Of a stretch of 64,000 bases of DNA, positions 1 through 64,000 are shown piece by piece (position 1 is the stretch's first letter; every line of letters starts with the position of its first letter). A program made the translations under genes and the position numbers. The DNA lies in assembly GCA_017961685.1 (NCBI GenBank), contig JAGCWW010000040.1, forward strand, positions 124,001 to 188,000, read 5' to 3'. The DNA is from Acholeplasmatales bacterium. GTDB taxonomy: Bacteria; Bacillota_I; Bacilli_A; Acholeplasmatales; JAEDCM01. The notes below the pieces were generated by a model. That model saw only the letters and a list, made by a program, of their open reading frames with translations, was not told the origin of the DNA and made no database searches.

Positions 1-1237
1 TAAATGTATAACCTAGTGGGTAACTTGGTTTAACATGACCTATTTTTGAAGATGCTCTATTATTTAAAAAATCCTCTAGTCTAGCGATATTTGCCTTATA
101 CATATCATTATATGCTAAGGATTCATATTTATCTCTAAAATCAAATCCTGCAAGAGGATTATTTGATTCATAATCTGTTGTATTTACATTTACAAGTAGT
201 GCTGCATTACTGTTTTCTAAGCCTCTATTTTTATAACTCATTCCATTAGTAACAATAGTATTATTACTATCCATAGAAGGTACAACAATACCACCTGGGC
301 ACATGCAGAAAGTATATACATCTCTACTATCTAAATGCACTGCCATTTTGTAAGTTGCTTTAGGTAAATTAGGATGACCTGCATATTTTTTATATTGTAT
401 TTTATCGATTAATTCTTGCTTATGTTCTATTCTTACACCCATACTAAATGGTTTTTGTTCCATAAACAGTCCTTTTTCATATAACATTTTAAATGTATCT
501 TTAGGTGAATGACCTATTGCTAGAATTAAATAATCAAAATTAAAATCAATTAATTTATCATTATTCTTACAAACAATTTTTTTATCAATTATATCAACTA
601 ATTCATGTTCAAAATATATGTGGCCATGTTCGTTAATATAGTTAGCCATATTAGTAACTACCTTTTTTAATACATCTGTTCCTATATGTGGTAAGCCTTC
701 ATATAAAATATCAGGATCTGCTCCAAACTTAACAAAAGTTTCTAGAATATATGAATTATATTCAGAATTAATGTTAGTTGTAAGCTTACCATCACTATAA
801 GTTCCAGCTCCACCTAAACCATATACGAAGTTAGAATTGGGATTTAATACTTTATTTTCAAGTAAGTTAGCTACATCCTCTTCTCTACCCTTAATATCTT
901 TACCGCGCTCAACAATTATTGGTTTTAAACCAGCTTCAATTAAGATTAAAGCACTAAATAATCCTGCTGGACCACTACCAACAATTATTACTTCCTTATT
1001 CGTTGATTTTGGCACAGTTAAAGGATTTTTAGGTGCATATATTAAGTCTTTATGTCTTAATTCATTTTTTACATTTACTAAAAATGACATATTAAAAACA
1101 ACATCAAATCTAGCATCAACTGACTTTTTAAAAATCTTAAAATCTATTACTTTATCTTTGATTTTTTTCTCTATTAAATTCTTTATTATTTCATCATTAT
1201 AATCAAGAGGTACTTTAATATTATCTACTTTTATCAT
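1..1237 (-). CDS. FAD-dependent oxidoreductase, COG2509-like (partial)
   Basis: The window edge cuts off the C-terminus; about 412 residues are visible where the family usually has over 500. After roughly 80 N-terminal residues comes a Rossmann FAD-binding motif (VIIVGSGPAGL), then an acidic-end strand (KPIIVERG) and GLGGAGTYSDGKLT, which is typical of COG2509 'FAD-dependent dehydrogenase' proteins. The reading frame is open from the start to the edge. The ATG overlaps the TGA of the upstream gene as ATGA, so the two flavoproteins are translationally coupled. Substrate and electron partner are unknown for the family; a role in redox or tRNA-related chemistry would be speculation. The family call is by motif only. 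Confidence 0.85.
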   Translation of the reverse strand, partial: MIKVDNIKVPLDYNDEIIKNLIEKKIKDKVIDFKIFKKSVDARFDVVFNMSFLVNVKNELRHKDLIYAPKNPLTVPKSTNKEVIIVGSGPAGLFSALILIEAGLKPIIVERGKDIKGREEDVANLLENKVLNPNSNFVYGLGGAGTYSDGKLTTNINSEYNSYILETFVKFGADPDILYEGLPHIGTDVLKKVVTNMANYINEHGHIYFEHELVDIIDKKIVCKNNDKLIDFNFDYLILAIGHSPKDTFKMLYEKGLFMEQKPFSMGVRIEHKQELIDKIQYKKYAGHPNLPKATYKMAVHLDSRDVYTFCMCPGGIVVPSMDSNNTIVTNGMSYKNRGLENSNAALLVNVNTTDYESNNPLAGFDFRDKYESLAYNDMYKANIARLEDFLNNRASSKIGHVKPSYPLGYTF

Positions 1238-2367
1238 AATTTAGAGCTTAGCCATAAAGCTGATGAAATCGCAAAGTGAATATTATAACCTCCACTTAAG
1301 CCATCAACATTTAATACTTCTCCTATAAAGTAAATATTTGGAACTAATTTAGATTCTAAATTATCCTTTAATTCTTCTAGTGGTACTCCACCAACTGTAA
1401 CTTGTGATTGCACAAAGTCATAGTTTTTAATGCATTCAATCTTATAGTTTTTAAGCTTATAAGCTAAGATTGATGGATCGAAATCCTTTAAGAACTTACC
1501 TCTTGTATCTCCTAATATATGATTTAATAATTTTCTATTAATAATACCCATTAAAGCTAAATCAATATATCTATCTTGTTTTAAACTCTTAATTACATCA
1601 ACTAATTCATCTTCACTCATATCAGGAAAGAAATCAAATGTAACATAACCAAAGCTACTTCTAGCAAATATAGATGAGATTTGAAATACTATAATTCCAG
1701 ATATTCCATCTTCCTTAAATAATAATTCACCTTTATCTTCATAGAAATCTTCACCATTATACGCTCTAGCACTAACCTTACAACGTAAGCCTTGGATATC
1801 AGAGAAATCTTCTTTTGTCTTTATAGGACATAAAGCAGGTTTAAGTTCAGTTACTGTATGACCTAAGCCTTGGATTGCTCTAAACATAGATCCATCTGAA
1901 CCTAAGAATTCTTGTGATTTTCCGCCTGAAGCGATAATTATTTTATCGAAATAATAATTATTAAAGAATGTAGATAAATAATTTACACCAATACCTACTA
2001 CTTTTTCTGGGATTATTTTTATACCTAATTCATAAATTTCTAGCTTTAAACATTCAACAACCATTTGGGCTTGTTCATTATATGGATAGATTCTACCTTC
2101 TTTATCTTGTTTAGTTAAAATGCCACATGAATTTAAAAAACCAACTACATCCATTTTAATGATATCTTTAACTAAATTAGTGTTGTAATAATCAACGCTC
2201 ATATTTGCATTACTAACATTACCTTTTCCATTACCTGAAGCTAATAATTTCTTACCAACTTTTGGCATATATTCAAAAATGGATACTTCACTATCCATAT
2301 ACTTTCTTTTTATTTGAATTGCGGCTGTTAGTCCTGCTGGACCACTTCCAACGATACCTATCTTCAT
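1234..2367 (-). CDS. NAD(P)/FAD-dependent oxidoreductase, BaiN/HI0933 family
   Basis: A 377-residue flavoprotein. It has an N-terminal GxGxxG FAD motif (IGIVGSGPAGLTAA), the family signature KVGKKLLASGNGKGN, an internal GGKSQEFLGSDG segment and a C-terminal FAD-contact stretch (GEVLNVDGLSGGYN). This matches the HI0933/BaiN group of putative flavin reductases. An upstream in-frame GTG exists at 2376, but an AGGTGA ribosome site lies 6-7 bases before the ATG at 2367, so that ATG is chosen. Its TGA overlaps the start of the COG2509-type gene, giving a two-flavoprotein operon. A TATAAT box lies about 20 bp upstream. Family members have been linked to bile-acid and other hydride transfers, but no substrate can be read from this sequence. 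Confidence 0.88.
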   Translation of the reverse strand: MKIGIVGSGPAGLTAAIQIKRKYMDSEVSIFEYMPKVGKKLLASGNGKGNVSNANMSVDYYNTNLVKDIIKMDVVGFLNSCGILTKQDKEGRIYPYNEQAQMVVECLKLEIYELGIKIIPEKVVGIGVNYLSTFFNNYYFDKIIIASGGKSQEFLGSDGSMFRAIQGLGHTVTELKPALCPIKTKEDFSDIQGLRCKVSARAYNGEDFYEDKGELLFKEDGISGIIVFQISSIFARSSFGYVTFDFFPDMSEDELVDVIKSLKQDRYIDLALMGIINRKLLNHILGDTRGKFLKDFDPSILAYKLKNYKIECIKNYDFVQSQVTVGGVPLEELKDNLESKLVPNIYFIGEVLNVDGLSGGYNIHFAISSALWLSSKL

Positions 2368-2420
2368 ATAAATCACCTACATCTATTATAAAACATAATA
2401 TGTTTTTATAAAATAACTAT

Positions 2421-2448
2421 TTGACTTTTTCTTATTCGCGAGTATAAT
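2421..2448 (+). promoter_or_regulatory. Sigma-70 type promoter of the methyltransferase gene
   Basis: TTGACT at 2421-2426, a 16-bp spacer and TATAAT at 2443-2448. The predicted start lies about 25 bp before the ribosome site (AGGGGA) of the gene at 2480. The boxes were read by eye. Confidence 0.75.
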
Positions 2449-2479
2449 TGTATTTAAATATCAAAAGGGGAAAATCTTT

Positions 2480-3262
2480 ATGAAATTTGACAACATTGAT
2501 AACAACAAATCTTTTGACTTTTCTAAAACAAGTGGTGATTACGCATTATATAGAGATGTCTATCCACAAGAATTCTATGACATCTTTATTAATAATGGTA
2601 TAGGAGTTAAAGGTACTACACTTTTAGATATAGGTACAGGTACAGGAGTAATACCTAGAAACTTATATCCATATGGCGCAAAAATAGTTGGTACAGACAT
2701 TTCTGAAAGTCAAATTGAAGAGGCAAAAAAACTATCTTCTGGTATGAAGATAGATTATTATGCTAAAAGTGCTGAAAGTCTTTATTTTAAGCCAAAAGCA
2801 TTCGATTCAATATCTATTTGTCAGTGTATTTGGTACTTAGATCCTTCTATTTTAGTTAAAACACTAGATGACTTACTAAAGGATGATGGAAAAGTAATTA
2901 TTACATATATGGCTTGGCTACCATTTGAAGATGAAATTGCAAGAAAAAGTGAAGAAATTATTTTAAAATATAATCCAAGCTGGACTGGATGTAACGCACT
3001 AAGAAAAACACCTGATGTACCTAATGAATTACTAAGTAAGTTTAATATCGTTAAAACTGATATCTTTGATTATGATATTCCATTTACTATAGACTCTTGG
3101 GCAGGACGTATTAGAGCTTGTCGTGGAACTGGTGCCGCCCTAGATCCTGAAACTTTAGAAGAATTTAATAATGAGCATATTAAAATGTTAAAAGAAAATA
3201 CTAATGGCAATTTTAAAATCAAACATTTTATAAGCTATGCTATATTAGAAAAAAAGCACTAG
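2480..3262 (+). CDS. Class I SAM-dependent methyltransferase
   Basis: A 260-residue soluble protein. Motif I of the Rossmann methyltransferase fold is clear (LLDIGTGTGVIPRNL, about residues 47-61), followed by an acidic motif II (IVGTDISESQIEEAK) and the motif IV region (FDSISICQCIWYL), as in UbiE/SmtA-like small-molecule methyltransferases. The acceptor cannot be predicted. The gene is a single transcription unit: its own promoter at 2421-2448, an AAAGGGGAAA ribosome site, and a bidirectional terminator whose stem includes the stop codon. The fold is certain; the substrate is unknown. Confidence 0.88.
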   Translation: MKFDNIDNNKSFDFSKTSGDYALYRDVYPQEFYDIFINNGIGVKGTTLLDIGTGTGVIPRNLYPYGAKIVGTDISESQIEEAKKLSSGMKIDYYAKSAESLYFKPKAFDSISICQCIWYLDPSILVKTLDDLLKDDGKVIITYMAWLPFEDEIARKSEEIILKYNPSWTGCNALRKTPDVPNELLSKFNIVKTDIFDYDIPFTIDSWAGRIRACRGTGAALDPETLEEFNNEHIKMLKENTNGNFKIKHFISYAILEKKH

Positions 3263-3283
3263 AAATTTTCTAGTGTTTTTTTA
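3257..3283. terminator. Bidirectional terminator between convergent genes
   Basis: A 9-bp inverted repeat (CACTAGAAA / TTTCTAGTG) with a T-run after it on the plus strand and another on the minus strand. It ends both the methyltransferase gene and the DUF6273 lipoprotein gene. Confidence 0.85.
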
Positions 3284-4237
3284 TAGTTTAATTGTAATAA
3301 CTGGTCTAACTCCACTACTTGAATCATATATATTATAATATACAATTGATTCACCATTTTCTACATACCAAGAACTTCCTGTACAATCACTACTAGCCGA
3401 ACGTAAATGCCATGAAACAGTATCCTCATATGTAGTTAAACCTTGGCATTTTGCATAATCAGTTCCAAGAGTATTTCTACTTTTAGATTCATAATATTTT
3501 AAAACTTCTTGATAAGATAATAAAGTTACATAATCATTAGTGTCATCAGAATAATAAATATTATCTATAGTATCAGTTGATTTAGCACTATTATCTATTA
3601 ATTTATTAATGATAATTTCTTTTTCTTTTGAATTAAAGGCTAAATTATAGAAATTATCGTTTAACCATTTTCTAATATTAGATAATTCATAACTATTAGT
3701 ATATCCATATCCGCCATTATGTTCAACCTTTTCCTTATATATAATATGATAATATTCTTGACTATCTATGACTAAATTAGAAATAAGAGTTGCTTCTTTC
3801 TTATCATTTTCTAAAATATCCCATTTTATTTTTTCATATTTAAACCAATATACATTATTTATAAAATAACCATTCTTACTTTGAAATGATGTAGATTCAG
3901 TTGATTCAAATATAGTACCATTTGGTCTATACTGATTAAAATATATTCCTCTATAATCATTAGTACCATTATTATCTAAATCTATATCTATATAATACAT
4001 ATAACTTTCTACTTTAAAAGAAATGTAGTAATTACAATCTGTCCAACCACATAAGTTATCTTTATTTGGAAGATTAGTTATTTTTTTATTTAGTTCTTCT
4101 TTAATATTATTATCAGTTACTAAAGTTTGAGGGTATGACCCAAAATAAATAGTATCATTTTCTTTTTCATATACTTTTTTCTTAGAGCATCCAAAAAGAA
4201 TAAATGATAAAGATATTAAAACAAATAATTTCTTCAT
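3281..4237 (-). CDS. DUF6273-like lipoprotein
   Basis: A 318-residue predicted lipoprotein. A basic start and hydrophobic segment end in the lipobox LFGC, with Cys17 as the lipidation site. The rest carries the landmarks of DUF6273 proteins: YFGSYPQ near the N-terminus, IKWDIL, SNIRKWLNDNFYNLAF, WHLRSA and the C-terminal GVRPVITIKL. Such domains occur on secreted or surface proteins of gut Firmicutes and have no established function. Ribosome site AAGGAGGA with 6 bases to the ATG. It is transcribed alone, between the gdhA terminator and a bidirectional terminator. Confidence 0.8.
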   Translation of the reverse strand: MKKLFVLISLSFILFGCSKKKVYEKENDTIYFGSYPQTLVTDNNIKEELNKKITNLPNKDNLCGWTDCNYYISFKVESYMYYIDIDLDNNGTNDYRGIYFNQYRPNGTIFESTESTSFQSKNGYFINNVYWFKYEKIKWDILENDKKEATLISNLVIDSQEYYHIIYKEKVEHNGGYGYTNSYELSNIRKWLNDNFYNLAFNSKEKEIIINKLIDNSAKSTDTIDNIYYSDDTNDYVTLLSYQEVLKYYESKSRNTLGTDYAKCQGLTTYEDTVSWHLRSASSDCTGSSWYVENGESIVYYNIYDSSSGVRPVITIKL

Positions 4238-4271
4238 ATCAATTCCTCCTTATAATTTAATTATAACATAA

Positions 4272-4304
4272 AATTAAAAAGGCTTAGAATTAAATCTAAA
4301 CCTT
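4272..4304 (-). terminator. Terminator of gdhA
   Basis: On the minus strand, AAGGTTTAGA and TCTAAGCCTT form a 10-bp stem with one G-T pair and a 6-nt loop, followed by TTTTTAATTTT. It starts 18 bp past the gdhA stop. Confidence 0.85.
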
Positions 4305-4321
4305 TATTTATTAATTAAATA

Positions 4322-5695
<1,374 letters not shown>

Positions 5696-5706
5696 CTACT
5701 TTTCTT

Positions 5707-5735
5707 ATTATATAAAGAAAAAAAATGTTTTTCAA
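5707..5735 (-). promoter_or_regulatory. Promoter of gdhA
   Basis: Read on the minus strand: TTGAAA (5730-5735), a 17-bp T-rich spacer and TATAAT (5707-5712), 26 bp before the gdhA start. The stretch from here to the tRNA promoter at 5868 is very AT-rich, and no gene was seen in it. Confidence 0.75.
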
Positions 5736-5867
5736 TAAAAAAATATATCAAATATAATCTTTTTTTATGACATTTTTATTTTTGATAAGTATAAATTATA
5801 ATTTATATAAGGCGCTATTATGAAAATAATTAATTCATAAATATTGCATAATTATTTTAAAAAATAA

Positions 5868-5895
5868 TTGACTTTTTATTTTATTTTGTTATAAT
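5868..5895 (+). promoter_or_regulatory. Promoter of tRNA-Lys
   Basis: TTGACT at 5868-5873, a 16-bp spacer and TATAAT at 5890-5895. The expected start is about 15 bp upstream of the mature tRNA 5' end. Confidence 0.8.
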
Positions 5896-5917
5896 AAATA
5901 ATGCAGTGCAAAAATAT

Positions 5918-5993
5918 GCATCCTTAGCTCAGTTGGTAGAGCAACTGACTCTTAATCAGTGGGTCTAGGGTTCGAGTCCCTAAGGGTGTACCA
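5918..5993 (+). tRNA. tRNA-Lys (anticodon CTT)
   Basis: A 76-nt cloverleaf with encoded CCA. The acceptor stem GCATCCT pairs with AGGGTGT, including G-T pairs. The anticodon stem ACTGA/TCAGT encloses loop CTCTTAA, giving anticodon CTT. The T arm contains the GGTTCGAGTCC consensus. It stands alone with its own promoter and terminator. Confidence 0.98.
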
Positions 5994-6007
5994 TCTAGAA
6001 ATAAAAT

Positions 6008-6032
6008 GACTTCTTAATTGAAGTCTTTTTTA
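6008..6032 (+). terminator. Terminator of tRNA-Lys
   Basis: GACTTC / GAAGTC hairpin with a 6-nt loop followed by TTTTTT. The right arm shares bases with the -35 box of the next gene's promoter. Confidence 0.85.
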
Positions 6033-6046
6033 TTTATTTATATAAT
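6018..6046 (+). promoter_or_regulatory. Promoter of the SDR gene, overlapping the tRNA terminator
   Basis: TTGAAG at 6018-6023 (inside the terminator hairpin), a 17-bp spacer and TATAAT at 6041-6046. The predicted start lies about 10 bp before the ATG, just at the AGGTGAT ribosome site, so the leader would be very short. Confidence 0.55.
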
Positions 6047-6062
6047 AAATATAGGTGATGTT

Positions 6063-6893
6063 ATGGAAAAGTTAGCAATTACTGGTTCTACTGGAACTTT
6101 AGGTAATGAAGTTGTTAAAAAAATAGTTAATGATTATCATTTAATATTAATAAATAGAAATATAGATAAATCTAATAAGCAAAAGGATGAATTACTTAAA
6201 ATAAATCCTAATGCTAAAATAGATATTCTAACTTGTAATATGGAAGATTTTAACAATGTTAAAGAATTAACAGATAAATTAATTGATCTAAAAATTGATT
6301 ATTTTATCATTAACGCAGGTATTTTAGTTAAGGAAAAACACACTACAAACTTTGGATATGATAATGTATTTACAACTAACTTTCTAGCACCATATTATAT
6401 AGTTAATAGATTAAAAGAAAATAATCTTCCAAAAGTAAAGGTAATAGCTTTAGGAAGTGTTGCTCAAAAATGGGGTAAATTAGATAAAGATAATATTGAT
6501 TATAGTAACTATAAATCTAAAAATAAAAGATATGGAAATTCTAAAAGATTCTTAATATCTTCTTTAATGGAATTATATAAAGATGATATGGATAAACTAA
6601 CTATTTGTCATCCTGGAATAACTCTATCAAATATGACTAAAAACTATAATAAGTTTATTAAGTTTTTCACAATAATTTTCTTATCTATCTTCTTTCAAGG
6701 AAAGAAAAAAGCTAGCCGTAGTATCGTAAAAGCTATTACGACTAATACTAATTATCTTGAATGGGTAGGTCCACATATATGGGGAATATACGGAAAACCA
6801 AAGGTGTGTAAGATAAAGAAATTAAAAAAGGACGAGATTATAGAAATCTCATCCATTTCGAGAGGATTATACGACAGTCTCAAAGCGCTTTAA
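6063..6893 (+). CDS. SDR family NAD(P)-dependent oxidoreductase
   Basis: A 276-residue short-chain dehydrogenase/reductase. Visible are the cofactor motif TGSTGTLG (residues 7-14), an NAG motif (84-86) and a full catalytic set, Ser132, Tyr157 and Lys161 (YGNSK). A hydrophobic stretch near residues 205-220 (FFTIIFLSIFFQG) may touch the membrane, as in retinol-dehydrogenase-like SDRs. An upstream in-frame ATG at 6018 lies inside the tRNA terminator and upstream of the -10 box; the ATG at 6063 has AGGTGAT four bases before it and is preferred. Substrate unknown. Confidence 0.85.
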   Translation: MEKLAITGSTGTLGNEVVKKIVNDYHLILINRNIDKSNKQKDELLKINPNAKIDILTCNMEDFNNVKELTDKLIDLKIDYFIINAGILVKEKHTTNFGYDNVFTTNFLAPYYIVNRLKENNLPKVKVIALGSVAQKWGKLDKDNIDYSNYKSKNKRYGNSKRFLISSLMELYKDDMDKLTICHPGITLSNMTKNYNKFIKFFTIIFLSIFFQGKKKASRSIVKAITTNTNYLEWVGPHIWGIYGKPKVCKIKKLKKDEIIEISSISRGLYDSLKAL

Positions 6894-6907
6894 TTAGCGC
6901 TTTTTTT
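6882..6907 (+). terminator. Terminator of the SDR gene
   Basis: AAAGCGC / GCGCTTT stem with an 8-nt loop that contains the stop codon, followed by T7. The convergent lipoprotein gene ends at 6906 and may use the same hairpin weakly. Confidence 0.82.
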
Positions 6908-8732
6908 ATCTTATTCCACCAGGGCCACCAGGCATTTGGCCTTGGCTAGAATTACCAATTTTAGTGATTATATTACTTATTGTAATACTTTCAGTTAGAT
7001 TACTATTTAAGTACAATTTATATGTTTTACCTTTTTCTATTTTGCTTGAAGAAATAATAATTGATTGACTAGTTTTAAGTGTAGTATATTCCATTACTAC
7101 TTCATCATTTTCATCTACTAACTTAATATTAGTATTTGCGCTTAAAGTTGTATTACTTGCATAGCTTATTGTATAAACTGTTGAATTAGATGCTGGTGTT
7201 TCAACCATTCCTAGAGCACCTGTAGCAATTAGTTCTCCACCATTAACAATGATTCCTGTTTCACTATCAAGTGAACCATTACCACCGTTAGTTGGACCAT
7301 CTACATAAATTGTTCCACCTGTGATTAATATTGAATTATTTGAATCAATTCCATCACCTAATGCGTTAACATAAATTATTCCACCACTTATATACATATA
7401 GCAATTAGCATTTCCTACACCCATTCTAGTTTCAGTACCATCAGCAGCATTTATACCATCATCTGCTGAAGTAATATTAAGCGTTCCACCTGTAATATTA
7501 ATCTTAGCACCTTCATAGCCCTCATAGCTCTTTGTAATAGTGTATGTTCCACCATTAAATTCAGCTACTGTTTCAGCATGCATTCCGTCATCTCCTGATG
7601 AAATTGTTCCTGTTCCACCGTTAATAATGAAATATCCATTAGAATGAATTGCATCATCATTAGAATTAATAGTTATAGTTCCATCATTTATAATAATTGC
7701 GTGTTCTTCTGATTCATAATCAATATCAGTATCTGGATCAGTTGCTAGTGTATAGTCAATATAACCAGCTTTGATTCCTTTGCCACTTGCATTATCACTA
7801 CTAGTTTCTGTGATTTTACTTGGTGTTCCACCGTTTGTAGTAATATTAATAGTTCCACCATCAATTCTTACAAATGTATCAGCTTGGATACCATCTTCAA
7901 TAGAATTAATTGTGATATTTCCACTCTTTATATAAATATATCCATTATTAATATCATATTCAACAACGCTTGCATCATCTAATTCATCATAATCAATTTC
8001 AGCATGTAAACCGTCTTTTGTTGATGTAATATTAAATGTAGATCCATCAACATAAATCTTTTCAGCATTAACGCCATGATTATTTGCATTAATGTTTAGT
8101 GTTCCACCAAACAAGTTACAAATTCCATCAACTTTAATGCCTGATTTAGTTGAATTTAAAGTTATAGTTCCAGTTCCACTAATAGTTAAATTGCCACCGC
8201 ACTTAATTAAGTTTTCAGCGCTACTAGCCTCACCTAAACTATTAGTAATAGTATTAGTTCCAAGAACTATTATTTCTAAATCATTCTTTGAAGAAATGGC
8301 TTTATCATCGGTTATATTGATAGTTGCATCTTTAATAATTAAAGTAGCTTTTGAAACCTTTTTAGTAAAACTTATAGCCTCAGTTAAATCAATAGTACCT
8401 GTAAGTAGATATATTCCATCACTAGTAATACTACCACCACTAGTAATTAATGAAGTTTCCTCAATATTATATTCAGTAGTATAATCTTTACTTAAAAGTT
8501 TAACTACTTCATTCACTTCATTTTCTTTATCTGATATATCAGTTACACCAGCTGCTTTTCCTTCTTTTCCTCCACCAAGATTATCATATTCATCTGTTAC
8601 TTGATTTGCTGTTATTGTATAGTCTTTAGTTGTAGTAGTATTTTTTGTTGTTGTACTAGATTTACCACAACCAAATAATGTGAAAGTTAAAGATAATGTT
8701 AATAAAGGGATTATGGCTTTTTTAAATTTCAT
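6906..8732 (-). CDS. Cthe_2159-type carbohydrate-binding beta-helix lipoprotein (copy A)
   Basis: A 608-residue predicted surface lipoprotein: signal segment with lipobox LFGC, Cys22 lipidated. A Thr/Lys-rich linker leads to a parallel beta-helix made of recurring turns such as GGTLNI, GGTIYV and SGGIIYV, each with an acidic Asp-Gly turn (DDGINA, GDGIDS, DDAIHS, DDGMHA). These are hallmarks of the Cthe_2159 family (PF14262-like), whose founding member binds acidic plant polysaccharide. The C-terminus ends in a Gly/Pro-rich tail (MPGGPGG). A paralogue lies at 10999-12801. Directly upstream are an OmpR-type operator and -10 box shared with the regulator gene, so control by that two-component system is inferred. 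Ligand unproven. Confidence 0.85.
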   Translation of the reverse strand: MKFKKAIIPLLTLSLTFTLFGCGKSSTTTKNTTTTKDYTITANQVTDEYDNLGGGKEGKAAGVTDISDKENEVNEVVKLLSKDYTTEYNIEETSLITSGGSITSDGIYLLTGTIDLTEAISFTKKVSKATLIIKDATINITDDKAISSKNDLEIIVLGTNTITNSLGEASSAENLIKCGGNLTISGTGTITLNSTKSGIKVDGICNLFGGTLNINANNHGVNAEKIYVDGSTFNITSTKDGLHAEIDYDELDDASVVEYDINNGYIYIKSGNITINSIEDGIQADTFVRIDGGTINITTNGGTPSKITETSSDNASGKGIKAGYIDYTLATDPDTDIDYESEEHAIIINDGTITINSNDDAIHSNGYFIINGGTGTISSGDDGMHAETVAEFNGGTYTITKSYEGYEGAKINITGGTLNITSADDGINAADGTETRMGVGNANCYMYISGGIIYVNALGDGIDSNNSILITGGTIYVDGPTNGGNGSLDSETGIIVNGGELIATGALGMVETPASNSTVYTISYASNTTLSANTNIKLVDENDEVVMEYTTLKTSQSIIISSSKIEKGKTYKLYLNSNLTESITISNIITKIGNSSQGQMPGGPGGIR

Positions 8733-8764
8733 ACAATCAGATCCTTTCTTATTTTGATACTTTC

Positions 8765-8796
8765 ATCATACATTATGATTGTGATAACTTTGTGAT
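8765..8796 (-). promoter_or_regulatory. Putative response-regulator operator and -10 box of lipoprotein gene A
   Basis: On the minus strand two ATCACA half-sites sit 11 bp apart (complements of TGTGAT at 8780-8785 and 8791-8796), with TATGAT (8765-8770) nine bases further on. The same half-sites, period and distance to -10 occur before the regulator gene at 10890-10921. There is no good -35 box, which fits an activator-dependent promoter. Confidence 0.6.
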
Positions 8797-8810
8797 TATA
8801 AAATGTAAGA

Positions 8811-8842
8811 TAAAAGAAAAGTGATTGAACGCGCAATCACTT
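8811..8842 (-). terminator. Terminator of the two-component operon
   Basis: AAGTGATTG / CAATCACTT, a perfect 9-bp stem with a 6-nt loop, followed on the minus strand by TTTTCTTTTAT. The TGA stop of the kinase gene lies in the stem. Confidence 0.85.
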
Positions 8843-10222
8843 TAATTGTATTTTGAAAAAGAATGTTGTCTTTTCACTATCTGATTCTACACCATATTCT
8901 AATTTATGTAATTCAAATACATTTTTACATATAGATAAACCTAACCCTGTACCTACAACACTACGTGTATGTGTATTTTCATCTCTATAATATTCATCCC
9001 AGATTTTTTCTTGCTTATCTGTTTCTATAGGATTTCCATAATTTGTAACTCTAAATGTAGTTATATAATTATTTTTCTTTAAAGATACATCTATAGTTTT
9101 ATTTTCACCAGAATATTTTATAGCATTACCTATTAAATTATAGAATACGGCATTCATTTTCTTTTCATCAGCTTCTACTATCATATTATCATCAATATCA
9201 GTGTTAATAATGTAACCCTCATTTTTCTTAACTTCAAACCTAGATAAACACTGTTTTAGTAATATAGATAAATCCAATTCTTTTGTTTCTAGTTTTAATG
9301 TGCCCGATTCAAGCTTAGAAAGCATTAAGACATCATTAACTAAATCAGCTAACCTATCTGATTCATCCATAATAATTTGTAAAGCTTCATTTCTTTTTTC
9401 CACATTATCTCCATATAAATCCATAATCATTTCAGCATATGATTTTATGATAGTAAGTGGAGTCTTTAAATCATGGGTAACATTAGCAGTTATGCTTCTT
9501 CTATATTCATCACTTGATTTTATATCTTTTTCGGCTTCACTTAATGTAATAGCAAGCTTTTCAACCTCAGAATAGCCCTTACCAATAAATTTTATATCTA
9601 GATTTCCTTTAGATAATTGAGCTGCTTGTGATGTCAATATTTCCAGTGGATTTGATAAACTTCTAGATGCAACAAATGTGAAAATAAAGCCAATTACTAT
9701 GGCAATTATAGATATTACTATTAATTGCTCAGTAATAATCATTCTTGTTGCCGATATTGGTGTTATTCTTGTTGATGCAATAAATATTGAATTATCATCA
9801 ACCATCTTAGCATAAATATACATATCGGATCTAGTATCAGAATATATTACCTTATCTTTTCTAAATTGATCTAATAATTTTTTTTCATCAAATTCTATTG
9901 GGAATCTCCCAGTTTGCTCACCAAGAATAGGAACCAATTTTGTTTTGCCTGTTGTGATATCCTTCTCTAAAATGGCTATAGTTATATGAATGTTATCAAG
10001 CATGCTTTCTCTAGAAATTTCTTCTATTTTAGTAACATCCAAAACGAAAGCATTATAATATTTATTACCTTTACTTTTTAAATTGTTTTTACTTCTTTGT
10101 TCGTAATATGGTGTAATTAAAAATGCTTGGAATAACCACATTACAATTAATAATATGCCTATAAGCAAGAAAAAATAGAACGCTACGTTAAATCTTAAAG
10201 ATCTATTTCTTTTCTGGCTCAA
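8837..10222 (-). CDS. Sensor histidine kinase
   Basis: A 461-residue membrane kinase: TM1 about 11-34, an extracellular sensor of some 130 residues, TM2 about 166-187, HAMP linker, HisKA with phospho-acceptor His250 in VTHDLKTPLT, and HATPase_c with N-box NLIGNAIKYS and G-box GTGLGLS. All catalytic motifs are intact. The start is TTG, overlapping the 3' end of the regulator gene by 20 bases, with a weak ribosome site, so translation is probably coupled. The sensor domain has no motif I can name; its signal is unknown. Its gene neighbours encode surface polysaccharide-binding proteins, which suggests an envelope or glycan cue. Confidence 0.93.
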   Translation of the reverse strand: MSQKRNRSLRFNVAFYFFLLIGILLIVMWLFQAFLITPYYEQRSKNNLKSKGNKYYNAFVLDVTKIEEISRESMLDNIHITIAILEKDITTGKTKLVPILGEQTGRFPIEFDEKKLLDQFRKDKVIYSDTRSDMYIYAKMVDDNSIFIASTRITPISATRMIITEQLIVISIIAIVIGFIFTFVASRSLSNPLEILTSQAAQLSKGNLDIKFIGKGYSEVEKLAITLSEAEKDIKSSDEYRRSITANVTHDLKTPLTIIKSYAEMIMDLYGDNVEKRNEALQIIMDESDRLADLVNDVLMLSKLESGTLKLETKELDLSILLKQCLSRFEVKKNEGYIINTDIDDNMIVEADEKKMNAVFYNLIGNAIKYSGENKTIDVSLKKNNYITTFRVTNYGNPIETDKQEKIWDEYYRDENTHTRSVVGTGLGLSICKNVFELHKLEYGVESDSEKTTFFFKIQLK

Positions 10223-10868
10223 ACTTATAACCTAATCCTCTTGCGGTAACAATGTAATCTCTATAAGGTCCTAGATTATTTCTTAACATCTTAATATGTG
10301 TATCAACTGTTCTATCATCACCGAAATAATCATATCCCCATACTCGAGATAATAATTGTTCTCTTGTAACTACTATTCCTTCATTAGTAACTAAATAGAA
10401 TAGCAATTCGTATTCTCTTGGTGTAAGTTCTATTTTTTTATCATCAACATATACATTTCTACCTGGCATATCAATAACTAAACCATTATATTTTCTTAAA
10501 TCATTTTTCTTTTTGTTTCTTCTAGTGATAGCATTAACTCTAAGCATTACTTCTTTTGGAGAGAAAGGTTTTGTTACATAATCATCTATTCCAATTTCAA
10601 AACCATGTAGTTTATCATATTCTTCACTTCTAGCTGATAGCATTAAAACAGGAACGTCTTTTTCTTTCTTGATTTCTTTTACAGCCGAAAAACCGTCTAA
10701 CCCTGGCATCATAACATCCATAATAATTAGATCATAATCATTTTTCTTAGCCATCTCAATAGCATCCATACCATTACTAGCTAAATCAGCCTCATACCCT
10801 TCAAATGAAGCATACTCCTTTAAAACTAATTGGATTTTAGTTTCATCATCAACAATTAATATCCTCAT
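10203..10868 (-). CDS. OmpR/PhoB-family response regulator
   Basis: A 221-residue regulator. The receiver domain has acidic pocket Asp7/Asp8, phospho-acceptor Asp51 (IIMDVMMPG), Ser78 and Lys100 (TKPF). The C-terminal winged helix has the family's recognition region (RTVDTHIKMLRNNL) and final wing (TARGLGYKFE). Ribosome site AGGTGGTGA before the ATG. It is cotranscribed with the kinase. The gene's own promoter carries the direct repeat also found upstream of lipoprotein gene A, suggesting positive autoregulation; this is an inference from site architecture only. Confidence 0.94.
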   Translation of the reverse strand: MRILIVDDETKIQLVLKEYASFEGYEADLASNGMDAIEMAKKNDYDLIIMDVMMPGLDGFSAVKEIKKEKDVPVLMLSARSEEYDKLHGFEIGIDDYVTKPFSPKEVMLRVNAITRRNKKKNDLRKYNGLVIDMPGRNVYVDDKKIELTPREYELLFYLVTNEGIVVTREQLLSRVWGYDYFGDDRTVDTHIKMLRNNLGPYRDYIVTARGLGYKFEPEKK

Positions 10869-10889
10869 AGTTTCACCACCTTTAAAAAT

Positions 10890-10921
10890 ATTATAATATA
10901 AAAATGTGATAATTTTGTGAA
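10890..10921 (-). promoter_or_regulatory. Putative autoregulatory operator and -10 box of the two-component operon
   Basis: TGTGATAATTTTGTGAA at 10905-10921 (plus-strand reading) matches 15 of 17 positions of the element at 8780-8796. TATAAT on the minus strand (10890-10895) lies at exactly the same distance from the repeats as TATGAT does there. No consensus -35. Confidence 0.6.
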
Positions 10922-10973
10922 AATTATATAAAATATTTGTTTATTAATCAAAATAATATATGCATATTATTAA

Positions 10974-10996
10974 TAAAAAAAGGCTATTACTAGCCC
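10974..10996 (-). terminator. Terminator of lipoprotein gene B
   Basis: GGCTA / TAGCC stem with a 4-nt loop followed by T7 on the minus strand, three bases past the stop codon. Confidence 0.8.
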
Positions 10997-10998
10997 TT

Positions 10999-12801
10999 TT
11001 ATTTCGCTTCAGTTATAATATTAGTTATTTTTATAGTCTTAACTAATTCATCATTAATATATAAATAATATGTACCATCTTTTTCTAATTTATTTGATGT
11101 AATAATTATTTTAGCACCCTTTCTAGTATTAGTATAATCTATTACTGTATTATTATTACTATCAACTAGTTTTATATATGAACCTCTAGCTACATCTCCT
11201 TGATTTATATAACGAATGACATATTGAGTAGAGTTTTTACCAATTTCTTCTGAAATCCATGTTGCACCAAAAGCAATCATTTCACCACCAGTAATAACTA
11301 TAGGAGTTTCACTATCAAGTGCTGTATTAGGCCCACGGAAAGCTCCATTAACACATATAGTTCCACCACTAATGGTAAATGAATTATTAGAATCTATTCC
11401 ATCTTCATGCGCATCAACAGTTATAGTTCCACCGCTAATAATAACGTGGCACATTTCATCAGTTTCACCATGACTAGTTCTAGATCCATTACCAGCATTT
11501 ATTCCATCATCAGAAGCATTAATATTTAAAATTCCACCACTTATTTGTACTTTTGCTGCTTCATATCCTTCAAAGCATTTTTCAATTGTATAATCTCCAT
11601 CATTCATTTCACCAACTGTATCAGCGTGAATACCATCATCACCAGTGTCTATAGTTGCACTACCTCCATTGATGATGAAGTATCCATTCGAATGAATTGC
11701 ATCATCATTTGCGTTAATTATCATTTCTCCACCATTAATAATGATTCCATATTCATCACTTTCAAAGTCTAATTCGGTATCCGGATCATTTTCTAAAGTG
11801 TAATCAATAGCGCCAGCTTTTATACCTTTACCTGATACAGAATTACTTACAACTTTTGTGATCTTCTTTGGTGCACCACCATTAGTTGTAATATCAAGTT
11901 TCCCACCATCAATTCTAACAAATGTATCAGCTTGAATTCCATCTCCTATTGAATTAATTGTTATATCCCCACTTTTAATATAAACAAAACCATTATTTAC
12001 ATCAAATACAACAGTTGATTCATCTTCTACCTTATCATAATCAATTTCTGAATGAAGTCCGTCTTTTTTTGACTTAATATTTAATATTGCTCCATCAATA
12101 TAAATATTAGTAGCTCCTATTCCATTAGAAACAGAATCTATATTAATTGTTGCGCCAAACAAATTACAAGTTCCATCAACCTTTAAACTTGATTTTGTTG
12201 ATTTTAGTGTAACACTACCGCCACCATTAATAGTTAGGTTACCACCACATTTAATTAGATTTTCATCGCTATTATTTTCTCCTAAACTATTAGTAATAGT
12301 ATTTTCACCTAAGAAAGTTATTTCTAAATCTAGTTTAGAAGAAATGGCTTTATCATCAGCTATATTAATATCTGCATCCTTAATAATTAAATGAACACTT
12401 GTAGCTTTCTTAGTAAAGTTAATTGCTTCTGTTAAATCAATTTTTCCAGTTAATAAATAAACTCCTGAACTATCTATAGATCCACCAGCTTCAATAGCTG
12501 TTGCACTAGCTAAATCATATTCTGTAATATCAGTTTTTGCTAAATATTCAATAACTGCATTAACGGAATTATAGTAAACACTTGTATCAAAAGGAGTAGG
12601 AATAACACCTTCTCTATATTCTATTGGTTTTTTAGTAACTTTCTTTGCAGTTTTTGTTCTTTGTGCATTTGTCGTTACGTTTGCATTTGCAGTAGTCTTT
12701 GTTGAACTATTTCTATTAGTTGTTTTACTCTTCTTACAGCCTAATAAAGATAATGCTAATGCAAATGTTAAAGTAGGTATTAATATCTTATGAAATTTCA
12801 T
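10999..12801 (-). CDS. Cthe_2159-type carbohydrate-binding beta-helix lipoprotein (copy B)
   Basis: A 600-residue paralogue of the lipoprotein at 6906. It has lipobox LLGC (Cys22), a long Thr/Asn/Lys linker, then the same order of beta-helix turns (GGSVTL, GGKLDI, GGEMII, GGTITV) and Asp-Gly turns (NDDAIHS, GDDGIHA, SDDGINA). It lacks the Gly/Pro tail of copy A. The two copies are clearly diverged, so the duplication is old. The gene follows recX by 15 bp and ends at its own terminator. No copy of the regulator repeat was seen directly before it, so it may be expressed with the secA-recX region rather than with copy A. Ligand unknown. Confidence 0.83.
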   Translation of the reverse strand: MKFHKILIPTLTFALALSLLGCKKSKTTNRNSSTKTTANANVTTNAQRTKTAKKVTKKPIEYREGVIPTPFDTSVYYNSVNAVIEYLAKTDITEYDLASATAIEAGGSIDSSGVYLLTGKIDLTEAINFTKKATSVHLIIKDADINIADDKAISSKLDLEITFLGENTITNSLGENNSDENLIKCGGNLTINGGGSVTLKSTKSSLKVDGTCNLFGATINIDSVSNGIGATNIYIDGAILNIKSKKDGLHSEIDYDKVEDESTVVFDVNNGFVYIKSGDITINSIGDGIQADTFVRIDGGKLDITTNGGAPKKITKVVSNSVSGKGIKAGAIDYTLENDPDTELDFESDEYGIIINGGEMIINANDDAIHSNGYFIINGGSATIDTGDDGIHADTVGEMNDGDYTIEKCFEGYEAAKVQISGGILNINASDDGINAGNGSRTSHGETDEMCHVIISGGTITVDAHEDGIDSNNSFTISGGTICVNGAFRGPNTALDSETPIVITGGEMIAFGATWISEEIGKNSTQYVIRYINQGDVARGSYIKLVDSNNNTVIDYTNTRKGAKIIITSNKLEKDGTYYLYINDELVKTIKITNIITEAK

Positions 12802-12816
12802 AATTATTTCCCCTTC

Positions 12817-13527
12817 CTATAATTTATCAATAAATTCATTTATTAGACTTGATTCATAACCTTTATTAATTAATGAAGTATATAATTTTTGTTTTAGTTT
12901 ATATCCTTCAAGCTTTTTATTTTTAATTAATAATTTATCTATATCTTTTTTTATTAGTTCTCTATCCTCATTATAAAAATATTCATCACATTTGTCAAAA
13001 CCTTTAGCTATTAAATAATTATTTAATCCATAATTAAGCATTTTAGTTGGCTTATCCTTATTATTCTTTAAGTATCTATCAATTATTTTTTTAACATTTT
13101 CTTCATAATTAGGATATTCAAAGTCTAAATGAACACCTTTGATTTCTAATTCTTTTTTTATTAATTTGGGGCCTTTTAAATTAATCCTAGATTGATAATC
13201 GACATACATGTCTGTATATATCCTATCATTAAGTAATCCCATATCTAAAAGCTTTTTTATTATTTTTTCATCATATAATTTTAAATCTTTTAAATACTTT
13301 TTTACCTCATAAGTAGTTCGAGGCTTTTTAAGGTAAGTAATAGCTAGATGAAGTGAATCAGTATATTTAATATAATCTAAAATTTCTTTATATTCATTAT
13401 CATCTATTTCTCTTTTCTTAAGTAACATAAACTTAATTATTACTTCTTCAAAGACTTCTATTTCATTATCATTAATATTTAAAATATATTTATCCTTTTT
13501 CTTTTTAATATCTTTTAATTCTATCAA
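12817..13527 (-). CDS. recX: RecX-like recombination regulator
   Basis: A 236-residue, Lys-rich, all-helical protein. The middle holds the three-helix repeats typical of RecX (AITYLKKPRTTYEVKKYL, then LNDRIYTDMYVDYQ and KGPKLIKKELEIKGV). RecX binds RecA filaments and modulates strand exchange; recA is not in this window. The start is TTG, preceded by AAGGTGAT; no suitable ATG lies before residue 34. It starts 9 bp after the S41 protease gene and precedes lipoprotein gene B by 15 bp. N- and C-terminal parts are less conserved, so the call rests on the central repeats. Confidence 0.85.
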   Translation of the reverse strand: MIELKDIKKKKDKYILNINDNEIEVFEEVIIKFMLLKKREIDDNEYKEILDYIKYTDSLHLAITYLKKPRTTYEVKKYLKDLKLYDEKIIKKLLDMGLLNDRIYTDMYVDYQSRINLKGPKLIKKELEIKGVHLDFEYPNYEENVKKIIDRYLKNNKDKPTKMLNYGLNNYLIAKGFDKCDEYFYNEDRELIKKDIDKLLIKNKKLEGYKLKQKLYTSLINKGYESSLINEFIDKL

Positions 13528-13536
13528 TATATCACC

Positions 13537-14886
13537 TTATTTTAATAAATCTAGTGCCTTATTTAATACTATATCATTATTATAGTCATTAATATAATTA
13601 TTATAATCTTCTAATATTTTTGTTTTTGTTTCTAAATCTAATGTAGTTGATGAATAATTGTTTTGTAGTATAGTCTCTAAATTAGAATCAAAATATCCAT
13701 CAGTTCTAGTAGTACTACCTAAACATTCAAGCATGATTTCATAATTTTTAATATCATCATTTGCCATATCTAAGCTTTGAACATCTTCAGTTAAAATAAG
13801 TGGTGAATAAATATTTTCAATTACTTCAACAGTTGGATCAATTCCCTTTTTATCAATGCTTTCTCTATTTGGTCCATACCAATATCCACATGTTACATGT
13901 AGATATCCATTTTCAATACTTTCAAGCTTAATATCATTTTGGAATACACCCTTTCCAAATGACTTTTCACCTATTAAATCATAGCCCTTAACTCTATTCA
14001 TCGCAAGAGCGAAAACTTCGCTTGCTGAAGCGGAATTCTCATTCATTAATACTTTAATATCATATGCTTTTTCAATAGATTGAGCAGTAGGTCTATAGAT
14101 ATCAGTATCATCTTCTTTTTTACTATCTAAATATACGAAGGCATCATTACCATCTAAGAATAATCTTAAGATAGATACTACTTCATTTACTAATCCTCCT
14201 GGATTATCTCTAACATCTATAATTAAACCAGTTATATTTTTTTCTTCTAGTGCTTTTAATTCTTCTTTAAAGCTAGATGCTGCACCAGAATCAAATTCTG
14301 ATATTTTAATATATCCAACTGTCCCAATTATTTTACTTTCAACTAATTTATCAGGAGTAACACTACCCTTTTTAATTTTTACATCAAACTTATTAAAGTT
14401 TCTTAAAATATGTAGTGTTACTTCATCCTTGGCATTACTTAAAGCATCAGATATATCATCTAAAGATTTATTATCAATTGATACATCATCTACGCCTATG
14501 ATGTAATCTCCTCTTTTAAGTCCAGCTTCATTTGCAGGAGACTGTTTATAAACTCTACCAACCTTTAGACCTAGTGTTGCTTCTGAAACACCAAAGCCAT
14601 AACCTACATAAGAACCATTATTCTCACTTTCTTTAAAATAAAGGTATGTATATGGATCATTAAGTGAGTTTACACCACCCTTAAGGTATTGTTTTAAGAA
14701 TTCATCTTTATCATAATCTTTGTAATAATATTCATCTAAATATGTAGTAATTTCAGTTAATTCATTAGCATACATTCTTTTAGATGGCTTAACATTTGCA
14801 AATAAATATCCTGCCATAAAGCATCCAACTACGATAAATAACATTGCTAATCCTAAAGCTAATCTTTTACCTCTACTTAGTTCCAT
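13537..14886 (-). CDS. S41-family C-terminal processing protease
   Basis: A 449-residue membrane-anchored serine protease of the CtpA/CtpB type. One TM helix near residues 10-30, a PDZ domain about residues 90-170 (GLKVGRVYKQSPANEAGL, then GDYIIGVDD), and the S41 core with the Ser-Lys dyad: Ser in NENSASASEVFA (about 285-287) and Lys in GEKSFGKGVF (about 310). About 90 residues follow the core. In Bacilli such proteases trim secreted or cell-wall substrates and may take part in signalling. Ribosome site AGAGGTGA. It lies downstream of prfB, as ctpB does in B. subtilis, but ftsEX is absent here. A terminator-like hairpin separates it from prfB. Confidence 0.92.
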   Translation of the reverse strand: MELSRGKRLALGLAMLFIVVGCFMAGYLFANVKPSKRMYANELTEITTYLDEYYYKDYDKDEFLKQYLKGGVNSLNDPYTYLYFKESENNGSYVGYGFGVSEATLGLKVGRVYKQSPANEAGLKRGDYIIGVDDVSIDNKSLDDISDALSNAKDEVTLHILRNFNKFDVKIKKGSVTPDKLVESKIIGTVGYIKISEFDSGAASSFKEELKALEEKNITGLIIDVRDNPGGLVNEVVSILRLFLDGNDAFVYLDSKKEDDTDIYRPTAQSIEKAYDIKVLMNENSASASEVFALAMNRVKGYDLIGEKSFGKGVFQNDIKLESIENGYLHVTCGYWYGPNRESIDKKGIDPTVEVIENIYSPLILTEDVQSLDMANDDIKNYEIMLECLGSTTRTDGYFDSNLETILQNNYSSTTLDLETKTKILEDYNNYINDYNNDIVLNKALDLLK

Positions 14887-14904
14887 ATAATCACCTCTTT
14901 ATTG

Positions 14905-14930
14905 CAAAAAATGTCTTGATTAAGACATTT
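14905..14930 (-). terminator. Terminator-like hairpin between prfB and the S41 protease gene
   Basis: AAATGTCTT / AAGACATTT, a perfect 9-bp stem with a 4-nt loop and a U-run. Only 18 bases separate the U-run from the next ATG, leaving no room for a promoter, so partial read-through is likely. Confidence 0.8.
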
Positions 14931-16020
14931 TTTTGCTATATTTAAGATATTCATCAATGAATGGTTTAATATTACCATCCATTACTTGAGTAGTATTACC
15001 TACTTCATAGTTAGTTCTATGATCCTTAACTAAACTATATGGATGGAAAACATATGATCTAATCTGTGAACCAAAATCGATATTCATATGTTCACCTTTA
15101 AGTTTAGCTAATTCTTCTTCTTGTTCTTTTATTTTAAGTTGTAATAACTTACTTCTTAAAATGTTAAAAGCAACTTCTTTATTTTTAAGTTGACTACGTT
15201 CATTTTGGCATGTAACTACAATACCTGTAGGCTTATGTGTAAGTCTAACAGCACTATCAGTAGTATTTACTGATTGTCCACCTGCGCCACTTGAATGGTA
15301 TACATCAATTTTAACATCATCTAAATTGATATCAATTTTATTATTTTCATTTATTTCAGGCGTTACATCACATGAACAAAATGATGTATGTCTTCTTTTG
15401 TTTGAATCAAATGGAGAAATTCTAACTAATCTATGAACTCCTCTTTCACTCTTTAAATAACCATAAGCATTTTTACCCTTAATTAGTAAAGTAATACTTT
15501 TGATTCCAGCTTCATCACCTGCTTGATAATCTATTACTTCTACTTTAAAATTCATTCTTTGAGCAAATCTTAAATACATTCTATAAAGCATTTCAGCCCA
15601 GTCCATTGATTCAGTACCACCTGCACCAGGATGAAGCTCTAGGAAGCAATTAGAATCATCATATTCATCATTAAGTAATACAGATATTTCATATTCACAT
15701 AAATCATCATTAAAATTGATAATAGTATCTTCTAATTCTTTATTTAATTCTTCATCAGCTTGCGCTAATTCATCTAATACTAATATATCTTCTAATCTAC
15801 TACTTAAATCATTATAAGTTTTTACACTTTCTTTTAAAGAGTTTAATTCATCAAAAGTTTTCTTACTTTCTTTAGCGTCATCCCAAAAGCCTTCGGCATT
15901 CGTTTTTTCGCTTAATAAAGCAATTTTATTATTTTTTTCTTCTAAATTAATCGATTCTTTTATTGATAATAGTTTTTCTTTAAATCCTGTAAGATATTTA
16001 TTTATTTCATATCTTTCCAT
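14920..16020 (-). CDS. prfB: Peptide chain release factor 2
   Basis: A 366-residue class I release factor recognising UAA and UGA. It has the RF2-type tripeptide SPF (ISPFDSNKRRH) for stop-codon reading and the GGQ motif (SGAGGQSVN) for peptidyl-tRNA hydrolysis. The frame runs unbroken from the ATG through the usual frameshift region near codon 25 (LSIKESINLEEK); the in-frame TGA that programs +1 frameshifting in many prfB genes is absent. The ATG overlaps the secA stop (TAATG) with only a weak ribosome site, so it is translationally coupled to secA, the same order as in Bacillus. Its presence shows that TGA is a stop codon here. Confidence 0.96.
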   Translation of the reverse strand: MERYEINKYLTGFKEKLLSIKESINLEEKNNKIALLSEKTNAEGFWDDAKESKKTFDELNSLKESVKTYNDLSSRLEDILVLDELAQADEELNKELEDTIINFNDDLCEYEISVLLNDEYDDSNCFLELHPGAGGTESMDWAEMLYRMYLRFAQRMNFKVEVIDYQAGDEAGIKSITLLIKGKNAYGYLKSERGVHRLVRISPFDSNKRRHTSFCSCDVTPEINENNKIDINLDDVKIDVYHSSGAGGQSVNTTDSAVRLTHKPTGIVVTCQNERSQLKNKEVAFNILRSKLLQLKIKEQEEELAKLKGEHMNIDFGSQIRSYVFHPYSLVKDHRTNYEVGNTTQVMDGNIKPFIDEYLKYSKKMS

Positions 16021-18539
16021 TACTTATTATCTTTTCCCATACAACAGAATTTGTATTTCTTTCCACTTCCACATGGACATGGATCGTTTCTTCCAACTCT
16101 AACTAATTTTTCTGTTGGTTTCTTTTCTCTTGATTCATCTAATACTTGGTTAGAACCAGTAGCCTTAATAGCAGCCTCTCTTACAACTTCTTCTCTAACC
16201 TTTGATCTTACAAGATATTTACAAACATCAATATTAATATTTTCGTTTAATGTTTCAAACATTGCCATACCATCTTCTTGATATACTTGGAATGGGTTTT
16301 GTTGAGCATATGATTGAAGTGTAACTGATTGTCTTAATGCTTGCATATCATCAATATGCTTTGTCCAATAAGTATCTACTACTTTTAAAACAAAGGCTTT
16401 AATCATTTCTTGATAATTCTTTTCATCAAGATATTGTTTCTTATCTTCAAGTTCAGCAATAGCTTTTTCATAAGCAACCTTATAGATATCAGCTTGATCT
16501 AATTTTTCAATATCTGCTTGACTAAATACATTTGGCCCAAAGATACTGTTATTTAAATCATTTGCGATAGCTTCATCATCGATGATAGTATTTTTACCAT
16601 CATTAGTAATGTGTCTATTGATAATGATATCACATGCTTTTTCCATCATTTGCTTAGCTTCTTCTTCAATAGAATCTTTAACTAGGATTGAATGTCTTTC
16701 TTCATAGATGATTTCTCTTTGCTTACGCATGATATCATCATACTTTAAAGTAGACTTTCTGGCATCGAAGTTATAACCTTCAATACGCTTTTGAGCACCT
16801 TCTACTAATCTAGAGAACATTCTAGATTGTAATGAACCATCTTCATTACCTTGAAGGTTAATCATTGTTTGTACTCTCTTTTTAAATACATCTCCACCGA
16901 AACGCATTAATAATTCATCATCACATGATAAGTAGAATCTTGAATATCCTGGGTCTCCTTGACGACCAGATCTTCCTCTAAGTTGGTTATCGATACGTCT
17001 GGATTCATGACGTTCTGTACCAATTACAGCTAAACCACCAAGTTCTTTTACACCTTCACCAAGTTTAATATCGGTACCACGACCAGCCATGTTTGTGGCA
17101 ATAGTTACAGCACCCTTTTGACCTGCAAGGGCAACGATGTCTGCTTCTTTAGCATGTTGTTTAGCGTTTAATACATTATGTGGAATATTAGCTTTTGTTA
17201 ATAAATCACTAATAATTTCTGATGTTTCAACGGCAACTGTACCAATTAGGATAGGTTGACCTTTTTCATGACGTTCTTTAACTTCTTTAACTAAGGCATT
17301 ATATTTTTGTTCCATAGTTAAGTATAAGATATCTGGCATATCAGTTCTAATAACAGGTCTATTTGTTGGAACTTCAACAACATACATGTTATAGATTGAT
17401 AAGAATTCTTCCTCTTCAGTCTTTGCTGTACCTGTCATACCGCAAAGCTTCTTATACATTCTAAAGAAGTTTTGGTATGTAATAGTTGCAAGTGTAATTG
17501 TTTCTTGGTTAACCTTTACACCTTCTTTAGCTTCAACAGCTTGATGTAAGCCTTCTGACCATTGACGACCTTTCATTACACGTCCTGTGAATGGGTCTAC
17601 AATTAATACTTCACCTTCATCATCAACTACATAATCTTTATTTCTTTCCATTGTGTAGTTTGCTTTTAAGGCATTATTGATATGGTGAACTAAGCTTACA
17701 TGCTTTAAATCATATAAGTTATCAACACTAAATGTTCTTTCTGCTTTAGCAATACCAACTTGTGTTAGATTAACTGTTTTATCTTCAATATCAATTTCAT
17801 AATCTTCATCTTTTAAGGCTTTAGCAAATCTATCTGCCATTACATATAAGTTTCCACCTTGTTTTTCACCACCAGAAATAATAAGTGGTGTTCTAGCTTC
17901 ATCGATTAATACAGAGTCAATTTCATCGATGATTGCACAGTTAAGTGGACGTTGAACAGTATCTTTTTCATATAAAGCCATGTTATCTCTTAAATAGTCA
18001 AAACCAAGTTCAGCATGTGTTGAATATAAAATATCACAGTTATATGCTTCACGCTTTTCTTGTTGGCTCATATCATGAATATTTAAACCTACTGTTAGAC
18101 CTAAGAAACGATAAATTTGACCAATTTCACCATCTGTTTCTCTGGCAGCTAGGTATTCGTTAACTGTAACAATGTGAACACCTTCACCTGATAAAGCATT
18201 TAAATAAGCTGGCATAACAGCTGTTAATGTTTTACCTTCACCTGTTTTCATTTCGGCAATGTTACCACCATGAATAGCAATACCACCGGCGATTTGAACT
18301 GGGAATGCGAACATTCCAGTAACTCTCTTTGCTGCTTCTCTAACTACAGCAAAAGCTTCTGGTAGCATATGATCTAGTGTTTCACCATTTTTATATCTTT
18401 CTTTAAATTCTTCTGTTTTAGCTCTTAATTCTTCATCAGTTTTAGCAGCCATTTCTTCTTCAAGAGCGACTACCTTCTTTTGAACTTTCCAGCATCTTTT
18501 ATACTCTTTGTAGCCATCATCAAATAAGCTTTTAAACAT
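16020..18539 (-). CDS. secA: Preprotein translocase ATPase SecA
   Basis: An 839-residue SecA that drives post-translational export through SecYEG. Visible: Walker A MKTGEGKTL, DEAD-type Walker B IIDEIDSVLIDEARTPL, motif VI HESRRIDNQLRGRSGRQGD, and the C-terminal zinc site NDPCPCGSGKKYKFCC that binds SecB or ribosomes. The frame could open at a TTG (18554), but that codon lies inside the TTGGAGG ribosome site; the ATG at 18539, eight bases after GGAGG, is preferred. A terminator-like hairpin precedes it and prfB follows with a one-base overlap. Confidence 0.97.
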   Translation of the reverse strand: MFKSLFDDGYKEYKRCWKVQKKVVALEEEMAAKTDEELRAKTEEFKERYKNGETLDHMLPEAFAVVREAAKRVTGMFAFPVQIAGGIAIHGGNIAEMKTGEGKTLTAVMPAYLNALSGEGVHIVTVNEYLAARETDGEIGQIYRFLGLTVGLNIHDMSQQEKREAYNCDILYSTHAELGFDYLRDNMALYEKDTVQRPLNCAIIDEIDSVLIDEARTPLIISGGEKQGGNLYVMADRFAKALKDEDYEIDIEDKTVNLTQVGIAKAERTFSVDNLYDLKHVSLVHHINNALKANYTMERNKDYVVDDEGEVLIVDPFTGRVMKGRQWSEGLHQAVEAKEGVKVNQETITLATITYQNFFRMYKKLCGMTGTAKTEEEEFLSIYNMYVVEVPTNRPVIRTDMPDILYLTMEQKYNALVKEVKERHEKGQPILIGTVAVETSEIISDLLTKANIPHNVLNAKQHAKEADIVALAGQKGAVTIATNMAGRGTDIKLGEGVKELGGLAVIGTERHESRRIDNQLRGRSGRQGDPGYSRFYLSCDDELLMRFGGDVFKKRVQTMINLQGNEDGSLQSRMFSRLVEGAQKRIEGYNFDARKSTLKYDDIMRKQREIIYEERHSILVKDSIEEEAKQMMEKACDIIINRHITNDGKNTIIDDEAIANDLNNSIFGPNVFSQADIEKLDQADIYKVAYEKAIAELEDKKQYLDEKNYQEMIKAFVLKVVDTYWTKHIDDMQALRQSVTLQSYAQQNPFQVYQEDGMAMFETLNENINIDVCKYLVRSKVREEVVREAAIKATGSNQVLDESREKKPTEKLVRVGRNDPCPCGSGKKYKFCCMGKDNK

Positions 18540-18572
18540 CTTGCATACCTCCAAAAATCATTTATTAAAAAG

Positions 18573-18594
18573 CGAAAAAACGACCGAGTCGTTT
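18573..18594 (-). terminator. Terminator-like hairpin upstream of secA
   Basis: AAACGAC / GTCGTTT 7-bp stem with a 3-nt loop and T6 on the minus strand. It ends the membrane-protein gene; secA starts 34 bp later without an obvious promoter, so it could act as an attenuator. Confidence 0.75.
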
Positions 18595-19231
18595 ATTCCT
18601 TGTTATCTTCTATAACTTCTTTAGTTTCTTCTTTTTCTACTTTAGTTTCCTTATTTTCTTTTACTGCTTTAGTTTCTTTAGCGTTTTTCTTTGCTCTAAT
18701 TTTCTTAATTTTAATAATTGTTTCAGCTAATAATACAGTAACACTTGAACCAAACATTACAACTAAGATAACAAAAGCTAAAATATAACTTACGCACCAT
18801 CCGTAATAAGTTTTAACAGCAACTGCACCAGCAGCTTCAACTGACATTCCTTCGCTAACAGAGAATGGTACAATAACAAACATAATTAAACTAATTAAGC
18901 AACAAATCATACAAATAGCATCAACGGCATAAGCACCTTTACCTTTTTTATCATCTGCATCTAAAGCAATAAACTTTCTTGCTAGAGAAATGATTAAAAC
19001 AATAATAGCCATTGCATAACCTATGAAAGCAAACCAGTTAAAGTTAAATAGTGGACTTAACTTATTTCCACCACCAGCTCCAAATAGAACTGTCCACATC
19101 CAAATTACTTTAGGGAAACCACCGTTACCCTTCGCATTAATATATGTAGGTGTAAAGATTGTTACAAATAATGCGATAGCTGCAATTACCATAACAAATC
19201 TAAATTTTTTTTGCATTAAAGATTTATTCAT
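18593..19231 (-). CDS. Four-TM membrane protein with charged tail, unknown
   Basis: Not recognised. A 212-residue protein with hydrophobic segments near residues 12-30, 64-84, 103-125 and 146-170, and a cytoplasmic tail of alternating Lys and Glu (KETKAVKENKETKVEKEETKE). The tail resembles low-complexity charged C-termini and may be disordered or coiled. A clean promoter (TTTACA-17-TATAAT at 19262-19290) and an AGGAGG ribosome site precede it. It lies directly upstream of secA, which might hint at an envelope role, but nothing in the sequence shows this. Confidence 0.75.
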   Translation of the reverse strand: MNKSLMQKKFRFVMVIAAIALFVTIFTPTYINAKGNGGFPKVIWMWTVLFGAGGGNKLSPLFNFNWFAFIGYAMAIIVLIISLARKFIALDADDKKGKGAYAVDAICMICCLISLIMFVIVPFSVSEGMSVEAAGAVAVKTYYGWCVSYILAFVILVVMFGSSVTVLLAETIIKIKKIRAKKNAKETKAVKENKETKVEKEETKEVIEDNKE

Positions 19232-19261
19232 AATAAGCCTCCTAAATCAATCATCTACTCT

Positions 19262-19290
19262 ATTATACCTAAAATCTTTTACTATGTAAA
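19262..19290 (-). promoter_or_regulatory. Promoter of the membrane-protein/secA region
   Basis: Minus strand: TTTACA (19285-19290), 17-bp spacer, TATAAT (19262-19267), 30 bp before the start of the membrane-protein gene. Confidence 0.75.
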
Positions 19291-19330
19291 ATATTTTTTT
19301 ACTTTTTTTCACTTTTTAGCAAAAGAAAAA

Positions 19331-19356
19331 GAAAAAAGGTAGGTATAAACCTACCA
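19331..19356 (-). terminator. Terminator of hpf
   Basis: GGTAGGT / ACCTACC perfect stem with a 4-nt loop and T-runs on both sides. It lies just after the hpf stop. Confidence 0.88.
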
Positions 19357-19365
19357 TTTTTTTTA

Positions 19366-19920
19366 TTAATCTTCAGTAGTCTCGATGATTGCATAGTTTC
19401 CATCATCTCTAATGTAAACTACACATACCTTATGGCTAGCTGCATCTTGGAATACAAAGAAATCATGTCCAAGTAATTCCATTTGATCTAATGCTTCTTC
19501 AATAGTCATTGGTTTTAAATTAACTTTCTTATTCTTAACCAAGCTACCAGCAAATACATCGCTAGAGATATCATCTAAATCTAATTGATTAGAACGATAA
19601 ACCTCTTTAATACCCTCTTTTTCAAGTTTATTCTTAACTCTATCTTTTCTTCTTCTAATTTGAGATAATAGTTTGTCACAAGCAATATCTATTGCTGCTT
19701 TGAAGTCCTTATCTTTAACCTCTGATCTAAAGATTAAGCCCTTAACGGGAATAGTGATTTCACAAGCATAGTAAGTGTTGTATTTTTTAAGAACTACTCT
19801 TGCTGTATCAATTACACCTTCGCCGAAGAATTGGTCAATCTTTTGAAGTTTCTTGTTGACAAGTTCTTCTGTCCTTTCATGGAATTCAAATCCGTTTTTT
19901 CCTACAATTTCAACACGCAT
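19366..19920 (-). CDS. hpf: Long-form ribosome hibernation promoting factor
   Basis: A 184-residue HPF that dimerises 70S ribosomes into inactive 100S particles in slow growth. The N-terminal S30AE domain (about 1-100) with basic helix DKLLSQIRRRKDRVKNKL is followed by a linker and the C-terminal dimerisation domain (KPMTIEEALDQMELLGHDFFVF to the end), so this is the long form. A GTG at 19929 is in frame but sits directly after the AGGAG; the ATG at 19920, eight bases after AGGAG, is chosen. It lies near secA and prfB as in Bacilli. A short CxxC gene lies just upstream, where comFC is often found. Confidence 0.95.
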   Translation of the reverse strand: MRVEIVGKNGFEFHERTEELVNKKLQKIDQFFGEGVIDTARVVLKKYNTYYACEITIPVKGLIFRSEVKDKDFKAAIDIACDKLLSQIRRRKDRVKNKLEKEGIKEVYRSNQLDLDDISSDVFAGSLVKNKKVNLKPMTIEEALDQMELLGHDFFVFQDAASHKVCVVYIRDDGNYAIIETTED

Positions 19921-19999
19921 TCTAATCACTCCTTTTATTTAATTATAGTACTTCATACTTCTATGATATCACAGAAGGTGAAAAAATGTAAGCCCTTTC

Positions 20000-20377
20000 T
20001 TAAAACTTTGCATAATAAGTTAAAAGAACAATAATCTTTCTTTTAAATAGAGTTAAATAATCAATTATTTCTTCATTTTTTATAAACTCATCAAAGGTAT
20101 CAAAGTAAAGTAATATAACTTTATTTAGATTGTATTTTCTTGCGATAAATTCGAATAAAACTTTCCTCTCTAAAATAAATGAATCAGGATTAACTTTATA
20201 GGTTGTATCAAATACAGAATAAACATGAATTAATTCATCAAATGGTAATGCTAGATAAGTGTATTTGGCAGGATAATTTTTAATACACTCATCACATAAA
20301 TAATAGTTTTTACTAACAAATAGATTCTCCCACGTTGTTTTCATTCTAAACAACTTCTTGCATGCTAAACATCGCAT
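20000..20377 (-). CDS. Small two-CxxC protein, possible ComFC N-terminal remnant
   Basis: A 125-residue protein with two Cys pairs, CLACKK (residues 3-8) and CDEC (28-31), arranged like the zinc ribbon that opens ComFC-type proteins. The following 95 residues are hydrophobic-aromatic and lack the phosphoribosyltransferase signature of full ComFC, which is usually over 200 residues. Its place just upstream of hpf and near secA is where comFC sits in many Bacilli. It may be a shortened derivative, or unrelated. The ATG follows GGTGATAAA directly after the U-tract of a terminator-like hairpin. No comFA was seen. Function unknown. Confidence 0.6.
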   Translation of the reverse strand: MRCLACKKLFRMKTTWENLFVSKNYYLCDECIKNYPAKYTYLALPFDELIHVYSVFDTTYKVNPDSFILERKVLFEFIARKYNLNKVILLYFDTFDEFIKNEEIIDYLTLFKRKIIVLLTYYAKF

Positions 20378-20385
20378 TTTATCAC

Positions 20386-20428
20386 CATAAAAAAATCACC
20401 TCTATCATATAATACGGATAAAGGTGAT
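20386..20428 (-). terminator. Terminator-like hairpin after the antiporter gene
   Basis: Minus strand: ATCACCTTTATC / GATAGAGGTGAT, a 12-bp stem with one wobble and a 10-nt loop, then T7. The U-tract ends about 9 bases before the next ATG. Confidence 0.82.
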
Positions 20429-20440
20429 ACTTTTTACCAT

Positions 20441-21454
20441 CTAAAAGCAATATTGTCTTAAAATTATGAATGTTAGGTATGCAGCGTATAAAAGCAAGAA
20501 TGATATACCAACTGCTTTACCGATACCATTTTTACAGAAGATAACTAATACTGTAGTTAAAACGAATATAACAATCATGATTATAATATCAGTTATAACA
20601 TCAGGGTTTACACCAACATATGGTGAGATTGTTGCTGCTGCACCAAGAATGAATAAGATATTAAAGATTGATGAACCAACTGCATTACCTACGGCAATAG
20701 CATTTTCTTTCTTCTTAGCGGCCATAATTGATGTAACTAATTCTGGTAAGCTTGTACCAACAGCTACAATAGTTAAACCTACTAATACATCATCAGCACC
20801 CATCTTTAGTGCTAATTCTTGTGCACCAAATGTAACGAACTCTCCACCACAAGCAATCGCAAAGCCAGAAACAATAATAATTATGATACATAACCAAGCT
20901 TTCATCTTTGGCTTTTCTTCTGTTTCTTCTTCTTCATCTTTCTTTGTTGTAAGGATACATAAAATGATATAACCAATAAATAAAACAAGTAGAATAATCG
21001 CTTCAAATCGCAATATATCATAACTATTTGTTTTGTTAAAGCATAGTGTGAATATAAGCAATAGAACACCAGTTCCAATTAAAATTGGTAAGTCTCTTTT
21101 CTTTAATCCCTTATCAACAATGATAGGAGCGAAGATACAAGAACAGCCAAGTACTACTAATATGTTAAAGATATTTGATCCAACAACATTACCAAGTGAT
21201 AGACCACTACTTCCTTTTATTGCAGAAGATATACTAACACTTGCTTCTGGTAATGATGTACCAATTGATACAACCGTTAAACCAATTACTAAACTAGATA
21301 CACCTAACTTCTTAGCAAGTGTTGAAGCACTTGATACGAAGAAATCAGCACCCTTAATTAGTAATACTAGACCAACTACTAAGCATACTATACAAAGTAG
21401 TATAAACCAAAAGCCTGGAACTTGCCTAAAATATTTAAATAAGAAATCTAGCAT
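20441..21454 (-). CDS. Calcium/sodium antiporter, CaCA family
   Basis: A 337-residue integral membrane exchanger of the YrbG/CaCA type, about ten TM helices in two inverted halves. Each half carries an alpha-repeat: GLTVVSIGTSLPEASVS and GNVVGSNIFNILV in the first, GLTIVAVGTSLPELVTS and GNAVGSSIFNILF in the second. The Glu in each GTSLPE binds the cation. An acidic cytoplasmic loop (EEETEEKPK) joins the halves. Perfect GGAGGTGA ribosome site. Its promoter carries an extended -10 and a palindrome over the -35 region (21507-21524), suggesting regulation. Ion specificity is assumed from the family. Confidence 0.92.
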   Translation of the reverse strand: MLDFLFKYFRQVPGFWFILLCIVCLVVGLVLLIKGADFFVSSASTLAKKLGVSSLVIGLTVVSIGTSLPEASVSISSAIKGSSGLSLGNVVGSNIFNILVVLGCSCIFAPIIVDKGLKKRDLPILIGTGVLLLIFTLCFNKTNSYDILRFEAIILLVLFIGYIILCILTTKKDEEEETEEKPKMKAWLCIIIIIVSGFAIACGGEFVTFGAQELALKMGADDVLVGLTIVAVGTSLPELVTSIMAAKKKENAIAVGNAVGSSIFNILFILGAAATISPYVGVNPDVITDIIIMIVIFVLTTVLVIFCKNGIGKAVGISFLLLYAAYLTFIILRQYCF

Positions 21455-21495
21455 TATTTCACCTCCAAAGGTGTTTTAATATTACTAACAAAACT

Positions 21496-21524
21496 ATTAT
21501 AGCAATTTGAAACATTAGTTTCAA
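21496..21524 (-). promoter_or_regulatory. Antiporter promoter with palindrome over the -35 box
   Basis: Minus strand: TTGAAA (21519-21524), 17-bp spacer, extended -10 TGCTATAAT (TATAAT at 21496-21501). The perfect inverted repeat TTGAAAC-TAAT-GTTTCAA (21507-21524) covers the -35 box and half the spacer, a plausible repressor site. Confidence 0.65.
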
Positions 21525-21534
21525 TAGTAATATA

Positions 21535-21563
21535 AGTAAAAATCGATGCATACTGCACCGATT
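21535..21563 (-). terminator. Terminator of the gpmI-eno operon
   Basis: Minus strand: AATCGGTGCA / TGCATCGATT 10-bp stem with one wobble, 3-nt loop, then a short T-run, seven bases past the eno stop. Confidence 0.8.
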
Positions 21564-21569
21564 ATTTTA

Positions 21570-24393
<2,824 letters not shown>

Positions 24394-24571
24394 AATATCT
24401 TAAATCCTCCGCATATTATTATACTAAATTGTTATATCAATTTAAAGAAAAATGATAAGAATAAAAAATGAAAACATTTTACTTAATATATTATTTGTTT
24501 TAAACATCTAATAAATTTATTACATTTTTTAAAATAAAAATGATACAATATGTACAAAGGACGGTGTTATT

Positions 24572-25744
24572 ATGGATAATTTTACTTTTTGTAACCCTAC
24601 AAAAATCATTTTTGGAAAAGAAACAGAACTTGAAGTAGGAAAGCTTATTAAAGAATATGGTGGAACTAATGTTTTAATTCATTATGGTGGTGGTTCCGCT
24701 GTTAAATCAGGATTAATTGATAGAGTTAAAGAATCTCTAGATTTAAGTTTCATTAAACATATTGAACTAGGTGGTGTTAAACCTAACCCTAGAGCAAGCC
24801 TAGTTTATGAAGGAATTAAATTATGCAAGGAAAACAATATCGATTTTATTTTAGCTGTTGGTGGGGGTTCTACTATTGATAGTGCTAAAGCTATTGGTAT
24901 GGGCGTATGCTATGATGGTGATTTCTGGGACATTTATATGGGTAAACATAACCCAGTTAAAACATTAAAGGTAGCTACAGTTTTAACTATTGCTGCAGCA
25001 GGTAGTGAGTCAAGTGGTTCATCAGTTATCACAAATGAAGAATTTGGCTTAAAACGTGGCTTTACTAGTGATTTGATTAGACCAGTTTTCTCTATTCTAA
25101 ACCCACAACTTACAACTACTTTACCACTATATCAAACAGCTTGTGGAGCAACAGATATTATTGCTCACGTATTTGAAAGATACTTTACTAATACTAAAGA
25201 AGTTGAAACATCTGATAGATTATGTGAAGCTGTAGTACTTGCAATGATTAATACAGTTCCAAAGGTTTTAGCTGATCCAACTAATTATGAATATAGAGCA
25301 AATTTAATGTGGGCTGGTACTATTGCTCATAACGATTTAATCGGTCAAGGACGTAGTCAAGACTGGAACAGTCATGGGTTAGAACATGAATTATCTGCAT
25401 TATATGATGTAGCTCATGGTGCTGGTTTAGCTGTAGTTATGCCTCACTGGATGCAATATGTAATTGATCATGATCCAGTACGTTTCCAACAAATGGCTGT
25501 AAGAATCTTTGGAGTTAAGAAAACTAATGATCCTAAAGCTGATGGTTTAAAGGGTATAAAGAAATTCAAAGAATTCTTAGCTTCTATTGGAATGCCTCTA
25601 ACATTTAAAGAAATAGGTGCCAAGAAAAAAGATATCGACTATATGGTTACAACACTTGGTGTAAGAGGAAAAGAAAGAGACGGCTTTAAGAAATTAAATG
25701 CTGAAGATTGTAAAAATATTTACACACTTTGCTTAAAGAAATAA
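24572..25744 (+). CDS. Iron-containing alcohol dehydrogenase (BdhA-like)
   Basis: A 390-residue group III alcohol dehydrogenase resembling NADH-dependent butanol dehydrogenases. The cofactor motif GGGSTIDSAKAIG, the metal-binding Asp/His of ATDIIAHVFERYF and the later pair in SHGLEHELSALYDVAHGAGL are all present. It would reduce short aldehydes to alcohols, regenerating NAD+ in fermentation. Transcribed divergently from gpmI, with TACAAT at 24544-24549 as a likely -10 and an AGGACGG ribosome site. Substrate and cofactor are inferred from the family. Confidence 0.92.
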   Translation: MDNFTFCNPTKIIFGKETELEVGKLIKEYGGTNVLIHYGGGSAVKSGLIDRVKESLDLSFIKHIELGGVKPNPRASLVYEGIKLCKENNIDFILAVGGGSTIDSAKAIGMGVCYDGDFWDIYMGKHNPVKTLKVATVLTIAAAGSESSGSSVITNEEFGLKRGFTSDLIRPVFSILNPQLTTTLPLYQTACGATDIIAHVFERYFTNTKEVETSDRLCEAVVLAMINTVPKVLADPTNYEYRANLMWAGTIAHNDLIGQGRSQDWNSHGLEHELSALYDVAHGAGLAVVMPHWMQYVIDHDPVRFQQMAVRIFGVKKTNDPKADGLKGIKKFKEFLASIGMPLTFKEIGAKKKDIDYMVTTLGVRGKERDGFKKLNAEDCKNIYTLCLKK

Positions 25745-25749
25745 ATATT

Positions 25750-25774
25750 AGCGTAGGTTAAGCCTACGCTTTTA
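25750..25774 (+). terminator. Terminator of the alcohol dehydrogenase gene
   Basis: AGCGTAGG / CCTACGCT perfect 8-bp stem with a 5-nt loop; the T-run is short (TTTAT). Confidence 0.75.
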
Positions 25775-25803
25775 TGTTATAATTATATATGGAGTTGATT
25801 AAT

Positions 25804-27018
25804 ATGATGCCTTTAGCTTATCGCATTAGACCAAAAGAATTTAAAGATATAATAGGCCAAGATCACTTAGTAGGTGAGCATGGAGTAATTACTAAAATGC
25901 TTAATCAAGAAAAGCTTTTTTCAATGATTTTATATGGTACTCCAGGATGCGGAAAAACGAGTATTGCTGAGATTATTTCCTCATTCTATCCTATGAGTAG
26001 TTTCTCTTTTAATGCTTCTACTGATAATAAAGAAAAGTTAAAAGATATTGCTAATAGTACTAAGTATTATGATGATACAGTATGCATAATTGATGAAATT
26101 CATAGAATGAATAAAAATACTCAAGACTTTCTTCTACCTTATATGGAAAGTGGTAAATTAATCATCATTGGTCTAACTACAGAAAATCCATATCGTTCTA
26201 TTAATCCAGCTATACGTTCTAGATGCCATATTTATAGAATGAATGAAATAACTTTAAATGATATAATCACATTACTAAAAAGAACAATAGAAAAAGAAAA
26301 CTTACCTAAGATAAGTGATGATATATTAAAATATATTGCATATGCATCAAGTAATGATATTAGAACAGCTTTAAATATGCTTGAAGTAATATCTATGCTA
26401 GATGAAGCTGAATTAACATTAGAAAATGCTAAAAAGTTAATTGGAACTAAATCTTTCTTAATTGATGAAGAAGGAGAAAATTATTATGATTGTGCTAGTG
26501 CAATGATTAAATCAATTAGAGGATCAGATCCTGATGCGGCACTACATTATCTTGCTAGATTACTTAAAACTGGTGATTTAGAATTTATATGCCGTAGGCT
26601 TCTTTGTAGTGCATATGAAGATATAGGGTTAGGTAATCCTAATGTAGGTCCTAGAGTCTATGCTGCATGTGAGGCTGCACTACACTTAGGTCTACCTGAA
26701 GCACGTCTTCCACTTGCTTATGCTATAGTTGATTTAGCAACTTCGCCAAAATCTAATTCAACATATTTAGGTATTAATGAAGCACTTGCTGATTTAGATA
26801 ATTTAGGTAGTATGAAGATACCACCACACATTCTAAATAAGGAATTAAAGAGTGGTAAATATGAATATAAATACCCTCATGATTATAAAAATGGTTATGT
26901 AAAACAACAATATTTACCTGATGAATTAGTAGGAAAAACTTATTACAAACCTAAAGATACAGGTAGTTATGAACGTGCCATATCAGAGTTCATGAAGAAA
27001 CTTAAAGAAGATAAATAA
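25804..27018 (+). CDS. rarA: Replication-associated recombination protein RarA (MgsA)
   Basis: A 404-residue AAA+ ATPase related to clamp loaders, acting at stalled forks and DNA ends. N-terminal RPKEFKDIIGQDHLVG, Walker A GTPGCGKTS, Walker B CIIDEIHRMN, sensor 1 GLTTENP, arginine-finger region RSRCHIY, and the C-terminal tetramerisation domain (DPDAALHYLARLLKTGD, YEDIGLGNP, LPLAYAI). An ATG at 25789 is in frame, but GGAG lies just after it and nine bases before the ATG at 25804, which is preferred. TATAAT at 25778-25783. Monocistronic. Confidence 0.95.
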   Translation: MMPLAYRIRPKEFKDIIGQDHLVGEHGVITKMLNQEKLFSMILYGTPGCGKTSIAEIISSFYPMSSFSFNASTDNKEKLKDIANSTKYYDDTVCIIDEIHRMNKNTQDFLLPYMESGKLIIIGLTTENPYRSINPAIRSRCHIYRMNEITLNDIITLLKRTIEKENLPKISDDILKYIAYASSNDIRTALNMLEVISMLDEAELTLENAKKLIGTKSFLIDEEGENYYDCASAMIKSIRGSDPDAALHYLARLLKTGDLEFICRRLLCSAYEDIGLGNPNVGPRVYAACEAALHLGLPEARLPLAYAIVDLATSPKSNSTYLGINEALADLDNLGSMKIPPHILNKELKSGKYEYKYPHDYKNGYVKQQYLPDELVGKTYYKPKDTGSYERAISEFMKKLKEDK

Positions 27019-27043
27019 AACGGCTAAAACAAGCCGTTTTTTA
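27019..27043 (+). terminator. Terminator of rarA
   Basis: AACGGCT / AGCCGTT stem with a 6-nt loop followed by a T-run, right after the stop codon. Confidence 0.87.
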
Positions 27044-27086
27044 TTTGTCAGTATTTATACAAATTTCAATTATTTGTCCATTAAAT

Positions 27087-27125
27087 ATAAAACTTCTTGT
27101 AAGTTTTATAAATAAAATATATAAT
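27087..27125 (+). promoter_or_regulatory. Promoter and palindrome upstream of the FecR-domain gene
   Basis: TTGTAA (27097-27102), 17-bp spacer, TATAAT (27120-27125). A perfect 9-bp inverted repeat, ATAAAACTT-cttgt-AAGTTTTAT (27087-27109), spans the -35 box and could be an operator. Confidence 0.6.
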
Positions 27126-27163
27126 AAAAGTAGATTTTCAAGATATAAAAAGGGGAAATATAT

Positions 27164-29395
27164 ATGAAGAAAATGATAATACTTATATCATCTATCGCTT
27201 CCGTTATAGCGATTGGATTGATAGTCACAATTATTCTAGTGACGCAAAGAGCTAATGCCTATAGAACTATTAAAGTCTTTAGTCTAGAAGGAAACGTTAT
27301 TGTAACTAGAAACAGTGAAAAAATAGATGCAAAGAAAGATATGAAGTTAAAAAACGAAGATGTTTTAACTACAGAAAAATCTTCTTCTACTATTTTAAAA
27401 CTTGATTCTGATAAATACGTTAACGTTAAAGAAAACACAACTATTAGACTTAAAGCTACAGGTAAAAAGAATAATACCAAAACAAGAATAATAGTTGATG
27501 AGGGTGGAGTAGTTGTTGAAGTTAAAGAAAAACTTAGAGAAAAAGAATCATTTGAAATTGCTACATCTAACTCAATCATGGCTGTTAGAGGAACATTATT
27601 CTCTGTATTTGTTAAAAAAATTATTGATGAAGTAAATATCACTTATAAATTAATTAGAGGCGGTATTAACTTAAACGTTATTGATACAGATCCTAATGGA
27701 TTTAATATTGGATCATTTAATATGAAACCAATGGAACAAATCGATATCACTGCTAAGAATGAAGGTATAATTAGTGATGAAACATTAATTAACGCTTTAA
27801 ATGATATCGATAATAACAATGTAACTAAAGTTGATTATACTGATGTTAATGATTATATTTCAAGTACTGATAAGGTTGAATTAGTTCCAAAGAATCTTGA
27901 TTATGAAGATATCGTTGATGAATTAAATAGTATTCCAGATAACCATGATAAAGACATAAATAGAATCGTTGCTATTAATTCAACATTCCAAACTGAAGGC
28001 GATGAAACTAGAAAAGAAATCATCTATGAACAAAAAGGTACTTATAAGATTACTGCTACTGCTGTTAATAAATTAGGTCACTATGTAAGTGGATGGAGCG
28101 TAAATGGTACAACTGTTGAAGGTGGAAGCACTATAGAACTTACAATTAGTACTTCTACTGTGATTTATCCAATTTATCAAGAAGGCGAAGATACAGTTCA
28201 AATAAACTTTGCTGAAGATTATAGTAAGTATTTAAAGATTGATAATACATCAATTGATCCAAATTCGGTATTATTATTTAAAGATGCTGAAGCAACATTC
28301 TTATTTGATAGTCCAGGCATTCTATTTGGTGTAATCGATGATAAAGGAAATGTTATAGGATTTGGTAATGAATTTAAATACACTTTTACTCAAAGTGTAA
28401 CATTAACTCTATATTTTGCTACTATAGATGCTGAAACTAAAACTTTAAGTGCAACAAATTCTCAAGGTGAATTTAATAGTAAAAATGAATTATTTATTAA
28501 TAGTACCTTAGATAGTACAAAGCTTAAGTTTAATGACTTAGAGTTTAAGGTTGAAGATAATATTATTCCAAGTTCATTAATTAATTATTCATATAATACA
28601 GTAAATAAAACAATCAACTTCTCTTTAAAATGTGATGAATCAATTTCAAGTAATACAATTAATGTAAATACAATAACTAGAGAAGTTCAAGTTGAAACTG
28701 AAGATGCTGCTTATTTTAAAATCAAAGTTATGGTTGATGGTACAGAATATAAAGATATTACTTCTACAGGCCTACTAGAGTATGTTGGTAGAATGACTAT
28801 TGAAATAACTGATATTAATCTAGATAATATGTATGAAGGTGCACATTTTGTTGGGTGGTTCTTAAGAAATTATGATTATGAAGATTGGTGGTATCAATTA
28901 ACTCCTGATACTAAACTTGATTATCACTATGTTTATGATACACCTGATAGAGAATATCAATTAGTTTATCCAGTATTTGATAATGATTTTTATGATAGCT
29001 CATATTACCAAGGTTCATATGAAATTATACATAATGCTGATGGAACTAATACATTAGAATATAAATTAGATGATAATGCTAAACTTAATATTACTACAAT
29101 TGGAACATCATTTAAATTAACTGCTGATATATTAAGTGATTATTGTAATAGAGTAGTCTTTGCTGGATTCCATCCAGATGCACCATTCTATTTAATTCAA
29201 TATAGTGAGTTAGAAATCTCATTATATGCTAAAGGTCCAACTGATGATGAATATTCTCTAGTAGATGACCTTATAATTGATACCACTGATGGTAGATCAT
29301 ATGAAGCCAGATTTATTTATAATATTGGCGAAAGATCTATTGATTGGAGTCGATTAGATTTTGAATTTGTAACTGAAAAAAAAAATAAGCCTTGA
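27164..29395 (+). CDS. FecR-domain surface protein
   Basis: A 743-residue protein anchored by one N-terminal TM helix (residues about 4-27). Residues about 37-150 form a FecR-like beta domain: VFSLEGNVIVTR, LKNEDVLTTE, STILKLDSDKYVNVKENTTI, DEGGVVVEVKE and the signature FEIATSNSIMAVRGTLFSV. The remaining 550 residues look like beta-sandwich or repeat-type extracellular modules with GW motifs (YVSGWSVNG, HFVGWFLRN), acidic and Tyr-rich, with no recognised catalytic site. No ECF sigma factor or receptor gene adjoins it, so it is unlikely to be a classical FecR anti-sigma regulator; the FecR fold here probably serves an extracellular structural or ligand role. Confidence 0.8.
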   Translation: MKKMIILISSIASVIAIGLIVTIILVTQRANAYRTIKVFSLEGNVIVTRNSEKIDAKKDMKLKNEDVLTTEKSSSTILKLDSDKYVNVKENTTIRLKATGKKNNTKTRIIVDEGGVVVEVKEKLREKESFEIATSNSIMAVRGTLFSVFVKKIIDEVNITYKLIRGGINLNVIDTDPNGFNIGSFNMKPMEQIDITAKNEGIISDETLINALNDIDNNNVTKVDYTDVNDYISSTDKVELVPKNLDYEDIVDELNSIPDNHDKDINRIVAINSTFQTEGDETRKEIIYEQKGTYKITATAVNKLGHYVSGWSVNGTTVEGGSTIELTISTSTVIYPIYQEGEDTVQINFAEDYSKYLKIDNTSIDPNSVLLFKDAEATFLFDSPGILFGVIDDKGNVIGFGNEFKYTFTQSVTLTLYFATIDAETKTLSATNSQGEFNSKNELFINSTLDSTKLKFNDLEFKVEDNIIPSSLINYSYNTVNKTINFSLKCDESISSNTINVNTITREVQVETEDAAYFKIKVMVDGTEYKDITSTGLLEYVGRMTIEITDINLDNMYEGAHFVGWFLRNYDYEDWWYQLTPDTKLDYHYVYDTPDREYQLVYPVFDNDFYDSSYYQGSYEIIHNADGTNTLEYKLDDNAKLNITTIGTSFKLTADILSDYCNRVVFAGFHPDAPFYLIQYSELEISLYAKGPTDDEYSLVDDLIIDTTDGRSYEARFIYNIGERSIDWSRLDFEFVTEKKNKP

Positions 29396-29415
29396 TTAAA
29401 TTCAAGGCTTTTTTT
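29387..29415. terminator. Bidirectional terminator
   Basis: AAGCCTTGA / TCAAGGCTT perfect 9-bp stem with a 6-nt loop. T7 follows on the plus strand and an A/T-rich U-tract on the minus strand. Serves the FecR-domain gene and the convergent lipoprotein gene. Confidence 0.88.
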
Positions 29416-29826
29416 CTATAATGCTACAAATGCTCCTGCTACACTACTCCATTCTACTACTACCCCATTAATAGTAAAATCTGTAGTCATACAATCAAAC
29501 TTATTAGTTTGTGTATCAAGGATAACTGTTAATTCACCACTAACATCATCTAAATAATTCTTTTCAAACTCTCCAAGAGCAACTAAAGCTTTATGAGTTA
29601 CTGTTTGCATTGAACCAGTAACAATAACGCTTGTGTCTTTGTTAGTTCCTGTGTAAATATCACCAGCATTATTTTCAAGTAAAATTGTTTTTGCTGATGC
29701 ATAGAAATCATTTGCTTTTCTTAGAGCATATCCTTTCTTATCAACAGTTTTTTTATCCTTTTTTCCACATCCTACCATTAATAATCCTAATGATAGAGAA
29801 GCTACTGCTAAAAAAACTTTTTTCAT
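29416..29826 (-). CDS. Small lipoprotein, unknown
   Basis: Not recognised. A 136-residue predicted lipoprotein: hydrophobic signal ending in MVGC (Cys20), a Lys/Asp-rich linker and a compact domain of about 90 residues with alternating hydrophobic strands (VIVTGSMQ, ELTVILDTQ, FTINGVVVEW). It is the last gene of the operon that begins at 34749 and shares a bidirectional terminator with the FecR-domain gene. Function unknown; surface location is inferred from the lipobox. Confidence 0.75.
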   Translation of the reverse strand: MKKVFLAVASLSLGLLMVGCGKKDKKTVDKKGYALRKANDFYASAKTILLENNAGDIYTGTNKDTSVIVTGSMQTVTHKALVALGEFEKNYLDDVSGELTVILDTQTNKFDCMTTDFTINGVVVEWSSVAGAFVAL

Positions 29827-29835
29827 ATTCTCCCC

Positions 29836-30015
29836 CTAAATTTCAATGAATTTATTTTGTTTTTCATCATATATATAATTGATAGATTTCAATCTATCCA
29901 TTATATCACTTTTACTTTCATCTAAATCATCACATAAACTATCTAGTGAATCATAGAAATCTCTAAGCTTCATATTGATGAAACTTAGTAGCATATAATT
30001 ATCTTGTGGTAACAT
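29836..30015 (-). CDS. DUF4250 small protein
   Basis: A 59-residue protein. The sequence opens with MLPQDNYMLLSFINMKLRDF, then LDSLCDDLDESKSDIM and the end DEKQNKF. These features (LLS-x-x-N-MKLRD, LD-x-LC-DDLD, KSI-x-Y-x-YD, NxF) match DUF4250, a family of tiny soluble helical proteins of unknown function common in Clostridia and Bacilli. The ATG lies one base after the stop of the preceding small membrane gene, with AGGGGA as ribosome site, so it belongs to the same operon. The ATG-to-TAG frame is exactly 60 codons. Confidence 0.85.
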   Translation of the reverse strand: MLPQDNYMLLSFINMKLRDFYDSLDSLCDDLDESKSDIMDRLKSINYIYDEKQNKFIEI

Positions 30016-30016
30016 T

Positions 30017-30229
30017 TTATCCCCTACTAAATGCGTTTAGTAAAGCTAAACATAAAACTGTACCAACAGCACCAACAATTGTAATAACTAAAGCGATTGT
30101 TTCTTGTCTTTTTAGTTGTATTAAGCCACACCATAATACAGCAAAGAAAACAATTGTTAAAAGACATAATAATGTTAATTTAAAATTACTAGCCTTTGAA
30201 TGTGATTTTTCTAAACTACTCTTAGCCAT
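30017..30229 (-). CDS. Small two-TM membrane protein
   Basis: Not recognised. A 70-residue protein: a basic, Ser-rich N-terminus (AKSSLEKSHSKASNFK) and two hydrophobic helices (about 18-37 and 44-66). A GTG at 30238 is in frame but falls inside the TAGGTG ribosome site, so the ATG at 30229 is used. It is packed between the DUF1294 and DUF4250 genes with 9 and 1 bp spacing, which supports it as a real gene. Confidence 0.7.
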   Translation of the reverse strand: MAKSSLEKSHSKASNFKLTLLCLLTIVFFAVLWCGLIQLKRQETIALVITIVGAVGTVLCLALLNAFSRG

Positions 30230-30238
30230 ATTACACAC

Positions 30239-30550
30239 CTACTTTCCAAAGTCAGTAAAGCCAACATAGCATAAAAATACTAATAGGGCTACTTGTACAA
30301 CTACACCTAAATAAATAGTGATTGAGAAGTATTTCTTATCTGTTTTATGATGAAATACAATTCTACCAAAGAAACCACCGATTGCTCCACCTAAAGCACA
30401 AGAGCCAAGTAAGATTTTTTCTTTAATTCTCTTTGGTCCTCCACCCTTTTGAGCCATCTTTTTATCTTTACCAAATAGGAAGAAAGCTGCTAGGCTCATA
30501 AGAACTAATACTGCACAGTAAGCAATAATTATAATCTTCTCATATTCCAT
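30239..30550 (-). CDS. DUF1294 membrane protein
   Basis: A 103-residue protein with three hydrophobic segments. It matches DUF1294: FGKDKKMAQKGG, then RIKEKILLGSCALGGAIGGF and the loop HHKTDKKYF, equivalent to the family's conserved RHKT motif. DUF1294 proteins are small bacterial membrane proteins without known function, sometimes fused to cold-shock domains. It lies 3 bp after the MscS gene in the same operon. Confidence 0.87.
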   Translation of the reverse strand: MEYEKIIIIAYCAVLVLMSLAAFFLFGKDKKMAQKGGGPKRIKEKILLGSCALGGAIGGFFGRIVFHHKTDKKYFSITIYLGVVVQVALLVFLCYVGFTDFGK

Positions 30551-30553
30551 AGA

Positions 30554-31603
30554 CTATTCTCCTTCTTGAGCATCTAATTCGCTAGATGCTTCTTTTTGAT
30601 CATTCACAAATTCTTCAACTTTTTTCTTATCAGTATCAGATACTGTTTGAGTGAATTTGCTAGGTTGGTTAACAACAACTTGTTGGAATGATAAATCGAA
30701 TCCATTTTTAACGAATAACATTCTGTATTCTCTTAGTAAATCTCTTTGTACTTGGAATCTATCAACTTCCTTACATTGAGCAACTAATCTGCAAGCAACG
30801 TTACTATCTTCATATAAAGATACACCCTTGTAGTATGGCCCATCAATGATTGCAGGAATCTTATTTTTGATATTATCTAAGTTTTCCATTAAAATCTTTT
30901 CAACTAATTCTTGTGGTACATCATATGGATATTCACAATCAATAATAGCAAGTGATAATTCTCTTGACATATTAACTACTGATTTAATATCACTATTGTT
31001 AATAATTTTGATGTTTCCAGCTGTATCTAATAATTTAGTTGATCTAATACCAATTTCAACTACTTCACCTCTGAAGTCATCAATAGCAACAATTTCACCT
31101 ACGTTATATTCATTTTCAAATACGATGAACATACCAGCAATGATATCGGCAATTAGGCTTTGTGCACCTAAACCAACAACTAGTGTTAAAATACCTACTG
31201 ATGCGATTAAGGCAGTTGTGTTTACTCCACATCCCTTTAGGAAGATGATGATTAAAGCAAGTCCACATCCATATTTTACAAATCCATCTAATAATGTAAT
31301 AACTGTTTTAGCTCTCTTACTTCTTTGCATATATCCTCTAAAGATAATTCTAACTATCTTACAAATCGCAAAGATAATAATAAACCAAATAATACAATTA
31401 ATTAATGTAGGAACATGTGTTTTAAGTGTTGCCTTTGTTTCTTCAATGTTCCAAACATTGTCTCTCATCCAAATAGTGAAGTCACTATCAGGAAGTACTC
31501 CTTCTAATATAATGCATGTGATAAATGCAATTAATAATATTGAAATAATTACTATTTGCACTATAGTCCAAATCTTTTGACCTTTTGTTCTTTCTTTTTT
31601 CAT
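30554..31603 (-). CDS. Small-conductance mechanosensitive channel, MscS family
   Basis: A 349-residue channel. About four TM helices, with the pore-lining Gly/Ala-rich helix TALIASVGILTLVVGLGAQSLIADIIAG, followed by the beta-domain GEIVAIDDFRGEVVEIGIRSTKLL and IINNSDI, typical of MscS. It releases solutes on hypo-osmotic shock. A charged, probably disordered tail ends the protein (FVNDQKEASSELDAQEGE). Ribosome site AGGAGG. It sits 11 bp after the 1044-residue gene, so the two are cotranscribed. Confidence 0.92.
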   Translation of the reverse strand: MKKERTKGQKIWTIVQIVIISILLIAFITCIILEGVLPDSDFTIWMRDNVWNIEETKATLKTHVPTLINCIIWFIIIFAICKIVRIIFRGYMQRSKRAKTVITLLDGFVKYGCGLALIIIFLKGCGVNTTALIASVGILTLVVGLGAQSLIADIIAGMFIVFENEYNVGEIVAIDDFRGEVVEIGIRSTKLLDTAGNIKIINNSDIKSVVNMSRELSLAIIDCEYPYDVPQELVEKILMENLDNIKNKIPAIIDGPYYKGVSLYEDSNVACRLVAQCKEVDRFQVQRDLLREYRMLFVKNGFDLSFQQVVVNQPSKFTQTVSDTDKKKVEEFVNDQKEASSELDAQEGE

Positions 31604-31614
31604 TTTTTTTCCTC

Positions 31615-34600
31615 CTAAGCACCTAATATTTGATACTCAAATTCTTTGTATAGGCTTCCTGTATAATTATCGCCTAATGCTATTAACTTCTCTTCTGTTA
31701 AAGTGTAGTTAGCTTTAACCTTAAAGTTAATTATAGCTTGTTCATATAATTCTTGACTTAATGTGAAGTAATATGTTGTTCCATCTGCTGAATAAGCACC
31801 TGATTTAGCATCTTCTAATTTGAAGCTCATTGAAGTTACTCCATCAGCACTAAATGTTACATATTGATCTTGTGGATACATTAAAGTATTCATTACCACA
31901 AACATCAAACTATAATCAGGATCACTATAACGAGTTGGTTTTACATCATATTCATCACTTAATGAATATCCATTGCTTGCTGTAAATTCTACCGTCCTCA
32001 TTGGACCAAATTCAACATTTTCAACAACATTTCCATATGCGACATTCTTTGCTACTTTATGAACTACATATTCAATAAAGAATGTATCATAATATCCATA
32101 TGGCTCATCTAATGAATCAGCTGAATTAAAGTTAATTACGCTTGCTTTTGATTTTAAAACGTGATCTGCTTCATTTTGATAGCCTAAATCATTAGTTCTA
32201 TATAATGTATAATCAACATAATACTCATATTCATAATCTTCATAATATTCTTCAAAGCCAGTTAATAAGTTAATATTGATTGTTCCATCATTATTATATG
32301 TATAAACAATATCATTTATACCAAAACGTTCATATAGTAAATCATTTAATCCCATACCTTCAGATGATAAATCATTAGTTGTAGTGTATGTATATCCGCC
32401 TTCTGTGTAATCATAATTATCTGTATCATTATGCATTGTGAATATAAATGTTGTTTCATCTTCAACAGCATTATCAAATACATAATTACCATTTTCCTTA
32501 TGAAGTCCATAAATATAATTGACACTATCTTTACAAAGTAGTGAATAATCAGATGGCATAAATGTCGCAAATTCTATTCTTAGGTTTAATCCTACACCTG
32601 TAACTTTTTGCAATCTATCAATTGTTCTTGGTACGACTTTATAATGCATATCGCCAAATAATTTCTTACCATATGATTGTAATATTCTATCATTTCCACC
32701 ATATCTATCATGATATACAAATTCATATTCAGCATAATAGCCATGAACTTTACTAGATGGACAAGTTAAGTCAAATGCTAGATATGCAGCTTCTTGACCA
32801 TTACTTACAATTTCAGCATCCTTAACTTCAACTGTATCAGTAATTACATTATAATCATTTTCAAAATAATATATTTTAAGCTTTATACTATCATTATCAA
32901 ATGTAATTTTGCTTACGCCTTCTTCCATAGAACTTTCTTCCATGTAAATATTAAATGCTACTTTTCCATTACTTAATAATTGGAAATCATCACTTGAGAA
33001 GTAAACTGATGGGTCTAAAGCAATTAATCCATCATATTCAGGAATTGGCTCAGTATTCTCTACTTCAACTATTTCAGTTGTATCATCATCAACATAATAT
33101 CTTAATAATGAAGTATATCTGAATGTGTATCTATCAGTTTCCTCGTAATATCCTTCTTCCCTATTGAACTCACCAATAGAAATTGGATCAAATACAGCAT
33201 CTCCTGTACCTTCATAAGTACCTAAAACTATATAGTGATTTTCACCATCAGTTATTGAATAATCCATCTTTAATAATTCAGCTCTATAGAAAGCATCCGT
33301 ATTACCATAATTATCAAAGCCTGTCTTTAATGTGATATTTGCATATTCATAACCATCACTATCATAAGTCCACTTAACATCAATATAGTCTTCATCGCTT
33401 GGCGAAACTTTGTAATAATAAGCATCAAAGTATCCACCATATAAATCTAATCTTTCTGATTCTTTAACAACTACAAAGCTATTATCTGCTTTATAGTAAC
33501 CAACTTGATAAGTATAAGCAGTTGTATCTTTCTTAACTAATTGTCTATAATAGAATTTATTTTCGGAAATATCTAAATTCTCTTCAAACTTAGTTACTTC
33601 ATTTTCATCATTATATAAGTTAAGTTTTACTACTAAATTATCTTTTTTAACATTTATATCTTTTACATCTTTAATTAAATTGTAACTACCTGTAAACTCA
33701 ACATAGTTTGAACCACTGAATACTTCAAGTGGATAAACTACTTCTTTTGATTTAACCGCAATTAATTTACCCTCAGCTTCAGGATCTTCTTCATTTACTT
33801 GGTATAATTCAATTGAAACTATTCCAGCAGGAACTTCTTTTATACTACCTTTATGAGTTTTATTTGTTTTACTATAACTGTATGTGTAATTTTCTGGATC
33901 ATCAAAATCGCCTTGATATAGGGAATGGAATATTATCATTTCCTCTCCTTCGCCAAAACCATTTGCTTCACACTTAACAACAATGTAAGTGTCACCCATT
34001 TGGTTTTTATCATCTACAAATGTAGAACTATATTCAATACCACATGTTAAATCACTATTATAAATTACTTCAATATCAGAGTAACCTAATATTTCATCCG
34101 ATTTTAAGGTATAGAATGTTTTAGATGCATATTCAATTTCACCTAATAATTCATGATAACTTACTAAGCTTAGTGAATACTGTAAACCAGGCTTTAAGTT
34201 ATATACATAATCATCATTTATACCATTAGTACAATCTAATCTAAATTCTTGTTGACTGTTTTTAACAACAATGTCATAATCTTTATCTAAATCTAAGTTT
34301 GATAGTTCCAAATTATAGTGAACATAAGATGAGCCCGAATCAAGACTATTGATTACCATCTTAGGTTGCACTTTATTAACCGCATTAAATGCTACGATAG
34401 CTGCTGATGCACCAACTACTACTGTTGCTGTACCTGTAGCAATTGCTCCTGCACTTTCAACTATAGAGCCAGATGCTTGAGGAATACCAGAATTAACCGC
34501 ATTGCTTAACTCTTGAACGTCATCTAAATCAGTCTTTGTATTTGCACTACTCTTTTCTGAATTAGGATTAGATGCAAATTTATCATCATCATTTAAATCA

Positions 34601-34749
34601 CATTCTAAGGCATTCTCTCTAATGTCAAAGTATTCACCTGGTAATTTGTTATCCTGAAACTGCATATTACAAAATTCTATTTTCTTTAACTTCGTGTTAT
34701 CAGGTATATCTTTATTACCATTATTTCTATAAGATTCATAGTCTTTCAA
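31615..34749 (-). CDS. Large membrane-anchored beta-domain protein, unknown
   Basis: Not recognised as a named family. A 1044-residue, acidic, Tyr-rich protein (many YYED/YEYE clusters). About 90 hydrophilic residues precede a single Gly/Ala-rich hydrophobic helix (about 99-125); there is no N-terminal signal peptide. The next segment (VINSLDSGSSYVHYNLELSNLDLDK and on) looks like a fibronectin III-type sandwich, and the rest appears to be a series of similar beta modules; no catalytic motif was seen. A cytoplasmic N-terminus with a large extracellular part is inferred. The start is TTG after a strong GGAGGTGA; promoter at 34789-34817. First gene of a six-gene operon with mscS. Confidence 0.72.
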   Translation of the reverse strand: MKDYESYRNNGNKDIPDNTKLKKIEFCNMQFQDNKLPGEYFDIRENALECDLNDDDKFASNPNSEKSSANTKTDLDDVQELSNAVNSGIPQASGSIVESAGAIATGTATVVVGASAAIVAFNAVNKVQPKMVINSLDSGSSYVHYNLELSNLDLDKDYDIVVKNSQQEFRLDCTNGINDDYVYNLKPGLQYSLSLVSYHELLGEIEYASKTFYTLKSDEILGYSDIEVIYNSDLTCGIEYSSTFVDDKNQMGDTYIVVKCEANGFGEGEEMIIFHSLYQGDFDDPENYTYSYSKTNKTHKGSIKEVPAGIVSIELYQVNEEDPEAEGKLIAVKSKEVVYPLEVFSGSNYVEFTGSYNLIKDVKDINVKKDNLVVKLNLYNDENEVTKFEENLDISENKFYYRQLVKKDTTAYTYQVGYYKADNSFVVVKESERLDLYGGYFDAYYYKVSPSDEDYIDVKWTYDSDGYEYANITLKTGFDNYGNTDAFYRAELLKMDYSITDGENHYIVLGTYEGTGDAVFDPISIGEFNREEGYYEETDRYTFRYTSLLRYYVDDDTTEIVEVENTEPIPEYDGLIALDPSVYFSSDDFQLLSNGKVAFNIYMEESSMEEGVSKITFDNDSIKLKIYYFENDYNVITDTVEVKDAEIVSNGQEAAYLAFDLTCPSSKVHGYYAEYEFVYHDRYGGNDRILQSYGKKLFGDMHYKVVPRTIDRLQKVTGVGLNLRIEFATFMPSDYSLLCKDSVNYIYGLHKENGNYVFDNAVEDETTFIFTMHNDTDNYDYTEGGYTYTTTNDLSSEGMGLNDLLYERFGINDIVYTYNNDGTININLLTGFEEYYEDYEYEYYVDYTLYRTNDLGYQNEADHVLKSKASVINFNSADSLDEPYGYYDTFFIEYVVHKVAKNVAYGNVVENVEFGPMRTVEFTASNGYSLSDEYDVKPTRYSDPDYSLMFVVMNTLMYPQDQYVTFSADGVTSMSFKLEDAKSGAYSADGTTYYFTLSQELYEQAIINFKVKANYTLTEEKLIALGDNYTGSLYKEFEYQILGA

Positions 34750-34788
34750 GGTCTCACCTCCTTAGAAAAATCTTCAAAACACATAAAT

Positions 34789-34817
34789 ATAATAATATAT
34801 AATTATTAATTTTTCAA
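34789..34817 (-). promoter_or_regulatory. Promoter of the 1044-residue protein/mscS operon
   Basis: Minus strand: TTGAAA (34812-34817), 17-bp spacer, TATTAT (34789-34794), 39 bp before the TTG start. Confidence 0.65.
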
Positions 34818-34833
34818 TATTAACTTTTAATTT

Positions 34834-34865
34834 ACAAAAAAATAAGTGCTAAATTGCACCTATTT
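34834..34865 (-). terminator. Terminator of the rdgB-to-rluA-like gene cluster
   Basis: Minus strand: AAATAGGTGC / GCACTTATTT, 10-bp stem with one wobble and a 6-nt loop holding part of the TAG stop, then a T-run. Confidence 0.82.
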
Positions 34866-35673
34866 CTTTTAGTTTTGTCTCAAAATCTTTATCTAGTTTT
34901 GCTTCAAATGTTAGTTTCTTACCATCAATATTATTAAATTCTATTTTCTTACAATGTAACATTAAATTACCTATTCCATCACCATAAATAGAATCTCCTA
35001 ATATAGAATGTCCTATTTTTTCTAAATGTACTCTTATTTGATGAGTTCTACCATTTTTAATTCTTAGTTCTAAGTAACTAACTTCCCCATTTTTAATAAC
35101 TTTATAATTAGTTTTACACTTCTTACCATTAATGGTTGTTACCATTTTATTATTGTTATGTCTATCAGTAGATATACTATATGTAATCTTACCAGAATTG
35201 TCTTTAAATCTATTATGTGCTAGTGCTACATATATTTTATCTACTAAGTCATTAGAAAACAAATAATCCATATATGAAGCGATTATCATATTTTTGGGAA
35301 ATATTACTACACCTGTAGTATCTTTATCTAGGCGTGATGGATATCTTACCCATGATTTTATATTTTTTTCTTTATAATAATGCGCAACTATATTAGCTAA
35401 AGAGTTAGATTCATCATGTATAATAATACCTCTTTTTTTATTTACTGCTAAATAATTATCATCTTCATAAATGATATCTAAATTACCTTCTTCAGGATTA
35501 TAATTTAATTCTTCATCTAAATTAAAGTCTACTATACTATTTAATACTTCATCATAATCTTTAAATTCACCTGTGATTTTTTTATTTGTTTTTAGTTCAT
35601 AAATCTTCTTCTTTGATAGATGCATTCTATCTAGAAAAGAATTAATACTTTCATTATTTAATTTAACCTTCAT
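34849..35673 (-). CDS. RluA-family pseudouridine synthase
   Basis: A 274-residue RNA pseudouridine synthase. The catalytic Asp lies in SRLDKDTTGVVIF (the family's RLD motif), followed by KIYVALAH, the NGRTHQIRVHLEKIGH segment and GDSIYGDG. The N-terminal 80 residues do not form a clear S4 domain. It would modify rRNA or tRNA uridines; the target cannot be named. It overlaps the upstream gene by 11 bases with a poor ribosome site, so translation is coupled. A second, RluB-type synthase is at 46978-47697. Confidence 0.9.
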   Translation of the reverse strand: MKVKLNNESINSFLDRMHLSKKKIYELKTNKKITGEFKDYDEVLNSIVDFNLDEELNYNPEEGNLDIIYEDDNYLAVNKKRGIIIHDESNSLANIVAHYYKEKNIKSWVRYPSRLDKDTTGVVIFPKNMIIASYMDYLFSNDLVDKIYVALAHNRFKDNSGKITYSISTDRHNNNKMVTTINGKKCKTNYKVIKNGEVSYLELRIKNGRTHQIRVHLEKIGHSILGDSIYGDGIGNLMLHCKKIEFNNIDGKKLTFEAKLDKDFETKLKEIGAI

Positions 35674-36745
35674 AATTAAACATACATCCTAATAAGTAAA
35701 TACGCATTTGGTTGTCTTTATTTTCAATAAACATATTATTTATTTTTAGGATTGCTCTATTCTTATTAGCTAATTCATTCATCTTATCAAGTAAATTTAA
35801 GAAATTCGGATGATGGTTATCATTTAAAATAGTTTCATCAATATTATATTTATGAACAAAATCTACATAATCCTTTACCTTTTTAGGAACACTATAAGAT
35901 AAAACAATATTAGAGAAATCTAAATCATCAATTTGATTACACATTCTATATAGCTTTTCAATGATGTAATAAATTAAATATATTAAGATTTCATTATGTT
36001 CATTTTCATCCCATCTAAATAGTTCTTCTAATTGATTAATTCTCCAAATGAAACGATCATGAGATGAACCATCTAGATCAAATGTCTTCATATATTTTTC
36101 TTTTATCTTTTGTAACAATTCATAATTCTTTACACCAACTCTATAATCTTTATATAGAGAATATGCATATTCTGAGAAGTATTCATTATTAATATTGCTT
36201 TCAAGTAACATTCTCTTATATATTTCATCTAATACCTTAGATGATTCTAACATATAAGAATTAATAGTCTTCTTTAAATCAACTGTATGGTTAGTTATAT
36301 CTTCTGAATTATCGCTTGGTATAGCTATTTTATAGACTAACTCAAAATAAGTTGTCTTATCTAAATCTAGATCACAATAGCCTATTTTATTATCACTATA
36401 TAAACGCTTTGTAGGATGCCCTACAACATCATTTCTAACGTATTTTATTTCACGTAGCTCAGGATTATTATTGACATTAACACTCCACTTCTTATTTGTT
36501 ACACCATATGATAAACCATATAAGGCATCTACTCCAACAAATAGGGCTTGAAGCATACCAAAGATATTAAGTAACATCTTACCTCTATCATTAGTTTCGT
36601 TTTCAAAATAACTATCAATAATCATATTAACATTCTTTAATGTTTCCAAACTTGATTTAGTTAGATGAAAAGATATTTTATTTGTTAGATAAGCATCTTC
36701 AAATGCTTTAAAAAATCGTTCTATTTTTAAATTATTATCATTCAT
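35663..36745 (-). CDS. Unknown protein with an RNDVVGH (HEPN-like) motif
   Basis: Not recognised with confidence. A 360-residue, predicted all-helical soluble protein. Near residue 105 the stretch LREIKYVRNDVVGHP holds Arg-Asn-x4-His, the form of the Rx4-6H active-site motif of HEPN RNases and HEPN-like binding domains; the helices before it would fit a HEPN bundle. Against this, no antitoxin or nucleotidyltransferase partner adjoins it. It starts 3 bp after a TPR-GAF-GGDEF/EAL-like gene and overlaps a pseudouridine synthase gene by 11 bases. RNA-related or sensory roles are both possible. Ribosome site GGAGGA. Confidence 0.6.
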   Translation of the reverse strand: MNDNNLKIERFFKAFEDAYLTNKISFHLTKSSLETLKNVNMIIDSYFENETNDRGKMLLNIFGMLQALFVGVDALYGLSYGVTNKKWSVNVNNNPELREIKYVRNDVVGHPTKRLYSDNKIGYCDLDLDKTTYFELVYKIAIPSDNSEDITNHTVDLKKTINSYMLESSKVLDEIYKRMLLESNINNEYFSEYAYSLYKDYRVGVKNYELLQKIKEKYMKTFDLDGSSHDRFIWRINQLEELFRWDENEHNEILIYLIYYIIEKLYRMCNQIDDLDFSNIVLSYSVPKKVKDYVDFVHKYNIDETILNDNHHPNFLNLLDKMNELANKNRAILKINNMFIENKDNQMRIYLLGCMFNYEG

Positions 36746-36748
36746 AGC

Positions 36749-39700
36749 TTAATCCTCCATTTTCTTTAAAATATCATCAAGTAGTAAGTCTTTACCATAT
36801 GAAACTAAATCTATTTCATATTCTTTTAACATTCCTATTTCATCTTTTTCTATTCCAGCTATTATTAACTTCATATTTAGTGGTTCACTCATTTGTTTTA
36901 GACTTTCTAAAACAGCCATACCTTTTGGTGTTTTTAAATGAGGAAGAATATATGATACTCTAAAATAATTTATTGTTGATAACATACAATCTTCAATATT
37001 ACCACTCATAAATCTAACACCCATATTACTTAGTGCTTCTATTTCTTTACTAACATCTTTCATCTTACCAATTAAATCAAAGATGACTAAACCTTTTGGA
37101 AGTTTATTATCAATTACTAATCTTTTCATAAATGGTATGAATTCTGGATGTAATAAAGTATCATAAGTAACATTAATACTTATTCTTATATAACGTTTTT
37201 CTTTATTATAAACTTTTAGTATTTCACTTATAGATTTTCTTATCATTAATATTTCTAGTTTAAATGATAAACCTCTTAACGCTACTACATCTAATATTTC
37301 TTTACGGGTAGCATTAAGCTGTACGATTACAGGGTTTATTCTATAAAATGATGTAGTCATATTCTTTAAATCAATAACTTGATTATAGCTTACACCTATC
37401 TTATTATTATCTATAGCTTCATTAATGTTTGCGATCATTGATGTATCGTTAAAGGCCTTTTTATATTCTTCTAAGTCGAAGTATGCAAATGAATTAGGGC
37501 TTTGACTAGCCGTTTTCATTGCAAAACCTACATAATCAAGTAAAAGGTCAATATCTTTAATTAATGTTTGTGATTTATATCTTAAAGCACCTACATTATA
37601 TTTAGCTTCAATACGTGATGAATTCTTATTTACGTTTAATCTTAAGTATTCAATTAATTCAATACATTTCTTTTCAACTGTTCTAGAATCGTTAATTCCA
37701 TCAATTATACAATAGAATTCATCTCTATTAAAATGATATACATAATCTGTATTAAAGTATTCTTTTAAATACATGGCTGTATTTCTAATTAATCTTTTCG
37801 CATATTCTATACCATAACAATCTACTATTCTAGAATATGTTTTAATATTTAAATTAATAATTGAGAACTTCTCTTTTTGCATGAATGTATTTAGATCTTT
37901 TTTAAGTGAATACATATTTTTAACTCTTGTTTCACTATCTAAATAAATTAGTTCATTTTCTTTTCTTTCTAAATTCGCAAATAATGAATTATCTTCTAGA
38001 ATTGATATGATATCTTTACCTACCATCTTTTTCTTTTCAAGTAAATCAAGTTCGTTAAAACGATATTTAAAATCTTCTACATCACTAGATAAATATTCTC
38101 TATAAGCTTTATAATCATCACTTGAAATATTTATCATGAATTCATTTAATTTAAGTTTATTCTTAACTTTTAAAAGTTCTGTAGCTTTATTATTTAAATA
38201 TACTTCTTCACCACTTATATATTTTAATGCGACATCTGCGTTATTAAAGGCATTTTGATATGAATTATTTTCACCCTTAATATCAATTAAAGTGTTTTTA
38301 TTAATAATTCTATCTCCAATTATAATAGATGCATATTTAAGTAATTCATAATTAAATCCTAAGCTAAGTGATTGATCAAAGGCATAGAAGTATATTACAA
38401 CTACTACTTCATAATTTTTAAGTATTGGAAATGATATAAGTGAATCAATGTTTGTTTGTTCATATAAGGTATCTAAATAGATATCTCTTTTATTTTTTAA
38501 ATCTTCACGTGTAGGATAAATTTGTTCACTCTTATGTTTAATAGAATCATAAATAACAGTATTTCTAATATCCTTAAAGTCTTTTTCATATAATCTATTT
38601 TTCTTATAATAGAAGCCATCAAATGCTCTATTATTATTAACAATAACACATACTTCAAAACCTACATATTTTGATAATTCATCAAGCACGACTAATAAAT
38701 TATCCCTTAGTTTAGGCTTTATCCCCTTTTCTACTACATTATTAGATAAACTTAAAAAGTTAGTAATAATTGAATATACTGTTTTCTTATCATCTTTATA
38801 GTTATCAACCTTTACAACTTCTTTTTCTTCTTTAATTTTAATAGGTTTTAGATTAATACGATAATGATCTATTGATTCATTAGTAGGTTTTTCTAAACGT
38901 GACAATCTTTCTTTATATATTTCTAAAGAAGGCTTATTATAATCTTTAGTGTATAAATCAATACAAGCATTAAAGAAATCTAATTTATCATAATAATTAG
39001 AATCCATTATTGTGCTTTCATATTCAGTTTCAATTAAGGATGCTTTCTTATATTCACCTAAAGCAATATGAATCTTTAAATCTAGGATATATGATTTAAT
39101 AGATAATTCTTCTGTTGTAAACATTCTATTTTCTAAGCATTCATCATTTAATTTCATAGATTCTTGTAGCTCATTGAAATTAAATAGACAGTAAGCTTCA
39201 TAATATAAGGCATAATAATAGTTATAGTTATCTAATTCATAAGTATTTTCTTTTAGCTTTCTAATATAAGTTAAGGCATTATCAAAGTCGTTATTATGAA
39301 GATAATATTCAATTAAATATTTTAAAATGAAGGTCTTTTCTTCAAGATCGATTTGTTCTTTTAAAAGCTTATTACACAATGTAATAGCCTTCATTTCTTC
39401 ATTACCTTTAATATATACTACAAGTAATAATATATCAGCCTTATAGATGTCTAAAACGCCTAGATTCTCCCTTTTTTTGTTAATCCACTTAATCGCATCG
39501 TTTAGGTTGTAAGTATCTGTATATATCTTAATTAGTAAGTCTATGAACTTATGATAATATTCATTAAAGTTCTTCTTAATATCATCTGTTATATTTTTAG
39601 TAATTGTTGATAATGCTTCATCATATTTTTTAATTTCAAAATAAATTTTGGCAAGATAAAAAGAGGCTTCTAGTACTTCATCTTTACTGTCCGAAACATT

Positions 39701-39760
39701 AATAAAATCATTTAATTTATCAACTGATTCTATAGTATTAGCTAAATTACTAAAATCCAT
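36749..39760 (-). CDS. TPR-GAF-degenerate GGDEF/EAL protein
   Basis: A 1003-residue soluble protein. Residues 1-310 are helical repeats of TPR type (YLAKIYFEIKKYDEAL, LKIHIALGEYKKA); about 330-485 a GAF domain; about 495-605 a PAS-like linker; about 606-770 a diguanylate-cyclase fold starting at YLDSETRVKN; about 785-1003 an EAL-like fold. The cyclase signature is NRDEF instead of GGDEF, and the EAL position reads YRINPVIV, so both active sites are lost. It is probably a receptor or scaffold that senses through GAF/PAS and signals by protein contact or c-di-GMP binding. It is cotranscribed with rdgB (12 bp upstream) and the RNDVVGH protein. No active cyclase was seen in the window. Confidence 0.75.
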   Translation of the reverse strand: MDFSNLANTIESVDKLNDFINVSDSKDEVLEASFYLAKIYFEIKKYDEALSTITKNITDDIKKNFNEYYHKFIDLLIKIYTDTYNLNDAIKWINKKRENLGVLDIYKADILLLVVYIKGNEEMKAITLCNKLLKEQIDLEEKTFILKYLIEYYLHNNDFDNALTYIRKLKENTYELDNYNYYYALYYEAYCLFNFNELQESMKLNDECLENRMFTTEELSIKSYILDLKIHIALGEYKKASLIETEYESTIMDSNYYDKLDFFNACIDLYTKDYNKPSLEIYKERLSRLEKPTNESIDHYRINLKPIKIKEEKEVVKVDNYKDDKKTVYSIITNFLSLSNNVVEKGIKPKLRDNLLVVLDELSKYVGFEVCVIVNNNRAFDGFYYKKNRLYEKDFKDIRNTVIYDSIKHKSEQIYPTREDLKNKRDIYLDTLYEQTNIDSLISFPILKNYEVVVVIYFYAFDQSLSLGFNYELLKYASIIIGDRIINKNTLIDIKGENNSYQNAFNNADVALKYISGEEVYLNNKATELLKVKNKLKLNEFMINISSDDYKAYREYLSSDVEDFKYRFNELDLLEKKKMVGKDIISILEDNSLFANLERKENELIYLDSETRVKNMYSLKKDLNTFMQKEKFSIINLNIKTYSRIVDCYGIEYAKRLIRNTAMYLKEYFNTDYVYHFNRDEFYCIIDGINDSRTVEKKCIELIEYLRLNVNKNSSRIEAKYNVGALRYKSQTLIKDIDLLLDYVGFAMKTASQSPNSFAYFDLEEYKKAFNDTSMIANINEAIDNNKIGVSYNQVIDLKNMTTSFYRINPVIVQLNATRKEILDVVALRGLSFKLEILMIRKSISEILKVYNKEKRYIRISINVTYDTLLHPEFIPFMKRLVIDNKLPKGLVIFDLIGKMKDVSKEIEALSNMGVRFMSGNIEDCMLSTINYFRVSYILPHLKTPKGMAVLESLKQMSEPLNMKLIIAGIEKDEIGMLKEYEIDLVSYGKDLLLDDILKKMED

Positions 39761-39771
39761 ACTTTGCCTCC

Positions 39772-40353
39772 TTAAAATATTTTATTTATATCTTTAAGCA
39801 TTTCTCTTATGGCGTTACCTCTATGAGATATTTTATTCTTCTCTTCGCTTGGTATTAGGCCAAATGATATTTCATATCCATCAGGTATAAAAAGGGGATC
39901 ATAACCAAAGCCTAAATTACCAGTTTCCTCATAGGCAATTTTTCCAAAACATTTTCCAACATATGAATAATATCTATCATCTGGAAAATATATAACAATA
40001 TCGCATTCATAAAATGCTTTTCTATTTTTATTATCACCTAAGTTTTTAAGTAATAATTTATTGTTTTCTTTATCATCTCTATTTGGAGAATATCTAGCCG
40101 AATGTACACCTGGAGCATTATTTAGGGCACATACACAAATTCCTGAATCATCAGACATTGCGGGTTTATTATAAAGCTTTGAGATTGTTTTAGCTTTAAT
40201 AATCGCATTATCTAAGAAAGTTTCACCATCTTCTATAATGTCTCCTGTAAAACCTAAATCATGTAAAGATAAGACATTAATACCATATGGTTTTAATATT
40301 TCTCTAAATTCTCTAATCTTTCCTTCGTTTGAAGATGCAAATATAATATCCAT
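39772..40353 (-). CDS. rdgB: Non-canonical purine NTP pyrophosphatase (RdgB/HAM1)
   Basis: A 193-residue house-cleaning enzyme hydrolysing ITP, dITP and XTP to monophosphates. N-terminal ASSNEGKIREF, metal-binding DDSGI with NNAPGVHSARYS, GFGYDPLFIPDG and the C-terminal EEKNKISHRGNA match the family end to end. Ribosome site AGGTGAT. It is the first gene of a four-gene cluster running to 34849. A TATAAT lies about 18 bp before the start on the minus strand. Confidence 0.96.
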   Translation of the reverse strand: MDIIFASSNEGKIREFREILKPYGINVLSLHDLGFTGDIIEDGETFLDNAIIKAKTISKLYNKPAMSDDSGICVCALNNAPGVHSARYSPNRDDKENNKLLLKNLGDNKNRKAFYECDIVIYFPDDRYYSYVGKCFGKIAYEETGNLGFGYDPLFIPDGYEISFGLIPSEEKNKISHRGNAIREMLKDINKIF

Positions 40354-40438
40354 GTTATCACCTATAATTATTATATCACACTTTTTATATGCATTTATAT
40401 TATACTTTTAAAAATTAGTATAATATAAGCAATCTTTT

Positions 40439-40466
40439 TTGTTTTTTAAGAAAAATGTGTTATAAT
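40439..40466 (+). promoter_or_regulatory. Promoter of the CPBP protease gene
   Basis: TTGTTT (40439-40444), 16-bp spacer, TATAAT (40461-40466). The start would fall at the GGGTGA ribosome site, giving a very short leader. Confidence 0.6.
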
Positions 40467-40484
40467 TCTTTTGGGTGAAATGCT

Positions 40485-41165
40485 ATGGATGAAAAAGCTT
40501 ATAATTTAAAGCAGAAAGCTACTCTATGTATTTTAATCTACATTTTGGTAAGCTTTGTGTTACTTCCTATCATCTATATGACAATCATTAAATGTTTCTT
40601 TGATGGGGAGAAAAACTACTTAGTTCAGGCCATATTAAATTTAATAAGTTATGGTGGAATGGCTATTAGTTTCATCATCATTTTAAGAAAATATATGCTT
40701 GAAGATTTAGTTAGTTTCAAGAAGAAAATTTTAATATGTTTAGGTATTACAATTGCCTTAATTGGATTGATAAAATTAAGTGATGCATTATGTAGTTTAT
40801 TCTATAAATTATTCAATGAATCAATTAATGGATCTAACCAACAAGCAGTAATTGACACAATTAAAGAAAATGCGGTTATTATGGCCTTTTCGACTTGTTT
40901 GTTTGCTCCTATTACTGAAGAAATTATATATAGAAAATGTATATTCTCATACTTCCAAAAAGATGTATATGGTATACTTGTTTCTACCCTTTGTTTTGCT
41001 TTAGTCCATGTATTTGCATCCCTAGATTTTATACACATTTTACCTTACTTAATAACTGGTGCACTTCTTTCAGTAGCATACAGTTTATCTAAACGAAATA
41101 TATATGTTACTATAATAGCTCATATGCTTGTTAATACAATAAGCATTATCGTAATTTTAGTATAA
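40485..41165 (+). CDS. CPBP-family intramembrane metalloprotease
   Basis: A 226-residue protein with about six to seven TM helices. The CPBP (Abi/CAAX-like) motifs are complete: EEIIYRK (Glu145-Glu146 and Arg), LVHVFAS with His about residue 173, and IIAHMLVNT with His and Asn near the C-terminus. Such proteins are glutamic-type intramembrane peptidases; in Firmicutes some process or protect against peptide bacteriocins, others have unknown substrates. No bacteriocin gene adjoins it. Transcribed divergently from rdgB with its own promoter and terminator. Confidence 0.9.
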   Translation: MDEKAYNLKQKATLCILIYILVSFVLLPIIYMTIIKCFFDGEKNYLVQAILNLISYGGMAISFIIILRKYMLEDLVSFKKKILICLGITIALIGLIKLSDALCSLFYKLFNESINGSNQQAVIDTIKENAVIMAFSTCLFAPITEEIIYRKCIFSYFQKDVYGILVSTLCFALVHVFASLDFIHILPYLITGALLSVAYSLSKRNIYVTIIAHMLVNTISIIVILV

Positions 41166-41197
41166 AAAAGAAGTTAGAAAACCTAACTTCTTATTTT
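41163..41197. terminator. Bidirectional terminator
   Basis: AAGAAGTTAG / CTAACTTCTT perfect stem (41168-41177, 41183-41192) with T-rich tails on both strands, between the convergent CPBP and ankyrin genes. Confidence 0.87.
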
Positions 41198-42147
41198 TTA
41201 TTTGTTAATAATTTGACCATCTTTTCATCTTGCATTGATGAAGCATAATCAAGTGGTGTATGTCCAAAGGAATCTTTTTTCATACCCTTTGGGTTAATCT
41301 TTAAAAGCTTATTTACATAAACGTAATCACCTTGAATAACAGCAACATGTAGTGGGTATGAATCAATATATCTTTGGTAATCTAAATTATATTTTAAGGA
41401 ATCTATGTAATCTTTAGCATCTTCATTAGCAACATCATAAACAGTTTCATTGAATAAGTTTTCGATATTTGCAAGTGCTCCTTCTTGGATTAAATAATCT
41501 ACAATATTAAGTGTTGCATATCTTACAGCAATAAACAAAGGTGTTTCACCTTGTCTGTTTCTAATATGTAAGCAAGCTCCAAGTTTGATTAAATATTCTA
41601 CTATATCGAAGTTACTTACTTGACATGCATAGTGTAATAAAGTATTTCCAAGTCCATCTATTTCATTTACATTTGAATTGCATTTTTCAATGATGAATTT
41701 TAAAACACTTATCTTACCACTTTTAACTGCATAATGTGCAATTGATCTATTACTATCAGTTAATCCAGCTAAATTTGTCTTTTCTGTGATTAACAATTTA
41801 ATAATATCAATATTACCATTTAATAATGCCATGTGTAAGGCTGTTTCACCGTAGTTATTCTTCTCATCTAAATTGGCATTAAATTTTAAGAATAACTTAA
41901 TGAAGCTTTCAATACCCATCTTACAAGCAATCATTAAAGGAGTATCCCCATTACTATTTTTAATATTTGGGTTTGCATCATGCATTAAAAGTAATCTAGC
42001 AAATTCTAAAGAATTAAATTTTACAGCATAGTGCAATAAAGAATCTCCCGCCTCATCTTTTGAATTTTTATCGATCTTATCAATTACTTCAATTAATGAT
42101 TGGGTGTCATCTATTTTAGCACATAAGAAAATGTCATTCCCAAGCAT
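41191..42147 (-). CDS. Ankyrin-repeat protein
   Basis: A 318-residue protein made almost wholly of ankyrin repeats (about eight): the pattern G-x-T/S-x-LHYA followed by a second helix recurs (DSLLHYAVKFNSLEFARLLL, TPLMIACKMGIESFIKLFL, TALHMALLNGNIDIIKLLI, TLLHYACQVSNFDIVEYLI, TPLFIAVRYATLNIVDYLI, TPLDYASSMQDEKMVKLL). No signal peptide or TM, so it is cytoplasmic and likely a protein-binding scaffold; partner unknown. Ribosome site GAGGGAG. It begins directly after the HU terminator with no room for a promoter, so it may be expressed by read-through from the HU gene. Confidence 0.92.
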   Translation of the reverse strand: MLGNDIFLCAKIDDTQSLIEVIDKIDKNSKDEAGDSLLHYAVKFNSLEFARLLLMHDANPNIKNSNGDTPLMIACKMGIESFIKLFLKFNANLDEKNNYGETALHMALLNGNIDIIKLLITEKTNLAGLTDSNRSIAHYAVKSGKISVLKFIIEKCNSNVNEIDGLGNTLLHYACQVSNFDIVEYLIKLGACLHIRNRQGETPLFIAVRYATLNIVDYLIQEGALANIENLFNETVYDVANEDAKDYIDSLKYNLDYQRYIDSYPLHVAVIQGDYVYVNKLLKINPKGMKKDSFGHTPLDYASSMQDEKMVKLLTNKK

Positions 42148-42164
42148 ATTTGTTCTCCCTCACT

Positions 42165-42188
42165 TAAAAAATGCCTATAGAAGGCATT
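42165..42188 (-). terminator. Terminator-like hairpin after the HU gene
   Basis: AATGCCT / AGGCATT stem with a 5-nt loop and T-runs on both sides; the minus-strand U-tract ends 18 bases before the ankyrin ATG. Confidence 0.82.
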
Positions 42189-42214
42189 TTTTTAATATTA
42201 CTATTGAAAAATTA

Positions 42215-42487
42215 TTACTTTACAGCTTCTTTTAAAAGTTTTCCAGCTTTGAATGCAGGTGACTTTTGTCCTGGAATAGAGATTTGTTCTCCATTACGTG
42301 GATTTAATCCTGAGCGTGCAGCTCTATTTCTAACTTCGAATGTTCCGAATCCAGATAGAACTACTTTTTCACCACTCTTTAAAGTTTCTTGGATTTCATC
42401 TAAGAATAAGTTGATGATTTCTTCAGTAACTTTTTTAGTTTCTGGTGACTTTTCTGCAACGATTGATACTAATTCTGCTTTATTCAT
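42215..42487 (-). CDS. hup: DNA-binding protein HU
   Basis: A 90-residue histone-like protein of normal HU length. It starts MNKAELVSIVAEKS and has the strand FGTFEVRNRAARSGLNPRNG with the DNA-intercalating Pro in NPRNG, ending KLLKEAVK. It compacts and bends DNA. AGGAGG ribosome site and promoter TTGAAA-17-TAAAAT (42525-42553). It lies downstream of the gpsA-der block, as in many Bacilli. Confidence 0.97.
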   Translation of the reverse strand: MNKAELVSIVAEKSPETKKVTEEIINLFLDEIQETLKSGEKVVLSGFGTFEVRNRAARSGLNPRNGEQISIPGQKSPAFKAGKLLKEAVK

Positions 42488-42524
42488 ACTTTAAATTCCT
42501 CCTATTTTATATCATTCTATAATC

Positions 42525-42553
42525 ATTTTATCATTAATATTTTGGTTTTTCAA
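42525..42553 (-). promoter_or_regulatory. Promoter of the HU gene
   Basis: Minus strand: TTGAAA (42548-42553), 17-bp spacer, TAAAAT (42525-42530), about 40 bp before the start. Confidence 0.7.
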
Positions 42554-42605
42554 GAACTTTATTACAAAAAATATAGTTATTGCCCCGTTTTTTTGATATT
42601 TGATA

Positions 42606-43595
42606 TTACTCAGCTTTTAATTCTCTATTCAAAACACCTTTGATCGCAATTAGTGGATCAACATTTTCATAAACAACTGAATAAGCTGCGTTTATGATTG
42701 GAAGTTCAATATTGTACTTTTTACCAATCTCATATGCGGCTTCAATTGCTCTAATTCCTTCAACAGTTTGCACTGAATTTTTCTCTGCATCTGCTGCTGA
42801 TTCACCCTTACCAATAGCAATACCAGCTTTGAAATTTCTTGAATTATAGCTTGATGCTGTAACGATTAAATCGCCCATTCCTGTTAGGCCATATGCAGTT
42901 TCTTTTTTACCACCCATAGCAACTACTACTCTTTCAATTTCTAGAATTCCTCTTGAAATTAAAGCAGCTCTAGCATTTTCTCCAAGACCGACTCCTGTTA
43001 AAACGCCACTAACAATTGCTATAGCATTTTTAATTGCTCCACCGATTTCACAACCAATTACATCACTTGATGTATAAACACGTAAATATTTACCATTAGC
43101 AAATAATAATTGAACTTCTTTAGCAATCTCTTTATTTTCTGATGCACTAACAAGTAGAGTTAATTTTCTTTGAATTAATTCTTCTGCATGTGATGGACCA
43201 GATAGTGATGCATAACCTCTAATATATTTCTTATCAATTTCATCAATTACGATTTCTCTAACGCATTTTGATGTAGTTGGTTCAATTCCTTTAGAAACAT
43301 TAATAAATACTTTTTCGCATGTTAATAAGCCATTAACTTCCTTTAGTAAGCTTCTAGTGAATTTTGTTGGTACACATATAACAATATAATTAGAAATATC
43401 TAATGCTTCTTTAAGTGTATAAACACCTTTAATATTTTCGATTTTATTTTCTGTAAAGAATGGATGAGTTCCATTATTAATACTATCAATAAAATCCTTG
43501 TTTACATCATATATTGTTACATTGTGCTTATTATCTGCTAGTGTTTGGGCAATTGTAATACCCCAAGCTCCTGCACCTAAAACGGAAACGTTCAT
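42606..43595 (-). CDS. gpsA: Glycerol-3-phosphate dehydrogenase [NAD(P)+]
   Basis: A 329-residue enzyme reducing dihydroxyacetone phosphate to sn-glycerol-3-phosphate for phospholipid synthesis. Cofactor motif VLGAGAWGI at residues 5-13, catalytic Lys in the GGAIKNAIAI segment, and the family stretch TAYGLTGMGDLIVTASS. Ribosome site GAGGGA. It starts 4 bp after der. The rluB-cmk-S1-der-gpsA order runs without gaps from 47697 to here, pointing to one operon. Confidence 0.96.
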   Translation of the reverse strand: MNVSVLGAGAWGITIAQTLADNKHNVTIYDVNKDFIDSINNGTHPFFTENKIENIKGVYTLKEALDISNYIVICVPTKFTRSLLKEVNGLLTCEKVFINVSKGIEPTTSKCVREIVIDEIDKKYIRGYASLSGPSHAEELIQRKLTLLVSASENKEIAKEVQLLFANGKYLRVYTSSDVIGCEIGGAIKNAIAIVSGVLTGVGLGENARAALISRGILEIERVVVAMGGKKETAYGLTGMGDLIVTASSYNSRNFKAGIAIGKGESAADAEKNSVQTVEGIRAIEAAYEIGKKYNIELPIINAAYSVVYENVDPLIAIKGVLNRELKAE

Positions 43596-43599
43596 AAAT

Positions 43600-44907
43600 T
43601 TAATCCCTCTTTCTTAATAATAGTTTTATTGGAGTCCCAGTAAAATCAAAGGCCTCTCTAAAACAATTTTCCAAATATCTTACATATGAGAAATGTACAT
43701 ATTCGGTATCATTCACAAATATAATAAATGTTGGTGGTTCGACTCCCATTTGTGTAGCATAATAGAATCTTGCTTTTCCTTTATTATATATTTGTGGAGG
43801 ATTCATAGCTACAGCCTCAGCTAAGCAATCATTAAGTAGACTAGTTGTTAATCTCTTATTATGATTCTCATAGGCTCTTTTTATTTCTGGAAATAGTGTT
43901 TGCACTCTCTTGTTATCTTTTGCCGATATAAAACAAATAGGTGCAAAGCGTAAGAATTTGAATGTATCTCTTATCTTATCTATCCATTTATTCATTGTGT
44001 TATTATCTTTTTCTACAGCATCCCACTTATTAACAACAATTACTCCTGCTCTACCATATTCTTCAATGTATGATGCAACATGAGCATCTTGATCAATAAT
44101 TCCTTTTTCAGCATCTAATAAAAATAATACAACATTACTTCTTTCAACAGCTGAAACAGCTCTTAAGACACTATATTTTTCGCAATTTTCATATACTTTG
44201 CCTCTTTTTCTAATACCTGCAGTATCAATTACAACATAATTAACACCATCTTTTTTAAAGACGGTATCAATTGAATCTCTTGTTGTACCTGCAATATTAG
44301 ATACGATGCTTCTATTATTTCCAATTAAAGTATTTGCTAGACTTGATTTACCAACATTAGGGCAACCAATTAAACAGAATTTAATCGTTCCTTCTGGATA
44401 ATCTGAATCAGTTTCTTTTGGGAAATATGATATAACTTTATCAAGCAAATCACCTACACCTATACCATGAGCACTTGAAACACCAATTGGTTCTCCAAAG
44501 CCTAGGGCATAGAATTCATAAAGCATATCCATAAATTTAGCATCATCAACTTTATTTACAGCTAAAACAACAGGCTTATTAGCCTTATATAATATTTTAG
44601 CAACTTCTTCATCATCTCTTGTGATTCCATTACGACAATCAGTTAAGAAGATGACTACATCAGCTTCATTAATAGCTATTTCTGCTTGAGCTCTTATCTC
44701 TGTTAAGAAAGGAGCATCTTTTATTTCGATACCACCAGTATCGATAATAGAGAAATCTTTTCCTAACCAATTTGCTCTAGCATAAATACGGTCTCTTGTT
44801 ACGCCTGGTTGGTCATCAGTTATGGAAAGACGTTCTCCGATTATTCTATTAAATAATGTGGATTTGCCTACGTTTGCTCTTCCAACAATTGCTACCTTTA
44901 CAGGCAT
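43600..44907 (-). CDS. der: Ribosome-assembly GTPase Der (EngA)
   Basis: A 435-residue protein with two consecutive G domains, required for 50S assembly. G1 motifs are GRANVGKST and [10 protein letters not shown]3 DTGGIE and DTAGIRK, G4 NKVD and NKWD, then a C-terminal KH-like domain ending [13 protein letters not shown] at 44916 is in frame but coincides with the AGTAGGTG ribosome site; the ATG at 44907 is used. It follows the S1-type gene by 9 bp. Confidence 0.97.
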
Positions 44908-44916
44908 ACTAAACAC

Positions 44917-46326
44917 CTACTTCTTTAAATCGCCTACAATATCTCCTATTGTTGCATCATTTTCATCATTATTTTCTTCTTTGTATTTTTCAAATTGTTC
45001 TTTTTGCTCAGCAATTTGTAATGCTTTAATACTTAAAGTTAAGATCCATTTATCTTTATTTACATCAATAACTTTAGCTTTTACAATATCACCTTTATTG
45101 AAATAATCATCTAACTTAATCTTTTCAACTGATGCATCAGCACTAGAAATGAACGCTTCAACACCAAAAGCAATAACCTTTAAGCCTTTATTAGTAATTT
45201 CTTCAACGCTAGCTTCTACGATATCACCCTTCTTACAATCTACATTTTTCCAAGGGTTATCTAATAAAAGTCTTCTACTTAAAGAAATTCTTTGTTTTTC
45301 ATTATCTAATTTGATGATTTTAACTTCTAATTCATCACCAATTTTAACGCACATATCTAAGTTATCATTTGGATTCCAAGAATATTCACTCTTATGAAGT
45401 AATCCAGTTACACCCTTATCTAATTCTAAGATTAATCCTACTGGAAGCTTTTGAGTAACTTTACCCTTAACAGTTTCTGATACACCGTTTTTAGCAGTAT
45501 ATACTTGGTAAGGGGATGGAATTAATGCTTTTCTAGATAAATCAATTTTATTTCCTTCTTTAGCTAAAACCTTAACAGCTACTTCATCGCCTATAGCTAA
45601 AGTTTTTTCAGCTCTTTCTTCTCTATTATGAGATACTTGATTATATTTCATAATCCCTCTAGCAAGTCCAATTTGCATTAAAATTCCATAAGGTTCAAAG
45701 CTAACAACTCTTGCTTTAACTGTATCACCAACATTAATGTTGCTGATTTCTTCTTTTCTCTTTTCAAACATTTCATCTAAAAGAATTGCTTTATGAGAAG
45801 CAACATATTTTTCTTTGCCTCTATCATTTTTCTTTTCGATGATTTTAACATCAAGCATTTTACCTACAAAGCTAGATAATTCTACTTTATCTCCAACATA
45901 TAAAAGTGTTTCAGGAATAAATATTTCGCATCCAGCATAATCAGCTAAAACGCCTTTGTTAACGGCTTTAACTACTTTAACGCTAATAGTAGACTTATTA
46001 TTATAAGCCTCTAATAAAACTTCTTGGTTTTTCTTCTTTAGTAAAGGTAGTCTAGAAACAAATACACTCATTGAATCCTCAGTTTCAATAATCTTAGCGA
46101 TAGCTACATCTATTACATCTCCAACCTTTACTTTGCTTACTTCTTGATCATCATCAGAATATTGATCTTTGAACATATAAGCATCATATCCAGCGAATCC
46201 TGGAATTTCAAGTACTAATTGATTTTCTCTAATATATTCAACAGTTGCTTTTACGATATCTCCTCTTTTAGGTCTATGGTTTTCCTCAGTTGCAAGTAAT
46301 TCTTCCATTGTCATATTTTCACTCAT
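44917..46326 (-). CDS. S1-domain protein (ribosomal protein S1-like)
   Basis: A 469-residue protein with five tandem S1 RNA-binding folds at about 22-100, 108-185, 197-270, 280-352 and 360-435. Each opens with a GD-x-V motif or equivalent (RGDIVKATV, VGDTVKARV, KKGDIVEASV, KGDIVKAKV). A short acidic tail follows. Proteins of this type between cmk and der are the Bacilli homologues of ribosomal protein S1 (YpfD-like) and assist translation initiation or other RNA binding. The upstream GTG (46335) lies inside cmk, next to its GAGGA; the ATG at 46326 just after the cmk stop is preferred. The S1 name is by context; essentiality differs among Bacilli. Confidence 0.88.
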   Translation of the reverse strand: MSENMTMEELLATEENHRPKRGDIVKATVEYIRENQLVLEIPGFAGYDAYMFKDQYSDDDQEVSKVKVGDVIDVAIAKIIETEDSMSVFVSRLPLLKKKNQEVLLEAYNNKSTISVKVVKAVNKGVLADYAGCEIFIPETLLYVGDKVELSSFVGKMLDVKIIEKKNDRGKEKYVASHKAILLDEMFEKRKEEISNINVGDTVKARVVSFEPYGILMQIGLARGIMKYNQVSHNREERAEKTLAIGDEVAVKVLAKEGNKIDLSRKALIPSPYQVYTAKNGVSETVKGKVTQKLPVGLILELDKGVTGLLHKSEYSWNPNDNLDMCVKIGDELEVKIIKLDNEKQRISLSRRLLLDNPWKNVDCKKGDIVEASVEEITNKGLKVIAFGVEAFISSADASVEKIKLDDYFNKGDIVKAKVIDVNKDKWILTLSIKALQIAEQKEQFEKYKEENNDENDATIGDIVGDLKK

Positions 46327-46328
46327 AT

Positions 46329-46973
46329 TTAACACATCCTCTCATTTATAAGTTCAATAATTTTGTTTGCTACTTCATCTATAGTCATTTCTGTAGTATC
46401 AACTAAGATAGCATCATCTGCCATTTTTAGTGGTGATTCTTTACGTGTAGAATCGTTATGATCTCTAACCTTTATTTGTTCTCTTATCTCATCTAAATTA
46501 GCGTTTGGTAATTCTTTAAATCTTCTTTCTGCTCTACAATCAATTGAAGCTGTTAAAAAAACTTTTAGATTTGCATTTGGTAATACTTTATATCCGATAT
46601 CTCTACCATCAAGAATATATTTACCATCCTTGCTTGCTTGTTGTTGTAGATAAACTAGTTTTTCTCTAACTAACTTATAGCTTGATACTTTACTAGCTGC
46701 AGCTGATACTTCTGGAGTTCTAATTAAACCAGAAACATCATTTCCGTTAAGATATATTTTTCCTTCAACATATTTTATTTCGATGTCATCTAAGATTGAA
46801 TTAATCTTTTCTTCATCGTTAATATCTATTTTTTTGTTTAAAGCAAATAGTCCTACAGCACGATACATTGCTCCTGTATCAATATGTGTAAAACCTAATT
46901 TACTACATACTATTTTTGAAATTGTTGATTTTCCTGAACCAGCTGGTCCATCAATTGCAACAGTAAAATCCAT
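46329..46973 (-). CDS. cmk: Cytidylate kinase
   Basis: A 214-residue enzyme phosphorylating CMP and dCMP. P-loop GPAGSGKST at residues 8-16, the Asp-Thr-Gly-Ala-Met-Tyr-Arg CMP site (IDTGAMYRAVG), the NMP-binding insert (DVSGLIRTPEVSAAAS), DGRDIG and the C-terminal RDHNDSTRKESPLKMADDA all match Cmk. Ribosome site AAGGTGAG. Four bases separate it from rluB, and the S1-type gene starts two bases after its stop. Confidence 0.96.
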   Translation of the reverse strand: MDFTVAIDGPAGSGKSTISKIVCSKLGFTHIDTGAMYRAVGLFALNKKIDINDEEKINSILDDIEIKYVEGKIYLNGNDVSGLIRTPEVSAAASKVSSYKLVREKLVYLQQQASKDGKYILDGRDIGYKVLPNANLKVFLTASIDCRAERRFKELPNANLDEIREQIKVRDHNDSTRKESPLKMADDAILVDTTEMTIDEVANKIIELINERMC

Positions 46974-46977
46974 TATC

Positions 46978-47697
46978 TCACCTTCCCATTATTTCTTTTA
47001 CTTCATGTATTTTAAGTCTCCTGTAGCATCCCTTTGGAATACCCTCAAGAGTAATATTGCCTACTCTAACTCTTGTTAGTTTTTTAACTGGATGACCTAT
47101 TGCATCACACATTAATCTAACTTGGTGATTTTTACCTTCATGAATAATGATATTTAGTAAAGTTGTATTATTTCTTTTATCACTACTAACCACTTTAGCA
47201 TTACAAGGTTTTGTCTTATAACCAGTTTTAAGAGTTACTCCTCTTTTTAAATCTAAGACTTCAAGTTTTGTAACCAAACCTTCAACTCTAGCAACATATT
47301 CTTTTTCAACTTCATAATTAGCTTTTGTAAGCTTATTTGAAAAAGCACCATCATTAGTAACTAATAATACTCCTGCTGTATCATAGTCAAGTCTTCCAAC
47401 AGGATATATACGATACTTCTTATCATTTTCTTCAAATAGATCAAGAATTGTTGGTCTATTCTTCTCATCTTTAACTGATGTGATATAGCCAACTGGTTTA
47501 TTCAAAACATAATAAACATGTTCTTCTTTATCTACAATGACATTATTAACTTTTACTACATCGTTTGCACTAACCTTAGTTCCAAGCTCTGTTACAATTA
47601 CATCATTAACCATAACAGCACCACTAGTAATTAGTTCCTCTGCTTTTCTTCTTGATGAAACGCCACATTCAGCAAGATATTTTTGTAGTCTTTCCAT
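46978..47697 (-). CDS. RluB/RsuA-family pseudouridine synthase
   Basis: A 239-residue pseudouridine synthase. The N-terminal S4 RNA-binding domain (MERLQKYLAECGVSSRRKAE) precedes the catalytic domain with GRLDYDTAGVLLVTNDG (catalytic Asp in RLD) and the RsuA-type motif EGKNHQVRLMCDAIGHPV. Members in this position modify U2605-type sites in 23S rRNA helix 93 region (RluB) in Bacilli, which is the likely role. In many Bacilli scpA and scpB precede this gene; here they do not. It opens the rluB-cmk-S1-der-gpsA block. Confidence 0.93.
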   Translation of the reverse strand: MERLQKYLAECGVSSRRKAEELITSGAVMVNDVIVTELGTKVSANDVVKVNNVIVDKEEHVYYVLNKPVGYITSVKDEKNRPTILDLFEENDKKYRIYPVGRLDYDTAGVLLVTNDGAFSNKLTKANYEVEKEYVARVEGLVTKLEVLDLKRGVTLKTGYKTKPCNAKVVSSDKRNNTTLLNIIIHEGKNHQVRLMCDAIGHPVKKLTRVRVGNITLEGIPKGCYRRLKIHEVKEIMGR

Positions 47698-47760
47698 AAA
47701 ATCACCCTATAATCTCTAAATATTATATCATATATAATATTATTTTGATAGATATAAAAA

Positions 47761-47783
47761 GAAAAAAGCACATAAAGTGCTTT
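47761..47783 (-). terminator. Terminator of the 288-residue membrane protein gene
   Basis: AAAGCAC / GTGCTTT stem with a 5-nt loop followed by T6 on the minus strand. Confidence 0.83.
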
Positions 47784-47786
47784 ATA

Positions 47787-48653
47787 TTATTTTAAGAAAA
47801 CGCCTGTTCTACTCTTATAAAATCTATCAATTTCAATGTAGTGTTTAAAGATAAAAATTGATAGAATAAACATAGGTATAACAAATACGATATGGTATAT
47901 ACAGAAATACTTTTGTACTGTTAAATAATCCCTATTATATAGTGGTATAACTATCCATGAAATAACAAATATAAACTGCATTAAAATGTTAAATGCATCT
48001 AGTATTGCAGAGTTAAATCTTAATCCTGCACAAAGTATAAATACAAGCATGATAAGTGAGGTAATTAAGCCATTTTCATAAAGTGCAAATACACCAATAA
48101 ATAGGTCATTATGCATAGCTAAACCTATAGTTATTAAAGTAATTAAATAACATAATCCAATGATTGTAAACATGAAGCCAAATGGGTTATCAGGTTCACC
48201 TACATTATCATATCCCCCTGTTTGAACTGATGCGATAAAATGTAATAAAACAGGTATAAAATTTATGATATTCCACATACCAGGAGCTATTAAAATAGCT
48301 AGTGAATAATTAAACCAAACACTATCTCTTACACCTTCAGTTTTCGTTAAATCAATTAGTTCCTTTAAGCCTATTAAACCTATTACGATATAAGCTAAAA
48401 ACAATAGAAGCATTATACCATTTGTAATAGATTCCGCTCTATTTTTTAAGTGATATAAATACCAAACTAAAACAATTATAAACATAACTAAAAATAAAAA
48501 GAAATTAGATCCAAATGGTATCTTTATGGAATTAATTAAAGTATTATTCATATTTTCTGTTTTGTCATGGATGATATATCCCAAATTAAAAAAGGCTGAA
48601 CAAAACAAAGAGAATACGGATAATGATAGAATAACGATACGTAGTTTCTTCAT
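47787..48653 (-). CDS. Polytopic membrane protein, unknown
   Basis: Not recognised. A 288-residue protein with seven to eight hydrophobic helices and short polar loops; the longest loop (about 140-157, QTGGYDNVGEPDNPFG) is polar. No transporter or enzyme motif is visible. Ribosome site AGGGAG; a TATAAT about 20 bp upstream lies just after the phosphatase-gene terminator. It is downstream of the kinase-vWA-PP2C genes on the same strand, but the terminator between them argues for separate transcription. Confidence 0.72.
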   Translation of the reverse strand: MKKLRIVILSLSVFSLFCSAFFNLGYIIHDKTENMNNTLINSIKIPFGSNFFLFLVMFIIVLVWYLYHLKNRAESITNGIMLLLFLAYIVIGLIGLKELIDLTKTEGVRDSVWFNYSLAILIAPGMWNIINFIPVLLHFIASVQTGGYDNVGEPDNPFGFMFTIIGLCYLITLITIGLAMHNDLFIGVFALYENGLITSLIMLVFILCAGLRFNSAILDAFNILMQFIFVISWIVIPLYNRDYLTVQKYFCIYHIVFVIPMFILSIFIFKHYIEIDRFYKSRTGVFLK

Positions 48654-48693
48654 AAAACCACTCCCTTTTTTTTATTATACAATAAATTAGTAA

Positions 48694-48721
48694 ATAAAAA
48701 AAGACACAGCAATTGTGTCTT
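48694..48721 (-). terminator. Terminator of the kinase-vWA-PP2C operon
   Basis: AAGACACA / TGTGTCTT perfect 8-bp stem with a 5-nt loop and T7 on the minus strand; the stop codon overlaps the stem. Confidence 0.87.
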
Positions 48722-49706
48722 AAATTATACTACTAGTAAATTCATCCTTATTTCTTTCAATCATTCCAAGCTTTGCTAAAGACTTTAAACGATATAAGGT
48801 TTTTCTTTTACTTAAGTTAATGAATTTGGCTATATCTAGCAATTCTTTTGTTGTTGAAGTATATTTTAAAATATTGAATCTTTCTTGCAAAGATGAGTCT
48901 TTTGAGTTAAGTTTTATATCAAATAATTTGCATTTTTCTTTCTTTGATAATTGATTGAATGTTGCTTCATCAATATAGTTAGATGCGATTAAAGCAATAC
49001 TACAATCATCTGTTGTTCTTTCATGGATTTCATAATCCATTAAATATTTTACGGTGTCTAAATATGCAGTAGAAAAAGTATATTGTAAACCAATAATAAG
49101 CTTTGCAATAGCAAATGCTGGTTTTTGTAATTTTTTATTATAAAGTGAGGCACTTGATCCATCTGACATTAAGGCAAATCCTTGGAAGCCAGTAGTCTTA
49201 CCCTTTAGTAATCTTGCCTTTTCAAAGGCACGTGGTGATGTAATAAAGTAAGTAGCATTTGCGAACTCACCATTATCTGGCATTGTTAGAGTTTTTAATT
49301 CACCATTTTTAAGTCCGGCAATCAATCCATCTCCAACATGGAATACCATTACATCATCATTTTTTATTGCAACACATAAAAGTGTACTTGATAATTTTTC
49401 TTTATCACAATTCATTTCACTAGCTTTATTTTCGATATCATCAACAACATGATTTACAATCTTTGTGATAACCTCATTTGCGTTTGAAATATTGATCAAT
49501 TCATCAAAGTTTTCAGCGATATATTTGCATATAGATTTGCACGCAATAATCGCTCCAACATCGGAAAATTCATAACTTCCAGCTCCATCAGCTAAAGCTG
49601 AAACTATAACTCCGTTTTGATTATAAGAAAATGTCTTATCTTGGCATACTTTTTTAGCTTTTATGTGGCTTTTTCCAATCACTTCATAATTAAGTGTTTT
49701 CCACAT
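48720..49706 (-). CDS. PP2C-type protein phosphatase with C-terminal winged-helix-like domain
   Basis: A 328-residue protein. Residues 1-250 form a PP2C phosphatase of the compact YegK-like type: metal ligands in ALADGAGSYEFSD, HVGDGLIAG, LMSDGSSAS and TTDDCSIAL, all acidic positions kept. Residues about 252-328 form an added helical segment (STTKELLDIAKFINLSKRKT, then LKSLAKLGMIERN) that reads like a winged helix-turn-helix with a final beta hairpin. That fusion is unusual. GTG at 49715 is part of the GAGGTG ribosome site, so the ATG at 49706 is used. Last gene of the kinase-vWA-phosphatase operon, so it probably reverses phosphorylation by the kinase and may also bind DNA. Confidence 0.85.
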   Translation of the reverse strand: MWKTLNYEVIGKSHIKAKKVCQDKTFSYNQNGVIVSALADGAGSYEFSDVGAIIACKSICKYIAENFDELINISNANEVITKIVNHVVDDIENKASEMNCDKEKLSSTLLCVAIKNDDVMVFHVGDGLIAGLKNGELKTLTMPDNGEFANATYFITSPRAFEKARLLKGKTTGFQGFALMSDGSSASLYNKKLQKPAFAIAKLIIGLQYTFSTAYLDTVKYLMDYEIHERTTDDCSIALIASNYIDEATFNQLSKKEKCKLFDIKLNSKDSSLQERFNILKYTSTTKELLDIAKFINLSKRKTLYRLKSLAKLGMIERNKDEFTSSII

Positions 49707-49736
49707 ATTCTTCACCTCAAAACTTACATACTTTTT

Positions 49737-50441
49737 TTAAAAATCGATTTCACTCCAAGACTTAATAGCTTCTACGTCTAATGTAATCTTTTCACCAACA
49801 ACTGATTGGCTAACACGACATACAGATTGGCTTAACCATTCAAAGAATTCTTTGAAGTTTAATCCTCTAAGCTTTAGAGCTTGACGTTTTGGTGATAATT
49901 TATTTAAGCCTTCCATATCAGCACTTGCGCCTACACCGATAGGGAATACTGTTAATCTTCTTTCTTTAACTAATGCTTCTACTCTCTTTACAGCTCTATC
50001 AAATTCTGATTGTAAGCCAGTAGCGTAACCATCAGTCATAATTACTAACCAAGGTTGGAAATAATCTACACCATTATCCTTGTATTCTTCTTTTCTAGCA
50101 TCTAGTTTATCTAAAGCTAGGTTTACTGCTTCACCAAGTGGTGTTTCACCAGCTACATCGAATGCTGGTAATTCAGTAATTTGTGATAATGTTTTAAATT
50201 CAGAAATACATTTTGCTTTTCCACCGAAAGTAACAATACATACTTCTGCTGAGTTAACAGCAACATCATCGCTCTTAATAGAGTTATAGAATCTTTCTAC
50301 ACCCTTTCTTAATTCTTCACATCTTCTACCTTCCATAGAACCAGATGTATCTAAGCATAAACAAATTGGCACTCTGGGCGCAGGGTTAGTGGCTAAATCA
50401 TCTTCTTCAAAAAAATCTGTTTCTCTTTCAATTTTACTCAT
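49737..50441 (-). CDS. vWA-domain protein, TerY/YegL-like
   Basis: A 234-residue single-domain von Willebrand A protein. The MIDAS metal site is complete: Asp31-x-Ser33-x-Ser35 in CLDTSGSM, the Thr in AGETPLGEA, and Asp in VIMTDGYATG. The length and the DYFQPWLVIMTDG stretch match the TerY/YegL group, which occurs with PP2C phosphatases and Ser/Thr kinases in bacterial genomes. It likely binds a protein partner in a metal- or phosphorylation-dependent way. AAGGAGCGA ribosome site. Kinase gene 20 bp upstream, phosphatase gene 30 bp downstream. No tellurite-resistance genes are nearby. Confidence 0.92.
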   Translation of the reverse strand: MSKIERETDFFEEDDLATNPAPRVPICLCLDTSGSMEGRRCEELRKGVERFYNSIKSDDVAVNSAEVCIVTFGGKAKCISEFKTLSQITELPAFDVAGETPLGEAVNLALDKLDARKEEYKDNGVDYFQPWLVIMTDGYATGLQSEFDRAVKRVEALVKERRLTVFPIGVGASADMEGLNKLSPKRQALKLRGLNFKEFFEWLSQSVCRVSQSVVGEKITLDVEAIKSWSEIDF

Positions 50442-50461
50442 CTTTCATCGCTCCTTTTTTC

Positions 50462-51661
50462 TTATTTTTTTCTTTTTATGTTATATTTATTTAAATTTGT
50501 ACTTTCAACGTTTCTATGCATTATAATAGGAGTCTTAGCCTTCTTTATAACGCTTCTTTCAACATCAGGTAAACCTGGAAAAATCGCATTTCTAAGCGAA
50601 TTCTTCTTTTCTAGCTTTAATTCATCTAAATATTGATAAATTAAAATCATCCATGATTCACTACTGATACTTTGGTTTGGATTATGATAATTTCCTTTAT
50701 CATTAAATGTTGAATAGAAAGCTCCTTTAATATATTGAGGTAATAACTCCCAATATAACTTCCATGGACCAACTGGTATTAAATCAATATATCTTTGATC
50801 AGATATAATTTCTCCTCTACTGTTATTAGCCTCATATGGGAATGGGAATTTATCTTGCTTAATATTAGTAGCTGGATCAGATCCACCTCTAATAGCATAT
50901 GGATGCTTACCATTCATAAATAATACATAAATTAATATTGCTAGTGAGAAGTTTTCATGTCCCCATTTTCTTAAACATTCAGAGAATTTAGAACCAGTTT
51001 CTAGTAATTCTCTACATGTAAATTCATTTGTTCCTACAGGACAAGGGAACCCTTCAATTTGATAACTATCTGTATCAACAAAATATACTTGTGTTGGAGA
51101 TGTAAACATGATGTTTCTAGTGTTAATATCACCAACTATAATATTTCTTTCATGTAGGTAGTAGAATTTTTCAACAATTGTAAATGCTAATGTTACAATA
51201 TCCTTTTTCTTCCATTTAGGGAAGTTTTCTTGCATAAAGGCTCTATTTTGAATCTTAGATAATAAGTAACCTTTAGCAATAGGCATTGTATAACCTACAA
51301 TTTCATTATATGTATTCATTACTAAATCAATTGGCCAACAAATATCTTGGTCATAAATTGGTTTAGAAATCATTAATTTAATTTTTTCAATTTTTGATTT
51401 TGTTAATTTTCCTAAACTATATATCTTACAAGCTAAATTCTTACCAATAACATATACAGTTCCTTCCCCACCTTTACCAACTGGTTCTCCTAAATAGAAA
51501 GCCATGTTGCTCTTATATGTTCTAACAATATCCCCTTCTGTTGGAACATATGATACTGTTATAGGAGTTGCTGGGATTTTGTTGACTTGAGTAGCCATTT
51601 TAAATTTTTCTTCAGGCAAAACAACTGATTTTTTCACATTGAGTTTATATTTAATCGCCAC
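50462..51661 (-). CDS. Eukaryotic-like protein kinase, YegI-like
   Basis: A 399-residue kinase. The P-loop GEPVGKGGEGTVY (residues 58-70), Lys79 in ACKIYS, catalytic loop VGDINTRN (Asp178, Asn183; HRD replaced by VGD) and metal-binding Asp196 (VDTDS in place of DFG) are present, so activity is plausible. The lack of HRD and DFG is typical of the kinases that pair with vWA and PP2C genes. The last 60 residues are basic (ending NIKRKK); no TM helix. The start is GTG, eight bases after a perfect GGAGG, and no ATG lies before residue 22. First gene of the operon. Confidence 0.9.
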   Translation of the reverse strand: MAIKYKLNVKKSVVLPEEKFKMATQVNKIPATPITVSYVPTEGDIVRTYKSNMAFYLGEPVGKGGEGTVYVIGKNLACKIYSLGKLTKSKIEKIKLMISKPIYDQDICWPIDLVMNTYNEIVGYTMPIAKGYLLSKIQNRAFMQENFPKWKKKDIVTLAFTIVEKFYYLHERNIIVGDINTRNIMFTSPTQVYFVDTDSYQIEGFPCPVGTNEFTCRELLETGSKFSECLRKWGHENFSLAILIYVLFMNGKHPYAIRGGSDPATNIKQDKFPFPYEANNSRGEIISDQRYIDLIPVGPWKLYWELLPQYIKGAFYSTFNDKGNYHNPNQSISSESWMILIYQYLDELKLEKKNSLRNAIFPGLPDVERSVIKKAKTPIIMHRNVESTNLNKYNIKRKK

Positions 51662-51749
51662 TTAAATCACCTCCATTTTTTCCTACACTTTTATAATAAC
51701 ATAAAATTAACTTTTTTACTACAAAATACATAGTATTTTATTTATTTTT

Positions 51750-52535
51750 TTAATTAATACCAAGTAGTTTATTATAAGCGTTTAAAATTGCTTCTCCATA
51801 GAACGCTGCAATCATCATTCCAATAGCTAAATAAGGTCCAAAAGCAACACCACGTTCTTTCTTAATTTTAGTTAAAAGTAAGAATCCTTCAATTAAGAAA
51901 GCTGAGAAGCTTCCAATAAGTAATCCTAGTAAACATCTACTAGCACCAAGGAATAATCCGCATACACCCATAAGCTTAATATCTCCACCGCCTAGGGCAT
52001 CTTTATTACCTGTTTTTTTAATGGCTATAAAGGCTATAACATAGAAAGATACAAAGAATATTACACCACCTAATATTCCCCATAAAACATCAGTAAATTT
52101 AAAGATCATCGCAAGTATTGCAAGTATTATTACTATAACATGACAAGTATCAGGAATAATAAATGTTTCAAAGTCTGTAAATATTACTACTAGCATTGTT
52201 AATGAGAATAATAGAACTAATATTCTATACATTTCTTTCGCATTTTCACAGTCTTTAACAGTAAATACTGTCCATGCGGCAAGTCCCATTGCAAGTATTG
52301 GAACTAATAGTCTAGATATACTCATCTTATGTCCACATACACCATATTTTCCTCTAGCAAATATATAACCAAAAAGAGGAATAAATCTCCAAAATGAGAC
52401 CTTTTCATTACATTCATCGCATACTGCTTCATACTTTATTACATTCTTTTCTCTAGGCAATCTATAAATCATATAACATAAAATAAAACTTAATAGATAT
52501 GCCGAAGCAATATAAATAATATACTGTATAGCCAT
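51750..52535 (-). CDS. Prepilin peptidase (type IV, A24)
   Basis: A 261-residue membrane aspartic protease with about eight TM helices. The N-terminal cytoplasmic domain keeps the zinc pairs (CDEC and a later CGHK region) and the catalytic aspartates are TDFETFIIPD and GGGDIKLMG. It would cleave and possibly methylate type-IV-pilin-like precursors such as ComG pseudopilins. No pilin, comG or other pilus gene was seen in the window, so its targets lie elsewhere. An ATG at 52556 overlaps the terminator hairpin and AAGGAGG; the ATG at 52535 is used. Confidence 0.9.
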   Translation of the reverse strand: MAIQYIIYIASAYLLSFILCYMIYRLPREKNVIKYEAVCDECNEKVSFWRFIPLFGYIFARGKYGVCGHKMSISRLLVPILAMGLAAWTVFTVKDCENAKEMYRILVLLFSLTMLVVIFTDFETFIIPDTCHVIVIILAILAMIFKFTDVLWGILGGVIFFVSFYVIAFIAIKKTGNKDALGGGDIKLMGVCGLFLGASRCLLGLLIGSFSAFLIEGFLLLTKIKKERGVAFGPYLAIGMMIAAFYGEAILNAYNKLLGIN

Positions 52536-52552
52536 ATAAACCCTCCTTATAT

Positions 52553-52579
52553 GCAAAAAAACTAGGGGAGTCCCTAGTT
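52553..52579 (-). terminator. Terminator-like hairpin after the CorC-like gene
   Basis: AACTAGGG / CCCTAGTT perfect 8-bp stem with a 4-nt loop and T7 on the minus strand. The U-tract runs into the prepilin peptidase leader. Confidence 0.85.
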
Positions 52580-53914
52580 TTCGTTTTCGTTAATATCTTC
52601 TATTTTTAAAAATACTTTTGTGATTCTTCGACCAAGAACTTCTTTAATTGTGAATATCAATTTTTTGCTTTTTTCGATATATTCATCATCATCTTTTTGA
52701 ATATATGTTGTATTGTAGATAATTTGTTCACCAGCTTTTGGCATATCATCTACTTGTTCATAAAGCCAACCAACTAATTTATTATGATCAGATGGTGCTT
52801 TACCTAACTCTAAAGTCTCAAATAATTCGTTTAAATCCATTTTAGCATCTACAAGATACTCATTTTCATCAATCTTGATGCACATTTCTTTTTCTTCATC
52901 GTCATGTTCATCATAGATTTCACCAACAAGCTCTTCTAATGCATCCTCCATAGTAACTAAACCAGCAGTTTCTCCAAACTTACCACTTACTATGGCCATA
53001 TGAACCTTTTCTTTTTGAAGTTCTCTAATGAAATCATCAACAGGCATTTTCTTATTAACATATTTAACTGGTTTTAAGATGTCTACAATCTTAAATTCCT
53101 TCTTTTCAATTAAACATGTGAAGAAATCTCTTTCATATAGGATACCTAAGATTTTATCTTTATCATCCTTATAGACAGGAATTCTTGAATATTGATTTTC
53201 AAAGAAGATTTGTTTGATATTTTCAATTGTATCATCAACATCTATAGCAACCATATCAACTCTTGGTATCATGATATCATCAATGATTTTATCACTTAAC
53301 TTAAGAGCGTTTATAATTAGGTTTGAATCATCTTCTTCAATAACGCCTTCATCAGCCATGTTATCAACTATTGTTTCTAATTCATCTTCTGTAACTGTTG
53401 GAGCAGTTTCTTCTTTAACTCCTCTAGTTATTAATTTGCTTAAGGAAATGAATAAGAAATTAAGTGGGAAGAATAATATGTTTAATACGCTTAAAATATA
53501 AGCTGTTTTAAGTGCAAAACCTTCTGCATGCTTTTTAGCAAAGCTTTTAGGCATAATTTCACCAAAGATTAAAACAATTAATGTAACTACAGCAGTTGAA
53601 ACGATACCTGAAACTGTATCATCAGTAATCATTTTTGCAGCAATATAAGCACCAATTGTTGCCATGGCGATATTTACAATATTATTTCCTATTAAAATGC
53701 TTGATAAAGTGTTATCAAATTTTTGATGTACTTTTAATGCTTTAGCTGCACTTTTCTTTCCGTTTTCAGCGAAATTAGTTATTCTTACAATATTAATTGA
53801 GGAATAAGCAGTTTCTGATGCACTAAAGAAAGCAGATAGTAGCAATAAAATTACAAACACAATCCATAAGACGGGTGGAACACTCGATTCGCTATATATG
53901 AGCGCACTATCCAT
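52574..53914 (-). CDS. CNNM/CorC-type transporter (DUF21-CBS)
   Basis: A 446-residue protein of the 'hemolysin family' (CorC/HlyC). Three to four TM helices in a DUF21/CNNM module (LLSAFFSASETAYSSINIVR, ILIGNNIVNIAMATIGAYI, VLIFGEIMPKSFAK), a CBS pair (MIPRVDMVAIDVDD, ILGILYERDFF, HMAIVSGKFGETAGLVTMEDALEELVGEIYDEHD), then the C-terminal CorC_HlyC domain. Such proteins export Mg2+ or affect its efflux. TTG at 53917 follows in-frame TGA codons and adjoins the ATG at 53914; the ATG with AGGTGATG is used. It lies 19 bp after efp in the same operon. Confidence 0.9.
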   Translation of the reverse strand: MDSALIYSESSVPPVLWIVFVILLLLSAFFSASETAYSSINIVRITNFAENGKKSAAKALKVHQKFDNTLSSILIGNNIVNIAMATIGAYIAAKMITDDTVSGIVSTAVVTLIVLIFGEIMPKSFAKKHAEGFALKTAYILSVLNILFFPLNFLFISLSKLITRGVKEETAPTVTEDELETIVDNMADEGVIEEDDSNLIINALKLSDKIIDDIMIPRVDMVAIDVDDTIENIKQIFFENQYSRIPVYKDDKDKILGILYERDFFTCLIEKKEFKIVDILKPVKYVNKKMPVDDFIRELQKEKVHMAIVSGKFGETAGLVTMEDALEELVGEIYDEHDDEEKEMCIKIDENEYLVDAKMDLNELFETLELGKAPSDHNKLVGWLYEQVDDMPKAGEQIIYNTTYIQKDDDEYIEKSKKLIFTIKEVLGRRITKVFLKIEDINENEN

Positions 53915-53933
53915 CAATCATCACCTACTTTAA

Positions 53934-54491
53934 TTATTTTTCTCTAGAAACGTATTCTCCAGATTCTGTACTAACGATTACTCTTTCACCTTGGTTGATG
54001 AATAGAGGAACTTTAATTACCCATCCAGTTTCTAGTGTTGCATCCTTAGTTGCATTAGTCTTTGTATCACCAGCAACACCTGGAACGCATTCAGTTATTT
54101 CAAGTACTACCTTATCTGGTAGATCTACACCTAGTAATTCTCCTTTGTAGAATGTTACGTTAACTAACATGTTAGGAACTAAGAAATGTAATTCATCTGT
54201 AATATGAGATGCAGGAATTTCAACTTGTTCATAAGTTTCAGTATTCATGAATACATGATTATCTCCATCTGCATATAAGTATTGCATTTCTTGCTTGTCA
54301 AGGATAGCTTGTTCAATCTTGATACCAGCGTTAATACGCATTTCAAGAACGCCTCCTGTACGCATATCTCTTACTTTAGTTCTAATGAATGTATTACCTT
54401 TACCTGGTTTTACATGCATAAACTCTAAGATTTTCAATAATTTTCCATCGAATTCAATAGTCATACCATTTTTAAATTCATTACTTGTCAT
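53934..54491 (-). CDS. efp: Translation elongation factor P
   Basis: A 185-residue three-domain factor that relieves stalling at Pro-Pro. The first domain holds the tip loop VKPGKGNTF with the conserved lysine that other bacteria modify; no modifying enzyme was seen in the window, and a Bacillus-type 5-aminopentanol route is only a possibility. Domains II/III end VPLFINQGERVIVSTESGEYVSR. Ribosome site AAGGTGG; promoter TTGATT-16-extended TATAAT at 54527-54554. Confidence 0.97.
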   Translation of the reverse strand: MTSNEFKNGMTIEFDGKLLKILEFMHVKPGKGNTFIRTKVRDMRTGGVLEMRINAGIKIEQAILDKQEMQYLYADGDNHVFMNTETYEQVEIPASHITDELHFLVPNMLVNVTFYKGELLGVDLPDKVVLEITECVPGVAGDTKTNATKDATLETGWVIKVPLFINQGERVIVSTESGEYVSREK

Positions 54492-54526
54492 TTTTATTTA
54501 CCACCTTTTAATTTAATATCTATGAT

Positions 54527-54554
54527 ATTATAGCACAATATATTTAAAAATCAA
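54527..54554 (-). promoter_or_regulatory. Promoter of the efp operon
   Basis: Minus strand: TTGATT (54549-54554), 16-bp spacer, TATAAT (54527-54532) with TGC before it, an extended -10. Confidence 0.72.
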
Positions 54555-54563
54555 ATAGTAAGT

Positions 54564-54587
54564 ATAAAAAAAGCCATTTATTGGCTT
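54564..54587 (-). terminator. Terminator of the mutL-miaA operon
   Basis: AAGCCA / TGGCTT stem with a 5-nt loop followed by T7 on the minus strand, overlapping the miaA stop. Confidence 0.83.
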
Positions 54588-55446
54588 ATTTTTTATAGAA
54601 ATCTTCAATTAACTTGATGCATTTATCAACAGGATGATCTAATGCATCAACCATTATGGCATTCATTTGGTTTTTAAACCAAGTAAGTTGTCTTTTTGCA
54701 TAATGTCTAGTATTTTTCTTTATTTCTTCTATGGCTGTATTTAAATCATATAACCCATCAAAGTAATTATTTATTTCTCTATATCCTATTTCTTTTTGAA
54801 TGAACCCATCATCTCTTAAAGACTTTACTTCTTCAACCAAACCCATTTCAATCATCTTATCTACACGCTTATTTATTCTATCATATATTATTTCTCTATC
54901 TGCGTTTAGGCAAATGATTAAGATGTCATATAATGGCTCATTTTTGCCTTTTCTACTAGATAATATGTTATTGTTTTTAGCCTCAATATACGCTCTAATA
55001 ACTCTTCTACGATTGAATCTATCTACTGTTGCATTACTATCAAGTTCTAGTAACATTTGATATAGCTTTTCGGTATCTATATCATCATAAGATTTATCTT
55101 CATCTAAATCTCTTTTTACATCATCAAATTCATAATTATATAAAGCTGCCTTTACATATAAACCAGTACCACCAACTATTAGTGGTTTATCTATTTTATC
55201 GATTAAGCTTCTAACATCACGTTGGAAATCACATACAGAATAATCTATACCTAAATCAAGAAAGTCAATTAAATGATGTTTTATACCTTTAAAATCTGTA
55301 AGTTTAGCACTACCAATATTTAGTCTTTTATATACTTGTACAGAATCACCATTAATTACTTCAAAGCCAAAATGTTTTGCTACTTCTAGTGATACATCAC
55401 TTTTACCTACACCTGTAGGACCTACTATACATACGACCTTTTTCAT
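54586..55446 (-). CDS. miaA: tRNA dimethylallyltransferase
   Basis: A 286-residue enzyme adding a dimethylallyl group to A37 of tRNAs that read UNN codons. P-loop GPTGVGKSD at residues 8-16, the catalytic Asp in NGDSVQVYKRL, and the recognition stretch GGTGLYVKA. Ends normally (ARRQLTWFKNQ-type segment present as KRQLTWFKNQ). The ATG directly follows the mutL stop (TAGATG), so the two are coupled. Confidence 0.96.
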   Translation of the reverse strand: MKKVVCIVGPTGVGKSDVSLEVAKHFGFEVINGDSVQVYKRLNIGSAKLTDFKGIKHHLIDFLDLGIDYSVCDFQRDVRSLIDKIDKPLIVGGTGLYVKAALYNYEFDDVKRDLDEDKSYDDIDTEKLYQMLLELDSNATVDRFNRRRVIRAYIEAKNNNILSSRKGKNEPLYDILIICLNADREIIYDRINKRVDKMIEMGLVEEVKSLRDDGFIQKEIGYREINNYFDGLYDLNTAIEEIKKNTRHYAKRQLTWFKNQMNAIMVDALDHPVDKCIKLIEDFYKK

Positions 55447-57153
55447 CTACATAATCCTTAAGAATAATTTTTCAATTTCATTTTGGCTTATATTAATTAT
55501 TACAGGTCTACCATGAGGACAAGTGAATGGATTCTTACATTCAGATAATTGCTTAAGTAAGTCATTTGCTTCAGTTGCTTCTACATTTCTATTTGCTTTA
55601 ATTGCACCTTTACAAGATATCCTTTTAGCTAGTTCATCACGTATAGATTTAATATCAATTGTATTAGATTCAACAATACATTTTATCATTTCTTCTGTTA
55701 TCTCAATAGAATTACCAATAAACCATACTGGTACACTTCTTAGATATAAATTATTATCTCCAGCATCTTCTAAAACTAAACCAATATTTTTTAATTCTTC
55801 ATTATTTTTTTGAATAAATATTTTTTCATTTTTAGTTACTTCAATAATTGCTGGAACTAATAGATCTTGTGATACCTTTGTTGGATTAGATAGTGCTTCA
55901 ATATATTTTTCATATCTAATTCTTTCAGCTGCGGCATGTTGATCCATTAGATATAATCCATTTTCATTTTGGAATAGTAAATATGTTCCTGCATATTGTC
56001 CAATATATTCCATATAAGGAATTCTTTTTTCTAGTGTGTCTATTTCTTCTTCTAAGAAGCTTTGTTTTTCATAAGATAGGTTTTCAGTTATCTTATCTTC
56101 ATATTTAATTTCTTTTTCACTATTAATAAACATTTCTTCTTCCTTTTTAATTTTTATTTCAGGAATTAATCTTGATTTATATAGTGCATCTTTAATAGTT
56201 TTAGTAATTAAACCTTTTACTAAATCTTCACTAGAAACTCTAATTTCTTTTTTAGTTGGATGTACATTTACATCTATTAAAAGTGGATCTAAATTTACAA
56301 ATACTACAGCTAGGGGATATCTACCTACAGGTATATAAGTATCATAGCCTTCAATGATAGAATTCATTATTCCATAGTTTTTAACATCTCTACCGTTCAC
56401 AATCAATGTAATGGCGCTTTTACGCGATTTATTGACTGTTGGTTGAGCTAAGAAGCACTTAACTTTTATACCATTTTTTTCACCTGTTACTTCTATCATA
56501 TTTTTGATAGATTCAACACCATAAATGTTTCCAATGATACTTTTCATATCGTTATTACCATTAGTTTGTAATAACACTTTTTTATTATTAGTTAGTTTAA
56601 ATCTAACGTTTGGATTTGATATTGCAAGCTTATCTACAACTTCACAAACATTAGCTAATTCAACATTTTCATTTTTTAAATATTTTAATCTTGCAGGAGT
56701 GTTAAAGAATAAATTTGATACAGTTATTTCCGTACCCTTATTTAAAGAAATAATACCTTCATCAAGAATCTTATTTGCACGTAAATGAACATAATAGCCA
56801 ATATCTCCAGGATTAGATTTAATAACTAAATCACTAACAGATGCAATACTTGGAATTGCTTCTCCTCTAAAGCCTAAAGTATTAATTCTAAATAAATCAT
56901 ATTGGTTTTTAATCTTACTTGTGGCATGTCTTAAAAAGCTCAAATGAATGTCTTCTTTATCCATACCCATACCATCATCAATTACTTTGATTTCTCTAAT
57001 ACCAGAATCAACTAATTCAATAGATATGTTTGTAGATTTTGCATCTAATGAGTTTTCAACTAATTCTTTTACTACTGATGATACTCTTTCTACTACTTCA
57101 CCAGCCGCTATTAAGTTGGATAAATGTTCATCTAATTGAATAATTCTTGACAT
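55447..57153 (-). CDS. mutL: DNA mismatch repair protein MutL
   Basis: A 568-residue GHKL ATPase of mismatch repair. N-terminal AAGEVVERVSSVVKELVENSLDA, DDGMGM and GFRGEAIPSIA are intact. The C-terminus has the endonuclease motif DQHAAAERIRYE (DQHAx2Ex4E) and CPHGRP, so this is the nicking type found in bacteria without MutH. The frame opens at a TTG (57171), but that lies before the GGAGGA ribosome site; the ATG at 57153 is used. mutS is not in this window. Confidence 0.96.
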   Translation of the reverse strand: MSRIIQLDEHLSNLIAAGEVVERVSSVVKELVENSLDAKSTNISIELVDSGIREIKVIDDGMGMDKEDIHLSFLRHATSKIKNQYDLFRINTLGFRGEAIPSIASVSDLVIKSNPGDIGYYVHLRANKILDEGIISLNKGTEITVSNLFFNTPARLKYLKNENVELANVCEVVDKLAISNPNVRFKLTNNKKVLLQTNGNNDMKSIIGNIYGVESIKNMIEVTGEKNGIKVKCFLAQPTVNKSRKSAITLIVNGRDVKNYGIMNSIIEGYDTYIPVGRYPLAVVFVNLDPLLIDVNVHPTKKEIRVSSEDLVKGLITKTIKDALYKSRLIPEIKIKKEEEMFINSEKEIKYEDKITENLSYEKQSFLEEEIDTLEKRIPYMEYIGQYAGTYLLFQNENGLYLMDQHAAAERIRYEKYIEALSNPTKVSQDLLVPAIIEVTKNEKIFIQKNNEELKNIGLVLEDAGDNNLYLRSVPVWFIGNSIEITEEMIKCIVESNTIDIKSIRDELAKRISCKGAIKANRNVEATEANDLLKQLSECKNPFTCPHGRPVIINISQNEIEKLFLRIM

Positions 57154-57193
57154 AGTTATTCCTCCACTCAAAATAATTATACAATAATTTATT

Positions 57194-57221
57194 TTGTTTT
57201 TCCATAAATATATGTTATAAT
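57194..57221 (+). promoter_or_regulatory. Promoter of the icd-DUF368 operon
   Basis: TTGTTT (57194-57199), 16-bp spacer, TATAAT (57216-57221), 33 bp before the start. Its boxes resemble those of the CPBP gene. Confidence 0.65.
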
Positions 57222-57253
57222 AACAATGTTAGTAATTAAGGAGGAACTTTATT

Positions 57254-58417
57254 ATGTATGAGAAAGAAATAGAATCTGCTAAAGAACAATTTGGCAAATT
57301 ATTAGAAAAACAACTAAAAAGAGTTGAAGCAATGAAGGCTCAAGGAGATTTCATTGATTATAAAAAATTAGATAAAATCGTTATCGGTGTTTGTGGTGGA
57401 GATGGTATTGGACCAAGAATCACTCATGAAGCCGCTAGAATTCTTGAATTCTTACTAAAAGATGAAATCAAGAAGGGTAAAGTTGAAATCAAATATATTG
57501 ATGGATTAACTATTGAACGTAGAGCTGAGTTATTAAAGGCTATACCTGATGATGTTTTAGCTGAACTTAAAACATGTCATGTAATCTTAAAAGGACCTAC
57601 TACTACTCCAAGAAAAGGTGATCCCTGGCCAAACGTAGAATCAGCAAACGTTGCTATGCGTAAGGAATTAGATTTATTCGCAAATGTTAGACCAGTTAGA
57701 ATTCCAGAACAAGGAATCGATTGGACTTTCTATAGAGAAAATACTGAAGGTGGATATGCTGCTGGTAAGGAAGGAGTTAACGTTACTGAAGATCTAGGAA
57801 TCGATTTTACAGTAGTTACTTCTCAAGGCTGCGATAGAATCATTAGAGCTGCTTTTGAATTTGCTAAAGCAAACGGAAAAACAAGAGTTACAGCCGTTAC
57901 TAAGGCTAACATCATCAAAACAACTGATGGAAAATTCCTTGATACATTCTATAGAATAGCTCAAGAATATCCAGGTATTACTTGTGATGACTGGTATATT
58001 GATATCATGACTGCTAAGCTAGTTGATGAAAAGAGAAGAAAAGATTTCCAAGTTGTAGTTCTTCCTAACCTATATGGTGATATCATCACTGATGAAGCTG
58101 CTGAATTCCAAGGTGGAGTTGGTACAGCTGGTTCTGCTAATATTGGTAAGAGATATGCTATGTTTGAAGCTATTCATGGTTCAGCACCAAGAATGGTTCA
58201 AGAAGGTAGAGATATCTACGCTGATCCATGTAGCGTTATTAGAGCAGGTGCAATGCTTCTAAGCCACATTGGTTATGTAAATGAAGCTAATAAGTTATAT
58301 AATGCTCTAGATATTTGTACTATTACAGAAAAGAAATTAGTTATGACTGGTAGAGATACTGGTGCTACTTCTGAACAATTTGCTAATTATATAATGGAAA
58401 CTATTTCTAAAATGTAA
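57254..58417 (+). CDS. icd: Isocitrate dehydrogenase family protein
   Basis: A 387-residue decarboxylating dehydrogenase. The isocitrate/isopropylmalate fold is shown by GGDGIGPRITHEA, the Ser-containing substrate motif ESANVAMRKELDLFANVRPVR, TFYRENTEGGYA, and the metal-ligand stretch NLYGDIITDEAAE followed by GSANIGKRYAMFEAIHGSAP. The Ser-x-Asn-x5-L pattern favours isocitrate over isopropylmalate, but no leu genes, citrate synthase or aconitase gene is nearby to settle it. A helical extension of about 40 residues precedes the fold. It would make 2-oxoglutarate for GdhA. GGAGGA ribosome site. DUF368 gene follows. Confidence 0.82.
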   Translation: MYEKEIESAKEQFGKLLEKQLKRVEAMKAQGDFIDYKKLDKIVIGVCGGDGIGPRITHEAARILEFLLKDEIKKGKVEIKYIDGLTIERRAELLKAIPDDVLAELKTCHVILKGPTTTPRKGDPWPNVESANVAMRKELDLFANVRPVRIPEQGIDWTFYRENTEGGYAAGKEGVNVTEDLGIDFTVVTSQGCDRIIRAAFEFAKANGKTRVTAVTKANIIKTTDGKFLDTFYRIAQEYPGITCDDWYIDIMTAKLVDEKRRKDFQVVVLPNLYGDIITDEAAEFQGGVGTAGSANIGKRYAMFEAIHGSAPRMVQEGRDIYADPCSVIRAGAMLLSHIGYVNEANKLYNALDICTITEKKLVMTGRDTGATSEQFANYIMETISKM

Positions 58418-58432
58418 TTTGGGGTGATTAAT

Positions 58433-59401
58433 TTGTTAAAAGCAATTCTTCTTTTCCTAAAAGGATTTATTATGGGAATTGCAAATATTATTCCAGGTGT
58501 AAGTGGTGGAACACTTGCTGTAATACTTGGCATATATGAAAAATTAATTGATATCTTAAGTGCTATTTGGAAACATATAAAAGAAAACTTAAAATTCTTA
58601 ATCCCTCTATTCCTTGGTATGGGAGTCGCCATTATTCTTGGTTCCTATGCTATAGACTGGGGATTAGATAATTTCCCTATAGCCACAACAATGTTTTTCA
58701 TTGGTCTAGTAATAGGAGGTATTCCATATATCTATTTAAAGGTTCACAAAAAATATAGTATCGTTAATGTCCTTATATTCATTATCGTTGTTGCGCTAGT
58801 AATATTTATAAGCTTATTATCATTAAATAAAGAAGCTGATTTAAGTAATATAGATTTCTTACTTGTTATTAAACTATTCTTTGTTGGAATGGTTGCTGCT
58901 GCTACAATGATTATTCCAGGAATAAGCGGTTCATTAGTATTAATGAACTTAGGTTATTATGAAGGAATAATTGAAGCTATAAAGGGGTTAACTGATCTAA
59001 ATAAACTTGGACATAATATTTGTATATTATTACCATTTGGAATTGGTGTAATTTTCGGTTTAATTATTATTGCAAGATTAATTAAATGGTTAATTCATAA
59101 ATTCCCAGTTCAATCTTATTTTGGTATATTAGCCTTTGTTATAGCTAGTATTGTATGCATTATTCTTAAAATGGATGCTTCTGACTTCAATGTAGGTGAA
59201 TTTATATTAGGATTTGTATTATTATCAATTGGAGCATTTATAACATTTATACTCGCAAGATATGATTATAATAGAAATCAAACTGATGATAATGATGAAG
59301 ATGATTTAGATAATGAAGTACAAGATAATGAAATTAACGATAATAAAGAAATAGAAACAGAAAATTTAGAAAATATAGACGAAAAAAAAGATGTTGAGTA
59401 A
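58433..59401 (+). CDS. DUF368 polytopic membrane protein
   Basis: A 322-residue protein with about eight TM helices. The family hallmark occurs twice: GIANIIPGVSGGT near the N-terminus and MIIPGISGSLVL in the middle. DUF368 proteins have been linked to undecaprenyl-phosphate (lipid carrier) recycling in some bacteria; that role is not shown here. An acidic, Asn/Asp/Glu-rich C-terminal tail of about 45 residues is unusual. A GTG at 58424 is part of the GGGGTGA ribosome site, so the TTG at 58433 is favoured; either is possible. 15 bp after icd. Confidence 0.85.
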   Translation: MLKAILLFLKGFIMGIANIIPGVSGGTLAVILGIYEKLIDILSAIWKHIKENLKFLIPLFLGMGVAIILGSYAIDWGLDNFPIATTMFFIGLVIGGIPYIYLKVHKKYSIVNVLIFIIVVALVIFISLLSLNKEADLSNIDFLLVIKLFFVGMVAAATMIIPGISGSLVLMNLGYYEGIIEAIKGLTDLNKLGHNICILLPFGIGVIFGLIIIARLIKWLIHKFPVQSYFGILAFVIASIVCIILKMDASDFNVGEFILGFVLLSIGAFITFILARYDYNRNQTDDNDEDDLDNEVQDNEINDNKEIETENLENIDEKKDVE

Positions 59402-59415
59402 TTCAACATCTTTTA
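59382..59415. terminator. Bidirectional terminator
   Basis: GATGTTGA / TCAACATC 8-bp stem, 5-nt loop, A-run before and T-run after. It serves the DUF368 and ROK kinase genes, which converge here. Confidence 0.83.
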
Positions 59416-59419
59416 TTTC

Positions 59420-60280
59420 TTAGCATTTTGTTAGATAAGCTGCACCAATGATACCTGCATCGTTTCCTGCAGATGCTTTTAGAATCTTAGTGTTTTTAAC
59501 ATTCTTGAAAGCAATCTTATCAAAGTGTTTTTGAATATTATCAATAATGATAGCTCCACCATTTGAGATTCCACCACCAAAGATAATAGCTGATGGGTTA
59601 ACTACACAAGCCATAATGCTTGCTGCATAAGCTAAATAATAACAAACACTATCAATTAGTTTAAATGCTTCTTCATCGCCTTCTCTAGCCATATCTACGA
59701 TATCTTTTGTAGATAAGCCTCTTAGTCTATCTGATTTACTAGCAATTCTAGCAATACCTTTAGATGCACAAGTAGTTTCAAGGCAACCAATATTTCCACA
59801 TCCACATTGTCCTTCATCAGTAACTTTAATGTGTCCTATTTCTCCACCTGCACCAAAATCACCATTTAAGATTTTTCCATCTACAACAATTCCACAGCCA
59901 ATTCCTGTACCAATTGTAATAGTTGCACAGCTCTTATATCCCTTACCTGCGCCACATTTAGCTTCAGCTAATGCTGCCATGTTAGCATCATTGCCAACGA
60001 AAATGTTATCGTTATGAACATATTTCTTTAATTCTTCTTTAACGTTAACATTCTTTAAATTAGCGTTTGGACAATCAACTACATTATCTACTACTGGTCC
60101 TGGTACACCTACACCATAGCTTAAGATTTCATAGTTTTTATCCTTAAGTGAATCAGCAACATCTTTGAAGATGTTTTCTGTTGTCTTAATTGCATATTTT
60201 TCTAAAAGGTTCATTTCTTCATCAAATAAACCAATTTTAATTGTTGTTCCACCAACATCAATTCCACAAATTGCCTTCAT
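59420..60280 (-). CDS. ROK-family sugar kinase (glucokinase-like)
   Basis: A 286-residue ROK kinase. ATP site IDVGGTTIKIGLFD, GVGVPGPV, sugar/catalytic segment FVGNDANMAAL, TIGTGIGCGIVV, GGEIGHIKV, and the zinc motif CGCGNIGCLE followed by TTCASKGIARIA are complete. It most likely phosphorylates glucose or a similar hexose, feeding the glycolytic genes at 21-24 kb; substrate is inferred. A TTG at 60292 lies at the ribosome site; the ATG at 60280 with GGAGGA is used. It begins just after the hairpin that follows the aldo/keto reductase gene. Confidence 0.93.
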   Translation of the reverse strand: MKAICGIDVGGTTIKIGLFDEEMNLLEKYAIKTTENIFKDVADSLKDKNYEILSYGVGVPGPVVDNVVDCPNANLKNVNVKEELKKYVHNDNIFVGNDANMAALAEAKCGAGKGYKSCATITIGTGIGCGIVVDGKILNGDFGAGGEIGHIKVTDEGQCGCGNIGCLETTCASKGIARIASKSDRLRGLSTKDIVDMAREGDEEAFKLIDSVCYYLAYAASIMACVVNPSAIIFGGGISNGGAIIIDNIQKHFDKIAFKNVKNTKILKASAGNDAGIIGAAYLTKC

Positions 60281-60291
60281 AATATCCTCCA

Positions 60292-60324
60292 ATTATTCAA
60301 AAAGATGATTTGAAAATCATCTTT
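60292..60324 (-). terminator. Terminator-like hairpin after the aldo/keto reductase gene
   Basis: Perfect 11-bp stem AAAGATGATTT / AAATCATCTTT with a 2-nt loop and a T-rich tail on the minus strand that ends about 16 bases before the ROK ATG. Confidence 0.75.
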
Positions 60325-61358
60325 TATCTTTTTCTTCCTTTTGTAATTTGTTCATCACCAAGACGCTTTAATTCATCTGGAGTGAATCCTAATTTCTTTA
60401 ATACTCCGATATCTTCAGCTAATTGAGGTATCTTACATACACCAACAACTGCTGTAGCAATCTTTTGGTTCTTTAAAACCCATGCTAAACTGATTTGTCC
60501 AATTGATTGAGCTCTTTGAGCTGCAACAATGTTAAGCTTAGTTAGAGTTCCTCTTAATTCTTCAGTAACATCTTCTCTATTTAATGTTGGAATAAAATCT
60601 TTAGTAGCTCTACATACTTCTGGAATATCTTGGCTAATGTACTTGTTAGTTAATAAGCCTTGAGCTAGACATTGGTAAGCCATAGTTCCTCCACCAAAAT
60701 CAAAGTATGTATCAACAACACCATCATCTTCAGCATCACGGATTAAGTAAGAATATCTAATTTGTCCACCAACAAATGGAACATCTAGTTTTCTTAATAA
60801 ATCTGCCATTCTTCTAACTTCTAATGAAGTGTAGTTAGTTAAACCGATATATAATGCCTTTCCTTGTTTAACAACTTCAGCTAATGCTAAAGCAGTTTCT
60901 TCAGGATTAATGTCATGATCATAATTTTCATGGAATAGAATATCAACATAAGGTATTCTTAATCTTTCTAGAGATTTGTCAACTTGTGATAAGATTAACT
61001 TTCTAGATCCACCTTCAGACATAGGTGCATCAGACATTGATTTTCCGCCAACCTTAGTTGAAATAACGATTTCATCTCTATATGGCATTAAATCTTCTTG
61101 CATAATCTTACCAAAGATTTTTTCAGTCATACCTGAAGTTTCATAGTCATTTGCCTTATCTCCAAAGTTTCCACCTAAATCGAAATAGTTAATACCGTTA
61201 TTAAAAGCTGTTAGAACTATTTCACGGCAAGACTTGAAATCTTTTTCTGAATTAAAATTATGCTTTAAACCAAGTGAGATAACTGATACTTTAATACCTG
61301 TTGTCCCCATTCTTCTATAAAGCATACGGCGAGAACGCCCAGCATCTGCATTAAACAT
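60324..61358 (-). CDS. Aldo/keto reductase, YghZ/GpR-like, Tyr-to-Phe in active site
   Basis: A 344-residue TIM-barrel reductase of the Kv-beta/YghZ branch. The N-terminus MLYRRMGTTGIKVSVISLGL, Asp in NYFDLGGNFGD, catalytic Lys in VISTKVGG, His in LFHEN, and NADPH-site residues (GLTNYTS, LAQGLLTNKY) match. The catalytic Tyr position (usually FD-x4-YG) reads Phe in GGNFGD; the nucleotide sequence confirms a TTT codon. Activity may be reduced or altered, or Tyr nearby (NDYETSG) may substitute. Promoter at 61414-61442; ribosome site GGAGGGA. A terminator-like hairpin separates it from the ROK kinase gene. Confidence 0.88.
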   Translation of the reverse strand: MFNADAGRSRRMLYRRMGTTGIKVSVISLGLKHNFNSEKDFKSCREIVLTAFNNGINYFDLGGNFGDKANDYETSGMTEKIFGKIMQEDLMPYRDEIVISTKVGGKSMSDAPMSEGGSRKLILSQVDKSLERLRIPYVDILFHENYDHDINPEETALALAEVVKQGKALYIGLTNYTSLEVRRMADLLRKLDVPFVGGQIRYSYLIRDAEDDGVVDTYFDFGGGTMAYQCLAQGLLTNKYISQDIPEVCRATKDFIPTLNREDVTEELRGTLTKLNIVAAQRAQSIGQISLAWVLKNQKIATAVVGVCKIPQLAEDIGVLKKLGFTPDELKRLGDEQITKGRKR

Positions 61359-61413
61359 AATTCATCCCTCCAAATCAAAAATGTAATAATATGTTTTATA
61401 CTTACGTAATTAT

Positions 61414-61442
61414 ATTATAATAAATAATCACTCATAATTCAA
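61414..61442 (-). promoter_or_regulatory. Promoter of the aldo/keto reductase gene
   Basis: Minus strand: TTGAAT (61437-61442), 17-bp spacer, TATAAT (61414-61419); a second TATAAT overlaps immediately after (61409-61414). The rest of the 187-bp gap to the next gene is AT-rich and shows nothing else convincing. Confidence 0.75.
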
Positions 61443-61545
61443 CCTTTATTTTATGTTTAAAATAAGCATTTTTCTATTTTTTGTCACTATTTTTTCCGCA
61501 TTAAAAATTTAATAAAATTGCTAAAACAACAATAAATCGCTTCTT

Positions 61546-61983
61546 TTAGCCTTTTATCTTATCTACTAACATATTATAAGCTTCATCAATGTTTGATATG
61601 TCTTCTAACTTATACTTATTAGTTTCTGTGTTAAGAATTATTGTCTTTCCGCTTCTACAAATTAGTGGTCTAACAACTTGAACACCCTTAATTTCACTAA
61701 TCTTTAGTGTCACTAATTTCTTCTCTCTATCAGGTGTAAAAGTAATTTCATCTTCCTCAATTTTTAAAATTAAATCAGGTGTTTTTACATATCCAATAAA
61801 GGAATTATAAGCGAATAAATCACCTATAATAGCAAACACTGGGACAATAAATGCAGGCCAAATAACATCATCTTGTTTTGCGATATAGATTAGAAAAATA
61901 ATAGTTAAAATTGAAAGAATTGTCGCTAAAATAACACAAGTTAGATAGATACCAAAATATCTTTTATCTTTTCTTATTTCCAT
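61546..61983 (-). CDS. Small membrane protein with PH-like C-terminal domain
   Basis: A 145-residue protein with two TM helices (about 12-35 and 40-65) and a C-terminal half of alternating strands (DLILKIEEDEITFTPD, LVTLKISEIKGVQVV, TIILNTETNKYKL) ending in a helix. This looks like the bacterial PH-like membrane proteins (STM3941/YcxB type), of unknown role. The GTG at 61992 is in frame but AAGGA is too close to it; the ATG at 61983 is used. It precedes the aldo/keto reductase gene, which has its own promoter. Confidence 0.7.
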   Translation of the reverse strand: MEIRKDKRYFGIYLTCVILATILSILTIIFLIYIAKQDDVIWPAFIVPVFAIIGDLFAYNSFIGYVKTPDLILKIEEDEITFTPDREKKLVTLKISEIKGVQVVRPLICRSGKTIILNTETNKYKLEDISNIDEAYNMLVDKIKG

Positions 61984-62023
61984 ACATATCACTATCCTTT
62001 AATAATATTATAACACTAAATAA

Positions 62024-62056
62024 AAATAAAAAACGACTTATTTTTCATAAATCGTT
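62024..62056 (-). terminator. Terminator of ppa
   Basis: Minus strand: AACGATTTAT / ATAAGTCGTT 10-bp stem with one wobble and a 5-nt loop, then TTTTTATTTTT. Confidence 0.83.
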
Positions 62057-62059
62057 TAT

Positions 62060-62590
62060 TTATACACAAAACTTTTCTACATATGCATCTAATGCTTTTT
62101 GAATTACTTTTTTAGCTTCTGATGCACCTAATACTTCTTTTACAATTGGTTGTTTTCCTTCAAGTTGTTTATATACTGTAAAGAAGTGCATTATTTCATC
62201 AAATAAGTGTTGTGGTAATTCAGACACATCTGTGTAGCAGTTATTTGCAGGGTCATTTACACATATTGCGATGATCTTTTCATCTACTTTATCATCATCT
62301 ACCATCTTAAGTACTCCAATAGGTACACACTTAACTAAGGCTAATGGTAAGATAGCTTCAGAACATATAACTAAAACATCAAGTGGGTCGTTATCATCTG
62401 CATAAGTTCTTGGAATGAAACCATAGTTTGCAGGATAATGTGTTGAAGTATATAAAATACGATCTAGGTAAAGTCTACCTGTTTCTTTATCTAATTCATA
62501 TTTGTTTTTACTACCCTTTGAAATTTCAATACAAGCAATAAATTCATCTTTATTGATTCTTTTTGGATTAATGTTATGCCAAATGTTCAT
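62060..62590 (-). CDS. ppa: Inorganic pyrophosphatase (family I)
   Basis: A 176-residue soluble pyrophosphatase that pulls biosynthetic reactions forward by hydrolysing PPi. The family I metal-binding motif (DDNDPLDVLVI) is intact, with NYGFIPRTY before it. Length is normal for the bacterial hexamer. Strong GGAGGTGA ribosome site. A possible promoter lies in the 70-bp gap after the small membrane protein gene's terminator. Confidence 0.96.
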   Translation of the reverse strand: MNIWHNINPKRINKDEFIACIEISKGSKNKYELDKETGRLYLDRILYTSTHYPANYGFIPRTYADDNDPLDVLVICSEAILPLALVKCVPIGVLKMVDDDKVDEKIIAICVNDPANNCYTDVSELPQHLFDEIMHFFTVYKQLEGKQPIVKEVLGASEAKKVIQKALDAYVEKFCV

Positions 62591-62639
62591 TATTATTCAC
62601 CTCCACACGAATAATAATACCACAGTATTAATAAATAAA

Positions 62640-62679
62640 AAGAAGAAAATGTTTTCAAATTATAATTTTGTGAAAACAT
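62640..62679 (-). terminator. Terminator of the 119-residue membrane protein gene
   Basis: ATGTTTTC / GAAAACAT stem (62649-62656, 62672-62679) with a partly paired AT-rich interior, followed on the minus strand by TTTCTTCTTTTT. Confidence 0.65.
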
Positions 62680-63019
62680 ATAGGATAATCCAAAAACCAC
62701 TCATGAAAAAGCAAGCTGCTAAAGCAAAAACATTCATAAGTAAAACCCATTTTTTAAGGAAGGATTTTTTAAGTTTACATGAGAATAATCCTACGCCTAC
62801 AAAGATAAAACCAAAATAAGAGGCATACCAGAATTTGTCAATTATAGAAGCTATTGCAAAAATATAAGCAATTATTGGCGCTATTATTTCTGTATTATGA
62901 GTATCAGCTTCTACTTCCTCTTGTTCCTCTTCATCTAGGATATTTTGTTGATCTTGTCTTTCCAAAGCTTTAGAAAATATTTCTTCAACTTCATCTTTTT
63001 CTTTATCTTCAAAATCCAT
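62660..63019 (-). CDS. Small membrane protein with acidic N-terminus
   Basis: Not recognised. A 119-residue protein: about 45 strongly acidic residues (DEVEEIF, DEEEQEEVEAD) then three hydrophobic helices. GGAGTGAT ribosome site; an extended TATAAT lies in the short gap just after the pyridoxal kinase terminator. No conserved motif. Probably an inner-membrane protein of unknown role. Confidence 0.65.
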   Translation of the reverse strand: MDFEDKEKDEVEEIFSKALERQDQQNILDEEEQEEVEADTHNTEIIAPIIAYIFAIASIIDKFWYASYFGFIFVGVGLFSCKLKKSFLKKWVLLMNVFALAACFFMSGFWIILYVFTKL

Positions 63020-63050
63020 TTAAATCACTCCAAACACATTATAGCATATT

Positions 63051-63080
63051 AGAAAAAAATGTGCTACTTTGATAGCACAT
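63051..63080 (-). terminator. Terminator of the pyridoxal kinase gene
   Basis: ATGTGCTA / TAGCACAT perfect 8-bp stem with a 6-nt loop and T7 on the minus strand; the TAG stop lies in the stem. Confidence 0.87.
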
Positions 63081-63918
63081 CATTAGTCATTAATTTTGGT
63101 AATACTTTTTCAAAATCAACCCCATATTTTTCATCATAATTATCTTTCTTTTTTGTCTCAATTATTGAATCAACTGTAAAATCTACAGCTATTTTAGCAG
63201 CATCTAATAAATCAAGTCCTTTAGCTAATGCACCAATTAAGACACTTGCGAAAATATCACCTGTGCCATGATAATATCCTTCGATTTGTTCTCTTGCATA
63301 ATATCTAAATTCATCTCTACTAACATCATAAGTTGCTACTCCAATATTTCCTTCTTTAAAAGAAACACCAGTTAAAACAATATTATTAACACCAAATTTA
63401 GATAAATGATAAATTAATTCAGTGATATATTCTTTACTTTGAATTCCAGGAATATATTCCATTCCTGTAAGTAGACACGCTTCAGTAATATTTGGAACTA
63501 AAACATCTGCTTTTTTACAAAGTTCCTTCATTTTTTCTACAAAGTCCATATCAAATAAGGAATAAAGCTTTCCATTATCAGCCATTGCTGGATCTACTAA
63601 AACTAAGTTATCGTTAGTTTTAAATTGATTAATTAAATCGATAACTAAATCAATTTGTGCTTTTGAGCATAAGAATCCACTATATATAAAATCATATTCT
63701 CTATTAATACTCTTCCAGTGATTAACTATAGGTGTAATTTGATCATCAAGCATTAAGCAAGTATAACCAGTAAATCCCCCTGTATGAGTAGATAATACAG
63801 CAGTTGGAAGAATAGAACATTCAATTCCCATTGCTGAAATTATAGGTAGTGCAACAGTAAGTGAACATCTACCAACACATGATATATCGTTAATCGCTAG
63901 GCCTTTTATTTGGTTCAT
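63064..63918 (-). CDS. Pyridoxal/pyridoxamine kinase (PdxK/PdxY-like)
   Basis: A 284-residue ribokinase-fold kinase that phosphorylates B6 vitamers in salvage to make pyridoxal phosphate. N-terminal INDISCVGRCSLTVALPIIS, STHTGGFTGYT, and DYIYSG-like FIYSGFL, the Asp-containing LVDPAMADNGKLY, PNITEACLLTG, and the anion-hole motif GTGDIFASVLIGAL match the PdxK/PdxY group. GTGD holds the catalytic Asp. Ribosome site TAGGGGG, six bases from the ATG. Promoter and palindrome at 63941-63969. Vitamer preference unknown. Confidence 0.92.
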   Translation of the reverse strand: MNQIKGLAINDISCVGRCSLTVALPIISAMGIECSILPTAVLSTHTGGFTGYTCLMLDDQITPIVNHWKSINREYDFIYSGFLCSKAQIDLVIDLINQFKTNDNLVLVDPAMADNGKLYSLFDMDFVEKMKELCKKADVLVPNITEACLLTGMEYIPGIQSKEYITELIYHLSKFGVNNIVLTGVSFKEGNIGVATYDVSRDEFRYYAREQIEGYYHGTGDIFASVLIGALAKGLDLLDAAKIAVDFTVDSIIETKKKDNYDEKYGVDFEKVLPKLMTNDVLSK

Positions 63919-63940
63919 AACAATACCCCCTACCTATTCA

Positions 63941-63969
63941 AATATATATCATTTTATGATATATGTCAA
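63941..63969 (-). promoter_or_regulatory. Promoter of the pyridoxal kinase gene with palindrome in the spacer
   Basis: Minus strand: TTGACA (63964-63969), 17-bp spacer, TATATT (63941-63946). A perfect 9-bp inverted repeat, ATATATCAT-aaa-ATGATATAT (63944-63964), fills the spacer and touches both boxes, a good place for a repressor. Confidence 0.68.
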
Positions 63970-64000
63970 ATAATAAACGTTTTCATATTTTCATGTCTAT

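Follow-up and report, generated by a model that had tools for sequence, protein, structure and literature searches.

TerY-P systems have been described as sets of a vWA protein, a PP2C phosphatase and a Ser/Thr kinase with a C-terminal zinc ribbon, replaced by an OB-fold in an antiphage variant, in the available text of PMC11090510; the designation is also used in PMC7699616 and PMC10889362, and in the parts of these two sources at hand the trios protect against phages. The related Escherichia coli proteins are YegL (vWA), PphC, also called YegK (PP2C), and YegI (kinase), the last of which is dephosphorylated by PphC and reported to be membrane-bound in the accessible text of PMC13232886. A further system in which a PP2C balances kinases is KKP (PfkA/PfkB/PfpC), where, as far as PMC11341870 is available, inhibition of the PP2C by a phage protein sets toxic kinases free.

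The window, that is the whole stretch of 64,000 nucleotides from an Acholeplasmatales bacterium analysed here, was found to carry a variant form of the TerY-P-like vWA/PP2C/kinase module (Table 1). The three genes are adjacent on the minus strand, separated by gaps of 20 and 21 bases. The module resembles the TerY-P triad in combining all three kinds of gene within a single operon, and in having a vWA protein with a MIDAS motif, an intact PP2C core and a kinase homologous to trio kinases. It differs in that neither a zinc ribbon nor an OB-fold, nor a PIN, RQC or CFI-box domain, was detected in the kinase (Pfam, E<=0.01), which also contains no CxxC pair, a departure from one feature that defines TerY-P in the strict sense (zinc ribbon or OB-fold on the kinase), and in that the PP2C is extended by a predicted winged helix-turn-helix (wHTH). 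By tblastn the window vWA, PP2C and kinase are homologous to YegL, PphC and YegI, respectively; PphC (253 aa) has no tail, unlike the window PP2C, and the reported membrane location of YegI (PMC13232886, in part) is counted as a difference from the window kinase. The trios of Fusobacterium vincentii and of Lysinibacillus capsici pFN9B share the PP2C tail with the window, while their kinases, unlike that of the window, are 769-860 aa long and carry PIN, treble-clef and CFI-box domains; the Lysinibacillus trio includes an extra J-domain-like gene.

Table 1 Features of the trio locus in the window, with positions in the window and residues of the PP2C protein.
Feature	Position	Strand	Basis or remark
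Intrinsic terminator directly after the PP2C stop	48701..48721	-	hairpin -8.8 kcal/mol, z -4.58
PP2C gene	48720-49715	-	ORF, GTG start, 331 aa
Predicted wing hairpin, residues 318-331	48723..48764	-	first strand aligned with MarR; hairpin by eye
Predicted recognition helix, residues 303-317 (KRKTLYRLKSLAKLG)	48765..48809	-	aligned with MarR recognition helix
Predicted wHTH helix 2, residues 289-298 (ELLDIAKFIN region)	48822..48851	-	AlphaFold2; aligned with MarR helix 2
Predicted wHTH helix 1, residues 276-285	48861..48890	-	AlphaFold2 helix, low confidence
Linker, residues 245-275	48891..48983	-	fast-changing part of the tail, congener comparison
PP2C phosphatase core, residues 1-244	48984..49715	-	Pfam PP2C_2, 1.9e-45
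vWA partner, 234 aa	49737..50441	-	Pfam VWA, 1e-12; MIDAS DxSxS...T...D by eye
Ser/Thr kinase, 399 aa	50462..51661	-	Pfam Pkinase, 3.9e-7, 30.2 bits against a cut-off of 31.7
Extended -10 element TGnTATTAT	51693..51701	-	by eye; promoter scan did not call
17-bp palindrome AAAATAC-TAT-GTATTTT, candidate operator	51723..51739	-	upstream of the kinase gene

The product of the PP2C gene is a PP2C family phosphatase with a complete core. The PP2C_2 match covers residues 13-200 (155 bits against a cut-off of 24), and the metal and catalytic motifs QD, DGAGS, GDG, SDG and DDCS are all present; across all eight aligned PP2Cs the motif residues are mostly invariant and the Asp motif columns entirely so. 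The last motif, TTDDCS, ends at residue 239, and the core (to residue 244) is followed by a C-terminal tail of about 85 residues. The original prediction had placed a small winged HTH of two to three helices and a hairpin beyond the PP2C core, in 48720-48950, i.e. residues 256-331 and the stop codon. Its position outside the core was borne out, since the normal PP2C core of relatives does not include it: 11 of the 15 full-length trio PP2Cs compared lack the segment. Eight of these range from 245 to 270 aa (G317, 245; Paenarthrobacter, 247; G424 and G428, 250 each; PphC, as above; S. meliloti and a prophage-like contig, 256 each; Deinococcus, 270); the 298-aa Photobacterium protein was also counted as tail-less, its extension lying outside the comparison, and the PP2Cs of G257/G189 bear a different extension of about 65 residues, in which nothing aligns with helix 3.

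The nature of the tail was approached through sequence profiles. With Pfam, HTH_27 matched the full PP2C protein at E=0.0018 and the tail alone at E=2.2e-4, where 21.9 bits fell 0.3 bit short of the cut-off of 22.2; the Lysinibacillus tail gave weak matches to the wHTH families E2F_TDP (0.0055), Rrf2 (0.02) and CggR_N (0.061), while the Fusobacterium tail alone matched no Pfam family, a result that counts against a role in docking on nucleic acid. The PADLOC CARF3 model also matched the tail (E=0.0048), which was used as a hint of a wHTH. A profile of four tails (window, the congener L001, F. vincentii and L. capsici) was then compared by hhalign with 14 MarR-family proteins from the genomes of relatives, and scored 34.1 (P=1.9e-5); none of 100 column shuffles of the profile reached this value (mean 10.8, maximum 15.9). 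Each half of the profile behaved likewise: the Fusobacterium and Lysinibacillus pair scored 23.4 against a shuffle maximum of 18.2, and the window and L001 pair 26.5 against 22.2, in both cases with 0/100 shuffles reaching the score. In the alignment, which is limited to this part of the tail, residues 288-324 pair with helices 2 and 3 of MarR and with the first strand of its wing. Five non-wHTH proteins or sets scored 10.5-14.9, and PadR (two sequences, 14.4) and the RQC wHTH (one sequence, 9.5) did not exceed this background; the match is thus of the MarR-like type.

A PDB sequence search with the tail profile returned 21 matches, of which 19 carry the names of transcription regulators or HTH proteins from many different families, with weak E-values throughout (0.08-2.5). 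Three shuffled profiles run as controls gave 8, 2 and 5 matches, the best of one control (E 0.011) being RPA32 chains, in a region that we take to be the winged helix of RPA32. Single PDB E-values were therefore dropped as evidence for a wHTH, and only the diversity of the families sets the real profile apart. The Lysinibacillus tail alone had a sole match in the PDB search, a mitoribosomal protein.

Structure prediction and fold search had been proposed with the original prediction as its check. AlphaFold2 modelled the tail (two sequences) with a mean pLDDT of 63.4 and the whole PP2C (three sequences) with 46.1; besides the two helices of Table 1 it drew, at low confidence, a third from residue 303 on, and the hairpin, read from the sequence, was drawn as a low-confidence helix with no wing formed. 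With this low-confidence model Foldseek gave no match at E<=0.001 and VIA-align none at Z>=5, and no MarR-type wHTH family was among the fold-search matches listed; given the weakness of the model, these searches speak neither for nor against a winged helix. For the same reasons the assignment rests on sequence, through the profile match to MarR proteins, by which we judge that the tail is very probably a winged helix. It would correspond to MarR-type or Csa3-type winged helices in helices 2 and 3 and the first strand of the wing, and differ from them in being a short-winged C-terminal appendix of an enzyme; MarR regulators proper are stand-alone dimers with helices flanking the wHTH, and the tail does not have this form.

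The same C-terminal extension is present in the PP2Cs of F. vincentii and L. capsici pFN9B, to which the window PP2C is 40% and 32% identical, respectively, over nearly the whole length; with L001 and the window, this makes four tail-bearing proteins from three lineages. Within the window's order, 14 of 160 genomes matched the PP2C at E<=1e-15, and in the twelve that remain when G002 and the genome of the window are set aside the open frames are 251-255 residues long; G001 holds only the final 20 PP2C residues, at a contig end. PP2C homologues occur in 2246 records of the plasmid collection and vWA homologues in 2268, so that the trios are widespread, and in two of the 2246 PP2C records the match spans 80% or more of the query. 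The tail alone as query found nothing in that collection, where it missed the two known relatives too. A search of viral contigs with alignment A1 retrieved one trio, tail-less, and none was found with alignment A2 or with the Fusobacterium and Lysinibacillus PP2Cs; the phage collection gave one match to the PP2C, confined to the core. The record NZ_CP084075.1 (L038; 2.1 Mb), labelled a plasmid of F. vincentii, is probably the chromosome, judging by its size.

In the tree of PP2C cores the proteins of Gram-positive bacteria and Fusobacterium, with and without the tail, cluster together with support (98/96) and PphC falls outside. The presence of the tail needs three changes on this tree and 163 of 500 shuffles were as low, so that the tree does not decide between a single gain followed by losses and several gains, both of which fit. 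As the same fusion occurs in distant bacteria, the PP2C-wHTH protein looks like a real variant of the known trio. No description of such a fusion in a trio was found in the literature consulted, whose scope did not take in the 2012 TerY-P paper (Anantharaman et al.).

Modules of nucleic-acid type recur in these trios, the PIN, zinc ribbon and RQC domains on the kinase and the OB-fold in print, whereas that of the window lies on the phosphatase. Trio kinases with an N-terminal PIN nuclease were seen in L038 (1953-5215), L039 (2652-5234) and L040 (2850-5291), those of L038 and L039 with treble-clef and CFI-box domains as well; the Paenarthrobacter trio kinase carries PIN, and in L040 a separate HTH_17 protein is encoded just upstream of the trio kinase. 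In L058 (6881-8449; G317:C141) the trio kinase ends in an RQC winged helix (Pfam E=1.4e-11, above cut-off), and in this trio a wHTH on the kinase appears, from the sequence, to take the place of one on the PP2C, which is tail-less. The idea that the fusion is a new wiring for such trios is therefore apt with respect to the other modules seen here or in the literature consulted, which sit on the kinase, and needs correction in that Fusobacterium and Lysinibacillus have the same fusion.

The tail is basic (pI 9.48-10.00) and the core acidic (pI 5.74-6.25) in all four proteins, and the predicted recognition helix has a net charge of +5.8. Between the two congeners, residues 300-331 are identical at 31 of 32 positions, and residues 246-280 at 23 of 35 (dN 0.288); dS by the NG86 method exceeds 1.3 and is thus close to saturation, which makes dN/dS ratios rough. 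In comparisons with Fusobacterium (26/82 identical in the tail, 102/241 in the core) and Lysinibacillus (15/79 and 88/239), conservation of the tail lags behind that of the core, and this is counted against docking on nucleic acid.

Upstream of the kinase gene, the palindrome of Table 1 is invariant within the last 88-90 bp before the start in all three congeneric genomes, just upstream of the extended -10 element and next to the -35 position. The exact 17-mer occurs once per genome, at the trio promoter, in each of the three; one-mismatch copies also occur. When the three AT-rich promoters were shuffled 2000 times each, palindromes with 7-bp arms arose by chance in 376, 841 and 191 cases, so that only conservation and uniqueness favour a candidate operator. 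A near copy with three mismatches in G000 sits inside a coding frame and was rejected as a second operator. A longer TACTAT/ATAGTA repeat was also discarded, the spacing being off by one base in L001 and one-mismatch copies being present elsewhere in the window.

On these grounds it is proposed that the tail may be a nucleic-acid-docking module of the phosphatase, possibly acting on the promoter of its own operon, a reading to which we give an even chance; nucleic-acid binding as such, judged from the sequence, is put slightly above that. The wHTH would bring the phosphatase, and through it the whole trio, to DNA, where the phosphorylation state set by kinase and phosphatase could be read or reset; the likeliest single site would be the operon's own promoter with its palindrome, and docking there would lead to a phosphorylation-linked autoregulation. 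Counted in favour are the wHTH profile, the many regulator and HTH families among the weak PDB matches, the basic tail of all four proteins, the fixed part comprising recognition helix and wing, the modules on kinases of other trios and the unique palindrome; counted against are the poor structural model, PadR and RQC scores at background, the chance frequency of palindromes and the use of winged helices as protein-protein modules. Autoregulation through the palindrome is offered as a tentative suggestion. It also seems unlikely, if conceivable, that in this lineage, with a kinase in which the nuclease and zinc-ribbon parts of its relatives are missing, the trio works through a DNA-bound phosphatase: the PP2C would sit on the operon's own operator by means of the wHTH and dephosphorylate the kinase, the vWA protein or DNA-bound regulators there, and a bacterial phosphatase would then be its own sequence-specific transcription factor. 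A functioning example of a balance between PP2C and kinase that acts on a DNA-binding protein, MvaU, and has a tie to phage defence is already known in KKP; it differs in having two kinases, in that no vWA protein is mentioned in the available part of the source, and in that the DNA-binding protein is a separate, unfused substrate (PMC11341870). The trios give phage defence in some hosts, and the module on the phosphatase, the compact operon and the one candidate operator would make a link between phosphorylation and DNA directly testable.

Winged-helix folds also serve as protein-protein modules, and the tail could instead hold the kinase or the vWA protein, the phosphatase acting on its partner with no contact to nucleic acid. 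The action of PphC on its own trio kinase (PMC13232886, in part) agrees with this, as does the retention of the wHTH in the window lineage despite a kinase with no detected nuclease or zinc ribbon. On the other hand, the basic charge extends to the predicted recognition helix, and since PphC and most trio PP2Cs are tail-less, a tail is unnecessary for partner docking in general; we regard this explanation as rather unlikely.

Less probable still is that the wHTH acts as a sensor of foreign or damaged nucleic acid when a phage infects, whereupon the phosphatase would be switched off and the kinase released. The antiphage function of TerY-P trios (PMC10889362 and PMC7699616, in part), the phage inhibitor that frees the KKP kinases (PMC11341870, in part), the PIN nucleases on the kinases of sister trios and a related trio within the prophage-like contig L057 would suit it. 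Against it, the window trio lies among housekeeping genes kept in congeners and in no defence island, it is matched by no PADLOC model, and its kinase has no detected effector domain. That the tail is a helical extension, degenerate or of some non-wHTH kind, with no function of its own is highly improbable: weak single-sequence HMM scores, the poor AlphaFold2 model and a core tree that leaves its history unsettled, with losses possible, would allow it, but the profile match stands well above shuffles in two independent pairs and residues 300-331 are nearly identical between congeners at near-saturated dS.

The genes around the window trio, named by eye, include a CorC-like protein, a prepilin peptidase, rluB, cmk, S1 and der, with efp in relatives; the order is kept in the rumen MAG RUI193 (L001) and found piecewise in L063 and L079, from a third genome of the genus. 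Close to the end of the contig, the kinase frame of this third congener (L079, 17-1060; G001:C152) finishes with unrelated residues, as though the assembly were chimeric there.

Other arrangements were seen among distant trios. In L057 (5319-8693; IMGVR_UViG_3300045454_000139) a vWA/PP2C/kinase trio lies between terminase-like and portal-like genes, identified by eye, and looks like a cargo cassette of a prophage. In L059 (4450-12000) and L060 (5302-14001) two vWA genes flank the PP2C and kinase genes, and the PP2Cs have a different C-terminal extension; downstream, by eye, are zinc-ribbon and coiled-coil genes and, in L060, an AAA ATPase gene.

In the window, the terminator at the PP2C stop marks the end of the trio, so that the gene downstream (47787-48653), which encodes a membrane protein, is probably separate. 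This protein matched no Pfam family and changes much faster than its neighbours: congeners share 164 of 288 aligned residues (dN 0.344).
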